NCBI GenBank assembly: GCA_903825285.1
Contig: CAIJZY010000017.1
Coordinates: forward strand, 62,001-126,000
DNA length: 64,000 bases
Reading direction: 5' to 3'
Origin: an uncultured Opitutia bacterium
Lineage (GTDB): Bacteria; Verrucomicrobiota; Verrucomicrobiia; Opitutales; Opitutaceae
Shown: in pieces, positions 1 to 64,000 of the stretch
How positions within the stretch are numbered: position 1 is the first letter of the stretch
How the letters are laid out: every line of letters begins with the position of its first letter
The notes under the pieces: model-generated
The model's database searches: none
What the model saw: the letters and a program-made list of their open reading frames with translations, nothing else
Told to the model about the DNA's origin: nothing
Translations under genes and position numbers: made by a program

Positions 1-1437
1 CGGATCCAGCAGCTGGAGACCCGCCTGACGGAAATCCGCACCGACCGGGACGTGAAGCGCGAGTCGCTCGCGCAGGCGCGCCTGGAGCTGGCGGAGCGCC
101 GCCAGAAGGTCGAGGTCCTCGACCGCGGCCTGACGGAGATGGAGAAGCGCCGGCTGCAGCTCGACGACCTGCTCGTCCAGCGCCAGCAGGAGATCGAGAC
201 CTGGACCACGCAGATCGCCGACCTCGAGCGCGAGGCCGCGGCGCAGCGTGCCCGGGGCGCCCAGATCGGCGACACGCTCGGCGTGGCGCAGGAGCAGGTG
301 GAGCAGGCGCGGGTCGAGCTGCTCGGCGTCGAGCAGGAGATCTCCGCCCTCGAGTCCGCGCAGAGCTCGCTGCACCAGCAGTCCGAGGCCGCGCACGACG
401 AATTGAGCGTCCACGAGGTGAAGCTCGCCGAGACCCGCCAGCGCGCGCTGTTCCTGGCCGAGGAGGTCACGCGCGAGTTCCAGTCCGACATCGCCGCCCT
501 CGACTGGAAGCAGCTGCTGTGGCACGCCGACGACGAGCCCGAGGGCGTGAAGCCGCTCGACCTCGACGAGGAGGAGGACGAGTCGGCGCCGAAATCGGCG
601 GAGGCCGGGGCGCCGCCCGAGGCGACCGCCGAGGCCAAGCCGAAGCGCCGCAGGAAATCCAAGGAGAAGGGCGAGGCGACGGAGGCCGACCTGGCCGCGC
701 TGGACGCCACGAACTGGGACGAGGTCAAGGCGGAGGCCGACGCGCTCCGCGCGCGCCTGAACAACATGGGCGCGGTGAACCTCGTGGCCATCGAGGAGTA
801 TGCCGAGCTCAAGCAGCGGCACGACTTCCTCACGGCCCAGTGCAACGACCTGACGACCGCGAAGGCGGAGCTGCTCAAGGCGATCGAGGAGATCAACCTC
901 ACGTCGCAGCAGCAGTTCGAGGTGACCTTCCAGCAGATCCAGAAGAACTTCGCGTACACCTTCGAGACCCTCTTCGGCGGCGGCCGGGCGGCGCTCGAGC
1001 TCATCGTCGCCGAGGACATCCTGGAGAGCGGCATCGAGATCGTCGCGCAGCCCCCCGGCACGAAGCTCAAGAGCATCACGCTGCTCTCCGGCGGCCAGAA
1101 GACCCTCACGGCCGTGGCGCTGCTGTTCGCGCTCTACATGGTCAAGCCCTCGCCGTTCTGCTTGCTCGACGAGCTGGACGCGCCGCTGGACGAGTCGAAC
1201 ATCGGCCGCTTCACGGACCTCCTCCGGAAGTTCGTCAGCGAGTCCCAGTTCATCATCATCACGCACAACAAGCGCACCGTCTCGGCGGCCAGCGCGATCT
1301 ATGGCGTGACGATGGAGGAGCGCGGCGTCTCGAAGACCGTCTCGATGCGCTTCAACCACGAGCGCGGCGAGGCCGAGGCGGCCCACGCCCCGAACCTCGC
1401 GGAGTCGGTCGCCGCGGCTAAGCCCGCGGCGGTCTAG
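1..1437 (+). CDS. smc: SMC chromosome segregation ATPase, C-terminal part (5' end outside window)
   Basis: Condensin-type ATPase that organises and segregates the chromosome with ScpA/ScpB. The reading frame is open from base 1, so the N-terminal Walker A head, first coiled coil and hinge lie upstream. Visible are a long Glu/Arg/Gln-rich coiled coil and then the C-terminal head with signature motif LSGGQKTLTA, Walker B FCLLDELDAPLD and the switch-like IIITHNKRT. Within the coiled coil, at about 538-720, lies an Ala/Pro/Lys/Glu-rich low-complexity stretch (DEEEDES, then KPKRRRKSKEK) that breaks the heptads and is not usual in SMC. The tail after the head is short and Ala-rich. Identity is firm from the head motifs; SbcC or MukB are excluded by the signature and Walker B context. 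Confidence 0.95.
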   Translation, partial: RIQQLETRLTEIRTDRDVKRESLAQARLELAERRQKVEVLDRGLTEMEKRRLQLDDLLVQRQQEIETWTTQIADLEREAAAQRARGAQIGDTLGVAQEQVEQARVELLGVEQEISALESAQSSLHQQSEAAHDELSVHEVKLAETRQRALFLAEEVTREFQSDIAALDWKQLLWHADDEPEGVKPLDLDEEEDESAPKSAEAGAPPEATAEAKPKRRRKSKEKGEATEADLAALDATNWDEVKAEADALRARLNNMGAVNLVAIEEYAELKQRHDFLTAQCNDLTTAKAELLKAIEEINLTSQQQFEVTFQQIQKNFAYTFETLFGGGRAALELIVAEDILESGIEIVAQPPGTKLKSITLLSGGQKTLTAVALLFALYMVKPSPFCLLDELDAPLDESNIGRFTDLLRKFVSESQFIIITHNKRTVSAASAIYGVTMEERGVSKTVSMRFNHERGEAEAAHAPNLAESVAAAKPAAV

Positions 1438-1512
1438 CCGACCGGCCCGGCCGGTCGGCGCAGTTCGGGTTTCGCCGTTCGCAGCTCGACTGGTCGCCTG
1501 ACCTGGCGGCGG

Positions 1513-1947
1513 CTACTGCGCCTTCGCCTCGGTGTGCGCGAAGAGCAGCCATTGGCCGCCGGTGCAGCGCCACACGCTCAGGGCCCAGTAGTCGCCCGAG
1601 AATTCGGCGCCGCCGAAGTCACCCTTCACCGTGACTTTATAGGTGAGCAACTGGGTGTGCTCATCGAGCTGCCGGCTCACGATGCTGCCCAGGGCAAAGC
1701 TGCGCAGGTGTTCCTGGCGGACGGCATCGATTTCAGCGGCGCGCGAATGAACGCCGTCGCCGTAGACGCCGGAGTAGGTGGCATCGAGAAACGCGGCGAA
1801 CACGTCAGGCTTCGTGTCCTTGGCCGCCTGCCACACGGCCAATTCCCGCAGGACCATGGCGTCGGGCGCAGCGGCGGGTGGCGCGGCGAAGCAGGTGACG
1901 GTCAACCGCAAGGCACTTCCGAGCACGATGGATTTTAGTTTTAGCAT
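1513..1947 (-). CDS. Secreted NTF2-like (DUF4440/SnoaL type) protein
   Basis: 144-residue protein with an N-terminal signal-like segment (LKLKSIVLGSALRLTVTCFA, then AAPPAAAP), followed by one small alpha+beta domain. The order helix, WQAAKDTKPDVFAAFL, then GVYGDGVH, then strands ending in WALSVWRCTGGQWLLFAHTEA is the layout of DUF4440/SnoaL-like NTF2 folds, where the C-terminal W..v..W.l..H strand pair is typical. Such proteins are stand-alone binding or isomerase-like folds with no predictable substrate. It is monocistronic, convergent with smc, with 75 bp to the next gene. The fold assignment is from pattern only; the function is unknown. Confidence 0.7.
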   Translation of the reverse strand: MLKLKSIVLGSALRLTVTCFAAPPAAAPDAMVLRELAVWQAAKDTKPDVFAAFLDATYSGVYGDGVHSRAAEIDAVRQEHLRSFALGSIVSRQLDEHTQLLTYKVTVKGDFGGAEFSGDYWALSVWRCTGGQWLLFAHTEAKAQ

Positions 1948-2022
1948 GGGGGATTAGGTTCACTTGGACAAAGGTGCCTGCCGTCTCCAACCGCCGAGCG
2001 CGGACGCGGCTGCAGAATGTGG

Positions 2023-2514
2023 TCAGGAGGGACGCCGCCGCCGCGGACCGGCCGAGGTCGAACGAAGGACCACCGGCCCGCGCCCGGTGCGGGCAAACGG
2101 AACGCGATTGCGGGCGAGGGCCTCGTGAATGAGATCCATGACCGCCGCCCGAGAGAGGGTGGACGCACCCTCAATCTCAATCGAGCGCGCCTGCGTGCCG
2201 GATCCCCGCAGCAATTTCTCCGGATCCGGCAATTCCTTGCCACGATTGAAGTACAGCTTCACGCCATCCGCATTCGCGCGGAGCGCCAGGACGCCTTCGT
2301 ATCCGTGCCCGTTCGGCGAGTAGCTGATGACGAAGAAGCCGTTGTATGCGTAGACCAGCTCATGGGCGGTGGGCAGCCGCTTGCGCAGCGAGCGACGCAT
2401 CGTGCCGATGAGCCGTTGATGCGCGGGCGCAAACTTGACGATCAACTCACGCAACCGGGCCTCCGCCATTTGTCGCTCTGCCGCAGTCTGGGGGCTCAGC
2501 TGTGAACTGCTCAT
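2023..2514 (-). CDS. DUF1801-like small cytoplasmic protein
   Basis: About 163 residues from the ATG at 2514; an in-frame GTG at 2529 would add five residues. The core has a helix with RLRELIVKFAPAHQRLIGTMRRSLRKRLP, then ELVYAYNGFFVISYSP, GYEGVLALRANADGVKLYFNRG and ELPDPEKLLRGSG. The conserved aromatic strand and the p-x-x-LLrG.G.. motif are features of YdhG/DUF1801-like proteins, a family without a proven biochemical role. The Arg/Pro-rich tail (GPRRRRPS) is outside the domain. Codon use is less GC-biased than in the housekeeping neighbours, which may indicate a later acquisition. Confidence 0.65.
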   Translation of the reverse strand: MSSSQLSPQTAAERQMAEARLRELIVKFAPAHQRLIGTMRRSLRKRLPTAHELVYAYNGFFVISYSPNGHGYEGVLALRANADGVKLYFNRGKELPDPEKLLRGSGTQARSIEIEGASTLSRAAVMDLIHEALARNRVPFARTGRGPVVLRSTSAGPRRRRPS

Positions 2515-2668
2515 GCTTGTAAGCTCCACCGAACAATTGAGATCAGCCGTGAGGCCTGAAGGGCCGAGTCGGCTGTGCGGTTGAAATGGCTAATACAGTC
2601 ACTTTCTCTGCAAACCGGCAGCCCTGTATGAGCTGAAATCGTCGCGCTCGTCGGCCGCTCTACCCGCC

Positions 2669-4852
2669 TCAGAGAATCAGATCCGGCGGGACGTTGCTGA
2701 GGGCTTCCTCGATGGTGGTGAGGCCCATCTTGACCTTGAGCATCGAGTCCTGGTGGAGGGTCTTCATGCCGTTGCGCATGGCGATGCGCTTCAGCTCGGC
2801 GACCTCAACCTCCTTGTTGATGCCCTCGGTGAGCTCCTCGCTGTTGATCATGAGCTCGTGGATGCCGACGCGGCCCTTGTACCCGGTGCCGCCGCAGGTC
2901 GGACAGCCCTGGGGGTTGGCCTTGAAGATCTTGCCGGCTTTCTCACTGAGCGCCTTTTCCAGAATTTCCTTCTCGCGGCCCTCGGGCTCGTAGGCGACCT
3001 TGCAGGCCTTGCAGACGCGGCGGAGGAGACGCTGGGCGCAGACGCACACGAGCGAGGCGGAGATGTTGAAGGGCTCGACACCCATCTCGCCGATACGGGC
3101 GACCGTGGAGGGCGCGTCGTTCGTGTGGAGGGTGGAGACAAGCAAGTGGCCGGTGAGCGCGGCCTCGACGGCGATGCCGGCGGTTTCCTCGTCACGGATT
3201 TCGCCGACGAGGATGATGTCGGGGTCCATACGAAGATAGCACCGCAGCGCGCGCGCGAAGGTGAGGCCGATGGCCCGGCTCATCTGCATCTGGTTGATGC
3301 CGGCGAGCGTGTACTCAATCGGGTCCTCGGCGGTCTGGATGTTGACGTCCGGCGTGTTCACCTCGCCGAGCGCCGAGTAAAGGGTCATGGACTTGCCCGA
3401 GCCGGTGGGGCCGCAATGCAGGATCATGCCGTAGGGCTGGCGGATGCACTCGCGGTAGCGGGCGAGGTTCTCGTCGGAGAAGCCCAGCATGGGCAGGGGC
3501 AGGGTGGACTTCTGCTTGTCGAGAATACGCATGACCACCTTCTCGCCGTCCTTCATCGGGCCGGTGGCGACGCGCAGGTCGATGTCCATGTTCTTCTTCG
3601 TGTAGCGCTTGAAGACAATGCGTCCGTCCTGCGGCAACCGGCGCTCCGAGATGTCCAGGTTGCACATGATCTTGAGGCGGGTGACGAGCGCGTTGGCCGC
3701 CTGTTTTGGGAGGCGCATCTTCTCCTGGCAGAGGCCGTCGATGCGGTACCGGATGAGCAGCTCCTTTTCCATCGGCTCGACGTGGATGTCGGACGCACCC
3801 TGCATGTAGGCATCCTCGATGATGCGGTTCGTCATCTGGATGATCGGCGCCGAGTCCTCGCTCTCCATGTCCGCGGCGCTCATCTCGGCGGCGGCCTCGT
3901 CTGTGCTGAAGGTGGCGCTGACGGCCTCCATGGCGGCGCCGACGTCGACGTTCTCGGGGCCGGCCTTGCTTTCCTTGAAGTATTTCTTGATCAGGGCCTC
4001 GAACAGCGTGGCGGAGACGACGCGCACCTCCTCGATGGCGAGCTCGGTGGCCTGGGAGAACGACTCGCGCTTGGCGTAGTCGAGCGGGTTGGTCATCACG
4101 ACCGCGACCGCCTTTTCGCCGCAGAACTTGTAGGGGAAGATGCCCTCGCGGCGGATGAGCGCGTCGCCCACGCTGGCGAGCAGCTTCTCGTCGCCCTCGA
4201 CCTCCTCGATCTTGGTGATGAGTGGGAGGTCGGTGAGCTTGGCGATGAACTTCGCGGTGTCGTCCGCGCTCAGCTGGAACTTCGGGTCCAGCATGCGGTG
4301 GAGCAGGGACGACGAGTACTCGGCGACCTCCTTGAGCAGGAGGAGGTCTTTGTCGGTGAACTCGCCGTCGGTGCCGGCGGTGAGCTCCTTGTTGAGGACC
4401 TGGATGGCGCCGATGACGATGTTGGTCTTGAGCGGGACCGTGAGCATCGAGCGGACCTCGAAGCCGGTGGTCTTGGCCATCGACGACATGAACGGCGCCT
4501 GGCTGTCGGAATTGCGGTAGAACGACGGCTCGCCGCTGCTGATGACCTTGCCGACGACGCCGGTGCCGAGCGGCAGCTTGAGCGCGAGCAGCTTGGCGGA
4601 GGTCTCCTGGAGCTTCTTCTCCAGCTCCGTGTCCTTGGCCCAGAGGGTGGGCGAGTAGTAGACGTTCTTGAAGGCGATCTCGTTGCCCTCGACCAGGTAG
4701 AAGGTCATCGACTGCGCCTGCAGGGCCTCGACGACCTTGGACGCGGTGAGTTCGATGACGGAATTGACGTCCTCCCGGCTCGGTGCGGCCTTGGAAATGA
4801 TCTTGATTAACAGCGAACGCCGGAGCGTGCCGGTAATGTTGGGAGTGGCCAT
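2669..4852 (-). CDS. GspE/PilB-family secretion or pilus ATPase with N-terminal GAF domain
   Basis: 727-residue hexameric ATPase that powers type IV pilus extension or type II secretion. Residues about 20-190 form a GAF-like domain ([58 protein letters not shown]). A middle region ([30 protein letters not shown]) resembles the GspE N-terminal domain, and the ATPase follows, with Walker A GPTGSGKS near residue 480, an Asp-box/Walker [13 protein letters not shown], a His box ([10 protein letters not shown]) and a tetracysteine zinc knuckle (VCKACK ... GCPTCGG). The ATG at 4852 is chosen because the upstream extension is basic and unrelated and reaches towards divergent yraN. No other pilus or secretion genes are adjacent, so the exact machine is open. 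The GAF fusion suggests control by a small ligand. Confidence 0.85.
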
Positions 4853-4905
4853 GGTGGGGCGCCTGAGGTTGATTCTATAATTGTCAGCGAAGCGCGGGGC
4901 CCGCA
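4853..4905. promoter_or_regulatory. Divergent intergenic region with an AT-rich -10-like box
   Basis: The 53-bp gap between two divergent genes holds an AT-rich island with a perfect TATAAT on the plus strand at 4876-4881. It stands out in GC-rich surroundings. No good -35 is seen at 17 bp on either strand, so this is only a candidate promoter region. Confidence 0.3.
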
Positions 4906-5379
4906 ATGAGAAAGAACATCGCCGGGCCGGTGCGCGATGCAAATTTCATGTGGAGTTGGCTCAAGCAATTATTCGCCCGGGCGAGGCCCGCGGCGGCCGT
5001 CCGGGGCGCGCACGGAGAGCGGCTCGCCGCGGACTTCCTGCGGCGCGAGCGGGGCTTCACCCTCGTGGCCCGCAACTGGCGGCACCCGCGCGACCGCCGG
5101 CTCGAGCTGGACCTCGTGGGGCTGGACCGCGGGGCGCTGGTGTTCATCGAGGTGAAGACCCGCTCCGCCGACGCTTTGGTGCCGGGCTACTACGCGGTAA
5201 CCCGCCGCCAGAAGCGCGTGCTGCGCCGGGCGGCGATGGCCTACCTCGGCCAGCTGGAGCGCAAGCCGCGGACCTTCCGCTTCGACATCGTGGAGGTCAC
5301 CCTGGACGACGCTGGCGGGCCTCCGGTGGTGCGGCACTTTGAGAATATCCCGCTCATCGCGAAGCACTACGCGGGATGA
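4906..5379 (+). CDS. YraN/UPF0102 family putative endonuclease
   Basis: 157-residue protein of the UPF0102 (YraN) family, which has the PD-(D/E)XK-like nuclease fold. The diagnostic sequence is present: [25 protein letters not shown], then [22 protein letters not shown], carrying the E-x-D ... E-x-K acidic/lysine site, then [15 protein letters not shown]. The physiological role of the family is not settled. The start at 4906 is the first ATG; an ATG at 4948 (MWSWLKQLF) is a plausible alternative because residues 1-14 look non-conserved. The stop overlaps a possible ATG for zwf (ATGA at 5376), suggesting translational coupling. Confidence 0.85.
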
Positions 5380-5429
5380 CGAGCATTTCCCTTGCGGGGC
5401 GTCCGCGGGGCGACGAAGACTCTGCGCCC

Positions 5430-6968
5430 ATGGCCGACCTCCCGCGTCACCCGTTTCTCCAGGGGCTGAGCAAGCACCGTGGCGCGCCGCCGACGGTCGT
5501 CGTCATTTTCGGCGCCTCGGGCGACCTCACGGCCCGCAAGCTGATCCCGGCGGTCTACAACCTCAGCGTGGACGGGCTGCTGCCGGCGGATTTCTTCCTC
5601 GTGGGCTACGGCCGCAAGGTGATCGCCGATGAGGAATTTCGCACGCTGGCCAAGGAGGCGGTCAAGGAATTCTCCCGCCGCGAGCTGAGCGAGGCGGCGT
5701 GGGCGCGCATCGCCGCGTGCACGAGCTACGTCGCCGGCGGTTACGACGAACCGGCCGCCTACACGCGGCTGGCGCAGCGCATCGCGGAGCTGGAGAAGAA
5801 CCTCGGCCGCGAGGTGCAGACGCTGTTCTACATCTCGACGCCGCCGTCGGTGTTCGCGCCGATCCTGCAAAACCTCGGCGCGGCCGGCCTCGCGGGCAAG
5901 TACCTCGGCCAGGCGCACCATGCCAAGGTGATCATCGAGAAACCCTTCGGCCACGACCTCGCGTCGGCGGTGGAGCTCAATAACACCATCCGCAGCGTCT
6001 TCGCCGAGCACCAGGTCTACCGCATCGACCACTACCTCGGGAAGGAGACGGTGCAGGACCTCCTCGTGCAGCGGTTCGCCAACGCCATCTTCGAGCCGCT
6101 GTGGAACCGGAACTTCATCGCCAGCGTGCAGATCACCGTGGCGGAGGAGGTCGGCGTCGGCACGCGCGGCGGCTATTACGAGCAGAGCGGCTGCCTGCGC
6201 GACATGATCCAGAACCACGCCATGCAGCTCGTGGCGCTCACCGCGATGGAGCCGCCGGGGTCCTATGACGCCGAGGCGATCCGCGACGAGAAGGTGAAGG
6301 TTCTGAAGGCCATCCAGCCCCTCAACCCCGCGGCCGGCGGCGACGTCGCCCGCGCGCAGTACGCCGCCGGCATGATCGGCGGCAAGCCCGTGCCCGGCTA
6401 CCTCGAGGAGGCGGGCATCGCGCCCGAGTCGGGCACCGAGACCTACGCGGCGATCCGCCTCGCGATCAACAACTGGCGCTGGCAGGGCGTGCCCTTCTAC
6501 GTGCGCTCCGGGAAACGCATGGCGCGCCGCGTGTCGGAGATCGCGATCAACTTCAAGCGCGCCCCCGGCACGCTCTTCGCCGAGAGCGGCGGCTTCAACC
6601 TCGCCGCCAACACGCTCTCGTTCCAGATCCAGCCCGACGAGGGCCTCAGCCTCATCCTCAACACCAAGATCCCCGGCCTCGAGACGCGCACCCAGCCGGT
6701 GAAGATGAGCTTCCGCTACGCCACGACCTTCGGCTCGAACACGCCCGAGGCCTACGAGCGCCTCGTGCTCGACGCCATGATCGGCGACGGCACGCTCTTC
6801 ATCCGCGGCGACGAGGCCGAGACGTCCTGGAAGCTCTACACGCCGGTGCTCGAGGCGTGGGCCGCCGCGGGCCGCGACGGCCTCGACTCCTACGTGGCGG
6901 GCTCGTGGGGCCCGGCGACCGGCGACGCGCTCCTCGCGCGCAACGGCCAGGTCTGGCGCCAGCCCTGA
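5430..6968 (+). CDS. zwf: Glucose-6-phosphate 1-dehydrogenase
   Basis: Oxidises glucose 6-phosphate with NADP+ to 6-phosphogluconolactone, the entry to the oxidative pentose phosphate pathway. The N-terminal dinucleotide fold has VVIFGASGDLTARKLIPAVYNL; the substrate and catalytic motif is YRIDHYLGKETVQDLLV with the active-site His; EKPFGHDL precedes it. The length of 512 residues is normal. The ATG at 5430 gives the usual short leader before HPFLQGLSKHRG; an in-frame ATG at 5376, overlapping yraN by ATGA, would add 18 residues and cannot be excluded. opcA follows within 20 bp, so both are probably one operon. Confidence 0.95.
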   Translation: MADLPRHPFLQGLSKHRGAPPTVVVIFGASGDLTARKLIPAVYNLSVDGLLPADFFLVGYGRKVIADEEFRTLAKEAVKEFSRRELSEAAWARIAACTSYVAGGYDEPAAYTRLAQRIAELEKNLGREVQTLFYISTPPSVFAPILQNLGAAGLAGKYLGQAHHAKVIIEKPFGHDLASAVELNNTIRSVFAEHQVYRIDHYLGKETVQDLLVQRFANAIFEPLWNRNFIASVQITVAEEVGVGTRGGYYEQSGCLRDMIQNHAMQLVALTAMEPPGSYDAEAIRDEKVKVLKAIQPLNPAAGGDVARAQYAAGMIGGKPVPGYLEEAGIAPESGTETYAAIRLAINNWRWQGVPFYVRSGKRMARRVSEIAINFKRAPGTLFAESGGFNLAANTLSFQIQPDEGLSLILNTKIPGLETRTQPVKMSFRYATTFGSNTPEAYERLVLDAMIGDGTLFIRGDEAETSWKLYTPVLEAWAAAGRDGLDSYVAGSWGPATGDALLARNGQVWRQP

Positions 6969-6985
6969 CCGGGGCGGTCCCGACC

Positions 6986-7972
6986 ATGCCCAACATCTTT
7001 GACGCCCTCCCCGGGATTGAGGTCCCCGTCGGCTCCATCGCGCGGAGCCTGGCCGACATGTGGGACAGCACGGCCGCCGCGGGCGGGCCGGCCCCGACGA
7101 CCGAGGACGCCAAGGCCACCCAGGTCAACCTGGTCCTCCATCTCGGGCTGCTCACGACGGCGGAGGACGCCGCCGCGCAGTTCCAGACCGCCGTCGAGTT
7201 CTCCAAGCGCTATCCGAGCCGCGTGGTGGTGCTCTGCCCGCTGCCGGAGGACGATCCCGCGACGGAGATGCGCGCCAAGATCTACGGCGAGTGTCACCTC
7301 GGAAAATCCAAGGGCGACAAGCGCTGCGTCGAGTTCGTCACGCTGAGCTATCCGCGCAGCGCGCGGCAGTTTCTCGAGAACGAGGTCTCGATCTGCCTCT
7401 CCACCGACCTGCCGCTCTACTACTGGGCGCACCGGTTCTACGCGAGCAGCCGGCTGGCGGACTATCACTACCTCCTGTCGCGGGCCCAGCGCGTGCTGGT
7501 GGACAGCTCGGTCAGCCCCGTTGACGTGCTGACGTATCCCTGGCCGCGTCCCGAGACCTTGCGCGACCTCGTCCTGGCGCGGCTGCTGCCGATCCGGCAG
7601 AGCCTCGGCCAGTTTCTAAGCCGCTACCCGATGGACGTCCTTTGCGGCGGGCTGCAGGCCGTGACGCTGACACATGATGAGGCGCACGCCGCGGAGGCCC
7701 GCGTGCTGCTGGCCTGGCTGAAGGAACGGATCGCGCAGTGCGGCCGGAATGCGGCCACCTACACGCTCGCGCCGCTCGCGAAGGGCGCGCCGGGCAGCCT
7801 GGCGCTGGCGTTCGTCTACGCCGGGAGTGCGAAGCGATTTGCCTGGCAGGGGGATTTCACGGCGGGCACGGCGCGGTTTGACGCCGACTTCGGCACGGGC
7901 CGGACGATGCTCCCGGCGGCCGCAAGCCTGCTGACGCCGGACGAGGCGCTGAGCCAGGCGATGTTCTTCTGA
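6986..7972 (+). CDS. opcA: OpcA-family glucose-6-phosphate dehydrogenase assembly protein
   Basis: 328-residue protein of the OpcA family, which in cyanobacteria and actinobacteria promotes oligomerisation and activation of glucose-6-phosphate dehydrogenase. Support is both sequence and position: MWDS near the N-terminus, an internal region VNLVLHLGLLTTAEDAAAQF, SRVVVLCPLPEDDPATEMRAKIYGECHLGKSKGDKRCVEFVTL, and DLPLYYWAHRFY, the family pattern of a bound-polysaccharide-like fold, plus placement 17 bp behind zwf. It is presumably cytoplasmic. The start chosen is the ATG (MPNIFDALPG) just after the zwf stop. OpcA appears sporadically outside actinobacteria and cyanobacteria. Confidence 0.85.
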   Translation: MPNIFDALPGIEVPVGSIARSLADMWDSTAAAGGPAPTTEDAKATQVNLVLHLGLLTTAEDAAAQFQTAVEFSKRYPSRVVVLCPLPEDDPATEMRAKIYGECHLGKSKGDKRCVEFVTLSYPRSARQFLENEVSICLSTDLPLYYWAHRFYASSRLADYHYLLSRAQRVLVDSSVSPVDVLTYPWPRPETLRDLVLARLLPIRQSLGQFLSRYPMDVLCGGLQAVTLTHDEAHAAEARVLLAWLKERIAQCGRNAATYTLAPLAKGAPGSLALAFVYAGSAKRFAWQGDFTAGTARFDADFGTGRTMLPAAASLLTPDEALSQAMFF

Positions 7973-7995
7973 TGCGCCGCGGATTCCGATCCGGG

Positions 7996-8148
7996 TAAAC
8001 CGCCAATATTCGGTAATCGTCGCTAATCTTGGTTTCGAACCACTGCTTCACGGACACCTTCGTGAGTCGGTCTAAGATGCCGGCTCAAGCCGGCGGAGGT
8101 ATGAAGCCCCCATCCGGATTAGCGAAGATTAGCGTAGATTAGTGGTTT
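7996..8148. repeat. Palindromic intergenic element with GCTAATC-type arms
   Basis: Most of the 185-bp opcA-tyrS gap. The right arm (8114-8148) is built of about 10-nt units GATTAGCGWA repeated three times; the left arm (7996-8032) contains imperfect inverted copies around CGCTAATCTT. Between them is a small perfect hairpin GCCGGC-TCAA-GCCGGC at 8079-8094. There is no ORF and no T-run, so it is not a simple terminator. Confidence 0.6.
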
Positions 8149-8157
8149 CCACCGCGC

Positions 8158-9441
8158 CTAGGTGACAGTCAGGACGGCGTAGGTGCGCTTGCCCTTGCGG
8201 AGCAGGAGGTGGCGGCCGAAGAGCAGGTCGGCGGTCGTGACGGCGCGGCCGGCCTCGGCGGCGCGGACGTTGTTCACGTAGATGCCGCCGCCCTCGACGT
8301 CCTTGCGGGCCTGGCCCTTGGACGGGGCGAGCCCGGCGTGGACCAGCAGGTCGGTGAGCCCTGTGCCGGCGCCCTCGAGCTTGGCGCGCTCGAGCGGGTG
8401 GGTGGGGATCTCGCCCACGACATCCTGGAAGACGGCCTCGCTGACGCCCTCGAGGGAGCCGCCGAAGAGGATCTCGCTCGCCTTGATCGCGCCGGCGAGG
8501 GCGTCGGCGCCGTGGACCAGCGTGGTGAGCTCGCGGGCGAGGGCCTTCTGCGCGGCGCGGGCGCCGGGGTTGGCCTGCTGGGCGGTTTCCAGCGCGGTGA
8601 TCTCGTCGTGGGAGAGAAAGGTCAGCACGCGGAGCAGCTTGCCGACATCCGCATCATCCGAGTTCACGAAGAACTGGTAGAAACGGTACGGCGAGGTGCG
8701 CTTGGCGTCCAGCCACACGGCGCCGGCGGCGGTCTTGCCGTACTTGGTGCCGTCGGACTTGGTGAGCAGCGGGAAGACCAGGCCCCAGGCGTTGAGGCTG
8801 CCGCCGGACTGCTTGCGGATGAGGTCGGTGCCGGCGGTGATGTTGCCCCACTGGTCGGTGGCGCCGACCTGGAGCTCGCAGTTGGAGGCCGTGCGCAGGT
8901 GGAGGAAGTCGTGCGCCTGCAGCAGCATGTAGCTGAACTCGGTGTAGCTGATGCCGCCCTCGCCCTCGAGGCGGCTGCGGACGCTGTCCTTGGCGATCAT
9001 GACGTTCACCGAGAAGTGCTTTCCCACGTCGCGGAGGAACTCGAGGAACGAGACCGGCGCGGTCCAGGTGGCGTTGTCCACGAGCCGGGCCGGGTTGGCC
9101 GCGGCGTTGAAGTCGAGGAAGCGGCTGAGCTGCTCCTTGATCGCGGCGATGTTGTGGTCGACCTGCGCGGGCGTCAGCAGGTTGCGCTCGGAGGAGCGGC
9201 CGGACGGGTCGCCCACCATGCCGGTGGCGCCGCCCGCGAGGGCGATCGGGTGGTGGCCGCAGAGCTGGAAGCGCCGCAGGGCCAGCAGCGGCACGAGGTT
9301 GCCGACGTGGAGCGAGTCGGCCGTCGGGTCGAAGCCACAGTACAGCGTGAGCGGCCCGGCGGCGAGGCGCTTGGTCAGCGCCGCGAGATCGGTGCAGTCG
9401 GCATACAGGCCGCGCCACTGGAGGTCTTCGAGGATGCTCAT
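8158..9441 (-). CDS. tyrS: Tyrosine--tRNA ligase
   Basis: Class I aminoacyl-tRNA synthetase charging tRNA-Tyr. The HIGH-like motif is in FDPTADSLHVGNLVPLLALR, the KMSKS loop is represented by DGTKYGKT, and QVGATDQWGNITAG is the tyrosine-binding region of bacterial TyrS. A C-terminal S4 RNA-binding domain is present (LLVHAGLAPSKGQARKDVEGGGIYVNN). The length of 427 residues is standard for the bacterial TyrS1 type. It is single on the minus strand, with palindromic repeats on its downstream side. Confidence 0.96.
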   Translation of the reverse strand: MSILEDLQWRGLYADCTDLAALTKRLAAGPLTLYCGFDPTADSLHVGNLVPLLALRRFQLCGHHPIALAGGATGMVGDPSGRSSERNLLTPAQVDHNIAAIKEQLSRFLDFNAAANPARLVDNATWTAPVSFLEFLRDVGKHFSVNVMIAKDSVRSRLEGEGGISYTEFSYMLLQAHDFLHLRTASNCELQVGATDQWGNITAGTDLIRKQSGGSLNAWGLVFPLLTKSDGTKYGKTAAGAVWLDAKRTSPYRFYQFFVNSDDADVGKLLRVLTFLSHDEITALETAQQANPGARAAQKALARELTTLVHGADALAGAIKASEILFGGSLEGVSEAVFQDVVGEIPTHPLERAKLEGAGTGLTDLLVHAGLAPSKGQARKDVEGGGIYVNNVRAAEAGRAVTTADLLFGRHLLLRKGKRTYAVLTVT

Positions 9442-9503
9442 GGGACGCCACGGTTATTCGCGCGCGGCGGGGGTGGGTCAAGGGGAAGGTGCTGGGGGAC
9501 GGC

Positions 9504-9541
9504 GAACCCCGAATATCGAACGTCGAACGCCCCACGCTGAA
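9504..9541. repeat. Solo heptad-unit repeat arm (GAACGYC units)
   Basis: Five consecutive degenerate 7-nt units of the form GAAyryC, with CCACGCT last, lie in the 328-bp gap between tyrS and the peroxiredoxin gene. The units match those of the inverted arms at 15205-15325, but no inverted partner is seen nearby. The rest of this gap (9542-9769) shows no gene; there is only a 6-bp hairpin CCCTCG-TTCT-CGAGGG at 9714-9729 upstream of the peroxiredoxin start, without a T-run. Confidence 0.5.
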
Positions 9542-9769
9542 GGTTGCTTCCAGTTTGCCGTCTGGGTTTGAGGCTGGGCGCTATTGAGGAGGTTGGAATC
9601 ACCGGGACAGGCCCACTAATGCGCGGTCAAGGACCAATAGAATGACAGCTTCTTTTGGGAAAAACGGTTTGCCGCGGCCCCCTGCCGGGGTCTAGCTGTC
9701 ACGCCTTGTCGCTCCCTCGTTCTCGAGGGGGCAAATGAACCTGCACTCCAACCCTCAGACCTCTTCGCC

Positions 9770-10243
9770 ATGCCTCTCGCCATCGGAACCAAAGCCCCGG
9801 ATTTCACCCTCAAGACGAAGACCGCCGACGGTCTCAAGGACGTCAAGCTCAGCGACAATTTCGGCAAGAAACAGACCGTGCTGCTGTTCTACCCGCTGGC
9901 CTTCACCGGCGTGTGCACCCAGGAAATGTGCGACATGTCGGCCGGCCTCGACCAGTACGCCGGGCTCGGCGCCGAGGTCTACGGCATCAGCGTGGACAGC
10001 CCGTTCGCGAACGAGGCCTGGGCCAAGCAGAACAAGATCAGCCTCACGCTGCTCTCCGACCTCAACAAGGAGGTCACCAAGGCCTACGGCGTGCTCTTCC
10101 CGATGCTGGCCGGCGTGGGCGACACCGCCGCGCGCGCGGCGTTCGTCATCGGCAAGGATGGCGTGATCAAGTACGCCGAGCAGACCCCGACGCCCAAGGA
10201 CCTGCCCAACTTCGCCGCCGTCAAGGCCGCGCTGGCCAAGTGA
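9770..10243 (+). CDS. Peroxiredoxin (AhpC/TSA family)
   Basis: Thiol peroxidase that reduces hydrogen peroxide and organic peroxides. The 157-residue thioredoxin-fold protein has the peroxidatic motif PxxxTxxC (PLAFTGVC, Cys49) and a second Cys at 54, with DFTLKTKTADG and VYGISVDSPFANEAWAKQN in the standard positions. The close C-x4-C spacing resembles 1-Cys/BCP- or AhpE-like proteins more than typical 2-Cys AhpC. It is cytoplasmic (no signal peptide). It lies 51 bp before acnA on the same strand, so the two may be co-transcribed; aconitase is itself oxidant-sensitive. Confidence 0.9.
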   Translation: MPLAIGTKAPDFTLKTKTADGLKDVKLSDNFGKKQTVLLFYPLAFTGVCTQEMCDMSAGLDQYAGLGAEVYGISVDSPFANEAWAKQNKISLTLLSDLNKEVTKAYGVLFPMLAGVGDTAARAAFVIGKDGVIKYAEQTPTPKDLPNFAAVKAALAK

Positions 10244-10294
10244 GCCGCGGCGCGGTCCGCGCCCGTTTCTTCTCCCCCCACACCCGTCACCGCC

Positions 10295-12997
<2,703 letters not shown>

Positions 12998-13069
12998 CGA
13001 TCCCATACCGTAGGACAGTCCCTCCCCGGGCCGCTCCGGCCCGCCGGGAGCAACCAGTCCACTTTTCCC

Positions 13070-13579
13070 ATGGCTGACGCCGTCAAACCCACGTATCTCG
13101 TCGACGCCTATTCCGACCCGGTGGTCGTGCGCATCGACGGGCGGGCCTGTTTCCAGAACAGCGCCTGCCTGCGGGATTTCATGGGCGAGATGCTGCGGCA
13201 GGGAAAGAAGCGGTTCGTCCTCGATTTCCTGCACTGCACCAGCATGGACAGCACCTTCCTGGGCGTGCTGGCCGGCTCGGCGCTGGAGCTGCGCAAGGTC
13301 GCGCCCGACGGCAGCCTGGTGCTGGCACGGGTCGGGCCGCGCAACCTGGAGCTGGTCCGCAACCTCGGGCTGCACCGCCTGCTGACGGTGGACGCGGGGG
13401 ATTTCCCGATGAATTTCGACCAGTGCAACCAGGCGCTGGCGTGCGAGGACCGGCCGGAGCTGGAAAGCGCCCGGATGGTGCTCGAGGCGCATGAGAACCT
13501 GGTCGTCGCGGACGAGTCCAACCGGAGCAAGTTTCAGGACGTGATGGCATTTCTGAAGAACCGGGTGGAGCAGAAGTAA
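13070..13579 (+). CDS. STAS-domain protein (anti-sigma factor antagonist-like)
   Basis: 169-residue protein with one STAS domain: VVVRIDGRACFQNSACLRDFM, then RFVLDFLHCTSMDSTFLGVLAGSALELRK. The conserved Ser of the D-S-T motif (Ser61) is where RsbV/SpoIIAA-type antagonists are phosphorylated in partner-switching systems. A C-terminal extension (about residues 110-169; ACEDRPELESARMVLEAHENL, FQDVMAFLKNR) is longer than in the minimal domain. The next gene encodes an RsbU-like phosphatase, which fits dephosphorylation of this protein. No anti-sigma kinase gene is nearby. Confidence 0.85.
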   Translation: MADAVKPTYLVDAYSDPVVVRIDGRACFQNSACLRDFMGEMLRQGKKRFVLDFLHCTSMDSTFLGVLAGSALELRKVAPDGSLVLARVGPRNLELVRNLGLHRLLTVDAGDFPMNFDQCNQALACEDRPELESARMVLEAHENLVVADESNRSKFQDVMAFLKNRVEQK

Positions 13580-13734
13580 GGGCCGGGACCCGTGGCCGGG
13601 CGGCGCGGGCGAAGGTGTGGGGGCCCCGTCCCCTTCAAGGCCAATCGCACCTTATGCCTCGCAAATCGTAACTACTGTCCGAGCACTCTGCCATTGCCGG
13701 CCGGGGTGGGGAGTGGCAAACCATCTCCCCTTCC

Positions 13735-15174
13735 ATGTTTCTGTTTCTGTTCATCGGCGTCCTCCTCGGCATTCTGGGACTGCTGCTGCCCCTCTATAAG
13801 GCACGGCGGATGACCGACCGCCTGGAGGAGGAGAAGCAGCAGCTCATGCAGGAGCGCCAGCTGGTCGTGGACTTCATGCACCACATGGCCGAGGCGCTGG
13901 GCGAGGGCCTGACCCGGGAGGCGCTGCTGCAGCGCATCGTGCACGCGGCCATCCTCTGCTCGGGGGCGCTGAGCGCCTGCGTGTTTGAGCGGACGGACGA
14001 GCGCAAGATGCGCAGCTCGGCGGTGGAGGGGCTGTTCCCGCCGCACCGCCCGCTGCCGCCCGCCATGCGCGAGAAGCTCGCCACCCGTGCGCGGTTCATC
14101 GAGCAGGTGCTGCGGTCCGAGAGTTTTCCCGACGACGAGGGCATCGTCGGCGCCGTGGTGCAGACCGGCCGCGGCCAGCTGATCGCCGACGCCGGGGCGG
14201 ACGGCCGCGTGGTGCGCCACGAGGACCCCGCGCTCAAGGTGCGCTCGCTCATCGCGGTGCCGCTGCAGTTCCGGGACACCTTCTTCGGCGTCCTGGCGGT
14301 GGCGAACTCCGCCGACGGCGAGCCGTTCACGCAAAATGATTTTTCCCTGATGCAGTCGCTGGCCGAGCAGGCGGCGCTCGCCCTGCACAACGCCGAGTTC
14401 CTCCATTTCCAGCTGGAGAAGCGCCAGCTCGACCTCGACCTCTCCCTCGCGAGCGGCATCCAGCAGATGCTGCTGCCGAAGGAGGCGCCGCAGATCCCCG
14501 GCCTCGACATCGACGCGCGCTACACGCCCGCGCAGAAGGTCAGCGGCGACTTCTACGACCTCTTCACGCTCCCGGGCGGCCGGCTGGGCGTGGCGGTGGC
14601 GGACGTGTCCGGCAAGGGCATCCCGGCCTCCCTGCTCATGGCCATCTGCCGCACCGACCTCCGCCAGATCGCCCCGCGCCACGACTCGCCGGCCAAGACC
14701 CTGGCCGAGCTGAACCGGGCCCTGGGCGGCGACCTGCGCGGCATGTTCATCACGATCCTGTACGCGGTCATCGACCCGGCGCGGGGCGAGGTGACCGTCG
14801 CGCGCGCGGGCCACGAGCTGCCGCTGTTCCTGCGCACCGACGCGGCCACGGGCACGCCGATGGCCGAATTCGTGGGCTCCGAGGGCATGCCGCTGGGCAT
14901 GGTGCCGGACGAGGTGTTCTCCGCCGTGATCGCCGACCGCACCGAGCGTTTCCTGCCCGGCGAGGCCCTGGTGCTCTACACCGACGGCCTGACCGAGGCG
15001 CCGAACGAGGAGGACAAGGAGTTCTCCAACGCCCGCCTGGCCGACGCCGTCCACGCGCTCCGTGCCCGCGGCGCCCGCGAGCTGAACGACGGCATCCTCG
15101 AGACCGTGCACCGCTTCGCCGGCAGCGTCGCGCTGCGCGACGACCTCACGCTCGTGACGATCAAGCGGGTGTGA
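13735..15174 (+). CDS. Membrane-anchored GAF-PP2C (SpoIIE/RsbU-type) serine phosphatase
   Basis: 479-residue regulator. A single N-terminal transmembrane segment ([20 protein letters not shown]) is followed by a short coiled linker and a GAF domain (about 55-220; [23 protein letters not shown]) and a PP2C SpoIIE domain (about 245-479). The metal-binding motifs are intact: [43 protein letters not shown]. Proteins of this build dephosphorylate STAS antagonists and so release sigma factors or other outputs. The STAS gene just upstream is the obvious candidate substrate (inference). The GAF domain probably senses a cytoplasmic ligand or partner. Confidence 0.9.
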
Positions 15175-15204
15175 CGCGAGGGAGGGCGATGGCTCGCCGA
15201 TCCT

Positions 15205-15325
15205 GAACGCCGGACGCCCAACGTCCCACGCCGAACTCCGAAGTGAGCCGGGCGCGGCGAGGGCGCCGGGCTCCAGGGGTGAGATCCTTCGATCTTCGGC
15301 GTTGGGCGTTGGACGTTCGGCGTTC
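15205..15325. repeat. Palindromic element with inverted heptad arms, upstream of trpB
   Basis: Two 31-nt inverted arms, 15205-15235 and 15295-15325, with only a few mismatches. Each arm consists of degenerate 7-nt units (GAACGCC/CAACGCC types) plus a trailing GAA. The 59-nt centre is GC-rich and has no ORF. The element sits between the phosphatase stop (15174) and the trpB ATG (15371), where it would lie in the trpB leader if transcription begins upstream. Confidence 0.75.
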
Positions 15326-15370
15326 GTCTGCCTTGCCACCGCCCGCGCGGTTGTCTCACATCCCCGTGTC

Positions 15371-16580
<1,210 letters not shown>

Positions 16581-16585
<5 letters not shown>

Positions 16586-17117
16586 CACGGGGCAAGGGCC
16601 AAGTGACAAGGTCGTCCGTTTCTGAGGAGAGAGGTATTGAACTACTGCAATCGACTGGTGTGCGCCTGTTGATGCTTGTCTAGCGCAGCGAGGACCTGGA
16701 AATCGGGGTATGGCTGAGAAGCCCCGTGACTTGGTAAGGCGGACCTTTCTATTCGCACAGAATACCCGGCAATTGGTAAATCGGCTGCCGCGGATGCTCT
16801 CCAACTATGAGGATTCCCGCCAACTGATCCGCTCCTCGGGTTCGGTCGCGGCAAATTATCTTGAGGCGCAGGAGGGGCTCAGCCGAAGAGATTTTTTCTA
16901 CCGCATCAAAATCTGCCGCAAGGAAGCACGGGAATCAGGGTTATGGCTGCGGATGATTAGTCTTGAGGCGGACGCCGGGCTTACTGCTGAACGAGATCAG
17001 CTATTTGCCGAATCCCAGGAGTTGAAACGAATTTTCTCGGCGATCGCTGCCAAGGACGACACCGAGCAGGGTGCGAAAGGCTGACTCTTGCCACTTGGCC
17101 CTTGTTACCTGTTACTT
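16581..17117. mobile_element. Candidate repeat element: S23 four-helix-bundle gene between inverted heptad arms
   Basis: Left arm 16581-16610 and right arm 17087-17117 are inverted copies whose 18-nt cores (CAAGGGCCAAGTGRCAAG; 16593-16610 and 17087-17104) differ at one base. Both arms decompose into degenerate 7-nt units. The interior carries one intact S23-type gene of lower GC content than trpB and yicC. The left arm covers the trpB stop codon and the right arm ends 5 nt before the yicC ATG. Mobility is inferred; no target duplication was identified by eye. Confidence 0.6.
16710..17084 (+). CDS. Four-helix-bundle protein (23S rRNA intervening-sequence/S23 family)
   Basis: 124-residue all-helical protein. 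Motifs match the S23/four-helix-bundle family: an N-terminal helix with LVRRTFLFAQNTRQLVNRLP, then SRQLIRSSGSVAANYLEAQE, DFFYRIKICRKEARESGLWL and a final amphipathic helix. Relatives occur inside intervening sequences of 23S rRNA genes (for example Leptospira and Coxiella), and the fold is shared with the Avd accessory protein of diversity-generating retroelements. Their function in isolation is unknown; basic surfaces suggest nucleic acid binding. Codon use is markedly less GC-rich than in neighbours, and the gene is bounded by inverted arms, which suggests transfer. No reverse transcriptase or rRNA gene is near. Confidence 0.85.
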   Translation: MAEKPRDLVRRTFLFAQNTRQLVNRLPRMLSNYEDSRQLIRSSGSVAANYLEAQEGLSRRDFFYRIKICRKEARESGLWLRMISLEADAGLTAERDQLFAESQELKRIFSAIAAKDDTEQGAKG

Positions 17118-17122
17118 CGGCC

Positions 17123-17995
17123 ATGAAAAGCATGACGGGCTACGGCCGGGGGACGGCGGTGTTGGCGGGGCTGACGGTCACCGTGCAGGTCAGTTCCGTG
17201 AACCGGAAGACCCTCGACCTGGCGATCAAGCTGCCGGACGAGTGGGACAGCCTCGAGGCGATGGTCGGCGAGGAGGTCCGCAAGGTCGCGCATCGCGGGC
17301 GCATCAGCGTCGTGGTCGAGCTGACCGGTGCCCGGCCCGGGAGCGAGGCCGCGTGGGACGAGACGGAAGTCGGTCTGATCCTGGACCGCCTGGCCGATTT
17401 TGCCGATTCGCGCGGGCTGAAATTTGACCCGACGCCGGAGCTGCTCTGGTCCATCGCGAATTCCCAGCGCAAAGCCGCGGAGCTGCCCGGCCCCGACGCG
17501 GCGGCGGTGGCGGTCAAAGCCGCCCTGGCCGACGCCCTGCGGAGCTTCGCCGCGATGCGGGCGAAGGAGGGCGAGGCGCTGCTGATCGATTTTCTCACCC
17601 GCCTGGCCGCGCTGCGCGCGCAGGTGGAGGCGGTGGCGGCGCGGGCGTCCCAGGTCCCCGCGGCCTATCGCGAGCAGCTGCGGCAGCGCCTGCGGCAGGC
17701 GGAGCTGGAGCTCGACCTTAACGACGAGCGCGTGCTCAAGGAGATCGCGCTGTTCGCGGACCGCTGCGACGTGACCGAGGAGCTCACGCGGCTGCGCAGC
17801 CATTTCGACCAGTTCGCCGCGCTGCTGCGCACGGACGGCGAGATCGGACGGAAGTCGGAGTTCATCCTCCAGGAGATCGGCCGCGAGGTGAACACCATCG
17901 GGAGCAAGGCGAACGACCTCGCGATCTCTCGCGCCGTGATCGAGCTGAAAAACGAGCTCGAGCGCGTCAAGGAGCAGATCGCGAACGTCGAGTAA
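17123..17995 (+). CDS. YicC-family protein (putative endoribonuclease)
   Basis: 290-residue YicC/YloC protein. The N-terminal MKSMTGYGRG is diagnostic; the C-terminal DUF1732 part has HFDQFAALL, IGRKSEFILQEIGREVNTIGSKANDLAISRAVIELKNELERVKEQIANVE, the best conserved block of the family. E. coli YicC has been linked to RNA decay, and the family has been reported as endoribonucleases; the role here is inferred from family. The ATG at 17123 is chosen because it gives the canonical N-terminus. The leader is formed by the right arm of the preceding repeat element, leaving no room for a usual ribosome binding site. Confidence 0.92.
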   Translation: MKSMTGYGRGTAVLAGLTVTVQVSSVNRKTLDLAIKLPDEWDSLEAMVGEEVRKVAHRGRISVVVELTGARPGSEAAWDETEVGLILDRLADFADSRGLKFDPTPELLWSIANSQRKAAELPGPDAAAVAVKAALADALRSFAAMRAKEGEALLIDFLTRLAALRAQVEAVAARASQVPAAYREQLRQRLRQAELELDLNDERVLKEIALFADRCDVTEELTRLRSHFDQFAALLRTDGEIGRKSEFILQEIGREVNTIGSKANDLAISRAVIELKNELERVKEQIANVE

Positions 17996-18046
17996 GCAGC
18001 CGGAGATCTCCGACCGGCCCGGCGCCAAGAGCTGGTAGGCCGGTCA

Positions 18047-18195
18047 TTTTCCCGCGGATCGTGTCAGAATGGGAAGCAAGTGTGGGAGCGAGCTTGCTCG
18101 CGACGGATCGAGCGCAAGGTCGCGAGCAAGCTCGCTCCCACATGCTCCACCTGCATCCAAATCATCCGCGCCCATCCGCGTCATCCGCGGAAAAT
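18047..18195. repeat. GCGGAT-type palindromic repeat interrupted by a REPIN
   Basis: The left end TTTTCCCGCGGATC (18047-18060) and the right arm 18161-18195 (three units of roughly 9-10 nt, read on the minus strand as GCGGATGAC, GCGGATGGGC, GCGGATGAT) form the ends of a palindromic element similar to the one at 28823-28954. A REPIN lies between them. The rest of the yicC-lspA gap shows no ORF. Confidence 0.55.
18081..18142. repeat. REPIN: two inverted 24-nt REP arms
   Basis: Arms 18081-18104 and 18119-18142 are perfect reverse complements, separated by 14 nt. Each arm is itself a hairpin, GCGAGC-TT-GCTCGC, preceded by GTGGGA. This is the REPIN arrangement (paired REPs). The same 24-nt arms recur at 22643-22712. 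Confidence 0.9.
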
Positions 18196-18237
18196 ATCCG
18201 GCTCAGCGCGGCCCACCGGGCACCTCACGCCGGAGGG

Positions 18238-18774
18238 CTAATCCGGCGGGCGGAGCGAGAAGAACAGGTACAGGATCACGCCGACGCAGATGCCGGAGTC
18301 GGCGAGGTTGAAGGTCGGGTAGATGTAGCTGCCGAAGTGGAGATCGAGGAAGTCGATCACATGCCCGTGGAGCAGGCGGTCGACGAGGTTGCCGGCGATG
18401 CCGCCGCAGAGCAGGCCGAAGCTCACCTGGGCGGCGCGGTCGCGGAGGCCGAGGGCGCGGCGCCAGAAGAAGATGGCGGCGAGGGTGGCGACGGCGAGCA
18501 GGGCGAGGGCGACGCTGCGGCCCGAGAACATGCTCCAGGCGGCCCCGGTGTTGCCGAGGTGCACGATGTAGAAGAATCCCGGCACGACCCGGATGGCGCC
18601 GGGCTCGCCGTAGGTGGGGAAGGGCAGGCGGGCGCCGATCCAGGACTTGCTCAGCTGGTCGAGGACGAACACGCCCAGCGCGCACAGCCAGAAGGCGCGG
18701 TAGGCGAGAGCGCGCCGCCACAGGGGGGCGGGCGCGGCCGCCGGGGATTCGGGAATGGGCGCTCCGGGGGCCAC
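18238..18774 (-). CDS. lspA: Lipoprotein signal peptidase (signal peptidase II)
   Basis: Polytopic inner-membrane aspartyl protease that removes the signal peptide of prolipoproteins. Four hydrophobic segments are visible (FWLCALGVFVLDQLS; SVALALLAVATLAAIFFW; VSFGLLCGGIAGNLVDRLL; SGICVGVILYLFF), and both catalytic Asp motifs are present: GGIAGNLVDR and FNLADSGICVG. The D-x-L-S-K motif in the first segment is also conserved. A GTG start at 18774, seven bases after the DksA-like stop, is preferred; a longer in-frame ATG at 18849 would overlap the upstream gene by 68 bp and add an unconserved Arg/Ala-rich leader. Confidence 0.93.
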   Translation of the reverse strand: MAPGAPIPESPAAAPAPLWRRALAYRAFWLCALGVFVLDQLSKSWIGARLPFPTYGEPGAIRVVPGFFYIVHLGNTGAAWSMFSGRSVALALLAVATLAAIFFWRRALGLRDRAAQVSFGLLCGGIAGNLVDRLLHGHVIDFLDLHFGSYIYPTFNLADSGICVGVILYLFFSLRPPD

Positions 18775-18781
18775 GGTCGGC

Positions 18782-19675
18782 TTACTCGTCGCCGCCGCCG
18801 TCGTCGCTCGCGATCTTGCCGGCTTCCTCGCCCTCGCCGAACAGCCCACCGGCGGTGCGGCCGCGGTAGCGGTTCCGCTCGATGTCCTTCTGGGCCTCGG
18901 CGGAATAGCGGGTGAAGGGCACCGCCAGCAGGCGGTCCTTCGAGATCGGCTTCTGCGTGATTTCGCAGATGCCGTAGGTGTTGTCGTGGATGCGCTTGAT
19001 GGCGGCGTCGATCTCGGACAGCGCCTCCTGCTCGCTTGAGACCAGGCTCAGGGCGAAGTCGCGATCGAAGGTGTCGGTGCCCGCGTCGGCCATGTGCTGG
19101 CCGTAGCTGGAGAGGTCGCCGCTGTCCTCCTTGCTCGACCGCTTGAGGGTCTCCTCGGAGTGGAGCGTGATGCCGGCGGTGAGGTGGTTGCGGAGGTCGA
19201 CCAGCAGCTTGTAGAAGCGCTTGTACTTCTCGGGAATGTCCTTGGCCTCCTCGGGCTGCGGGGCCTTGGCGCGCTTCGGGTTGAAGCCGAGGATGTCGGA
19301 GAGCGAGGCGGCCTTGATGTGGTGCGGCTTCGAGGGCTTGAGCGGCTCGACCGCCTTGGGGGCGGGCTTGGCGGCGGTTTTCGCGCCACGGGAATCGGCG
19401 GGGGCGGTCTTGCTTGTGACGGTCTTCGCAATGGCGCGGACCTCGTCGAGGCTGAAGGCGATGGGCTTGGCGGGCGCCTTGTGCTTCAGGATGCTGTCGC
19501 GCAGGGCGGTTTTCTTGGAGGGCTTGGCCATGGGAGTGGGGGCCTTGGCGGCCGCCGGCGCCGGCGCGTGGGCCGGAGCGGATTTCCGCGCGGAAGTCGG
19601 GGACTTCGCAGGCGCGGACTTGGCGGGTTTCGCGGCGGGCTTCTTCGCGGAGGGTTTCGGTTTATGTTTGGCCAT
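18782..19675 (-). CDS. DksA/TraR-type protein with Lys/Ala/Pro-rich N-terminal extension
   Basis: 297 residues. The first ~130 are very rich in Lys, Ala and Pro (KHKPKPSAKKPAAKPAKSA and similar), like histone H1 tails, and should bind nucleic acid non-specifically. The C-terminal ~150 residues have the DksA coiled coil and finger region: LVDLRNHLTAGITLH, then ALSEIDAAIKRIHDNTYGIC and ITQKPISKDRLLAVPFTRYSAEAQKD. Only one of the four finger cysteines is kept (YGIC; the partner positions read T, S and A), so a normal zinc site is unlikely. DksA family members modulate RNA polymerase; that role here is inference. It sits between ileS and lspA on the same strand, 27 bp after ileS. Confidence 0.85.
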   Translation of the reverse strand: MAKHKPKPSAKKPAAKPAKSAPAKSPTSARKSAPAHAPAPAAAKAPTPMAKPSKKTALRDSILKHKAPAKPIAFSLDEVRAIAKTVTSKTAPADSRGAKTAAKPAPKAVEPLKPSKPHHIKAASLSDILGFNPKRAKAPQPEEAKDIPEKYKRFYKLLVDLRNHLTAGITLHSEETLKRSSKEDSGDLSSYGQHMADAGTDTFDRDFALSLVSSEQEALSEIDAAIKRIHDNTYGICEITQKPISKDRLLAVPFTRYSAEAQKDIERNRYRGRTAGGLFGEGEEAGKIASDDGGGDE

Positions 19676-19702
19676 GGGGAGAATTGGGGAGGGTAAGAAA
19701 GC

Positions 19703-22552
19703 TTAGGATTTCAGGGCGTCAACGCAACGGGGGCAGACTTCGCCGGAAGGGGAGGTTTCGAGTTGCGGCACCCAGCGCCAGCAGCGGGGACACCGGACGC
19801 GGCCCAGTTCGCCACAGGGGCGAACCGAAACCGTGAAGGCGGCCCCGGCGGACGGGGTAAGGGTGACATCGGACACGATAAAAAGTTCTGGGAGAAAGTC
19901 GCGGTGTTTTTCGAGCACGCGGGCGATTTCCTCGCCCGCGGGCAGGGTCAGCCCGATGGCGGCGTCGAGGGACTTACCCAGGCGCCCGGCGGCGCGGTGG
20001 GGCTCGATGGCCTCGTTCACCTGGGTGCGGACGCGGAGGAGCGCAGCCACCTCGGCCTCCAAGGCCGGATCGGTCCACTCGGCCGCCGCCACCGGCCAGT
20101 CCTGCAGGTGCACCGAGTCCTCCGAGTACTCCTTGCCCGTGCGGGCAAAGCTCCAGGCCTCGTCGGCGGTGAACGCCAGGATCGGGGCGAGCAGACGCAC
20201 GAGGGACTGGAAAATGAGGTGGATCGCGGTCTGCGAGGAGCGGCGCAGGGACGAATTCGTGCCGAGCGTGTACAGCCGGTCCTTCAGGATGTCATGGTAC
20301 GTCGCCGACAGCGTGACCGAGCAGAAGTGGTTGCACAGCTGGTAGACGCGGTGGAACTCGTAGGTCTCATAGGCCGCCGTGCATTCGCGGATGAGGTTGG
20401 CCGTCTGGTGCAGCGCCCAGCGGTCGAGCACGTCCATGCGCGCCACCGGCACGGCGTCGCGCGCGGCGTCGAAGTCGAACAGGTTCGAGATCTGGTACCG
20501 GAAGGTGTTGCGGATGAGCCGGTAGGTCTCCCCGACGTGCCCGAGGATCTCCTTCGAGATCGGGATGTCGTCGCGGAAGTCCTGGGACGAGATCCAGAGG
20601 CGGATGACGTCCGCGCCGTAGTCGGCGATGTAGGCGTCGCTGGTCTGGGGCTTCTCGTAGGAGCTGCTCTTGGAGATCTTGTTGCGCTCGTGGTCCACGA
20701 TGAAGCCGTGGGTGAGGACGGCCTTGTACGGAGCGGCGCCAAAGGCGATGACGCTGGTCCAGAGCGAGGACTGGAACCAGCCGCGGTGCTGGTCGCTGCC
20801 CTCGAGGTAGAGGTCGGCGGGCCAGTGCGTGCCGCCCTGGCCGCGGCGCAGCACGGCGGCGTGGGACGACCCGGAATCGAACCAGACATCGAGGGTGTCG
20901 CGGCCCGCGGTGAGCGCGGCCGCCGCCGGCCAGCCGGCGGGGAGCGTCACCCCGGCGAGCAGCTCCGCCGCGGTGCTGTCGTACCAGAAGTTGCTCCCGT
21001 GCTGGGCAAACTTGTCGGCGATGGCGCGGGCGACGCCGGCGTCGAGGTAGGCGTTCTTCGCGGCGTCGTAGAAGGCCGGGATCGGCACGCCCCAGGAGCG
21101 CTGGCGGCTGATGCACCAGTCGGGACGCGACTCGACGGCTCCGCGGATGCGGGCCTCGCCCCAGGCAGGCACCCAGCCATGGTTGGCCGCGATCCGGGCG
21201 ATCTCGGCGAGGGCGGTGGCGCGGGAGCCCTGCTTGTCCAATGACACGAACCACTGGTCCACGGCGCGGAAGATGATCGGGGTCTTGGACCGCCAGCAGT
21301 GCGGATAGCTGTGGGCGTACTTCGCCTTGGCGAGGAGCGCGCCGGCGGCGGCGAGCTTCTTCAGCACGCCGAGGTTGGCGGGCGAGGGGCGCTTGGCGGC
21401 GAGATCCTCGACCGACTCGAGCGTGGTGAGGCCGACGAGGTCGGCGGGCACGCGGCCGTCGTCGAGGTAGCGGCCGTCGTCGCCGACGGGGCAGTAGATC
21501 TCGAGGTGGTACTTGAGGCCGGTGAGATAGTCCTCCGCGCCGTGGCCCGGGGCGGTGTGCACGGCGCCGGTGCCGCTGTCGGTCGTGACATAGTCGGCCA
21601 GCACGACGGGCGCGGGGCGGTCGATGAAGGGGTGGCGCGGGGCGAGCTTCTCCAGCTCGGCGCCCTTGCGGCGGGCGGCGATGGCCGGCGCGGCCTCCAC
21701 CTTGGCGGCGGCGAGCACGGAGCCCAGCAGCGCCTCGGCCACGAGGATGCGCTCGGCACCGAGGTCGGCGACCACGTAGTCCACGTCGGGGTGCAGCGCG
21801 ATCGCGAGGTTGGCCGGGATCGTCCAGGGCGTGGTGGTCCAGATGACGACGCTGAGGGGCTTGTCCGCGGGCAGGCCGAACTTCGCGACCTCGGCGGCGG
21901 GCACGGCGAACTTCACCCAGATCGCGATCGAGGTGTGGTCCTTGTACTCGATCTCGGCCTCGGCCAGCGCGGTCTCGAAGGGGATGGACCAGTAGACGGG
22001 TTTCTTGGCGCGGTAGGTGAGGCCCTGCGCGATGAAGGCGGAGAAGGTGCGGACGATGTCGGCCTCGAAGGCGGGCGACTTCGTCTTGTACTGCTGGTCC
22101 CAGTCGGCGAGGACGCCGAGGCGCTTGAACTGGGCCGACTGGCGGGTGATCCAGCTCTCGGAAAACTCGTCGCAGCGGGCGCGCAGGGCGGCGGTGGTGA
22201 CGGTTTCCTTCCGCTCCTGGATCTCGCGGGAGACCTTCTGCTCGATGGGCAGGCCGTGGCAGTCCCAGCCGGGCACGTAGGGCGTGCGGAACCCGCGCAT
22301 GGACTTGTAGCGGTTGATGAGATCCTTGAGGGTCTTGTTCAGCGCGGTGCCGATGTGGACGTCGCCGTTGGTGAACGGGGGACCGTCATGGAGCACGAAC
22401 GCCGGCGCCCCGGCGCGGCGCTGCTGGATGGCCTGGTAGAGGCCGGTCTTTTCCCAGTGCGCGACGCGTCCCGGCTCCCGCTGGGCCAGCCCGGCCCGCA
22501 TGGGGAAGTCCGTCTTAGGGAGCTGCAGCGTGTCTTTGAGTTCGAGGGCCAT
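19703..22552 (-). CDS. ileS: Isoleucine--tRNA ligase
   Basis: Class I synthetase charging tRNA-Ile with editing of valine. The 949-residue protein has the HIGH motif in PPFTNGDVHIGTALN, the CP1 editing region (VIWTTTPWTIPANLAIALHPD, TGAVHTAPGHGAEDY), the KMSKS loop as NKISKSSSY and an anticodon-binding C-terminus that ends in a zinc finger (CPRCWRW ... CPRC). This is the bacterial IleS1 architecture. The start is the ATG at 22552 (MALELKDTLQLPKTDFPMRAGL). No T-box is visible in the 180-bp upstream gap, which instead holds a REPIN. lspA two genes downstream is a classic neighbour of ileS. Confidence 0.97.
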   Translation of the reverse strand: MALELKDTLQLPKTDFPMRAGLAQREPGRVAHWEKTGLYQAIQQRRAGAPAFVLHDGPPFTNGDVHIGTALNKTLKDLINRYKSMRGFRTPYVPGWDCHGLPIEQKVSREIQERKETVTTAALRARCDEFSESWITRQSAQFKRLGVLADWDQQYKTKSPAFEADIVRTFSAFIAQGLTYRAKKPVYWSIPFETALAEAEIEYKDHTSIAIWVKFAVPAAEVAKFGLPADKPLSVVIWTTTPWTIPANLAIALHPDVDYVVADLGAERILVAEALLGSVLAAAKVEAAPAIAARRKGAELEKLAPRHPFIDRPAPVVLADYVTTDSGTGAVHTAPGHGAEDYLTGLKYHLEIYCPVGDDGRYLDDGRVPADLVGLTTLESVEDLAAKRPSPANLGVLKKLAAAGALLAKAKYAHSYPHCWRSKTPIIFRAVDQWFVSLDKQGSRATALAEIARIAANHGWVPAWGEARIRGAVESRPDWCISRQRSWGVPIPAFYDAAKNAYLDAGVARAIADKFAQHGSNFWYDSTAAELLAGVTLPAGWPAAAALTAGRDTLDVWFDSGSSHAAVLRRGQGGTHWPADLYLEGSDQHRGWFQSSLWTSVIAFGAAPYKAVLTHGFIVDHERNKISKSSSYEKPQTSDAYIADYGADVIRLWISSQDFRDDIPISKEILGHVGETYRLIRNTFRYQISNLFDFDAARDAVPVARMDVLDRWALHQTANLIRECTAAYETYEFHRVYQLCNHFCSVTLSATYHDILKDRLYTLGTNSSLRRSSQTAIHLIFQSLVRLLAPILAFTADEAWSFARTGKEYSEDSVHLQDWPVAAAEWTDPALEAEVAALLRVRTQVNEAIEPHRAAGRLGKSLDAAIGLTLPAGEEIARVLEKHRDFLPELFIVSDVTLTPSAGAAFTVSVRPCGELGRVRCPRCWRWVPQLETSPSGEVCPRCVDALKS

Positions 22553-22642
22553 GCCGAAATAAAACGCGCGAGGCTAGGCCGCACGCAGGGTGAGTCAAGG
22601 GGAGACGCCACCGCGCGGGTTGGTCTTACCCGTTGGATCCAC

Positions 22643-22712
22643 TGTGGGAGCGAGCTTGCTCGCGACCTGGCGGTGCGGCGGCCCGAAAGTCGCGAGCAAG
22701 CTCGCTCCCACA
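22643..22712. repeat. REPIN: second copy with identical arms
   Basis: Arms 22643-22666 and 22689-22712 are perfect inverted copies, 24 nt each, identical in sequence to those at 18081-18142. The loop is 22 nt and unrelated to the first copy's loop. It lies between ileS (upstream side) and the hemE stop. Confidence 0.9.
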
Positions 22713-22732
22713 CCGCTCCCACCCAGCGCCGC

Positions 22733-23761
<1,029 letters not shown>

Positions 23762-23766
23762 GAGGG

Positions 23767-23939
23767 GATTTACGATTTACGACTTACGATTTTCGATGTC
23801 AGCCGTGGAGTCTGCAGCGACTGGGGCTGGATTGGCGAGGCGGGGTTTCTGACGGAGATGATACCCTCACGTTCCGGGACACTCCGGAGTCTACCGGTGG
23901 ACCGGAAAATCGTAAAACGTACATCGTACATCGTAAATC
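23767..23939. repeat. Palindromic element with inverted heptad arms filling the hemE-hemF gap
   Basis: Left arm 23767-23794 and right arm 23905-23939 are inverted copies built of 7-nt units of the TTTACGA type, three units in the left arm and four in the right, both ending GATTTTC when read inward. The 110-nt centre has no ORF. The element takes up almost the entire 181-bp gap and is more AT-rich than the genes around it. Confidence 0.8.
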
Positions 23940-23942
23940 GCC

Positions 23943-25063
<1,121 letters not shown>

Positions 25064-25126
25064 CCATGGGTCAGATTTGACGTTCGACAGGAACGCGGCG
25101 TCCGCCGTTGATGCCTCCCCTCACGC

Positions 25127-25846
25127 ATGAACTCCACCATCCTGAACACGGTCGCGGCGACGGGGTTCACCGTGGCGTTTTTCCATGCGGCGATCCCGAC
25201 GCACTGGCTGCCGTTCGTGCTGGTGGCGAGGGCGCGGGGATGGTCGCGGACCAAGACGCTGGCGGTGACGCTGACGGCGGGACTGGGCCATGTCGCGCTG
25301 ACCAGCCTGCTGGGCCTGGCGATCGCGTGGTTCGGGTTCCAGCTCGACGCTCGGCTGGGCGCGGCCTTCCCGTGGCTCACCGGCGGGTTGCTCGTGGCGA
25401 TCGGTGCGTATTATTTCTGGCGGCAGTGGCGCGGCGGCGGCATCCGGCATCACCATCTCATTGGCGGCCATCACCAGGCCAGCGAGCGCTGCGGCCACGA
25501 GGACGGCCACAGCCACTGGGACGAGGAGCTGAAGGACAGCCCGCTGGCGTCGGACCAGGCCGGCGACTGGGCGGCCATGAGCGGGCTGTTCATGATGCTC
25601 ACGTTCTCGCCCTGCGAGGGCTTCCTGCCCGTCTATCTTTCCGGCGTGCAGTTCGGCTGGCACGGATTCCTGGTGCTCAGCCTGATCCTCGCCGCGGCGA
25701 CGCTGCTGGGCATGCTCATCTTCACCTGGCTGACGCTGGTGGGCCTGGAACGGTTCAAGGTCCGCAGCTTCGAGCGCTACGAGTCAGCCCTGCTCGGCGG
25801 CCTGTTTGCCGCCCTGGGCGTGCTGATCATCTGGCTCGAGCATTGA
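25127..25846 (+). CDS. Polytopic membrane protein with His-rich loop, NicO/RcnA-like
   Basis: 239 residues with about six hydrophobic segments. The first carries FFHAAIPTHWLPFVLVARARGWS, the second LTAGLGHVALTSLLGLAIA, with His residues placed as in the HxxxxxH/GH motifs of nickel-cobalt transporters. Between segments 3 and 4 is a histidine-rich cytoplasmic or periplasmic loop (RHHHLIGGHH, then CGHEDGHSHW), typical of metal exporters of the NicO/RcnA type. Segment 4 has LTFSPCEGFLPVY. Metal transport is inferred; the exact ion is unknown. It stands alone, divergent from hemF. Confidence 0.65.
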   Translation: MNSTILNTVAATGFTVAFFHAAIPTHWLPFVLVARARGWSRTKTLAVTLTAGLGHVALTSLLGLAIAWFGFQLDARLGAAFPWLTGGLLVAIGAYYFWRQWRGGGIRHHHLIGGHHQASERCGHEDGHSHWDEELKDSPLASDQAGDWAAMSGLFMMLTFSPCEGFLPVYLSGVQFGWHGFLVLSLILAAATLLGMLIFTWLTLVGLERFKVRSFERYESALLGGLFAALGVLIIWLEH

Positions 25847-25870
25847 GCCAGTCCGCGGTGTCCGGCTGGC

Positions 25871-26908
25871 CTACTTTTTCTTCGGCGGCGGCGGCAGCGT
25901 GAACTTGATGGCCGGACTGCCGTCGTCCGCCGGCGCGGCCTGGGCGTTGTCCGGGAGCGGGGCGGCGCTGATCGGGGAGGCATCGGCCGGCGCGGGCGCG
26001 GCGGCCGGGGCGACGGCGCCGGCGGAGGTCGCGACGGCAGGGACGCTGGGCGGCAGGGTGGCGAAGCCGCGCTCGAGGAGCTCGGCGACCTTGAGGTCGC
26101 GGGTCTTGGAATCGGGGCTGCCCATGACGACCACGATGATGCGGCGGCCGTTGCGGAGCGCGGTGGCGGTGAGGCAGAAGCCGGCGCCATTGGTGAAGCC
26201 GGTCTTGAGTCCGTCCACGCCGGCGACGCGGGCGAGCAGGTGGTCATGGTTGTCCATGATCGTGCCGCGGGCCGGCGGGCCAAACGGCCGGCGCTTGACC
26301 GAGGTGTATTTCACGATGTCGGTCTTCTGCAGCAGGTGGCGGGCGAGCAGCGCAAAGTCGTGCGGCGTGGTCAGGTCGCCCTCGGAGATGCGGCGGTTCC
26401 CCGGCGGCAGGCCGTGCGGCGTGCGGAAGGTGGTGTGCAGCATGCCGAGCTCGTGGGCCTTGGCGTTCATCAGCTCGACGAACGCCGGCACGGAGCCGGC
26501 GGCGGTGCGCGCGAGCGCGTGGGCCGCGTCGTTCGCCGACTGGATCATCATGGCGTAGAGGAGCTCCTCGACGCTGAAGACCTCCTTCTCCTTCAGCCAC
26601 ACCTGGGTGCCGCCGATCTTGGAGTCGTCCGCGGTGACCGTCACGGGCGTCTGCAGCGTGAGCGCGCCGCTCTGCAGCTTGTCGTGGAGCACGGCGAAGG
26701 TCATCAGCTTCGTCATGCTCGCCGGCGGGCTGGTCTCCTCGTCGTGGTCCGCGAAAAGCACGGCGCCGGTGCCCGCGTCCATGATGATCGCGCCCTTGTA
26801 GGCGACGGCGGCAGTCGTCGCCGCCGGGCGGGTCTTGGCCAGGCCGGCGGGCGCGAGGAGGGCGCCGAGGAGGAGGGCGAGCAGGGCGGGGGACGGGCGG
26901 AGTTTCAT
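25871..26908 (-). CDS. D-alanyl-D-alanine carboxypeptidase (DacA/DacF family, PBP5/6-like)
   Basis: Low-molecular-weight penicillin-binding protein that trims the terminal D-Ala from peptidoglycan stem peptides. Signal peptide MKLRPSPALLALLLGALLAPAGLA is followed by the three serine-peptidase motifs: SxxK (PPASMTKL, Ser64/Lys67), SxN (SANDAAHAL) and KTG (VDGLKTGFTNGAGFCL). MDAGTGAVLFADH and RTPHGLPPGN are family-typical. At 345 residues it lacks the full PBP5 C-terminal beta domain and amphipathic anchor; instead it ends in an Ala/Pro-rich tail and KFTLPPPPKKK. It is therefore periplasmic and possibly not membrane-anchored. Confidence 0.92.
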   Translation of the reverse strand: MKLRPSPALLALLLGALLAPAGLAKTRPAATTAAVAYKGAIIMDAGTGAVLFADHDEETSPPASMTKLMTFAVLHDKLQSGALTLQTPVTVTADDSKIGGTQVWLKEKEVFSVEELLYAMMIQSANDAAHALARTAAGSVPAFVELMNAKAHELGMLHTTFRTPHGLPPGNRRISEGDLTTPHDFALLARHLLQKTDIVKYTSVKRRPFGPPARGTIMDNHDHLLARVAGVDGLKTGFTNGAGFCLTATALRNGRRIIVVVMGSPDSKTRDLKVAELLERGFATLPPSVPAVATSAGAVAPAAAPAPADASPISAAPLPDNAQAAPADDGSPAIKFTLPPPPKKK

Positions 26909-27025
26909 TCGGTCGAGCCGCGAATCAGAACAACTGCGCGAAATAAATCAACGGAGTGTTGAAACTTCCGGGTGAAACGCCCGTGGCCTCCCGCCGAGGG
27001 GGCACCAGGCCGCCGGGTTGCCCGA

Positions 27026-28729
27026 TCAGCTCACCTGCTCGAGCGGCAGGTCGTGCAGCTTCAGCTCGGGGTTCTTCTCGATGAAATAGCGCATCGTCCA
27101 GTCGTTCGGGAACAGCGCGACCGGCTGGTCGAGCTTGTCGGTGCCGAAGCTGACGCCCGTGGCGACGATCAGGCGGCCGAGGTCCGGCAGCGCGGTGCCC
27201 GGCGTGGCCGGCGCGAGCCATTTCATGATCGTCCAGTTGCACGGGTCGAGCCGGGAGGCGGCGCCGTACTCGCTCTCCAGGCGGAACTGCACGACCTCGA
27301 ACTGCAGCGCGCCGACCGCGGCAAGCAGCGTGGCGGTGGTCATGCCCGCGCGGAGGTTGATCGACTGCACGACGCCCTCCTGCAGCAGCTGGTCGAGGCC
27401 GGCGCGGAACTTTTTGGCGTCGGCCGGGCTGGGGTTGGCGATGAAGGTGAACACCTCGGGCGGGAACCGCGGGATCTCGTCGTAGAGAATGCCCTTGTCC
27501 GACGTGAGCGTGTCGCCGATGCCGAACTCACCGTGGCCGACCAGCCCGATGACATCACCCGGCCAGGCCTCATCGACCGTCTCGCGCTCCTGGCCGAAGA
27601 GCTTGTGGGACGAGGAGAGCCGGACGTTTTTCCCGGACTGCTGGTGCGTGACCATCATGTCGCGCTCGAACTTGCCGGAGCAGACGCGCAGGAAGGCGAT
27701 GCGGTCGCGGTGCTTCGGGTCCATGTTGGCCTGGATCTTGAAGACGAAGCCGCTGAAGCGGTCGTGCGTCACGGGCACGATGGGCGAGGGGTCAAGGGGC
27801 AAGGCTGAAGCGCCAGGTGAGTCCGTGGCTGCGCCGCTGTTTTCCTGGACCTTGGCCCTTGGCCCTTGGTCCTTGCGCGGCGCGGCATTGCGGCGCGGCG
27901 CGGGCGGAACCGAGTCCTTGAGAAACCCGTCGAGCAGGAGCTGGATGCCGAAATTGTTCACTGCGCTGCCGAAATAGACGGGCGTCTGCTGACCCGCCTG
28001 GACGGCGGCGAGGTCGAAGGGATGGCCGGCGCCGTCGAGCATCTCGAGCTGCTCGGTGACCTGCCCGTAGGTGTAGTCGTCGAGCTTGGCGCGCACGGCG
28101 GGGTCGTCGAGCGAGGTGACATTGACGGGGGCCTGGTAGGCGCCGCCTGGGACGCGCTCGAAGAGGTGGACCTGGCGGGAGCGGCGGTCGAACACGCCGC
28201 GGAACGACGGGCCGCTGCCGAGGGGCCAGATGACCGGCGACGACTGGAGGCCGAGGACCTGCTCAAGCTCGTCGAGCAGCTCCACGGCGTTCCGCGTGGG
28301 CCGGTCGCACTTGTTCATGAACGTGAAGATCGGCACGCCGCGGCGCCGGCAGACCTCGAAGAGCTTGCGGGTCTGCGCCTCGACACCCTTGGCGGCGTCG
28401 ATCACCATCAGCGCCGCGTCCACGGCGGTGAGGACGCGGTAGGTGTCCTCTGAAAAGTCCTTGTGGCCCGGGGTGTCCAGCAGGTTGACCGCGTAGCCGC
28501 CGTAATCGAACTGGAGGACGGTCGAGCTGATGGAAATGCCGCGCTGTTTTTCTAGCTCCATCCAGTCCGAGGCCGTGGCGCGCTGGTTCTTGCGGGCGGT
28601 GACGGCGCCGGCGAGGTGGATGGCGTTGCCGTAGAGGAGGAACTTCTCGGTCAGCGTCGTCTTGCCCGCATCGGGATGCGAGATGATCGCGAAGGTGCGA
28701 CGGCGGGCGATTTCAGCGGCGGGTGACAT
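27026..28729 (-). CDS. prfC: Peptide chain release factor 3
   Basis: Translational GTPase that recycles RF1/RF2 from the ribosome. G motifs are intact: SHPDAGKTTLTEK (G1), ISISSTVLQF (G2), LLDTPGHKDFSEDT (G3), NKCDRPT (G4). Domain II begins FSGFVFKIQANMDPKHRDRIAFLRV and the C-terminus has VVQFRLESEYGA, as in RF3. Residues about 285-316 (KDQGPRAKVQENSGAATDSP and onwards) are an extra Pro/Ala/Ser segment between the GTPase domain and domain II, encoded by an inverted repeat at 27788-27875. The total of 567 residues is about 38 longer than E. coli RF3 (529), in line with an in-frame insertion in a surface linker. The protein should still be functional. Confidence 0.95.
   Translation of the reverse strand: MSPAAEIARRRTFAIISHPDAGKTTLTEKFLLYGNAIHLAGAVTARKNQRATASDWMELEKQRGISISSTVLQFDYGGYAVNLLDTPGHKDFSEDTYRVLTAVDAALMVIDAAKGVEAQTRKLFEVCRRRGVPIFTFMNKCDRPTRNAVELLDELEQVLGLQSSPVIWPLGSGPSFRGVFDRRSRQVHLFERVPGGAYQAPVNVTSLDDPAVRAKLDDYTYGQVTEQLEMLDGAGHPFDLAAVQAGQQTPVYFGSAVNNFGIQLLLDGFLKDSVPPAPRRNAAPRKDQGPRAKVQENSGAATDSPGASALPLDPSPIVPVTHDRFSGFVFKIQANMDPKHRDRIAFLRVCSGKFERDMMVTHQQSGKNVRLSSSHKLFGQERETVDEAWPGDVIGLVGHGEFGIGDTLTSDKGILYDEIPRFPPEVFTFIANPSPADAKKFRAGLDQLLQEGVVQSINLRAGMTTATLLAAVGALQFEVVQFRLESEYGAASRLDPCNWTIMKWLAPATPGTALPDLGRLIVATGVSFGTDKLDQPVALFPNDWTMRYFIEKNPELKLHDLPLEQVS
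27788..27875. repeat. Heptad-armed palindrome inside the prfC coding region
   Basis: Arm 27788-27816 has 7-nt units such as GGGTCAA and GGGGCAA; arm 27848-27875 has CTTGGCC/CTTGGTC units in inverted orientation. The unit sequence (CAAGGGC on the minus strand) matches the arms of the S23 element at 16581-17117. It keeps the prfC frame open. Confidence 0.7.
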
Positions 28730-28822
28730 GACGAAAGGTCCAAGCTACGCGGCGGGACGAGTGGCGCACCACAAAAATCGTGCGTGCGCGGCCCGCGGCC
28801 CGCCTGACCCGTCCCACCAGAC

Positions 28823-28954
28823 TTTTCCGCGGATTTGGCGGATGGACGCGGATTCGTACCCGGAGGCCAATCCATGGAATGCGCGAGACATCGGCGCTTC
28901 CGGTCCAGGCAGGCTGAACTCGCAATCGCGCGCATCCGCGCCATCCGCGGGAAA
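28823..28954. repeat. GCGGAT-type palindromic intergenic repeat
   Basis: Left arm 28823-28853 has three units (GCGGATTTG, GCGGATGGAC, GCGGATTCG); the right arm 28929-28954 is its imperfect inverted copy (ATCCGCGCCATCCGCGG). The centre is about 75 nt without an ORF. It lies in the 305-bp gap between divergent prfC and the methyltransferase; the remaining sequence there shows no gene or clear promoter. Confidence 0.7.
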
Positions 28955-29034
28955 TGCCTTACCGGGCGAGGTGGGCGGGCTCACGACCGATTTCGTGCTT
29001 TGACGTTCGGAGGGTCCGCTGCGAAGACAGCGGG

Positions 29035-30198
29035 ATGCCCACGCCCTCGCTCAAGCTCCGTGCCAATGCCAAGCCCCGCGTGCTGGCGGGACATCCGTGG
29101 GTGTTTGCCAACGAGGTGGAGGCGCTGCTGCCGCCCGAGCATGATGGCGAGGTGGTCGAGTGCCGCGACCGCGCCGACCGTTTCCTCGGCACGGGCATCT
29201 ACAACTCCCGCTCCCAGATTGCGTGGCGCCGGTTCAGCCGCGAGCGCGCGGCGCTCGACGGCGCCTACCTGCGCGGCGCACTGAGGCGGGCCGTGGCGCG
29301 GCGCGCCGCCGCCGACTGCCGCCGGCTCGTCTGGTCCGAGTCCGACGACCTGCCGGGCCTCGTGGTGGACCAGTTTGCCGACACGCTCGTGGTGCAGATC
29401 CAGACCGCGGCGATGGAAAAGCGGTCCGCGCTGGTCGGCGACGTGCTGGCGGAGCTGCTTCAGCCCGCGGAGATCATTTTCCGCAACGACGCCCCGATCC
29501 GCCGCCTTGAAGGGCTGCCGCTGGAGGTGCATTCACGCTCGGGCCAGGCGTGGGAGCCGCGCTGGGTGCGGATTGAGGGATTCGACTACTGGCTCGACCT
29601 CCAGCAGGGCCAGAAAACCGGTTTCTACCTCGACCAGCGGGCGCAGCATCCCCTCGTCGCGACGTACTGCGCGGGCAAGCGCGTGCTCGACGCGTTCTGC
29701 AATCAGGGCCCTTTCTCGCTCCATGCGGCGCGCGCCGGGGCGAGTCACGTGCTGGGGCTGGACAGCGCCGAGGAGGCCATCGCGGCGGCGCGGCAGAACG
29801 CGGAGCGCAACGGCGTGAAGGCGGAGTTTGCCGTGGCGAACGTCTTCGACTGGCTGAACGACGCCTCGCGCGCAGGCGAGCCGCTCTGGGACGTGATCAT
29901 CCTCGACCCGCCGCCGTTCGCAAAGTCAAAGAGCGCGCTCGAGGGCGCGCTGCGCGGCTACAAGGAAATCAATCTCCGCGCGCTGCAACGCCTGGCGCCC
30001 GGCGGCATCCTCGCCACCTACACCTGCTCGCATCACATGCAGGATGCCGACCTGCGCGGCGTGCTCGCGGCGGCGGCGGCCGACGCGAAGCGCAAGGTGC
30101 GCGTGCGCGAATTCTGCCACCAGCCGCCCGACCATCCCGTGCTCCTCACGATGATGGAGAGCGAATACCTGCGGGGCTACGTGGTGCAGGCGGAATGA
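29035..30198 (+). CDS. Class I SAM-dependent rRNA methyltransferase, RlmI-like
   Basis: 387-residue protein with an N-terminal PUA domain (LKLRANAKPRVLAGHPWVFANEVEAL) and a Rossmann methyltransferase domain. The SAM-binding loop is VLDAFCNQGPFSLHAARAGASHVLGLDSAEEAI, and the catalytic-loop motif is VIILDPPPFAKSKSALEGALRGYKEINLRAL, followed by LATYTCSHHM with the cysteine expected for m5C chemistry. This is the RlmI/YccW arrangement (23S rRNA m5C1962). The ATG at 29035 gives the PUA start; the upstream in-frame ATG at 28954 is inside a repeat and was not used. Single gene, divergent from prfC. Confidence 0.88.
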   Translation: MPTPSLKLRANAKPRVLAGHPWVFANEVEALLPPEHDGEVVECRDRADRFLGTGIYNSRSQIAWRRFSRERAALDGAYLRGALRRAVARRAAADCRRLVWSESDDLPGLVVDQFADTLVVQIQTAAMEKRSALVGDVLAELLQPAEIIFRNDAPIRRLEGLPLEVHSRSGQAWEPRWVRIEGFDYWLDLQQGQKTGFYLDQRAQHPLVATYCAGKRVLDAFCNQGPFSLHAARAGASHVLGLDSAEEAIAAARQNAERNGVKAEFAVANVFDWLNDASRAGEPLWDVIILDPPPFAKSKSALEGALRGYKEINLRALQRLAPGGILATYTCSHHMQDADLRGVLAAAAADAKRKVRVREFCHQPPDHPVLLTMMESEYLRGYVVQAE

Positions 30199-30222
30199 CG
30201 GGGTAGAAGCCCTGCTGATTTT

Positions 30223-30843
30223 CTAACGGGGGACCTGATCCAGCTCGCGGCGCTGGGCGCGGAGGTCGTCGAGTTCCTTCTGGAGGTCGGCGCGTTCCTC
30301 GGGTGTGTGGGCGAGCCGCATGGTCTCGAGCAGGTCCTTTTCCTCCTGCATGAGCCGGATGCGCTCCTGGGCGACGCCGGAGCGCTCCTCGCTGGAGGAG
30401 CCGCCGAAGATGGCGAGGGCCTTGGACACCGCGGGGCTGTTCAGCGTGGAATCGAGCTTGGTCGGCTTCGTGTTCACCTTCTCGCGGGCGATGGCCCGGT
30501 CCTGCTCCTGGATGGCGAGGTCAATGTTGGTGATGCGGCTCTTGCTGACCTCGACCTGCGGGAGCATCGTCGCGGGCTCCTCGGCGGGCTTGGCCGCCGG
30601 GGCGGTGGCGTCGGCCGGCGCTGCGGGGGCCGGCGCGGTGTCCGCGGCCTCCTTGGCGGCGAGTTTGGATCCGGCCGCGGCCTGCGTGTTGGGCGCGGGC
30701 GCCTTGCTGGCGTCGGCGAGGATCAGGGCGCGGATTTCCTCCTTTTTCTTCGCATCCTCCGTCGTCTCGGCGGGATCGGCGGCGCGGGCGGCGACCGCCA
30801 GGCTGGCGGCGAGGAGGGCGAGGGAAAGGAAAGAAGGTTTCAT
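30223..30843 (-). CDS. Secreted Ala/Pro-rich coiled-coil protein of unknown function
   Basis: 206 residues. A clear signal peptide (KPSFLSLALLAASLAVAARA) is followed by a low-complexity Ala/Pro/Lys/Glu linker (about 25-90) and a C-terminal charged helical region (VEVSKSRITNIDLAIQEQD; QERIRLMQEEKDLLETMR; RADLQKELDDLRAQRRELD), predicted to form coiled coil. No known domain is recognised. It is likely periplasmic and may tether or brace envelope components, but no function can be assigned. It is convergent with the methyltransferase and downstream of the enolase terminator. Confidence 0.75.
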   Translation of the reverse strand: MKPSFLSLALLAASLAVAARAADPAETTEDAKKKEEIRALILADASKAPAPNTQAAAGSKLAAKEAADTAPAPAAPADATAPAAKPAEEPATMLPQVEVSKSRITNIDLAIQEQDRAIAREKVNTKPTKLDSTLNSPAVSKALAIFGGSSSEERSGVAQERIRLMQEEKDLLETMRLAHTPEERADLQKELDDLRAQRRELDQVPR

Positions 30844-30940
30844 GGTTCGGTCACGGTCACACTAGCCGGGTACAGAGGGTAGTCGAGGGAGGATTGACCA
30901 TGGGGCCGGGGAGAAGTGGCGCGATTTCCGTCCGGCGGGC

Positions 30941-30971
30941 AAAAAAAGGGCCGGGGTGGAAACCCCGGCCC
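30941..30971 (-). terminator. Rho-independent terminator of eno
   Basis: A 9-bp perfect GC stem (GGGCCGGGG/CCCCGGCCC) with a 6-nt loop at 30948-30971 is followed on the minus strand by seven T (30947-30941), 24 bp after the eno stop. Confidence 0.92.
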
Positions 30972-30994
30972 GAAGGCAGTCGATGTGGCGCGGC

Positions 30995-32383
<1,389 letters not shown>

Positions 32384-33409
32384 TCAGGGCTGGTCGGCCG
32401 CGACCCCGAGGAACACCAGCAGCCGGCGCCAGGGCCCGGCGGTCTGGGGCCGCAGTTCGGGCGGGATCTGGTTGACGAACCCGCGGGTGACGGCGGTGCG
32501 CACCACGCTGACCCCGTCGTAGTTGCGCACGTTGAGGAGGTCGGCGGTGAAGAGCGGCAGGGGGATCTGGTCGAGGTGCCCCTCGAACGCGGCGGCGTGC
32601 AGGGGCGTGTCGCCATTGTCGTTGCGCGTGAGCAGCAGCTCGGCCGTGAGCTGGTCGCGGGGGATGCGGTCGAGCTGGCCGCTCTCCGCGGCGGCGTGGA
32701 TCGCGGTGAAGCCGGTCTTGCTGGCGAGGACCAGGTTCGCCGCGGTCAGGTACTGGGCCGGGATCTGGTGCAGGTGGCCGGAAATCGCGGCGGCGTGGAG
32801 GACGGTGTCGCCGGTCGTGGTGGTCTCGAGCAGGGCCGCGGCGTTCAGGAGGTCGGGGGGGATCTGGTCGAGGTGCCCGTTGAAGACGGCGACGTGGAGC
32901 ACGGTCTCGCCGGCGAGGTTGCGGCGGGCGAGGTGCGTGGCGGTGAGGAAGCCGGCCGGCAGCCGGTCGAGCGTGCCGGTCTCGGCGGCCTCGTGCACGA
33001 CGGTGTTACCGAGATGGGTCTTGGCGAGCGCCAGCGCCGGCGTGATGAGCGTGGGCGGCAGCTGGTCGAGGTGGCCCTGGGCGGCCGCGACGTGGAAGAC
33101 GGTGTAGCCCGAGTTGCTGGCGAGGCCGAGCAGGGCCGGGGTGAGGAACTGCGGCGGGACCTCGCCAAGGTGCCCGCCCAGGGCCGCATGGTGGAGCGGC
33201 GTGTACCCGGAGTCGTTGCGCAGGGCGAGGGTCCGCTCGTTCACCACGCCGGCCGGCAGCAGGTCGAGGCCGCCGTACTTGGCGACGGCATGGAGCGGGG
33301 TGTTGCCGGAGGGATTGCGCGCGGTCAGATGGGCGACGGTCAGCACCTCGGGCGGCAGCTTCCCGAGCTGGCCGGAGCGGGCGGCCTCATGCAGATCGTA
33401 CGGTTCCAT
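32384..33409 (-). CDS. Protein made of ten variant ankyrin-like repeats
   Basis: 341 residues consisting almost entirely of 33-residue repeats: a partial unit at 1-31, eight full units from residue 32 to 295, and a degenerate last unit. Each has a canonical first half (G-x-T-P-L-H-x-A-A-x-x-G-H) but an unusual second half, L-D-Q-I-P-P-x-L-L-T in place of the usual helix V-V-x-L-L-L, and no GADVN turn. There is no signal peptide or membrane segment. Such solenoids bind proteins. The partner is unknown, and neighbours (enolase, a response regulator) give no firm hint. The high internal regularity suggests recent repeat expansion or strong structural constraint. Confidence 0.85.
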   Translation of the reverse strand: MEPYDLHEAARSGQLGKLPPEVLTVAHLTARNPSGNTPLHAVAKYGGLDLLPAGVVNERTLALRNDSGYTPLHHAALGGHLGEVPPQFLTPALLGLASNSGYTVFHVAAAQGHLDQLPPTLITPALALAKTHLGNTVVHEAAETGTLDRLPAGFLTATHLARRNLAGETVLHVAVFNGHLDQIPPDLLNAAALLETTTTGDTVLHAAAISGHLHQIPAQYLTAANLVLASKTGFTAIHAAAESGQLDRIPRDQLTAELLLTRNDNGDTPLHAAAFEGHLDQIPLPLFTADLLNVRNYDGVSVVRTAVTRGFVNQIPPELRPQTAGPWRRLLVFLGVAADQP

Positions 33410-33525
33410 GGCAAAGATCGGGCCAGCGAAGTTTCACACTCCCGCAGTGGCAAACCAAAAGCCTGTCGCGGGAACGGGCGGATTTCGGTTTGCTATGGCC
33501 GCCTCGCAATTCACGATGCGGGCGC

Positions 33526-33957
33526 ATGAGCGCTGCTGACACCAAGCCGGCCCCCGCGTCCAAGTCCACCAAGAAGGACTCGGTCCTGCTGATTGACGAT
33601 GAGAAACCCCTGCTGGAGGTCTTCTCCGCCGCGCTGTCCCCCCATTTCGAGGTCGTCACCGCGACCTCGACCCGTGAGGCCGAGTTCATCCTGCACAAGC
33701 AGGCCTTCAAGGTCGTCATCGCCGACCACCTGATGCCCGGCGGCAACGGCATGAGCTTCCTGGTGCGGGCCCGCGAGGAGTACCCGCTGATGCAGCGCAT
33801 CCTGGTCACGGGCTACATGAAGCCCGAGATGCTGATGCGCAGCGTGAACGAGGCGGCCCTGTTCCGCTACCTGCTCAAGCCCGTCGAGCTCGGCGAGCTG
33901 ATCCAGGTGGTGCAGGACGCGGCCAAGGCGCACGACGCCAGCGTGGCGTCGGCCTAG
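33526..33957 (+). CDS. Single-domain response regulator (receiver only)
   Basis: 143-residue CheY-like receiver. The acidic pair is in LLIDDEKP (Asp24/Asp25), the phospho-acceptor is Asp67 in VIADHLMPGGNG, the Thr/Ser switch lies in RILVTGYM and the Lys in LLKPVE is residue 118. There is no output domain; the C-terminus is a short helix (VVQDAAKAHDAS). Receivers with the LLKPVE-x-x-EL ending often belong to RpfG/HD-GYP- or NtrC-like lineages, but this one is free-standing. No histidine kinase is adjacent. The ATG at 33526 is favoured over 33490 because the added leader is unconserved. Confidence 0.9.
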   Translation: MSAADTKPAPASKSTKKDSVLLIDDEKPLLEVFSAALSPHFEVVTATSTREAEFILHKQAFKVVIADHLMPGGNGMSFLVRAREEYPLMQRILVTGYMKPEMLMRSVNEAALFRYLLKPVELGELIQVVQDAAKAHDASVASA

Positions 33958-33962
33958 CGTCT

Positions 33963-35423
33963 GTGGCGCCGGCACTCACTCCCATCGCGCCGGACTGGCG
34001 GCCCCGGCGGCATTTCACCGCGCCCCTGGGCTGGATCAACGATCCCAACGGCCTCGTGCGCGTGGGCGAGACCTGGCACCTGCAGTACCAGTTCGAGTGG
34101 CCGCGCCGCTGGGGTCATGCCACCAGCCGTGACCTGTGCCGCTGGCGGCACGAGCCGGTCGCGCTGGAGCCCGACGCCCTCGGCGACTGCTGGTCCGGGT
34201 GCACGCTCCACGACGCGGACAATCGCGCGGGCCTGTTCCCCGCCGGGACGGGCGGGCTGGTGTCCATCTACACCGCGCAGGACCAGGCCGCCGGCCAGCG
34301 GATCGCGCTCGCGTCGAGCGCCGACGGCGGCCGGACCTGGGTCAAGTACGGCGGCAATCCCGTGCTGCGCCGGGGCGGGCGCGACTGCCGGGACCCGAAA
34401 GTGTTCTGGGATGCGCCGCGCGCACGCTGGGCCATGGTGCTGACCGAGGGCCGGCACCTGTCCTTCTTCTGCTCCGCCGATCTCCGCGCCTGGCGGGAGA
34501 CGGGCCGGTTCGATCCGGTGCTGGCGCCGGGCGAGGACGGCGTGGAATGTCCCGACCTGTTTCCGCTCCGGGTTGCCGGCACGGCCCGCGATCGGTGGAT
34601 TCTCTCCTACAGCTACCTGAGCGGCGCGAACTTTCCCGCGGCCGGCCACGGTTTCGGGGTCTGCGCCCAGCGCTACCTCGTGGGCGAGTTTGACGGCGAC
34701 ACCTTTCATGCGGATGGCGGGCCCGCGGCGTTCCGGCCGCTTGGCCACGGGCCGGACGAGTACGCGGCGATCATCTGGCCGAGGGACACCGACCCGCTCG
34801 GGCGCACCCTCCTGATCGGCTGGCAGAACCACTGGGGCTACGCGAAGCAGGTTCCATCCGGCGACTGGCAGGGCTGCCTCACCTTGCCCCGGGAATTGAC
34901 GCTTCACGAGGAGCCCGTCGGCAAATTCCACCTGCGCTGGACGCCCGCGCGCGAGTTGTGGCGCGAACTGCCTGAACGACAGGAGATGGAGTCCGCTGCG
35001 CCGATGCGGGCAGGGGAGGCCCGGGATCTGGGCGCTGTCACGTGCGGCGTGATCGACATCCGACTGAAGCCGGCGTCCGGTGCCGTGGTGGAGCTGGAGC
35101 TGTTCGCCCGCGACGCGCACCGCACGGTGGTCGGCTACGATGCATCCCAGGGAAGGCTGTGGTTTGACCGGCGTGAGTCAGGCAGCCCGGATTTTCATCA
35201 CAGTTTCCCGCTGCGGCGGGATGTGCCCGTGGCGGTGGATGACGAGGGTCAGCTCTCGCTGGTGATCGTGGTGGACCGCTCCACCGTCGAGGTCTTTGCC
35301 CAGGATGGGCGAGTCTGTCTGAGCGGCCTGACTTTTCCTCCGCCCGGCGCCGAGTCGGCCGCGCTCCGCATCGTGGCCGGAACCGCGGACATCAACCAAC
35401 TGGCCGTGCGCCGTTGGGCTTGA
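33963..35423 (+). CDS. Glycoside hydrolase family 32 protein (invertase/levanase/fructosidase)
   Basis: 486-residue enzyme that hydrolyses beta-fructosidic bonds in sucrose, inulin or levan. All three GH32 motifs are intact: WINDPNG at residues 24-30 (Asp27 nucleophile), CRDPKVFW near 143 (transition-state Asp) and VECPDLFPL near 194 (acid/base Glu). The C-terminal part is a beta-sandwich module (AVVELELFARDAHRTVVGYD; LVIVVDRSTVEVFAQDG). The start is a GTG at 33963, five bases after the response regulator stop. There is no signal peptide, so it is probably cytoplasmic, which fits sucrose or sucrose-phosphate hydrolysis. The last 32 bp overlap the convergent uvrA. No transporter is adjacent. 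Confidence 0.92.
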   Translation: MAPALTPIAPDWRPRRHFTAPLGWINDPNGLVRVGETWHLQYQFEWPRRWGHATSRDLCRWRHEPVALEPDALGDCWSGCTLHDADNRAGLFPAGTGGLVSIYTAQDQAAGQRIALASSADGGRTWVKYGGNPVLRRGGRDCRDPKVFWDAPRARWAMVLTEGRHLSFFCSADLRAWRETGRFDPVLAPGEDGVECPDLFPLRVAGTARDRWILSYSYLSGANFPAAGHGFGVCAQRYLVGEFDGDTFHADGGPAAFRPLGHGPDEYAAIIWPRDTDPLGRTLLIGWQNHWGYAKQVPSGDWQGCLTLPRELTLHEEPVGKFHLRWTPARELWRELPERQEMESAAPMRAGEARDLGAVTCGVIDIRLKPASGAVVELELFARDAHRTVVGYDASQGRLWFDRRESGSPDFHHSFPLRRDVPVAVDDEGQLSLVIVVDRSTVEVFAQDGRVCLSGLTFPPPGAESAALRIVAGTADINQLAVRRWA

Positions 35424-38400
35424 GCGTCCCGCGTCGCCCCAGCAGTTCCCGCAGGTAGGGTGCCGTGGGGCTGCGCTTGACCTTGAGCAGTCCGGTCAGC
35501 GGTCCCTGGTAGAGCAGCTCGCCGCCGTCGGGTCCGCCGACGGGACCGAGTTCGACGATGTAATCCGCCTCGGCCAGCAGGTCGAGGTGGTGCTCGATGA
35601 CGACGACGGTGTGGCCCTGGTCCACGAGCGCGTGCAGCACGCGGATGAGCTTCTCACAGTCGCTCAGGTGCAGGCCGATCGTCGGCTCCTCGAGCAGGTA
35701 CAGGTTGCGCGGCAGGGTGCCGCGGCTGCGCTCGCGGTAGGTGGCCAGACCGGCGGAGAGCTCGGTGACGAGCTTCAGCCGCTGCGCCTCGCCGCCGGAG
35801 AGCGTGGGCGAGCTCTGCCCGAGCGTGAGGTAGCCGAGGCCGCATTCGACCATGAGCTGGCAGACCTGCGCGAGCTGCGAGTGGAAGTCGAAGAACTGCG
35901 CGGCCTCCTCGAACGTGAGCTGCAGCACCTGCCCGATGGTGCGCTGCTTCCAGGTGATGTCGGCCAGTTCGGGCCCGTAGCGCAGGCCACGGCAGTCGTC
36001 GCAGGGCAGGTAGGTGTCCGGCATGAACGCCATCTCGAGCTTGATGCGGCCGGCGCCCTCGCAGGTGGGGCAGCGGCCGCCCGTGGTGTTGAAGGAGAAG
36101 CGCGAGGCGGTGTAGCCGCGGATCTTGGACTCGGGGAGGGACGCGAAGAACTGCCGGATCAGGTCGAAGATGCCGAGGTAGGTGGCGGGGGTGGACCGCG
36201 GCGTCTTGCCGATCGGCGCCTGGTCCACCTCGATCACCGAGCGGAAGCCGCTCGCGCCGCTGAGGGTGCCGAAGACGGGATGATGGCGGCCGGTCCGCAC
36301 CGCGTGGGCGGCGAAGCCCGTGGCCTTGGCAAAGGCGGGGCCGGTGAGCTTCTTGCTCCGGGTCTTGATCGCGTGGGCGACCGCGGGATGGAGCAGGTCA
36401 CGGAAGAGGGTCGATTTTCCCGCGCCGCTGGGGCCCGCGACCATGATGAGTTTCCCTGGGGGCAGACTCAGGTCGAAGCCCTTGAGATTGCGGAAACGAA
36501 CCTCGGTCAGGTCGAGCCAAGCTTCCTGGCGGTCGGCGCCTTCCACTTTCCGGTATGCTCCGCGCAGCGGGTGCCTGATGCCCTGCTTCAGAAACAGGCC
36601 GGTGAGCGAGCGGGCGTTGCGGCGGATCTCGTCGGGCGTGCCGTGCGCGAGCAGTTCGCCGCCGTGGATGCCGGCGGCGGGCCCGAGGTCGATGATGCGA
36701 TCGGCCCGCGCCATGAGCTCCTCGTCGTGCTCGACCACGAGGAGCGTGTTGCCCTTGGCGCGCAGCGACAGGAGCGTCTCGATGAGCCGGTCGTTGTCGC
36801 GGGCGTGCAGGCCGATGCTGGGCTCGTCGAGGACGTAGAGCACGCCGGAGAGGTTGGAGCCGAGCTGGGCCGCGAGGCGGATGCGCTGGGCCTCGCCGCC
36901 GGACAGCGTCTCGGTCGGGCGGTCGAGCGAAAGATAGCCGAGCCCGACGTGGTCGAGGAACTTCAGGCGCTCCTCGATCTGCGGCACGATGTCCTGGGTC
37001 ACGAGCCGGCCGCGGGCGTCGAGCTCGAGCTGGCGCAGGTGCGCGAGCAGCGCGGACGGCGTGGCTGCGAGCAGGCCGGGGAGCGAGAGCGGCGGCTGGC
37101 GGCCGCGGAAATGGAGCTTCACGGCGCGGCCGACGCGGTTGAGCCGGGCGCCGTGGCAGTCCGGGCAGGGCGCGTCGCCGTCCCCGAGCGCGTCGCCCGA
37201 ATCCAGGCCGAGCTGGCGCAGCCGCTCCAGCTGCTCGTCCTCCTCGTCGTCGTCGGGCTCGAGCATCCACGGCAGGATGCGCCCGTGGCCGCGGCAGGTC
37301 GGACACCAGCCGCGCGGGGAGTTGAACGAGAAGTTCTTCGGGTCGAGCTCGGGGAAGGACTCGCCCGTCTCGATGTCGGTGCGCGTGGTGGAGAACCACG
37401 ACAGCACCTCGCCCTGCGGCGTGAGGAGGAAGCACGCGCCCTTGCCGAGGCGCAGCGCGGTGTCGAGGGCCGCGGCCGGGCCGGACGTGGGGCGCTTGGC
37501 CTTGGGCGAAGGCGGGAGGCGTGCCCCCGACTTCAGGTCCGCCACCACGACCTCGATGTCGTGCTCCTTGTAGCGGTCGAGCTTGGCGAACGCGTCCACC
37601 CGCGTGAGCCGTCCGTCGGCGCGCATCAGCTCATAGCCCTGGCCCGCGATCCACGTGGCGATCGGCTGGTGGTGGCCCTTGCGGCCGCGGATGAGTGGTG
37701 CGCAGAGGTAGAGGTGCTGGGCGCGGCGCGCCTTCGGGGTGGCGAGGACGCGGGCGAGCAGCTGGCGCAGCGCGGACGGCGAGAGCGGCCGGACGGGCTG
37801 GTCGGTGTCGGGGTGGTGCTGGATGCCGAGCCGCGCGTAGAGCAGGCGGAGGTACTGGGCGACCTCGGTGATGGTGGCGACGGTGGACTTGCGCGAGCCG
37901 CGCGTGACCCGCTGCTCGATCGCGACCGTCGGCGGGATGCCGGTGAGGAGATCGACGGCCGGGCGCGGCAGCTGCTCGACGAACTGCCGCGCGTAGGGGG
38001 ACATCGACTCCATGAACCGCCGCTGGCCCTCGGCGAACACGATGTCGAACGCGAGGGTGGACTTGCCCGAGCCCGAGACGCCGGTGACGACGGTGAGCTG
38101 GCGGTGGGCCACCGTGAGGGAGAGGTTCTTGAGATTGTTCTCGCGCGCGCCGGTGATGGTGAGATCGCCGGTCGCCAGCGCGAGGGGCGCCTGCTCGGGC
38201 GCGGCGTCCGCGGCGGTGCCGGCCGGACTCGGCAGGGCGAGCGCGGCGGCGAGGAACGGCGCGGTGGCGGTGGCGGCGGCGGCGAGCAGCTCGGGCGGGC
38301 CCTCGGCGACGATGCGGCCGCCGTTCGCGCCGGCGTCGGGCCCGATCTCGAGGATCCAGTCGGCCGACTTCAGCACGTCGAGGTTGTGCTCGATCACCAC

Positions 38401-41109
38401 CACACTGTGCCCGCGGTCCACCAGCGTCTGCAGCACGGCGAGCAGCCGCTTGACGTCGTGGCGGTGGAGCCCGGTCGTGGGCTCGTCCAGCAGGAGCAGC
38501 GCACCCGGCGGCGCGCCGGTGCCGCGGTCCGCGCTGCCGGCAAAACCGGCCAGGTAGCTGACGAGCTTGAGCCGCTGGGACTCGCCGCCGCTGAGCGTGT
38601 TGAGCGGCTGGCCAAGCGTGAGGTAACCGAGGCCGACGGCCTCGAGCGTGGCGAGGCGGGAACGGATGGCCGGGTGCTCGGCGAAGAGCGGCAGCGCGTC
38701 CAGGACGCTCGTGGCCAGCAGGTCGGCGACGGAGCGGCCCTGCCAGGCGACCGCGAGCACCTCGGGCTTGAAGCGCCGCCCCTCGCACACCGGGCACGGG
38801 ACGAAGACGTCGGAGAGGAACTGCATCTCGACCCGCTCGTAGCCGAGGCCCTGGCAGTGGTCGCAGCGGCCCTCGCCGCTGTTGAAGGAGAAGGACGAGG
38901 CGTTGAAGCCGGCCTCCTGCGCGGCCGGCGTGCGGGCGTAGAGCTCGCGGATGAGGTCCCAGGCCTCGGTGTACAGCGCGGGGTTGGAGCGCGGCGTGCG
39001 CGAGAGCGGGGACTGGTCGACGAGGACGACCTCGCCGACCTCGGCGTCGGCGGTGAGGCCGGCGAGCTGCGCGGGGTCCTCGGCGAGCTGGGAGCGCTGG
39101 GTGAGCAGGCCCTGGTGGATGACGTGGTCGAGCAGGGTGGACTTGCCCGAGCCCGAGACGCCGCTCAGGCACACGAAGCGCCGCAGCGGCAGCCGGAAGG
39201 AGAGGTCGCGCAGGTTGTGCTTGGTGGCGCCGGTGAAGTGGAGCGAGGGATGATCCGCCGGCACGGGCCGGCGCGTCGCCGGCGCGGAGAGAATTTCGCG
39301 GCCGGAGAAATAGGCGCCGGTGATGCTGGCGGGCGCGCGGAGCAGGGCCGCCACGGTGCCCTGGAACACGATGTGCCCGCCGCGGCTGCCGGGCTCGGGC
39401 CCGACCTCGATCACGTGGTCCGCGGCGCGGATCATGGCCTCGTCGTGCTCGACCACGACCACCGTGTTGCCCGCGTCGGTCAGCGAGCGGATGATGGCGA
39501 TCAGGCGGTTGATGTCGCGCGGGTGGAGGCCGACGCTGGGCTCGTCGAGGACGAACAGGGTGTCGACCAGCGAGGTGCCGAGGCAGCTGGTGAGGTTGAC
39601 GCGCTGGACTTCACCGCCCGAGAGCGTCTTTGAGGGCCGGTCGAGCGTGAGGTAGCCGAGCCCGACCTGCTCGAGGTAGCGCAGCCGCGTGACCATGGAG
39701 TCGTAGGCGAGCTCGGACTGGCGGTCCCCCGCGCCCGGGCGGGCGTCGGCGAGCGCGACCAGGAAATCACTCACGGGCAGCTGATAGAGCTCCGGCAGCG
39801 TGCGGCCCCGCCAGCGCCAGCAGAGCGCGTCGGGCTGCAGGCGGCGGCCGCCGCAGTCGGGGCATTGATTGTAGGCGCGGTAGCGGGCCAGGAACACGCG
39901 GACCGGCATCTTGTACGTGTGCTTCTCGAGCCACCGGAAGAAACCCTTCACGCCGTACCAGTACTTCGGCCAGGTCTTGCCGTTCTCCTCGCCGTAGCCG
40001 GGCTCGCCGTCGATCACGAAGCGCTGCTGCTCCGGCGTGAGCGACGCGAACGGCACGTCGGTCGGGATCCGCCGCTTGCGCGCAAACACCTTCAGGTCCT
40101 TCTTCGACTCGCCGTAGATCTCGCTCTCCCAGCACTTGATCACGCCGTCGTCGATGGACTTGGTCTGGTCGGGCAGCGCGAGGCGGTAGTCGATCTCGAC
40201 GACGCGGCCAAAGCCCCGGCAGCGGGGACAGGCGCCGAGCGGAGAATTGAAGGAGAACAGCGGGGGTGTCGCCGCGCGAAAGGTCCGGCCGGTCTTGGGC
40301 GAATGCAGCCCGCGCGAGTAGTGCCCGAGTTCGACAAAGCCTTCCGGCGCGCCGGCCGGGGCCGCGCCGAACAGCCGCACCTCGCCCCGGCCGAAGTGGA
40401 GTGCGGTCTCCGTTGCCTCAAGGAACCGCGACTGCTGGTCGGCGGCGAGCGACAGGCGGTCCTGCGCCACGAACAGCCCGGCCGCGTCGGCGAGGGGCGA
40501 CGGGGCGGCCAGCAGGTCGTCGATCCGGCGGGCCGCGAGGGTCCCGGCGGCGGGCACGAGGACGCGGACGTAGGACTGCGACTTCAGGTTGGCGAGGATC
40601 TCGGGCCAGGCCAGGCTGGCGGGCCGGGCGACCTGGAAGGCGATCACGACGGCGCGGCCGGGGTGGGCGGCGCGGGCCTTGGCCCAGATGGTGGCGGGCG
40701 TGTCGTCCTCCACCGGCTCACCCGTGGCGGGATCAAAGCAGGACGCGACCTGGCTGAACCAGACCTTCGCGAAGTCGGTCAGCTCGGTCATGGTGCCGAC
40801 GGTCGAGCGCGAGGTCTTGACCGTGTTGGTCTGCTCGATGGCGATGGAGGGCCGGAGGTTCTCGATCCGGTCGACCTTCGGCTTGTCGAGCAGGTCGAGG
40901 AACTGCCGCGTGTAGGCGCTGAAGGTCTCGACGTAGCGCCGCTGGCCCTCGGCGTGGAGCGTGTCGAAGACCAGGGACGACTTGCCGGCGCCGCTCAGGC
41001 CGGTGACGACGACGTACCGGCCCAGCGGGAGGTCGAGGTCGAAGCCCTTGAGGTTGTTCTGGCGGACGCCGCGGAGGCGGATGGATTCGGCGGGACGGGG
41101 GGAGGCCAC
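35392..41109 (-). CDS. uvrA: Excinuclease ABC subunit A, tandem double-length form
   Basis: DNA-damage recognition ATPase of nucleotide excision repair. About 1905 residues from a GTG at 41109 (a GTG at 41121 is equally possible), twice the usual ~940. Two complete UvrA units are fused: four Walker A motifs (GLSGAGKSSL, GVSGSGKSTL twice, GPSGAGKSTL) and four ABC signatures (LSGGEVQRVNL, LSGGESQRLKL, LSGGEAQRIRL, LSGGEAQRLKL), with several CxxC zinc modules (CPRCRGFG, CDHCQGLG, CPTCRGHG, CPTCEGAG). Chlamydial UvrA has this tandem form. The two halves are clearly diverged, so the duplication is old. The 3' end overlaps GH32 by 32 bp. The larger frame to 41463 runs into deoR and is not real. Confidence 0.95.
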   Translation of the reverse strand: MASPRPAESIRLRGVRQNNLKGFDLDLPLGRYVVVTGLSGAGKSSLVFDTLHAEGQRRYVETFSAYTRQFLDLLDKPKVDRIENLRPSIAIEQTNTVKTSRSTVGTMTELTDFAKVWFSQVASCFDPATGEPVEDDTPATIWAKARAAHPGRAVVIAFQVARPASLAWPEILANLKSQSYVRVLVPAAGTLAARRIDDLLAAPSPLADAAGLFVAQDRLSLAADQQSRFLEATETALHFGRGEVRLFGAAPAGAPEGFVELGHYSRGLHSPKTGRTFRAATPPLFSFNSPLGACPRCRGFGRVVEIDYRLALPDQTKSIDDGVIKCWESEIYGESKKDLKVFARKRRIPTDVPFASLTPEQQRFVIDGEPGYGEENGKTWPKYWYGVKGFFRWLEKHTYKMPVRVFLARYRAYNQCPDCGGRRLQPDALCWRWRGRTLPELYQLPVSDFLVALADARPGAGDRQSELAYDSMVTRLRYLEQVGLGYLTLDRPSKTLSGGEVQRVNLTSCLGTSLVDTLFVLDEPSVGLHPRDINRLIAIIRSLTDAGNTVVVVEHDEAMIRAADHVIEVGPEPGSRGGHIVFQGTVAALLRAPASITGAYFSGREILSAPATRRPVPADHPSLHFTGATKHNLRDLSFRLPLRRFVCLSGVSGSGKSTLLDHVIHQGLLTQRSQLAEDPAQLAGLTADAEVGEVVLVDQSPLSRTPRSNPALYTEAWDLIRELYARTPAAQEAGFNASSFSFNSGEGRCDHCQGLGYERVEMQFLSDVFVPCPVCEGRRFKPEVLAVAWQGRSVADLLATSVLDALPLFAEHPAIRSRLATLEAVGLGYLTLGQPLNTLSGGESQRLKLVSYLAGFAGSADRGTGAPPGALLLLDEPTTGLHRHDVKRLLAVLQTLVDRGHSVVVIEHNLDVLKSADWILEIGPDAGANGGRIVAEGPPELLAAAATATAPFLAAALALPSPAGTAADAAPEQAPLALATGDLTITGARENNLKNLSLTVAHRQLTVVTGVSGSGKSTLAFDIVFAEGQRRFMESMSPYARQFVEQLPRPAVDLLTGIPPTVAIEQRVTRGSRKSTVATITEVAQYLRLLYARLGIQHHPDTDQPVRPLSPSALRQLLARVLATPKARRAQHLYLCAPLIRGRKGHHQPIATWIAGQGYELMRADGRLTRVDAFAKLDRYKEHDIEVVVADLKSGARLPPSPKAKRPTSGPAAALDTALRLGKGACFLLTPQGEVLSWFSTTRTDIETGESFPELDPKNFSFNSPRGWCPTCRGHGRILPWMLEPDDDEEDEQLERLRQLGLDSGDALGDGDAPCPDCHGARLNRVGRAVKLHFRGRQPPLSLPGLLAATPSALLAHLRQLELDARGRLVTQDIVPQIEERLKFLDHVGLGYLSLDRPTETLSGGEAQRIRLAAQLGSNLSGVLYVLDEPSIGLHARDNDRLIETLLSLRAKGNTLLVVEHDEELMARADRIIDLGPAAGIHGGELLAHGTPDEIRRNARSLTGLFLKQGIRHPLRGAYRKVEGADRQEAWLDLTEVRFRNLKGFDLSLPPGKLIMVAGPSGAGKSTLFRDLLHPAVAHAIKTRSKKLTGPAFAKATGFAAHAVRTGRHHPVFGTLSGASGFRSVIEVDQAPIGKTPRSTPATYLGIFDLIRQFFASLPESKIRGYTASRFSFNTTGGRCPTCEGAGRIKLEMAFMPDTYLPCDDCRGLRYGPELADITWKQRTIGQVLQLTFEEAAQFFDFHSQLAQVCQLMVECGLGYLTLGQSSPTLSGGEAQRLKLVTELSAGLATYRERSRGTLPRNLYLLEEPTIGLHLSDCEKLIRVLHALVDQGHTVVVIEHHLDLLAEADYIVELGPVGGPDGGELLYQGPLTGLLKVKRSPTAPYLRELLGRRGTLKPNGARPVG

Positions 41110-41168
41110 GGAGGGTGACACAGATGGCGGTGCGCCGCGGAAATTCAACCGCCGAGCGACGATTCGCG

Positions 41169-41933
41169 CTAGGCCGCGAGCGTGAGGTGGGCGCCGGCGG
41201 CGTTGATGGCGCGGGTGACGGGGGCGGAGGGCCGCGTGTCGGTCACGATGGTGAAGCGCCGGTCGAAGGGGGTGGTGAGGCTGAGCGCCTTGCGCCCGAA
41301 CTTGGAGTTGTCGAGGGCGAAGACGGTGCGCTCGGCGGCGGCGATCATGCGGCGCTGGGCGGCGGCGATGAGCGCGTTGTAGTTCCAGATGCCGTTCTCC
41401 GTGATGCCGGCGCCGCCGAGGATGGCGAGGTCCGCGTGCACCTCGCCGAAGAACTCCTCGCACATCGGCCCGAGCAGCACGCCGAGTCGGCTGTAGATGC
41501 TGCCGCCGGTCACGACCGTCTCGGCGCTGCCGACCTCGCCGAAGAGGCTGGCGACGGGGAGGGAGTTGGTGATGACCTGCAGGCGCCGGTCGGCGAGCAG
41601 GCGGGCCACGGCGTAGGTTGTGCTGCCGCCGTCGAGGATCACCGTCATGCCCGGCTGGACCTGCGCGGCGATGAGGCTGGCGATGGCGAACTTCTCGTCG
41701 GGGTGGCGCTCGTTGCGCGCGGTGAAGTCGTACTCCTGGGCGAGGGCGTCGGTCTCAACCAGCGATGCGCCGCCGTGGTGGCGGCGGACGATTCCCTGCG
41801 CCTCGAGCTGGTCGAGCGCGCGGCGGACCGTGGAGAGCGAGCCCCCGAAGCGCGCGGCGAGGGTGTGCAGGTCGGCGTAGTTGTGCTCGCGGATGTACCG
41901 CGCGATCGAGTCGGTGCGCTGCTTGCTGGTCAT
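41169..41933 (-). CDS. DeoR-family transcriptional regulator
   Basis: 254-residue repressor-type regulator with an N-terminal winged helix (RTDSIARYIREHNYADLHTLAARFGGSLSTVRRALDQLEAQGIVRRHHGGA, the DeoR signature region) and a C-terminal sugar-phosphate sensor domain of the ISOCOT fold (TVILDGGSTTYAVARLL; ITNSLPVASLF; AILGGAGITENGIWN; TVFALDNSKFG). Its ligand is probably a phosphorylated sugar. The start ATG overlaps the stop of the upstream glycosyltransferase (ATGA at 41930-41933), so the two are translationally coupled. The GH32 gene beyond uvrA could be a target, but nothing in the sequence shows this. Confidence 0.92.
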   Translation of the reverse strand: MTSKQRTDSIARYIREHNYADLHTLAARFGGSLSTVRRALDQLEAQGIVRRHHGGASLVETDALAQEYDFTARNERHPDEKFAIASLIAAQVQPGMTVILDGGSTTYAVARLLADRRLQVITNSLPVASLFGEVGSAETVVTGGSIYSRLGVLLGPMCEEFFGEVHADLAILGGAGITENGIWNYNALIAAAQRRMIAAAERTVFALDNSKFGRKALSLTTPFDRRFTIVTDTRPSAPVTRAINAAGAHLTLAA

Positions 41934-43024
41934 GACGAGGGGTGATTCTGGGTGAGCCGCGCGAAAAGGTCGAGATAGGCCGCGATCTGCCGGCCGGCGT
42001 CGAAGGTCGCCCGCGCGTGGGCCTGCGCGGGTGCGGTGCAGGCCCGGCGCGCGGCCGGGTCGGCGACCAGCGCCTGCAGGCGGGTGACGAAGCCCGCGCG
42101 GTCCCCCGCCGGGATGACCCAGCCGGTTTGGCCGGGGAGGAAACACTCGCCGATGCCCTGGGCCGCGTAGACGACGGCGGGCAGCCCGTGGGCCTGGGCC
42201 TCGATCAGGAAGTTGGACAGCGACTCGCTCCGCGAGGCGTGCACCGCGACGTCCGCGGCGGAGTAGAGCGGGGAGGGATCGCGGTGGAAGCCGAGGAATC
42301 GCACCCGGCCGGAAAGCCCGCGCACGGCGGCGAGCCGCTCGCAGGCGGCGCGCGCCGGGCCGTCGCCGGCGAGCCAGAGCTGCCAGTCGGTCCCGGCGGG
42401 CAGGGCGGCGGCGACCTCGACCAGCTCGCGCTGGTTCTTTTCCGGCCGGAACATCGCCACGCACAGCAGCACGACGGTGCCCGGACTGGCGCCCTGCGCG
42501 GCCCGCAGGACCTCGTTGCGGGCGAGCGACGCGGCGGGCGGGAAGACGAGCGAGTTGTAGAGGACGGAGATCTTGTCCGCGGGAAGGCCGAGCTGGGCGA
42601 CCAGGTTGGTGCGGGCCTCCTGGCTGTTGGCGGCGATATGGCGGGCGGCCCGCAGGGAGCGGCGGAACAGCCAGGGCAGGGGCTTGCCTGTGCGCAGCGT
42701 GCCGACCACGGCGGCGGACGGGAGGGCGCGCTGGATCCGGCCGCCGTAGCAGTTCGCCATCCGGCCCATGCACAGGACCACATCGGGGGTCCCGGCGCGC
42801 ACGGCGCGCAGCAGTCCCGGCGCAAACCAGTCGAGTCCCGTGTCGAACGGCTGCAGCACGCGATGGACCACCGCGGGCTGGACCGTGCCCGCCAGCGCGC
42901 CACCCGGGCGGAAGGTCAGGAGGGTGGCCGAATGGCCGGCGGCGACGAACGCGTTGGCCAGCAGGATGGACTGGCGCTCCGTGCCGCCGCTGCGAAGATG
43001 ATCCTGTAGGACGAGGATTTTCAT
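41930..43024 (-). CDS. Glycosyltransferase family 4 protein
   Basis: 364-residue GT-B glycosyltransferase. The N-terminal domain starts MKILVLQDHLRSGGTERQSILLANAFVAAGH; the C-terminal nucleotide-sugar domain has VLLCVAMFRPEKNQRELVEVA, LWLAGDGPARAACERLA, VRFLGFHRDPSPLYSAADVAVHASRSESLSNFLIEAQAHGLPAVVYA, with the E-x7-E-like SESLSNFLIEAQA motif. Such enzymes build cell-surface glycans or glycolipids; the sugar and acceptor are unknown. Start at 43024 chosen as the ATG giving the canonical G-G-T-E-R N-terminus. It is followed directly by deoR. Confidence 0.9.
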   Translation of the reverse strand: MKILVLQDHLRSGGTERQSILLANAFVAAGHSATLLTFRPGGALAGTVQPAVVHRVLQPFDTGLDWFAPGLLRAVRAGTPDVVLCMGRMANCYGGRIQRALPSAAVVGTLRTGKPLPWLFRRSLRAARHIAANSQEARTNLVAQLGLPADKISVLYNSLVFPPAASLARNEVLRAAQGASPGTVVLLCVAMFRPEKNQRELVEVAAALPAGTDWQLWLAGDGPARAACERLAAVRGLSGRVRFLGFHRDPSPLYSAADVAVHASRSESLSNFLIEAQAHGLPAVVYAAQGIGECFLPGQTGWVIPAGDRAGFVTRLQALVADPAARRACTAPAQAHARATFDAGRQIAAYLDLFARLTQNHPSS

Positions 43025-43078
43025 TGCCCGGTGGTGGGACGTGGAAAAGATCGGATACGTCCCGGAACCCCGAACCTC

Positions 43079-43468
43079 ATGATCCAACTACTTGTGCGCT
43101 GGCTGGTACTAGCGGCGGGCGTGGCGCTCGCGACCAAGGTCGTGCCTGGGATTTCCTGCTCGGACGGCAGCACGCTGATCGTCGTGGCGGTGCTGTTGAG
43201 CTTCTTCAACGCCATCCTGAAGCCGATCCTGCTGCTGTTCACGCTGCCGTTCATTGTGCTGACGATGGGGCTGGGGGTGGTCCTGATCAATGCCTTGTTG
43301 TTCTACTGGGCGGGCAACCTGGTGGACGGGTTCCACGTCGCGACCCTGTGGTCGGCGGTCTGGGGCGGCGTGACCGTGAGCGTCACGAACCTCGTGGCCA
43401 GCGCCCTGATCCGCAGCCGGCCGAAGCCGCCGAAGACGGAGCAGCGCGACGACGTGATCGACATCTAG
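43079..43468 (+). CDS. Small membrane protein, phage holin family 4 (PF04020-like)
   Basis: 129 residues with four transmembrane segments: LLVRWLVLAAGVALATKVVPG, LIVVAVLLSFFNAILKPILLLFTLPFIVLTMGLGVVLINALLFYWAGNLVDGF and a last one around AVWGGVTVSVTNLVASALI. The order LLSFFNAILKPIL..., then ...LPF..LTMGL...LINALLF, is diagnostic of the Phage_holin_4_2 family, common in chromosomes unrelated to phage. The name is historical and does not imply lysis. Function unknown. It is 55 bp from divergent GT4 and 65 bp before lpdA. Confidence 0.87.
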   Translation: MIQLLVRWLVLAAGVALATKVVPGISCSDGSTLIVVAVLLSFFNAILKPILLLFTLPFIVLTMGLGVVLINALLFYWAGNLVDGFHVATLWSAVWGGVTVSVTNLVASALIRSRPKPPKTEQRDDVIDI

Positions 43469-43533
43469 ATTCCGTTTGACGGTCGAGACGGCGGTGGCGA
43501 CGGTTGCGCCCAAAGCAACCTCTTCCACTCATT

Positions 43534-44931
43534 ATGGCTGAATCTCTCGAATATGACCTGGTCGTGATCGGCGGCGGCCCGGCGGGCTACGCGGGCGCGA
43601 TCCGTGCCGGACAACTGGGCAAACGCGTCGCGTGCATCGAAATGGAGCGCGCCGGCGGCACCTGCCTCAACTGGGGCTGCATCCCGACCAAGGCGCTGCT
43701 GAAGAGCGCGGAGCTCTACCAGAAGATCAAGAAGGCGGCGGCGTTCGGCATCAACGTGTCCGACGTGACCTTCGACTTCGCCAAGGTCATGGAACGCTCG
43801 CGCGGCGTCGCGGGGCAGATGGCCAAGGGCATCGAGTTCCTCTTCAAGAAGAACAAGGTGGATTACTTCGTGGGCCGCGCGCAGGTCACCGTGCCCGGCA
43901 TGGTCGAGATCACCGCGGGCGAGCACCGGGGGAAGTTTCTCCGGACGAAGAACATCCTCCTCGCCACCGGCTGCAAGATGCGCCGCATCCCGGACCTGCC
44001 GGTGGACGGCGTGCGGGTGATGACCTCCCGCGAGGCCCTCGCCAGCAAGACGCTGCCGAAATCGGTGGTGGTCGTCGGCGCCGGCGCGATCGGCGTGGAG
44101 TTCGCGTATTTCTTCAACGCGTTTGGCGCGAAGGTCACGCTCGTCGAGATGCTCCCGCAAATCCTGCCCGTGGAGGACGAGGAGGTCGCGAAGACGCTCA
44201 ACCGGTCCTTTGAAAAACAGGGCATCGCCATCCACACCGGCACGAAGTGCGAGAATTTCCGCGTCGGGCCGGACTCGGTGAAGCTCACGCTCGTGAAGGA
44301 CGGCCAGTCCGAGGAGATCGAGGCCGAGACGGTGCTGTCCGCGATCGGCGTGGTGGCGAACCTCGAGGGCGTGCTGTCGCCGAAGGTGACGCTCGAGCTG
44401 GACCGCGGCTACGTGAAGGTCGGCGACGACTACCAGTCGAGCGTCAAGGGCCTCTACGCGGCGGGCGACATCATCGGCCCGCCGTGGCTCGCGCACGTCG
44501 CCACCTTCGAGGCGGTGAACGCGGTCCAGGGCATGTTCGGCCACGGCAAGCCGAAGCGCGTGAAGATTTTCCCGGGCTGCACCTACTGCCAGCCGCAGGT
44601 GGCGAGCACGGGCCTGACCGAGAAGGCGGCGAAGGAGAAGGGCCTCAGCTACAAGATCGGCAAATTCCCGTTCACCGCGTCCGGCAAGGCGGTCGCATCG
44701 GCGGAATCCGAGGGCTTCGTCAAGATCATCAGCGACGCCAAGACCGGCGAGATCTACGGCGCGCACATCATCGGCGCGGAGGCGACCGAGCTGATCGCCG
44801 AGTACGGCCTGGCGATGGAGCTCGAGGCGACGGTCGCGGAGATCCACCACGCGATCCACGCGCACCCGACGCTCGGCGAGGCGAACATGGAAGCCGCCGC
44901 CGCGACGCTGGGCGAGGCGATCCACATCTAG
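43534..44931 (+). CDS. lpdA: Dihydrolipoyl dehydrogenase
   Basis: FAD-dependent E3 component that reoxidises dihydrolipoamide in 2-oxoacid dehydrogenase complexes and the glycine cleavage system. The 465-residue sequence has the FAD fold VVIGGGPAGYAGAIRAGQLG, the redox disulfide GGTCLNWGCIPTKALL (Cys44/Cys49), the NAD fold VVVVGAGAIGVEFAYFFNAFG, ADP/FAD motif GLYAAGDIIGP and the C-terminal His-Glu pair in HAIHAHPTLGEANMEA. The ATG at 43534 gives the usual N-terminus. No E1/E2 genes are adjacent. Confidence 0.96.
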   Translation: MAESLEYDLVVIGGGPAGYAGAIRAGQLGKRVACIEMERAGGTCLNWGCIPTKALLKSAELYQKIKKAAAFGINVSDVTFDFAKVMERSRGVAGQMAKGIEFLFKKNKVDYFVGRAQVTVPGMVEITAGEHRGKFLRTKNILLATGCKMRRIPDLPVDGVRVMTSREALASKTLPKSVVVVGAGAIGVEFAYFFNAFGAKVTLVEMLPQILPVEDEEVAKTLNRSFEKQGIAIHTGTKCENFRVGPDSVKLTLVKDGQSEEIEAETVLSAIGVVANLEGVLSPKVTLELDRGYVKVGDDYQSSVKGLYAAGDIIGPPWLAHVATFEAVNAVQGMFGHGKPKRVKIFPGCTYCQPQVASTGLTEKAAKEKGLSYKIGKFPFTASGKAVASAESEGFVKIISDAKTGEIYGAHIIGAEATELIAEYGLAMELEATVAEIHHAIHAHPTLGEANMEAAAATLGEAIHI

Positions 44932-44954
44932 GCCGCGCGGCCGGTAGGGCTTAA

Positions 44955-44987
44955 CAACAGAAAAGGCACACCTGTGAGGGTGTGCCT
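44955..44987 (-). terminator. Rho-independent terminator of the CDGSH gene
   Basis: A perfect 9-bp stem (AGGCACACC/GGTGTGCCT) with a 6-nt loop at 44964-44987 is followed on the minus strand by TTTTCTGTT. It serves the minus-strand gene ending at 45020 and may also limit lpdA readthrough. Confidence 0.85.
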
Positions 44988-45019
44988 GAGGGATTGGGCG
45001 GACGGTTGAGCAGCGTCAG

Positions 45020-45205
45020 TTACTTGGCGTGCGAGCCGTCGCAGAAGCCGCCGGCGTCCTTGGTCTTGCCGCAGGCGCACTTCTTGCGCTCGACCTTGGC
45101 GGGAGCATGGGCGTGCGAGCCGTCGCAGAAACCCTGCGGATCTTTGGTGTTGCCGCAGCCGCATTTCTTGCGGGCGGAGGTGGGGGGAGTTGATGGATTT
45201 GACAT
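45020..45205 (-). CDS. Tandem CDGSH iron-sulfur protein
   Basis: 61-residue protein consisting of two consecutive CDGSH motifs, KKCGCGNTKDPQGFCDGSH and KKCACGKTKDAGGFCDGSH. Each supplies three Cys and one His for a redox-active [2Fe-2S] cluster, so two clusters per chain are expected. In both motifs the stretch between the CxC and CDGSH is one residue longer than in the common C-x-C-x2-[ST]-x3-P-x-C-D-G pattern, with G-F in place of P-F. The ATG at 45205 leaves a minimal Ser/Pro leader; a longer frame to 45298 is unlikely. It is monocistronic with a terminator. Role (redox, Fe-S or NO chemistry) unknown. Confidence 0.85.
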   Translation of the reverse strand: MSNPSTPPTSARKKCGCGNTKDPQGFCDGSHAHAPAKVERKKCACGKTKDAGGFCDGSHAK

Positions 45206-45371
45206 GGAAGGGGGGGCGTTGCCGGAGTCGCCCACCATGGGACGCGAAGGAGCATGGAACAACAAGCACTTCGTCGGGTTGGGGAAGTCCAGGGCCATGG
45301 TATAACCCAGGGCATCAGCGCAGAGAAACGAGGCTTCTCATGGGCGGGGGGCGGCGCAGTGGTGCAGCCCT

Positions 45372-45481
45372 CCTACGCCAAGGCTTCGGAGGGCATCCTT
45401 CGCTGCCACGTCGAATCTGTGATCGGTGCGCTCCGTTTGCCACGATGGCCGTGCCATCCGAAGCTCGCAGAGCGAAGGATG
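45372..45481. repeat. Palindromic repeat abutting the tRNA-Arg 3' end
   Basis: An inverted pair CATCCTTCGCT (45394-45404) and AGCGAAGGATG (45471-45481), with additional similar sequence (AAGGCTTCGGAGGG; CCGAAGCTCGCAG), fills the region downstream of the tRNA. Its right edge overlaps the encoded CCA of the tRNA gene (45480-45482). No ORF is supported in 45206-45479. Confidence 0.5.
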
Positions 45482-45554
45482 GTGCGAGCGCTGGGAATCG
45501 AACCCAGATCAATGGCTTCGGAGGCCACTACACTATCCATTGTGCTACGCTCGC
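45480..45554 (-). tRNA. tRNA-Arg (anticodon CCG)
   Basis: Minus-strand cloverleaf: acceptor GCGAGCG/CGCTCGC, D arm with GCAC/GTGT, anticodon stem TGGC/GCCA around loop CTCCGAA (anticodon CCG, codon CGG), T arm CTGGG-TTCGATT-CCCAG and discriminator A. The 3' CCA is encoded (45482-45480). Confidence 0.96.
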
Positions 45555-45616
45555 AATGAACGCCGGAAAATCCATGCCGGCGCGGGGCGTGTCGAGAGCA
45601 AAGAAAACCCGGACGC

Positions 45617-46243
45617 CTAGCTGGCCTCGTCCCGCGTGTAGCGGTGGACGAGGAAATAGTAGATGCCGCCGAGGATCACGATGGCCCCGACCAGCCAGAT
45701 TGTGACTTGCCGCAGTTCGCCGCGCATCAGCGCCTCGTTCTTGCCGGCGGCGATGCCGATCCAGCTGAGCACCGCGCACCAGATGCCGGCGCCGAGGAAC
45801 GTGTAGAACGAGAACTTGGGGTAGTTCATCCGCACGATGCCGGCCGGGATGCCGATCAGGTGGCGGATGACGGGGAGCATGCGCGACGCAAAGATGCCGA
45901 AGCTGCCAAAGCGCGCGGCCCAGCGCTCGGCCTGCTCGAGCTTGGCGGGAGGGACGCGGGCGAACTTGCCGTAGCGCAGCACCAGCGGCCGGCCCGCCCA
46001 GCGGGCCAGCCAGTACATCACGCTGGCCCCGAGCCACGAACCCAGCGCCCCGGCCAGGATCACGCCGGTGACAGTCATGTGGCCCTTGGAGTAGGCGAGA
46101 AAGGCCGCGGGCCCGATCACCACCTCGCTCGGCAGCGGCAGGAACGAGCTCTCGATCGCCATCAGCAGCACGATCAGCGGGTAGCCGCCGGACTCAAGCG
46201 AGCGGAGGTACCAATCGGTGAATTCCTTCAGGAGATCATGCAT
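45617..46243 (-). CDS. DedA/SNARE-associated (VTT) family membrane protein
   Basis: 208-residue inner-membrane protein of the DedA family, several members of which act as undecaprenyl-phosphate or phosphatidyl-lipid flippases. Visible motifs: FLPLPSEVVIGPAAFLAYS, GVILAGALGSWLGASVMYWLARWAG, and RFGSFGIFASRMLPVIRHLIGIPAGIVRMNYPKF, which holds the conserved F-x-x-R-x-x-P-x-x-R and G motifs, and GIWCAVLSWIGIAAG. The ATG at 46243 (MHDLLKEFTDWYL) is chosen because the longer frame to 46354 would run through the terminator of the upstream gene. Confidence 0.92.
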   Translation of the reverse strand: MHDLLKEFTDWYLRSLESGGYPLIVLLMAIESSFLPLPSEVVIGPAAFLAYSKGHMTVTGVILAGALGSWLGASVMYWLARWAGRPLVLRYGKFARVPPAKLEQAERWAARFGSFGIFASRMLPVIRHLIGIPAGIVRMNYPKFSFYTFLGAGIWCAVLSWIGIAAGKNEALMRGELRQVTIWLVGAIVILGGIYYFLVHRYTRDEAS

Positions 46244-46248
46244 GGGCG

Positions 46249-46280
46249 AAAAAAAGGCAGGCAGCGAAGGGCTGCCTGCC
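46249..46280 (-). terminator. Rho-independent terminator of the small basic protein gene
   Basis: A perfect 10-bp stem (GGCAGGCAGC/GCTGCCTGCC) with a 5-nt loop at 46256-46280 is followed on the minus strand by seven T (46255-46249). It separates the small gene from dedA. Confidence 0.93.
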
Positions 46281-46299
46281 AAGAAAAGAGCAACGGGTC

Positions 46300-46455
46300 T
46301 CAGACATCCGGCTTGGTCTTGCGGAGACCCTGGACGCGGTCTCCCGGCTTCCACTGACCGCGCTTCTTGAGCAGGTCGACGCGCTCGAACCGCTTGAGCA
46401 CGTTGCGTTTAATGACGAGACCGGAAGAACCCTGGAGGCTTTTGTGCTGGGACAT
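46300..46455 (-). CDS. Small basic protein, PVC signature (Chlamydia/Verrucomicrobia-type) family
   Basis: 51-residue Lys/Arg-rich protein, MSQHKSLQGSSGLVIKRNVL then KRFERVDLLKKRGQWKPGDR and VQGLRKTKPDV. The pattern (S-L ... KRNVLKRFERV-x-x-L...W) matches the short conserved protein described as a signature of Planctomycetes, Verrucomicrobia and Chlamydiae, thought to be nucleic-acid- or ribosome-associated. It is too short for usual ORF cut-offs. Support comes from a clean ATG at 46455, strong basic composition, and its own 10-bp-stem terminator 20 bp after the stop. No Shine-Dalgarno is seen. Function remains inferred. Confidence 0.88.
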   Translation of the reverse strand: MSQHKSLQGSSGLVIKRNVLKRFERVDLLKKRGQWKPGDRVQGLRKTKPDV

Positions 46456-46482
46456 GGTGGTAAAGGGAGGATTGGCGAGTTT

Positions 46483-46803
46483 CTAAAGGGGTGAGTTGCT
46501 AAGGTTCGCCCCTGCCCAACACAAGTATTTTTCTCCCACTCGATCGACCCGGACCGCCAGCCATTCCGGAGTCGCGTAGGGATGATGCGCAAGCACGTGC
46601 TGCTCGAGCGGCGCGAGCTTGTCCGGCAAGCACTTAAGGCAGAGACGGTATTCCTCGCTGCGTTCCACCCGGCCCTCCCACCGGTAGAGCGAAACAATGG
46701 GCCCCTCGACCTGGGCGCAGGCGGCGAGGCCGAGGGTCACGACCTCGGCCGCCAGTTTTTCGGCCTCGGCCCGGGTGGCGAACGTCGTCCAGGCGATGAA
46801 CAT
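46483..46803 (-). CDS. cutA: Divalent cation tolerance protein CutA
   Basis: 106-residue trimeric CutA1-fold protein. FIAWTTFATRAEAEKLAAEVVTLGLAACAQVEGPIVSLYRWEGRVERSEEYRLCLKC shows the conserved ACxQ, SxYxWxGxxxxxxE and the following Leu/Cys strand; HHPYATPEWLAVRVD is the conserved HPYxxPE motif. Originally linked to copper tolerance in E. coli, its general role is uncertain. It lies 27 bp upstream of the small basic protein gene and may share its transcript. Confidence 0.93.
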   Translation of the reverse strand: MFIAWTTFATRAEAEKLAAEVVTLGLAACAQVEGPIVSLYRWEGRVERSEEYRLCLKCLPDKLAPLEQHVLAHHPYATPEWLAVRVDRVGEKYLCWAGANLSNSPL

Positions 46804-46913
46804 GCCGCAGCGTTTTCCCGCCGGGGCGGGCGGGCAAGCCGGGAAATTGACCCTTGACCCGCCGGGGCGCGCACCTACTTCTGGACCCTTTCACCGCAGC
46901 CTATCGTTCCGCC

Positions 46914-47114
46914 ATGAGAGAAGATTACATCAAAGACGCGCTCAAGGTCATCCATGATCCGAACATGCTCATCAACGTGGTTTCCCGCCGCGTGAAGCAG
47001 CTCCGCCGCGGCAATCGCCCGCTGGTCGAGTCCCTGGAGAAGCTCTCCGCCGAGGACACCGCGCTCCGCGAGATCAGCGAGGGCAAGATCAGCTTCGAAA
47101 TCAGCGAGGCCTGA
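46914..47114 (+). CDS. rpoZ: RNA polymerase omega-like subunit
   Basis: 66 residues from the ATG at 46914: MREDYIKDALKVIHDPNMLI, then NVVSRRVKQLRRGNRPLVES. The V-S-x-R-V-K-Q-L-x-x-G-x-x-P pattern corresponds to the conserved core of omega (N-x-x-R-A-x-Q-L), the small subunit that stabilises beta'. An in-frame ATG at 46854 would add 20 unconserved residues. A hairpin terminator follows. The match is short, hence moderate certainty; YabR-like or other small helical proteins are less likely. Confidence 0.75.
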   Translation: MREDYIKDALKVIHDPNMLINVVSRRVKQLRRGNRPLVESLEKLSAEDTALREISEGKISFEISEA

Positions 47115-47140
47115 CCCGACGAAAGTCCTTCGACAATCCA

Positions 47141-47183
47141 GGCGGCGCGGTTTTGCTGGCAGCGGAACCGAAGCCGCCTTTTT
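47141..47183 (+). terminator. Rho-independent terminator after the omega gene
   Basis: Outer stem GGCGGC/GCCGCC and inner CGGTT/AACCG pairing at 47141-47178 followed by TTTTT at 47179-47183, 27 bp after the stop. Confidence 0.75.
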
Positions 47184-47207
47184 CATGCTTAGATTTCCCG
47201 GTCAGCC

Positions 47208-47681
47208 ATGAGTGCGCAAAAAAAGGACTCCGCCCGCTACACGGAGATCCGCAACGCGAAGGCGCTGCGCGACTACACCGTGGATGAGCGCTTCGAGGCG
47301 GGCATCGCGCTGCGGGGGACCGAGGTGAAGTCGATCCGCGCCGGCAAGGCGCAGATCAGCGATGCCTTCGGGCGCCTGGAACAGGGCGAGCTCTGGCTGC
47401 ACAACGCGCACATCGAGCAGTACGCGTTCGGCAACATCAACAACCACGACGCCCGCCGGATCCGCAAGCTGCTGCTCCACGCCCACCAGATCCGCAAGAT
47501 CGCCATGGCGCTCCAGGCCGGCGGCCGCGCGCTGGTGCCGCTGCGCATGTACTTCAAGGAGGCCCTCGTGAAGGTCGAGGTCGCCCTCTGCACCGGCAAG
47601 AAGCTCTTCGACAAGCGGGAGACGCTGAAGAAAAAGGCGCTCCAGCGCGACGACGACAAGGCCGTCAAGACCCGCCGCTGA
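47208..47681 (+). CDS. smpB: SsrA-binding protein SmpB
   Basis: Binds tmRNA and delivers it to stalled ribosomes for trans-translation. The 157-residue protein has YTEIRNAKALRDYTVDERFEAGIALRGTEVKSIRAGKAQISDAF, HIEQYAFGN and RDDDKAVKTRR at the basic C-terminus; all are SmpB hallmarks, including the G-x-E-V-K-S-[IL]-R motif. The stop overlaps the thrB start by one base (TGATG), suggesting coupled translation. No ssrA gene is seen here. Confidence 0.96.
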   Translation: MSAQKKDSARYTEIRNAKALRDYTVDERFEAGIALRGTEVKSIRAGKAQISDAFGRLEQGELWLHNAHIEQYAFGNINNHDARRIRKLLLHAHQIRKIAMALQAGGRALVPLRMYFKEALVKVEVALCTGKKLFDKRETLKKKALQRDDDKAVKTRR

Positions 47682-48589
47682 TGAAATCGCCGCGCGACAC
47701 GGTCACGGTGCGGGTCCCGGGCAGCACCTCGAACTGCGGGGCGGGCTTCGACACGCTCGGCCTGGCCCTGGCGATCCACAACCGCGTCACCCTCACGCGC
47801 GCCGCCGGCGCCGCCGCGGTGCCGGAGCGGCCCGTGGATGCCCGCGCGCAGGGCATGGTGGACGAGGCCGCCGCGAAATTTTTCCAGACGGCAGGCGTCG
47901 CCCCCGCGGGCTTCCGCTACCGCATCGCGGGCGACGTGCCCTCGGCGCGCGGGCTGGGCTCCAGCGTCACCGTGATCGCCGGCATCCTCGCGGGCCTCGA
48001 CCAGCTGCACGGCACGCGCTGGACGCCGCACCAACTTGTGGCGGTGGCGACCGAGCTTGAGGGGCATCCCGACAACGCCAGCGCGGGCATCCTCGGCGGC
48101 TTCTGCGTCGCCCGCTGCGACCCGGCGACCGGCGCCTACGTGGACGCGGTGCGGGTGGCCGTGCCGGCCGACCTCGTGTTTGTCGTGGCCTCGCCCGAGA
48201 CCGAGCTGCTCACCAAGGAATCGCGCGGCGTGCTGCCCGCGACCCTGCCGTACTTCGACGCCGTGAAGAGCATCAACAGCGCCGCCTACCTCGCCGCGGC
48301 CCTCGCCGCGGGCGAGACCGAGAAGCTGCGCCACGCGGTCGGCGACTTCATGCACGAGCCCTACCGGCTGCCGAAGATTCCCGGCGCCCGCGAGGCGGTC
48401 GCCGCCGGCGTGGCGGCGGGGGCGCTCACCGGCTGGCTCAGCGGCAGCGGCTCCAGCGTCCTGTGCGTGGCGCGCCCTGCGACGGCGACACCCGTGGCCG
48501 CCGCAATGCGCGGCGCCTTCATCGCGGCCGGGGTCGGCTGCGAGACCCGTGTGCTCGCGGCCGACAACACCGGCCTGCAGGTCGAGTAG
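47681..48589 (+). CDS. thrB: Homoserine kinase
   Basis: GHMP-family kinase that phosphorylates L-homoserine in threonine synthesis. 302 residues: VTVRVPGSTSNCGAGFDTLGLAL is the N-terminal substrate motif, and DVPSARGLGSSVTVIAGILAGL the P-loop-like GHMP motif (P-x-x-x-G-L-G-S-S), followed by EGHPDNASAGILGG. The C-terminal TGWLSGSGSSVLCVA is motif 3. The order of these motifs and H-x-D-N-x-x-x-x-x-x-G are typical for ThrB. It overlaps smpB by one base and precedes trmL by four bases, so the three are likely one transcript. Confidence 0.94.
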   Translation: MKSPRDTVTVRVPGSTSNCGAGFDTLGLALAIHNRVTLTRAAGAAAVPERPVDARAQGMVDEAAAKFFQTAGVAPAGFRYRIAGDVPSARGLGSSVTVIAGILAGLDQLHGTRWTPHQLVAVATELEGHPDNASAGILGGFCVARCDPATGAYVDAVRVAVPADLVFVVASPETELLTKESRGVLPATLPYFDAVKSINSAAYLAAALAAGETEKLRHAVGDFMHEPYRLPKIPGAREAVAAGVAAGALTGWLSGSGSSVLCVARPATATPVAAAMRGAFIAAGVGCETRVLAADNTGLQVE

Positions 48590-48593
48590 GCGC

Positions 48594-49058
48594 ATGCTGC
48601 ACGTCGTCCTTTTCCAGCCGGAGATCGCGCCGAACACGGGCAACGTCGGCCGGATGTGCGCGCTGACCTGCTCGCGGCTGCACCTGATCCACCCGCTCGG
48701 GTTCGAGATCACGGACCGCAACCTCAAGCGCGCGGGCATGGATTACTGGAAGTCGCTCGACGTGCACGAGCACGCGGACTGGGCGGCGTTCCGCGCGAGC
48801 CCGCGGGCGCCGAAGCGCCTGTGGCTGTTCACCACCAAGGCGACGCAGGCGTTCTGGGACGTGCGCTTTGCGGATGACGACGGCCTGGTCTTCGGCAACG
48901 AGGGCGCGGGCGCGCCGGCGTGGCTGCACGAGGAGGTCGGCGCCGGGCAGCGGGTGCAGATCCCGCAGGCGAATCCGTCCCTTCGGTCTCTCAACCTCAG
49001 CACCGCGGCGGGCATCGCCTGCTTCGAGGCGCTGCGGCAGCTGCGGGCCGGCGCGTAG
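48594..49058 (+). CDS. trmL: tRNA (cytidine/uridine(34)-2'-O)-methyltransferase
   Basis: SPOUT-class enzyme that 2'-O-methylates the wobble base of certain leucine tRNAs. The 154-residue sequence begins MLHVVLFQPEIAPNTGNVGRMCALTCSRLHLIHPLGF, the TrmL signature (N-T-G-N-x-x-R), and continues with GLVFGNEGAGAP, and IPQANPSLRSLNLSTAAGIACFEALRQL (the trefoil-knot SAM site with N-x-S-x-x-A pattern). ATG at 48594, four bases after thrB. Convergent with the ABC operon, six bases apart. Confidence 0.94.
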   Translation: MLHVVLFQPEIAPNTGNVGRMCALTCSRLHLIHPLGFEITDRNLKRAGMDYWKSLDVHEHADWAAFRASPRAPKRLWLFTTKATQAFWDVRFADDDGLVFGNEGAGAPAWLHEEVGAGQRVQIPQANPSLRSLNLSTAAGIACFEALRQLRAGA

Positions 49059-49064
49059 GCCGGC

Positions 49065-50048
<984 letters not shown>

Positions 50049-50058
50049 GGTGCGGGGC

Positions 50059-51033
50059 TCAGATCTCGCCGGACTGCACCCGGAGGCAGGCCTGCGCGTG
50101 GCCGGGCGCGACTGGCGCCAGCTCGGGCCGCTCCGTCTGGCAGCGGTCGGACGCATGCTCGCAGCGGGGCGCGAAGGCGCACCCGGCGATCGGCTTCGAG
50201 AGGTCCGGGGGCAGGCCCGGAATGGTGAACAGCGTCGAGCCCTTCGGCTGCAGCGCGGGGATCGAGCGCTGCAGCGCCCGCGTGTACGGATGGCGGGGCG
50301 AGCGGAAGAGCGTGCGGGTGTCGCCCGTTTCCACGATGCGCCCCGCGTACATGACCTGCACGCGGTCGCAGAGGCCGGACACGACGCCCAGGTCGTGGGT
50401 GATGAAGATGACAGCCATGCCGAGCTCCTTCTGCAGGCGTTGGATCAGCTCGAGGATCTGGGCCTGCACCGTGACGTCGAGGGCGGTGGTCGGCTCGTCG
50501 GCGATGAGAAGCTCGGGCTTCGTGATGAGCGCCATCGCGATCATCACGCGCTGCCGCATGCCGCCGGAGAACTCGTGCGGATGGGCGTCGAGGCGCCGCT
50601 GGGCATCGCTCACGCCGACCGCCTCCAGCATGGCCAGTGCGCGGGCTCGGGCGTCGCGGCGGGAGATGTCCTCGTGGATCAGCAGCGGCTCGATCAGCTG
50701 GTCGGAAATCCGCAGGTATGGATTCAGCGACGTCATCGGATCCTGGAAAATCATCGCGATGCGCTTGCCGCGGATCGCGCGCGCCTCCTTCGGCGGGCAG
50801 TGCAGCAGGTCCACGCCGTCGAACATCGCCGTGCCGCCCTCGATGCGTCCCGGCGGCTGGGGCACGAGGCCCATCAGCGAATAGCCTGTGACCGACTTGC
50901 CCGAGCCGGATTCGCCGACGACGCCGAGCGTCTCGCCGCGGTCGACGTGGAAGCTCACGCCGTCCACCGCCCGCGTGACCCCGTTCCGGGTGTGGAACGA
51001 GGTGCGCAGGTCGGTGACGGTGAGCAGGGGCAT
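50059..51033 (-). CDS. Peptide/nickel-type ABC transporter ATPase, OppD/DppD-like
   Basis: 324-residue partner ATPase. Walker [37 protein letters not shown] (Q-loop), signature [38 protein letters not shown] and [22 protein letters not shown] are intact; the C-terminal cysteine module reads [22 protein letters not shown]. The ATG at 51033 is preferred to the longer upstream frame, which lies within the preceding gene. It lies eight bases after the acyltransferase-heptosyltransferase fusion. The transported substrate cannot be told without the membrane subunits. Confidence 0.93.
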
Positions 51034-51041
51034 GGCGCGGG

Positions 51042-52937
51042 TCAGCGGGTCGGCGCGGCCTCGAGCTGCGCGAGGGCGGCGAGCACGAGTTCGGGAGAGA
51101 GATCGGCGAGCGCGGCGCCGCCGGTCCGCGGGCAGCCGGGCGGCTGGAGCAGGGTGGCGGGGGCGGTGAAGACCGGGCGGGTGCGGACGGGGTTGGTCGG
51201 GCCGAAGAGCGCGATCAGCGGGACGCCGAGGGCGTTGGCGAGGTGCATGCCGCCCGTGTCGTTGGTCACGAGCAGCCGGCACGCGCGCAGGCGGGCGGAG
51301 TACTCGGGCAGGGTGGTGCGGCCGGCGAGGTTCTCCACGCGGTCGCCGAAGCCGGCGGCGATCGCGTCGGTGAGGGCCCGGTCGTTGGCCGTGCCGAAGA
51401 GCACGAAGCGGTCGGCCGGCCGCGCGGCGATGAGCGCGCGCCAGTGATCCACCGGCCAGCGCTTTGCCGGCTGGTTCTCCGAGCCGGCAATGAGGCCAAT
51501 GCCGCCCGGGACGGCGCCGGCCGTGGCGGCCAGCGGCGTGCGGTCGGGCGCGACCGCGAGGCCGAAGTGACGGAGGAAATTCTCCCACAGCTCCAGCTGG
51601 TGGTGCGTGCGCTCGTCGAAGTCGCGGGGCACGGCATAGCAGTGCGACAGGAGCGGCCGCCACCGGCCCGGCCGCCCGATGCCGAAGCGATGGCGGCAGC
51701 CGGCGAGCCAGGCCTCAAGGTCGCCCCGCACCGAGTTGGTGAACAGGAGCCAGACATCGGGATAGGCGCGGCGCAGCCGCCAGAAGGCGGGGAAGTAGCC
51801 CCAGCCGCGGGGCGGCAGCGGCTGGAGCCGGTCGGCAACGTGCCAGCCCTCGAGCAGCGGGAGGAACTGGGGCTTGGCGACGAGGGTGATCTCGGCGTCC
51901 GGCCGCGAGGCGCGCAGCGCGCGGAGCAGCGGCAGGGCCATGACGACGTCGCCCAGCCAGTTGGGCAGCCGGACGAACACCCGCGTGCGGCGGGGCAGGG
52001 CGTCGAGTCCGCGGGCCCGCAGTTCGGCGGCGAGGAAATCGCGCTTGGCCTCGAGGCGCAGGCGCCGTTCCGGATAGTCCTGGTTCCGCCAGCGGTCATG
52101 CGCCCAGAGCCACGACGCACAGAGGTCCTCGTCGGCCACGAGCTTCGACTCGAGCCAGCGGTTCGCCGCGATGGTGGTCCCCTCGGTGGTGCCGTCGGTG
52201 GTCAGGGTCTCGAGGTGCAGCTCCACGCGCCAGAAGCCCAGCCGCCGCGGATGCAGCGCCACCAGTTCGGCGTTGAACTTCCCGGCCAGCAGCCCGGGCA
52301 GCTCGGAGGTCGAGCAGACACGGCCGAACAGCGTGGTCAGGCCGCCCTGCAGACCGGCGTTCTGGTCGAACAGCACGCCGACGATGCCGTTGCGCCGCAG
52401 GATGCGCATGGCCTCGGCGAAGCCCTCCTTGCGCGACAGCAGCCGGAGCCCGAAGCGCTCGCGCGCCGACGTGACCCAGGCGTTGGCGCCGGGATTGTCC
52501 AACGGCCGGTAGATCACGCCCATCTCGGGAAACGGCTGCGGCAGCACCAGGGGCATGCCGATCTGGGCCTCCCAGTAGGCGATGTGCGGCGACACGAGCA
52601 CGACCGGATGCGGCGTGCGCTGGTGACGTTGCACGAAGTCCACGAGGCTCGCGTGCGGCCGGATCATCACGTGGAGGTGACGCTCGTCCATGTGGGGCGT
52701 GGCCAGGGAGAAGAGCCCCGTCTCGACCATCCGCCGCGAGCTCAGCCGCGCGATGCGCCGGCGCCAGGCGGGGGTCTGCCCGGGGAAGGCGTGGTCCAGG
52801 TTCGACATCGCCACCCGCCGCCGTCCCGGGAGGACCCAGAAGGCCGCCTCGCCGAGCACGGTGGCCAGCCCGTGCAGCAGCGGTTCCGGCGTGTGCGCCA
52901 GGACCCAGCCCGTGACTTGGAGCAGAAGTTTCAGCAA
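51042..52937 (-). CDS. Fusion of LpxL-type lipid A acyltransferase and GT9 heptosyltransferase
   Basis: 631 residues combining two enzymes of lipopolysaccharide assembly. Residues ~1-300 are a lysophospholipid/lipid A acyltransferase of the LpxL/HtrB type: N-terminal hydrophobic segment, RRRVAMSNLDHAFPG, and the catalytic H-x4-E box in LVSPHIAYWEAQ, then GVIYRPLDNPGANAWV and GVLFDQNAGLQGGL. Residues ~315-631 are glycosyltransferase family 9: VFVRLPNWLGDVVMALPLLRALRASRP, GLIAGSENQPAKRWPVDHWRALI, LLVTNDTGGMHLANALGVPLIALFGPTNP. No stop or frameshift occurs between. The start is a TTG at 52937; no ATG or GTG fits the N-terminal helix. It heads an operon with two ABC ATPases. Confidence 0.88.
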   Translation of the reverse strand: MLKLLLQVTGWVLAHTPEPLLHGLATVLGEAAFWVLPGRRRVAMSNLDHAFPGQTPAWRRRIARLSSRRMVETGLFSLATPHMDERHLHVMIRPHASLVDFVQRHQRTPHPVVLVSPHIAYWEAQIGMPLVLPQPFPEMGVIYRPLDNPGANAWVTSARERFGLRLLSRKEGFAEAMRILRRNGIVGVLFDQNAGLQGGLTTLFGRVCSTSELPGLLAGKFNAELVALHPRRLGFWRVELHLETLTTDGTTEGTTIAANRWLESKLVADEDLCASWLWAHDRWRNQDYPERRLRLEAKRDFLAAELRARGLDALPRRTRVFVRLPNWLGDVVMALPLLRALRASRPDAEITLVAKPQFLPLLEGWHVADRLQPLPPRGWGYFPAFWRLRRAYPDVWLLFTNSVRGDLEAWLAGCRHRFGIGRPGRWRPLLSHCYAVPRDFDERTHHQLELWENFLRHFGLAVAPDRTPLAATAGAVPGGIGLIAGSENQPAKRWPVDHWRALIAARPADRFVLFGTANDRALTDAIAAGFGDRVENLAGRTTLPEYSARLRACRLLVTNDTGGMHLANALGVPLIALFGPTNPVRTRPVFTAPATLLQPPGCPRTGGAALADLSPELVLAALAQLEAAPTR

Positions 52938-53034
52938 GAGGTTGACGGTTTTGCGTTTGTTCGGAACGTCTTACTGCATCAAACGGTGCGGCCCGGAGGT
53001 TAAAAGCAGATTCTGGCCGGACCGGAACGGGACC

Positions 53035-54000
53035 ATGACCGAACTTCTCATCATCAAACCCTCCTCGCTCGGTGACATCGTGCACGGGCTGCAGGTGGCG
53101 ACGTCGCTCAAGGCGCAGCGCGGGGACCTGCGCATCTCCTGGATCGTGCGGGACATTTTCGCCCCGATCGTGCGCGCCTGCGAGGCGGTGGACCAGGTGT
53201 TTGTCTTCGAGCGGGCCGGCGGGGCGAAGGGCTTCCTCCGGCTGATGCGCGAGGTGCGGCAGACGAAGTTCGACTACGTGTTCGATTTCCAGGGCCTGCT
53301 GCGCACGGGCCTGATGGCGTCGCGGGCGCTCGGCAAGGTGAAGGTCGGCCGCAGCGACGCGCGCGAGTGGTCGGGGATGTTCTACGACGAGAAGGTGCCG
53401 CTGCCGCCGGACGGCCGGCGCAGCCACGCGGTGGACATCCTGCTCCAGTTCTGCCCGGTGCTCGGCGCCAAGCCCGAGCTGCGTGGGCATCTCCGCTTCC
53501 GGGAGGCCGACGCGCTGCACCTGAGCTTTGCGGATGGCCGTGGCGGGGCGAAGCCGATCCTGATGTTTCCCGACAGCCGCCGGGCGGAGAAGTGCTGGGG
53601 CGGGTTCAAGCAGCTCACCGAGATGATCCTCCGCGAGAACCGCACCCGCAAGGTGATCTGGGCCGGCAACAACCGCGTGCCCGACCGCAACGCCTACTCG
53701 CCCGAGCAGTTCCTCAACCTCACGGCCAACACCAGCCTCGTCTCACTGCCGACGCTGATCAAGCGGTCGGAGTGGGTGATCACCAATGACAGCGGCCCGA
53801 TGCACCTCGCGGCCGCGCTCGGCGTGAAGACCCTCGGCATCTTTGGCCCGACGGACCCGCGCCTGTTCGGTCCCTATCCGCTCACCGCCCCGACCAATTT
53901 CGTGGTGCAGGCGCCGGTCGGGGACCTCAAGCTCCTCTCCGCCAAGGACGTTTACGCGCGGCTGCAGCGCGCCCGCGCCCGCACCGAGAAACTCCGCTGA
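53035..54000 (+). CDS. Glycosyltransferase family 9 (heptosyltransferase-like)
   Basis: 321-residue GT9 protein: ELLIIKPSSLGDIVHGLQVATSLKAQRGDLRISWIV at the N-terminus, VFDFQGLLRTGLMASRALG, ILMFPDSRRAEKCWGGFKQLTEMIL and TNDSGPMHLAAALGVKTLGIFGPTDPRLFGPYP, the donor-binding motif. These add heptose (or a related sugar) to the lipopolysaccharide inner core from the cytoplasmic side. It is divergent from the fusion gene (97 bp apart), whose C-terminal half is a second GT9, so the pair may add successive sugars (inference). The ATG at 53035 is chosen; an upstream frame is unconserved. Confidence 0.9.
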   Translation: MTELLIIKPSSLGDIVHGLQVATSLKAQRGDLRISWIVRDIFAPIVRACEAVDQVFVFERAGGAKGFLRLMREVRQTKFDYVFDFQGLLRTGLMASRALGKVKVGRSDAREWSGMFYDEKVPLPPDGRRSHAVDILLQFCPVLGAKPELRGHLRFREADALHLSFADGRGGAKPILMFPDSRRAEKCWGGFKQLTEMILRENRTRKVIWAGNNRVPDRNAYSPEQFLNLTANTSLVSLPTLIKRSEWVITNDSGPMHLAAALGVKTLGIFGPTDPRLFGPYPLTAPTNFVVQAPVGDLKLLSAKDVYARLQRARARTEKLR

Positions 54001-54012
54001 CCCCCCGCCGCC

Positions 54013-55284
54013 ATGCTCGATCCCAAACTGCTCCGTGAGTCGCCCGACCTTGTCCGGGCGGCGATTGCCAAGAAACACCTGGAGGTCGACCTCGACGCCG
54101 TGCTCGCCATCGACGCCGCCTGGCGCACCCAGCTCCAGGCGGTCGAGGCCCTCCGCGGCGCGCAGAAGTCCGCCAACACCGCAATGGCCGCGCTGCCGAA
54201 GGGCACGCCCGAGTTCGTGGCCAAGGTGGCCGAGATGAAGGCCGTCTCGGCCCAGGTGAAGAAGGCCGAGCTGCGCCTGAAGGAGACGGAGGAGAAATTC
54301 CGCGCCGCCATGCTCACCGTGCCGAACCTCCCGCATGCCAGCGTGCCCGAGGGCCGCACGCCGGAGGAGAACGTCGTGTTCTCCCTCCACGGCGCCCACG
54401 GCGAGCCGCGGCCCCACGCGCTGCCGCACTGGGAGATCCCCGGCTTCGAGAAGCTCTTCGACTTCGCCCGCGGCGCCAAGGTCACCGGCGCCGGCTTCCC
54501 GTTCTTCATCGGCGACGGCGCGCGCCTCGTGCGCTCGCTCCTCCAGTTCTTCCTCGAGGAGGACGGCCGCGCCGGCTACGTCGAGGTCAGCCCGCCGATC
54601 TTCGTCAACGCCGCCAGCGCCACCGCCACCGGCCAGCTGCCCGACAAGGAGGGCCAGATGTATGAGACCACCCCGGACCGGCTGTTTGCCGTCCCGACGG
54701 CGGAGGTGCCGCTCACGAACTTCTTCCGCGACGAGATCCTCGACGAGGCCGCGCTGCCGGTGATGCGCTGCGCGTACACGCCCTGCTTCCGCCGCGAGGC
54801 CGGCAGCTACGGCAAGGATGTCCGCGGGCTGAACCGCGTCCACCAGTTCGACAAGGTCGAGCTGCTCAAGTGGGTGCATCCCTCGACCAGCTACGTCGAG
54901 CTGGACAAGCTGCGGGACGACGCCGAGCGGCTGCTGCGCAAGCTCGAGCTGCCGTACCGCGTGCTCCTGATGTGCGGCGGCGACCTCGGCTTCGCGCAAT
55001 CGAAGAAATACGACCTCGAGGTCTGGGCCGCCGGCCAGAAGCGCTGGCTGGAGGTCTCGAGCTGCTCGAACTTCGAGTCGTTCCAGGCGCGCCGCGCGCA
55101 GATCCGCTACCGGCCCAAGGACACCGGCAAGCCCGAGCTGGTGCACACGCTCAACGGCTCCGGCCTCGCCGTGCCGCGCGTGCTGGCGGCCATCCTGGAG
55201 AACAACCTCCAGCCCGACGGCCGCGTGAAGATCCCGGCGGTGCTCGTGCCGTACTTCGGCAAGGAGCACCTCAGCTTCGCGTGA
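54013..55284 (+). CDS. serS: Serine--tRNA ligase
   Basis: Class II synthetase charging tRNA-Ser. 423 residues with the N-terminal tRNA-binding coiled coil (about 30-100; VAKVAEMKAVSAQVKKAELRLKETEEKF), NLPHASVPEGRTPEENVV, motif 2 in MRCAYTPCFRREAGSYGKDVRGLNRVHQFDKVELLKWV and motif 3 in LNGSGLAVPRVLAAILENNLQPDGRVKIPAVLVPY. All active-site blocks are intact. It starts 12 bp after the heptosyltransferase and its stop overlaps the tilS start (GTGA). Confidence 0.97.
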   Translation: MLDPKLLRESPDLVRAAIAKKHLEVDLDAVLAIDAAWRTQLQAVEALRGAQKSANTAMAALPKGTPEFVAKVAEMKAVSAQVKKAELRLKETEEKFRAAMLTVPNLPHASVPEGRTPEENVVFSLHGAHGEPRPHALPHWEIPGFEKLFDFARGAKVTGAGFPFFIGDGARLVRSLLQFFLEEDGRAGYVEVSPPIFVNAASATATGQLPDKEGQMYETTPDRLFAVPTAEVPLTNFFRDEILDEAALPVMRCAYTPCFRREAGSYGKDVRGLNRVHQFDKVELLKWVHPSTSYVELDKLRDDAERLLRKLELPYRVLLMCGGDLGFAQSKKYDLEVWAAGQKRWLEVSSCSNFESFQARRAQIRYRPKDTGKPELVHTLNGSGLAVPRVLAAILENNLQPDGRVKIPAVLVPYFGKEHLSFA

Positions 55285-56336
55285 ACCGGCCCCGCGCAGG
55301 CGCCAGGGCCGCGGACCGCTGGGCGCGCTGCGCCGCGGCCGTCGCCCAGGCGCTGCCGCGGGCCCGCCTGCATCCCGCGGTCCTCGCCTGGGCCGACGCG
55401 GCCCCGGCCCGCCGGCCGTGGTCGGTGGCGTTCTCAGGCGGCGCGGACTCGCTCTGCCTGCTGCTCCTGCTCTGGGCCCACTGGCCGGAGCGCCGCGCCC
55501 GGCTGCGCGCCCTGCACTTCAACCACCGGCTGCGCGGGGCCGCGTCGCGGGCCGACGCCGCGTTCTGCCAGCGCGTCTGCGCGGCGCTCGGCGTCCCGTT
55601 GCGCACGGATGCCTGGGCCGACGCGCGCCCGGGGGCGAGCGAGGCGGCGGCGCGCGCGGCCCGCCAGGCCTTCTTCGCGCGCCATGCCACCGCGCTGTGG
55701 TGCGGCCACCAGCAGGACGACATCGCGGAGACCTTCTTCATGCGGCTGGCGCGCGGCAGCGGCGCGGGCGGGCTGGCGGCCCCGCGGCCGGTGCACGCGA
55801 TGCCGCGCGGGCGGGTGCACCTGCGGCCGCTGCTGACGGTGCGCAAGTCCGAGGTGCGCGCCGCGCTGCGGGGTGCGGGCGCAGATTGGCGCGAGGACGC
55901 GTCGAATGCCGGCGGCTATTATTTCCGCAACCGGATCCGTCACCGCGTGCTGCCGGCCTGGCGGCGGGCCGCCGGGCGCGACGCGCTCGCGGGGGCCGCG
56001 CGCTCGCGCGAATTGCTGGAGGAGGATGAATTCGCATTGGAGGCCTGGCTGGCGGAACTCCGCCCCTGGGCCGCGGGCGGGGCGCTCAACCTCCGCCGCC
56101 TGGCCGGACGCCCGCGGGGGCTCGTGCGCCGCGCGCTGCACCACTGGCTGCTCGCGCTGCCGCACCCCGTGAGCCTGTCCCGGCAGGCGTTTGACACGCT
56201 CCTGCGGGATGTCCTGGCGGGCCGCGCGACGCGCCAAAGCCTCGGGCATGATGGGTTTGCTGTCATCGGGCCGGGACGGCTGCGGTATGAGCCGGCGGGG
56301 AAAATGCGCCGCGGATTCCACCGCCGGGCCAATTGA
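55281..56336 (+). CDS. tilS: tRNA(Ile)-lysidine synthase
   Basis: Converts the wobble cytidine of tRNA-Ile(CAU) to lysidine, essential for reading AUA. The PP-loop SGGADSLCLLLLL near residue 50, LHFNHRLRGAASRADAAFC, WCGHQQDDIAETFFMRLARGSGAGGL and VRAALRGAGADWREDASNAGGYYFRNRIRHRVLP are the TilS blocks. A GTG start at 55281, overlapping serS by four bases, is the only reasonable start because the larger frame runs antisense-like through serS. At 351 residues it lacks much of the C-terminal region of the ~430-residue E. coli form. Codon GC is extreme even for this genome. Confidence 0.92.
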   Translation: MNRPRAGARAADRWARCAAAVAQALPRARLHPAVLAWADAAPARRPWSVAFSGGADSLCLLLLLWAHWPERRARLRALHFNHRLRGAASRADAAFCQRVCAALGVPLRTDAWADARPGASEAAARAARQAFFARHATALWCGHQQDDIAETFFMRLARGSGAGGLAAPRPVHAMPRGRVHLRPLLTVRKSEVRAALRGAGADWREDASNAGGYYFRNRIRHRVLPAWRRAAGRDALAGAARSRELLEEDEFALEAWLAELRPWAAGGALNLRRLAGRPRGLVRRALHHWLLALPHPVSLSRQAFDTLLRDVLAGRATRQSLGHDGFAVIGPGRLRYEPAGKMRRGFHRRAN

Positions 56337-56382
56337 CTTATCCGCCCGGAACATCCACGTTGCGACCTCAGTCCAATCCTCC

Positions 56383-58407
<2,025 letters not shown>

Positions 58408-58424
58408 CCCCTGCCAGCTTTGAC

Positions 58425-58455
58425 GCCGGCCCGGTTTTCCCGGGCCGGCTTTTTT
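58425..58455 (+). terminator. Rho-independent terminator of ftsH
   Basis: A 10-bp perfect stem (GCCGGCCCGG/CCGGGCCGGC) with loop TTTTC at 58425-58449 is followed by six T, 17 bp after the ftsH stop. Confidence 0.95.
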
Positions 58456-58519
58456 GCGCCCGTCCCCGCCAAAAACGTCCTTGGATTTGTCCCGGCGCGG
58501 CCCAAAGTAGGCGCCTCGC

Positions 58520-59878
58520 ATGAAAATCTGTTGTATCGGCGCGGGTTACGTCGGTGGCCCCACCATGGCGATGATCGCCCTCAAGGCCCCGGACATCCAA
58601 GTGAAGGTCGTGGACATGAACGCGGCCCGGATCGCCGCGTGGAATTCCGGCAGCCTGCCGATCTACGAGCCGGGCCTGGACGAGGTCGTGCAGCAGACCC
58701 GCGGGCGGAACCTGCATTTCTCGACGGATGTGACCGGCGCAATCAAGGAGGCCGACATCATCTTCGTGGCGGTCAACACCCCGACCAAGACCTACGGCGT
58801 CGGCGCCGGCCGCGCGGCCGACCTGCGCTTCATCGAGTCGGTCGCCCGCACCATCGCCGAGACCGCCACGGGCCCGAAGATCATCGTCGAGAAGTCCACC
58901 ATCCCCGTGAAGACCGCGGAGACGATCAAGGACATCCTTGCCGCCAACTCCCACGGGGTCGCGTTCGAGGTGCTCTCGAATCCGGAGTTCCTCGCCGAGG
59001 GCACGGCGGTGGCCGACCTGCAGCTGCCCGACCGCGTGCTGATCGGCGGCGAGCGCACCCCCGGCGGCGAGAAGGCGATCCAGACGCTGGTGGACGTGTA
59101 CGCCCGCTGGGTCCCGCGCGACCGCATCATCACCACCAACCTGTGGTCGTCCGAACTCTCCAAGCTCGTGGCCAACGCCTTCCTCGCGCAGCGCATCTCC
59201 TCAATCAACTCCATCTCGGCCCTCTGCGAGGCGACCGGCGCGGACGTGGACGAGGTGGCCAACGCGATCGGCAAGGACTCGCGCATCGGTCCCAAGTTCC
59301 TGAAGGCCTCCGTCGGCTTCGGCGGCTCGTGCTTCCAGAAGGACATCCTCAACCTGGTCTACCTCTGCGAGCACTTCGGCCTGCCGGAGGTCGCCGCGTA
59401 CTGGGACTCCGTGGTGCGCATGAACGACTATCAGAAGCGGCGCTTCGCGACGAAGATCGTGCGCGGGCTGTTCAACACCGTGGCCGACAAGCGCATCGCG
59501 GTGCTGGGCTTCGCCTTCAAGAAGGACACCAACGACACCCGCGAGTCGGCCGCCATCGCCGTCTGCCGCGACCTGCTCGCCGAGCACGCCCATGTCGTGG
59601 TCTACGACCCGCGCGTCCCGGCCGACGAGATTCGCGCGGACGTCCTGGGCGCCGGCCGCACCGAGCCGCGGCTGACCGTGGCCGCGTCCGCCTACGAGGC
59701 GGCGCAGGGCGCGCACGCGATCGCGATCGTGACCGAGTGGGACGAGTTCAAGCGGCTCGACTACGCCCGGATCCTCGGGGCGATGCACAAGCCGGCGTTC
59801 ATCTTCGACGGCCGCAACATCCTCGACCTGGCCAAGCTCTCCGCCCTCGGTTTCCGCACCTACGGCATCGGCAAGTGA
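58520..59878 (+). CDS. UDP-glucose 6-dehydrogenase (animal-type UGDH)
   Basis: NAD-dependent enzyme oxidising UDP-glucose to UDP-glucuronate, a precursor of surface polysaccharides. 452 residues: [96 protein letters not shown] and the catalytic Cys271 in [20 protein letters not shown]. The length and the sequence PTKTYG...GRAAD resemble the eukaryotic-type enzyme more than the shorter E. coli Ugd. Single gene after the ftsH terminator, convergent with the DUF1501 gene. Confidence 0.95.
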
Positions 59879-59884
59879 CGCCGG

Positions 59885-61141
59885 TCAGATGAAGGGCAGC
59901 GGCGCAAAGCCGCTTCCGACCACGGGCGCGGCCGGGCTGCCCAGCCAGCGCTCGAGCAGGGTGGCGTAGACGCCCCGGAAATCCGTGCTGAACGCGAGGT
60001 CCTGGTGCGGCGCGAGGTCGAGCGACGGCGCGGTGCCGTGCAGTCCGCCCTTCACGCGGGCGCCCATCACGAAGAGCGGCGCCGCCGTGCCGTGGTCCGT
60101 GCCGCGGCTCTCGTTCTCGCCCGGCCGCCGGCCGAACTCGGAGAACGTCATCGTCGTGACCTGTCCGTCGAGGTGATGCTGCGCGAGATCCTTCTGGAAC
60201 GCCGCCAGGCCGGAGGAAAGGGTGGTGAGCAGGTTCGCCTGCTGGTTTGCCTGGTTGCTGTGGGTGTCGAAGCCGCTCAGCGAGACGAAGTAGACCCGCG
60301 TGGGCAGTCCGGAGGCGATGAGCGCGGCGACATTGCGGAGCGAGGCGGCGAAGGGATTGCCCGGGTATGTCGCGGCCGGCTGGTAGCCGCCGAGCACCTG
60401 CTGGACCTTCTTCTCGGTCACGAGCGAGTCCATCAGCGTGTGCTGGAGGTAGGCGGCGTTGTCATTCTCCGCCGGGCCGGAGCGGCTGACCAGGGCCTCG
60501 AGCAGGCGTCGGTTTTCCTCGTTCTCCCGCCGGTTTCCCGTGCCGGGCAGGAGCCCGAAGGTGGGGTGCTCGTGCGCGCCGAGGAAGGACTGGGGCAGGC
60601 CGTTGCTGACATGAATCGCGACGGGATCATGGTCGCCGGCGGGTTGTCCGGCGCAGGCGTTGTCGAGGTAGCGGCCGATCCAGCCGTCGGCCAGGAACTC
60701 GCCGCTGCCGCTGGCGGTTTCCCAGATCTCGGTCGAGCGGAAGTGGCTGCGGTTGGGATTCGGGTAGCCGACGTTCTGGACGATCGCAAGGTGACCCTCC
60801 TGGTACAGCTCGTGGAGCGCGGCGCACGACGGGTGCAGTCCCGCCGTGGCGCTGAGCCGGAGCACCTTGTCCGGCGCGATCGCGAGCGTGGGCCGGAGCC
60901 GGTAGTAGCGGGCGTCCTCGAACGGCACGAGCGTGTTGAGCCCGTCGTTGCCGCCCGCGAGCTGGACGAGCACGAGGATGGGCCGGCCGGTCTCGGGTGC
61001 GGGCGTGGCCGCGAGCGCGGAGTGGACGAGGAAGGCCGGCGCAAAGCGGCTGAACGCCAGCAGGCCGAGGCCGCGGCCCGAGCGGTGGAGGAACTCGCGG
61101 CGGGTGGTGGGCAGGAAAGGGGTCGGGAGGTTCGAGGACAT
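59885..61141 (-). CDS. DUF1501 family protein with Tat signal
   Basis: 418 residues. Twin-arginine leader TRREFLHRSGRGLGLLAFSRFAPAFLVHSALA, then LVLVQLAGGNDGLNTLVPFEDARYY, GLHPSCAALHELYQEGHLAIVQNVGYPNPNRSHFRSTEIWE and TMTFSEFGRRPGENESRGTDHGTAAPLFVMGARVKGGLHG, the DUF1501 signature; the fold belongs to the alkaline phosphatase/sulfatase superfamily, as the metal-binding Asp, His and Glu residues suggest. The substrate is unknown. DUF1501 genes typically sit next to DUF1800 genes, as here (eight bases apart), and are especially common in Planctomycetes and Verrucomicrobia. Confidence 0.93.
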   Translation of the reverse strand: MSSNLPTPFLPTTRREFLHRSGRGLGLLAFSRFAPAFLVHSALAATPAPETGRPILVLVQLAGGNDGLNTLVPFEDARYYRLRPTLAIAPDKVLRLSATAGLHPSCAALHELYQEGHLAIVQNVGYPNPNRSHFRSTEIWETASGSGEFLADGWIGRYLDNACAGQPAGDHDPVAIHVSNGLPQSFLGAHEHPTFGLLPGTGNRRENEENRRLLEALVSRSGPAENDNAAYLQHTLMDSLVTEKKVQQVLGGYQPAATYPGNPFAASLRNVAALIASGLPTRVYFVSLSGFDTHSNQANQQANLLTTLSSGLAAFQKDLAQHHLDGQVTTMTFSEFGRRPGENESRGTDHGTAAPLFVMGARVKGGLHGTAPSLDLAPHQDLAFSTDFRGVYATLLERWLGSPAAPVVGSGFAPLPFI

Positions 61142-61149
61142 GGCGGGGC

Positions 61150-62643
61150 TCAGCAGAGCTGGTACTCGGGAGACTGGAGCAGGATGACCGCGGCGCGCTG
61201 CAACCGGCGCAGCCGATGAGACTCGTCTCCCGGCTCGTTGGCAAGGAACTGCCGCACGGTGTCCCGGAACTGGGGCGCGGCGGGCAGCGCAAGGAAGGAC
61301 CCGAGCAGGCCGTCCGTGGCGTCGGCCGGCGGGAGTTTGACGAGCGCCGCGAACTGTTCCGGCCCCGCACTGAAGGCGGTGGCGCCCGCGGCCCGCGCGG
61401 CGATGAGGTCGAGCTCCTCGTCGGCGTTGAGCGCGTCCTCCCGGATCGGCGCGAACAGCGCCTCGACGAGCTGGCGGCGCACGGCGAAGGTGGCGGCGTT
61501 GATCCAGCTGCGCCCGCCGACCCAGCCGCGGACGTTGGGCGGGTTGAAGAGCATCTGGCCCATCTGCCGCAGCGGGACGAGCACCTGGCGGGGCAGCGGT
61601 GCGACGTCGAGCTGCAGGTCCTGCACGAGGCCGAGGTAGAGCTGGACCGGGCTCTTGATGAAAGTGCCGCGGAACTCGGGCGCGAAGAACAGCCGGCTGC
61701 CGAAGAACCGGTGGGCCAGGGTGCGGAGGTCGAAGCCCGCGGCGCGCCACTCGGCGCCGAGCGCGTCGAGGTGGGACGCGGGCAGCGGCGTGTCGGCGAG
61801 GTAGAACTTGACCAGCTCGTGCGGCAGGAAGGCGGCCGCGGCGGGCTGCTGGTAGGCGAGGTCGATCACGTCGTCGCCGGAGAAGGGACCGGTGCGGCCG
61901 AAAATGGTCTTGAGACTCGGATCATGCTGCCGCGGCGCGAAGCGGAAGACGCCGAGCTGCTGGCGGTAGCCGGTGAAGGCCCGGGCGGATTCCTTGATGT
62001 CGGCCTCGGTGTAGTGACCCTCGCCGAGGAGGAAGAGCTCGAACAGCTCGCGGGCGAAGTTCTCGTTCGGGGCGTCGCGCCGGCTCTCGTTGAGGTCGAG
62101 GTACGCCACCATCGCCGGCGAACGCGAGACCGCCTTGGTCAGCACCGGCGCCGGGCCGAGCGCGTGGCGGGCGAGGAGGTCGAAATGGCTCCAGAGCAGC
62201 GCGGGGTTTTTCACCTTGTCGCTGCCGACGACGTACACGTCGCTGAGGAACAGCGTCCATTTTGCGCCGGCCGCGGTGGCCGGTTGCGCCGCGTACTGGA
62301 GCCACCGGAGGCTCAGGTCCTGCAAGGCGAGTTGCGCGCGCTCGCGGAGCTCGCGCTGAAGCTGCCGCTTCGCCGGCTCGTCGGCGGCCGCGCCGAGCCG
62401 CCGGGCCAGCTCGGGGGCGTCCGCGCGCAGGTGCGCCAGGAGCCGCGGCTCGGGAAAGGGCTCCAGCTGGGCGGGGAACAGGCGGTCGAGCGTGGCCGGC
62501 AGCCCGTCGGCCACGGCGCGGGCGGCCTCCGCGGGCGTCGCGCTCCAGCCGGCGCGGCGCAGGAGGTGCCGGGCGGCGGCGGCATCCCAGGCGGCGGCCG
62601 GCAGCGGCTGCCAGGCCTCGGCCGCGGGGAGGGAGGGGTTCAT
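61150..62643 (-). CDS. DUF1800 family protein
   Basis: 497 residues from the ATG at 62643; a second ATG at 62652 would add three. The characteristic start is AARHLLRRAGWSATPAEAARAVADGLPATLDRLF; next come RWLQYAAQPATAAGAKWTLFLSDVYVVGSDKVKNPALLWSHFDLLARHALG, NENFARELFELFLLGEGHYTEADIKESARAFTGYR, FGRTGPFSGDDVIDL and MGQMLFNPPNVRGWVGGRSWINAAT, all DUF1800 hallmarks. No signal peptide is evident. It is translated before DUF1501 on the same strand; the pair likely forms one unit, possibly for export or turnover of envelope proteins, but the function is unknown. Confidence 0.93.
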   Translation of the reverse strand: MNPSLPAAEAWQPLPAAAWDAAAARHLLRRAGWSATPAEAARAVADGLPATLDRLFPAQLEPFPEPRLLAHLRADAPELARRLGAAADEPAKRQLQRELRERAQLALQDLSLRWLQYAAQPATAAGAKWTLFLSDVYVVGSDKVKNPALLWSHFDLLARHALGPAPVLTKAVSRSPAMVAYLDLNESRRDAPNENFARELFELFLLGEGHYTEADIKESARAFTGYRQQLGVFRFAPRQHDPSLKTIFGRTGPFSGDDVIDLAYQQPAAAAFLPHELVKFYLADTPLPASHLDALGAEWRAAGFDLRTLAHRFFGSRLFFAPEFRGTFIKSPVQLYLGLVQDLQLDVAPLPRQVLVPLRQMGQMLFNPPNVRGWVGGRSWINAATFAVRRQLVEALFAPIREDALNADEELDLIAARAAGATAFSAGPEQFAALVKLPPADATDGLLGSFLALPAAPQFRDTVRQFLANEPGDESHRLRRLQRAAVILLQSPEYQLC

Positions 62644-62689
62644 GCTCCCCATGACGCCGCGGGCCCCGGCGCGGTTTCGTGTGTCCGGC

Positions 62690-63844
62690 TCAGACGCCGA
62701 GCGCCGTGCGGTACAGGCGCGGCACGCGCTTGGTGACGGAGCAGAGCGTCTCCCACGGGATGGTGTCAGCCCAGCGGCTGAACTCCGTGATGGAAATTTC
62801 TGCGGCATCCTGGCGGCCGACGAGAACGACCTCGTCGCCGCACTGCACGGCGGGCACCTCGGTCACGTCCACCATGGTCTGGTCCATCGTGATGCGCCCG
62901 AGCACCGGGCAGCGCCGGCCGCCGATGAGGACCTGGGCGCGGTTGCTCACGGCGCGCGGGATGCCGTCGCCGTAGCCCGCGCAGAGCACGGCCACGCGCG
63001 TGTCCCGCGCCAGCGTGTGGGTTCGGCCGTAGCTGATGGTGGTGCCGCGCGGCAGGGTCTTCACCAGGCCGACGCGGGTGCGGAAACTGAAGACCGGCTC
63101 GGTGTGGACCTGGGCGAGCAGGGAGTGCGGGTGGGGCAGGATGCCGAACTGGAGCAGGCCGACGCGCACGGCGTTGAACGGGCTGGCACCGGGCATGGTC
63201 TCGAGCCCGGAGCTGTTGTCGGCGTGGACGAAGATCTCGCCGGGGCGGAGCCCCTCGCAGCGGTCGAGGGCGGCGAGGAAGCGGCGGCGCTGCTCGTCGG
63301 TGAACGCCGGGTCGTCGTCCGGGCTGGCGAAGTGCGTGAACACGCCCGCCAGGCGCAGGTGCGGCGACGCCGCGATCTCGCGGTGAAGCGCGGGCGCCTG
63401 CTCGTGCCAGACGCCGAGCCGGCCCATGCCGGTGTCGATCTTGAGGTGGACGGCAATGGGGCGTCCGGCGGCGCGGCCGACCGCGGCGAAGCGCGCGACC
63501 TCGGCCGAAGAAGAGATCGTCGCGGCGAGGTCGTAGTCCGCCAGGTAGCGGTCCTCCTCCGGCAGCAGCGGGCTCAGCAGCAGGATCGGCCAGCCCGGCC
63601 CGAGCTCGCGCACGGTCGCGGCCTCGGAGAGCGTGGCGACGGCGAAGAGGTCGGCGCCCGAGTGCATGAGCCGCGCGGCGGTCTGCGGCAGGCCGTGGCC
63701 GTAGGCGTCGGCCTTGACGACGGCGACGTAGCGGATGTGCGCGGGCAGCGAGGCTCGGATCAGGCGGAGGTTGCGCTCGAGGGCAGCGAGGTCGATCTCG
63801 GCCCAGCAGCGGAGTGGCAGGCGGGAATTGGGCGCGGTGCTCAT
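62690..63844 (-). CDS. alr: Alanine racemase
   Basis: PLP enzyme supplying D-alanine for peptidoglycan. 384 residues: CWAEIDLAALERNLRLIR, the PLP lysine in VAVVKADAYGHGL (Lys44), HLKIDTGMGRLGV, SYGRTHTLARDTRVAVLCAGYGDGIPRAVSN with the catalytic Tyr region, and CPVLGRITMDQTMVDVTEVP. The start overlaps the stop of the upstream partial gene (ATGA at 63841-63844), so they are co-translated. The D-Ala-D-Ala carboxypeptidase at 25871 acts later on the same D-Ala residues. Confidence 0.96.
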   Translation of the reverse strand: MSTAPNSRLPLRCWAEIDLAALERNLRLIRASLPAHIRYVAVVKADAYGHGLPQTAARLMHSGADLFAVATLSEAATVRELGPGWPILLLSPLLPEEDRYLADYDLAATISSSAEVARFAAVGRAAGRPIAVHLKIDTGMGRLGVWHEQAPALHREIAASPHLRLAGVFTHFASPDDDPAFTDEQRRRFLAALDRCEGLRPGEIFVHADNSSGLETMPGASPFNAVRVGLLQFGILPHPHSLLAQVHTEPVFSFRTRVGLVKTLPRGTTISYGRTHTLARDTRVAVLCAGYGDGIPRAVSNRAQVLIGGRRCPVLGRITMDQTMVDVTEVPAVQCGDEVVLVGRQDAAEISITEFSRWADTIPWETLCSVTKRVPRLYRTALGV

Positions 63845-64000
63845 GGGGCGCGGTGAATCTGGGGCGTCCAGGTGGCGTAAGCGGGCTCCTCGTGAAGGAA
63901 GGCGTCGGGCGCCGCGGTCGGACGGAAGAGGTCCGCGTCCGCGACGCGGGGCAGCAGGTCGGCGAGGACGTAGGGCGTGGAGGTCACGCCGGCGGGCAGA
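63841..64000 (-). CDS. Unidentified gene, C-terminal fragment at window edge
   Basis: The reading frame runs in from beyond base 64000 and stops at 63841-63843, overlapping the alr start by four bases. The visible 52 residues begin LPAGVTSTPYVLADLLPRVA and end YATWTPQIHRAP. They match no family I can name. The ATGA overlap and the normal codon pattern support a real gene that is co-transcribed with alr. Confidence 0.6.
   Translation of the reverse strand, partial: LPAGVTSTPYVLADLLPRVADADLFRPTAAPDAFLHEEPAYATWTPQIHRAP

Follow-up and report, generated by a model that had tools for sequence, protein, structure and literature searches.

What is the palindrome of 7-nt repeats that takes up nearly all of the gap between hemF and hemE in an uncultured Opitutia bacterium, and how did it come to lie there? 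The window, by which we mean the whole 64,000-nt stretch of one contig that was analysed, had been the subject of an earlier note made from the sequence alone, which described the feature as an ORF-less palindrome resembling a non-autonomous form. Comparing it with the rest of the source genome and with other genomes, we consider it probable that the palindrome is one of the gene-less (non-autonomous) members of a family of small insertion elements. Each element has two inverted arrays made from one 7-nt unit; the full form carries an S23 gene, whose protein would read the heptads.

The gap measures 181 nt, nearly all of it inverted GATTTAC arrays around a 109-nt core (Table 1), and the element extends from 23767 to 23940 with four GATTTAC-type units in one array and five in the other. 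Read on the plus strand from 23767, the left arm is GATTTAC GATTTAC GACTTAC GATTTTC; the right arm, read as its reverse complement from 23939, is GATTTAC GATGTAC GATGTAC GTTTTAC GATTTTC. A gap-filling palindrome with matching ends and arms one heptad apart is recovered by direct reading and by TRF, and none of 2,000 dinucleotide shuffles of the 181-nt gap reaches its inverted-array score. The three and four heptads of the earlier count hold when the inner GATTTTC is set aside and become four and five when it is included, and the outer end does lie close to the hemE start, 5 nt from the ATG. The term ‘ORF-less’ needs qualification: no gene lies inside the element, but a long plus-strand open frame (21299–24055, 918 codons) crosses the gap. 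Arms of 38 nt (23760–23797 and 23909–23946) are 84% complementary, and the minus-strand RNA of the gap, corresponding to the transcript, is predicted to fold into one long stem (−67.5 kcal/mol, z −5.1, 0/200 shuffles), the inverted ends being stem-forming by both complementarity and fold. An Rfam search of window positions 8000–34000 at E up to 1 returned three sub-threshold matches, none at the element. Upstream of hemF, at 24966–25040, GTCAGAG heptads form an array on one side only, after which come a GGCGTTT-like stretch, also of period 7, and a perfect palindrome around TGCGGCCGCTTGCGGCCGCA.

Table 1. Element, neighbouring genes and other heptad features, in window coordinates.
Feature	Position	Strand	Evidence and remarks
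Left arm, four GATTTAC-type heptads	23767..23797	+	TRF period 7; register by direct reading
Core, 109 nt, without gene	23798..23906		Unalignable to the other nine TTTACGA cores compared
Right arm, five GATTTAC-type heptads, inverted	23907..23940	-	TRF period 7; register by direct reading
hemE, downstream gene	22733..23761	-	PF01208 (URO-D) 1.1e-118; start codon 5 nt off element
hemF, upstream gene	23943..24920	-	PF01218 (Coprogen_oxidas) 1.8e-127; stop codon 3 nt off element; start codon as listed is GTG, true start may be further in
Full S23 element, inverted heptad arms near CAAGTGA	16586..17115	+	Inverted lag-7 pair
S23/IVP gene of the 16586–17115 element, 124 aa	16710..17084	+	PF05635 2.2e-09; AlphaFold pLDDT 92
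Gene-less inverted heptad pair, unit near CGAACGC	15207..15326		Inverted lag-7 scan
Gene-less inverted heptad pair, unit near CAAGGGC	27778..27875		Inverted lag-7 scan

The same unit recurs elsewhere in the genome. The exact sequence TTTACGATTTACGA occurs 12 times in the 3.74-Mb assembly (reversed control, 0), and the matches group by position into nine elements of a TTTACGA/GATTTAC family, that is, eight besides the one at hemF–hemE. A full copy on contig 29 (positions 2303–2735, 433 nt), located between succinate dehydrogenase-type genes, has a PF05635 gene between its arms, PF05635 being the 23S_rRNA_IVP, or S23, family. Thus the TTTACGA unit flanks an S23 gene in the source genome (L016/L005), S23 is the sole gene seen between TTTACGA arms, and its ORF, present in this full form, is absent from the hemF–hemE copy, so that the suggested resemblance to a non-autonomous form now has a gene-bearing counterpart in the same genome. 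Ten TTTACGA cores compared have no common interior, with 12–19 nt shared by four only; because the cores are not conserved, the gene-less elements are not simple deletion derivatives, and a classical MITE, which would require an interior common to the copies, was rejected. The core of one TTTACGA element (L008, 1529–1700 on contig 31) contains a REP-type palindrome (TCATCCTGAGCGAATGCGAAGGATGA), and elements therefore nest.

Five PF05635 genes are encoded in the genome, with units near GTTTAAG, GTAGCGG, GTCAGAG, GATTTAC and CAAGTGA. The unit at hemF–hemE is indeed unrelated to that of the S23 element in the window, as had been observed, but this is no difference in kind, as five S23 genes have five different units and one of these is TTTACGA. 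Four of the five have lag-7 scores of at least 7 on both flanks and clear inverted heptad arms; the fifth (L013) has weak arms (9.2 and 5.6) and an inverted score of 12 vs 11 in its far control. A census of inverted pairs over 862 kb of the genome (the window plus 40 stretches) gave 33 lag-7 pairs in 2-kb blocks vs 0 or 1 per dinucleotide shuffle in ten shuffles, bearing out the earlier expectation that period-7 inverted arms are commoner than in shuffled sequence. Unblocked, the same 862 kb yielded 36 pairs at lag 7, 0–4 at lags 4, 5, 8, 10, 11, 13, 16 and 17, 17 at lag 14 (a harmonic) and 18 at lag 9; some of the lag-9 pairs may reflect triplet periodicity and some a second class of elements with PF13366 genes. 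Sorted by best-fitting unit, nine pairs belong to GATTTAC, five to GTAGCGG and four to CAAGTGA (with fits of just 0.61–0.78), each of these groups including one pair with S23; six belong to GTTGAAA, seven to CGAACGC (L307 fitting poorly), two to CGCAGTT, two to GTTTAAG (one a poor fit) and one to GTCAGAG, the S23 copy with GTCAGAG passing a looser scan only. By these counts each of the five S23 units therefore has at least one gene-less partner within the 862 kb. S23 partners of GTTGAAA (L033, L038 and L040) and of CGCAGTT (L032) come from other species of the genus, and no S23 partner of the CGAACGC family was seen among the loci compared.

PF13366 (PDDEXK_3, GxxExxY) genes are also found between inverted arrays, mostly of period 8–12 with 9 the commonest, of the type ACCACAGAGG.CACAGAGG. 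Inverted scores reach at least 15 at 23 of 30 such loci and 0 of 30 controls (L235–L238 from the source genome and L244–L272 from the phylum, three having been dropped at a contig edge). In the window, a solo array of period 10, GATTAGCGAA, at 8117–8142 matches the unit of L237.

Direct evidence of insertion comes from a sister element of the one in the window, in the gap between rpmC and rpsQ (PF00831 and PF00366). The source genome reads TGA-ACCC-element-ATCGCC-ATG, the element being of the TTTACGA type, and two relatives (G005 and G008) read TGA-GCGCGCGCCTAACCCGCACCC-ATCGCC-ATG with no element; the gap is short in G001 and G006 too (among the 12 genomes of the genus, rpsQ was matched in seven and the gap was read in five of these). 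Given this empty site in sister species, the TTTACGA element there is an insertion. No target duplication is visible at the junctions of this one site when set against the empty one, and 11–17 nt of spacer were lost. In the family (58 genomes with a match among 61 searched), heptad elements were recognized by eye in the rpmC–rpsQ gap at five of 30 loci, with five different units. Element ends in the 862 kb favour gene boundaries: with open frames of at least 80 codons counted and L307 left out, a start or stop codon is no more than 12 nt away for 38 of 70 ends (random mean 17.8, maximum 27), and ATG starts account for 18 (random 4.2, maximum 9). Of 31 gene-less pairs, a number that omits L307 and four pairs with gaps above 300 nt, 15 fall inside some 150-codon open frame, against 29.8 by chance (minimum 25). 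From these open-frame and codon counts, the bias to gaps is clear yet not absolute.

How stable is the hemF–hemE site itself? All 12 genomes of the genus, the source genome included, yielded hemE, with hemF at most 1.5 kb away in nine, and all nine hemF–hemE gaps read look like inverted arrays. Heptad units occupy six of these gaps (G000, G002, G003, G004, G008 and G011), both arms scoring above 7 in G000, G002 and G008 only and one arm in G003, G004 and G011. The gap of G001 has period 9 (scores 10.2 and 6.0), and those of G006 and G007 a weak period 10 (6.4/5.2 and 6.8/3). These three (L053, L050 and L052) hold PF13366-type arrays of period 9 or 10 and not heptads, and two types of element therefore use the same gap. 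The unequal arms in the window had been ascribed to slippage or unit-wise recombination within arms. Unit-wise change is upheld by a sister pair at this gap, the left arm being one unit longer in G008 (L049) than in G011 (L047), but slippage in one arm cannot explain arms that share a unit unlike that of the orthologous element, because both arms of an element change together: the pheS–pheT S23 element has GTAGCGR in two species and a GTAGCTR-like unit in a third, both arms alike, and at a second fixed S23 site the unit is GGAAGAT in one species vs CGGAGTT in another. The same pattern could also result if whole elements had been replaced time and again at a hot spot.

The association of S23 genes with heptad arms extends well beyond the source genome. 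We scored lags 4–12 in the 180-nt flanks on either side of S23 genes and used stretches lying 700 nt farther outward as controls. Across the genus and phylum set (L013–L044 and L075–L104; L036 excluded at a contig edge), 37 of 61 loci have lag-7 arrays on both flanks (control, 0 of 57), with every other lag reaching at most 2 of 61 at the same threshold; lag 7 appears on at least one flank at 52 of 61 (control, 6 of 57), and inverted arms score at least 15 at 38 of 61 (control, 2 of 57). A wide set, the best 80 of at least 592 S23 matches, drawn from Clostridia, Bacteroidota, Planctomycetota, Acidobacteriota, Alpha- and Gammaproteobacteria, Chloroflexota, CPR, a Methanophagales archaeon and others, has lag-7 arrays on both flanks at 57 of 80 loci and inverted arms at 65 of 80 (control, 0 of 72 for each), with lag 8 on both flanks at 8 of 80. 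Lag-7 arrays on both flanks are absent at 24 of the 61 genus and phylum loci and at 23 of these best 80 of at least 592. At L147, L183, L189, L195 and L200 the arms resemble 8-nt rather than 7-nt units. At L082, L129, L148, L159, L161 and L104 the heptad arrays are very long on one side or on both (lag-7 scores 43–114), vs the usual 4–5 units. In the phylum sample 181 of 240 genomes have PF05635, and none of 14 control genomes does. On plasmids, which come mostly from Nostoc and its relatives, seven of ten S23 loci fetched from 34 records have lag-7 arrays on both sides. In two of the seven, the neighbours of the gene are cas6 and cas4 or the two ribonucleotide reductase genes; a plasmid S23 locus between cas10 and cmr3 has no lag-7 array.

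Gene and arms also vary together. Among 126 loci with arms, unit distance declines with S23 protein identity (Mantel r −0.21, 0/2,000 permutations; −0.19 once 53 pairs with similar flanking DNA are removed), which, at the level of sequence comparison, shows joint inheritance of gene and arms and would not on its own establish recognition. Arms belonging to a single element lie closer to each other (mean distance 0.23) than arms of different elements do (0.50; 101 loci). Median arm length is 31.5 nt, or about 4.5 units, and at 96 two-armed loci the G-rich strand points inward (left arm 83 to 10, right arm 87 to 7, ties omitted). The prediction that a unit recurs only where S23 arms use it held in seven genomes chosen by hand: a 14-mer of GTAGGCA gave 84 matches in a Mesorhizobium MAG and 12 in Bosea sp. 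OK403, both of which have S23 genes with GTAGGCA arms, and none in the five genomes with other arms, all reversed controls being 0. The 84 matches fall at 21 places, with both orientations close together at seven, and the 12 at three places in a single orientation. For the gene itself, dN was below dS in 12 of 12 S23 pairs tried (dS saturated in three), and the S23/IVP protein of the full form is thereby shown to be under purifying selection.

To our knowledge, no function or catalytic activity has been assigned to S23/IVP proteins, although crystal structures date from 2006–2007. The AlphaFold model of the S23 protein in the window matches 2rld (Z 16.1) and 2gsc (Z 15.2; protein XCC0516) best; each entry has five chains, and we take both to be pentamers, as Avd is. 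Taking these structures with the arms, we propose that the S23 protein recognizes the heptads, perhaps as a homopentamer on about 4–5 heptads of one strand; a five-membered ring that reads about five heptads would match the length of the arms. The targets of such a protein would be the element that encodes it and, in trans, gene-less copies. Once transcribed, the arms would pair into a hairpin, which RNase III may cut by analogy with the related intervening sequences of 23S rRNA, and units could be gained, lost and homogenized by slippage together with exchange between the two arms. The co-variation of gene and arms also follows from plain co-inheritance. More tentatively, and as an outcome we think less likely to be true than false, S23/IVP could be the sequence-reading partner of heptameric repeats in bacteria and archaea at large, each oligomer reading its own 7-nt word, about five per ring, and spreading gene-bearing and gene-less hairpins into gene gaps without transposase or reverse transcriptase, with a parallel PF13366 class using words of 8–12 nt. 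Because one of the five S23 genes has weak arms, our confidence in both the main and this boldest reading is held down.

Other origins must be weighed against the probable insertion family. Arrays might arise in place by slippage and inverted duplication and be kept as regulatory hairpins (terminator, attenuator or RNase III site) or translation leaders, S23 genes merely landing there. The position of element ends (38 of 70 no more than 12 nt from a start or stop codon, random mean 17.8), the strong hairpin predicted at hemF–hemE, an array of some kind in all nine of the hemF–hemE gaps read and the lack of conservation among cores would all agree with this; we nonetheless regard it as unlikely, since the TTTACGA unit occurs at nine unrelated sites of one genome, the rpmC–rpsQ copy is missing in sister species, and S23 arms recur in many phyla with a unit that tracks the gene.

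Two further explanations invoke other enzymes. One is that S23, as an Avd relative, assists a reverse transcriptase in writing the element RNA into new sites. In its favour are the resemblance of PF05635 to Avd that is described in the literature (PMC10053308) and the alignment of the window S23 model with Avd (4dwl, Z 11.6) and DGR ribonucleoprotein chains (Z about 12), values that unrelated helical bundles equal; against it, none of the 12 genomes of the genus has an RVT_1 match, with three positives among the 14 control genomes, and we regard it as very improbable. Mobility through a resident RVT_1 enzyme was rejected for the genus on that result, although an enzyme since lost, or one outside RVT_1, could have acted. 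Hardest of all to credit is a REP/RAYT-like system in which the palindromes owe their spread to a Y1 tyrosine transposase (PF01797) and S23 travels as cargo: Y1_Tnp is present in nine of the 12 genomes of the genus, with three matches in the source genome, but three S23-bearing genomes (G002, G005 and G010) have no match, G002 carrying 11 S23 genes, and the arms are heptad arrays and not single palindromes.

The insertion family that we favour shares features with several known systems. In REP/RAYT systems, short palindromic copies outnumber gene-bearing ones and repeat and protein type go together; both hold here for gene-less copies and for unit and protein, but the protein is a four-helix bundle without known catalysis and the repeats are heptad arrays. 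MITEs are gene-less and have inverted ends in common with a gene-bearing copy, as is the case here, but no transposase was seen between the TTTACGA arms, and the present elements show no target duplication at the one empty site and no common interior. With the DGR accessory protein Avd, S23 shares a fold family, although no RVT_1 reverse transcriptase is present in the 12 genomes of the genus.

The class to which the hemF–hemE hairpin belongs is widespread and little noticed, occupies core operons (hemF–hemE, pheS–pheT, rpmC–rpsQ and the succinate dehydrogenase-type pair) and may explain many 7-letter repeats of bacteria. If the boldest reading were true, the S23 and PF13366 classes would account for most short-period intergenic repeats described, including cyanobacterial STRRs, whose heptads are reportedly located in RNase P RNA genes, and those of Xanthomonas (GGGAATC), Beggiatoa (TAACTGA) and Geobacter (GGGACCG). 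The position of some element ends suggests that certain ‘regulatory’ hairpins beside start codons are the ends of such elements. Heptameric repeats have been reported from many bacteria with no agreed origin, and our data tie them to S23/IVP. Described examples are GGGAATC in Xanthomonas and GGGGAYT in Nostoc (PMC4692102), TAACTGA in Beggiatoaceae (PMC4679880), of whose horizontal transmission it is said that ‘no mechanism is evident’, and GGGACCG and MTYCTGA in Geobacter (PMC2700814). Like the tandem 7-nt, mainly intergenic repeats studied here, these simple sequence repeats are described as 7-nt units, typically in 2–6 copies, intergenic and often beside start codons, and inverted pairs number 70 cases in Xcc and 75 in Xac (PMC4692102, PMC4679880, PMC2700814). 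They differ in that ‘S23’ and ‘four helix’ are absent from the main texts of these three articles, and within the open-licence PMC literature we found no report linking intergenic heptad arrays to S23/IVP genes.

The closest known relative is the intervening sequence of 23S rRNA. The Coxiella example is described as having an S23p ORF, inverted ends forming a stem and a length near 430 nt, with two or three GACAGAT heptads before the ORF depending on the strain; its RNA is cut by RNase III in vitro and its S23p is said to be probably not expressed (PMC4990558). IVP ORFs are also described in 16S insertions of CPR (PMC11270868). The full element on contig 29 likewise has an S23/IVP ORF between inverted ends, at 433 nt vs near 430 nt, but the elements studied here, that at hemF–hemE among them, lie in gaps between protein genes and not inside a 23S rRNA gene, mostly without a gene, many per genome and with several units. 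What is new is thus a set of intergenic relatives of intervening sequences with gene-less offspring, which would come close to a new class if action in trans were shown, and the comparison suggests that the 23S rRNA intervening sequences are one branch of this broad class of intergenic elements.
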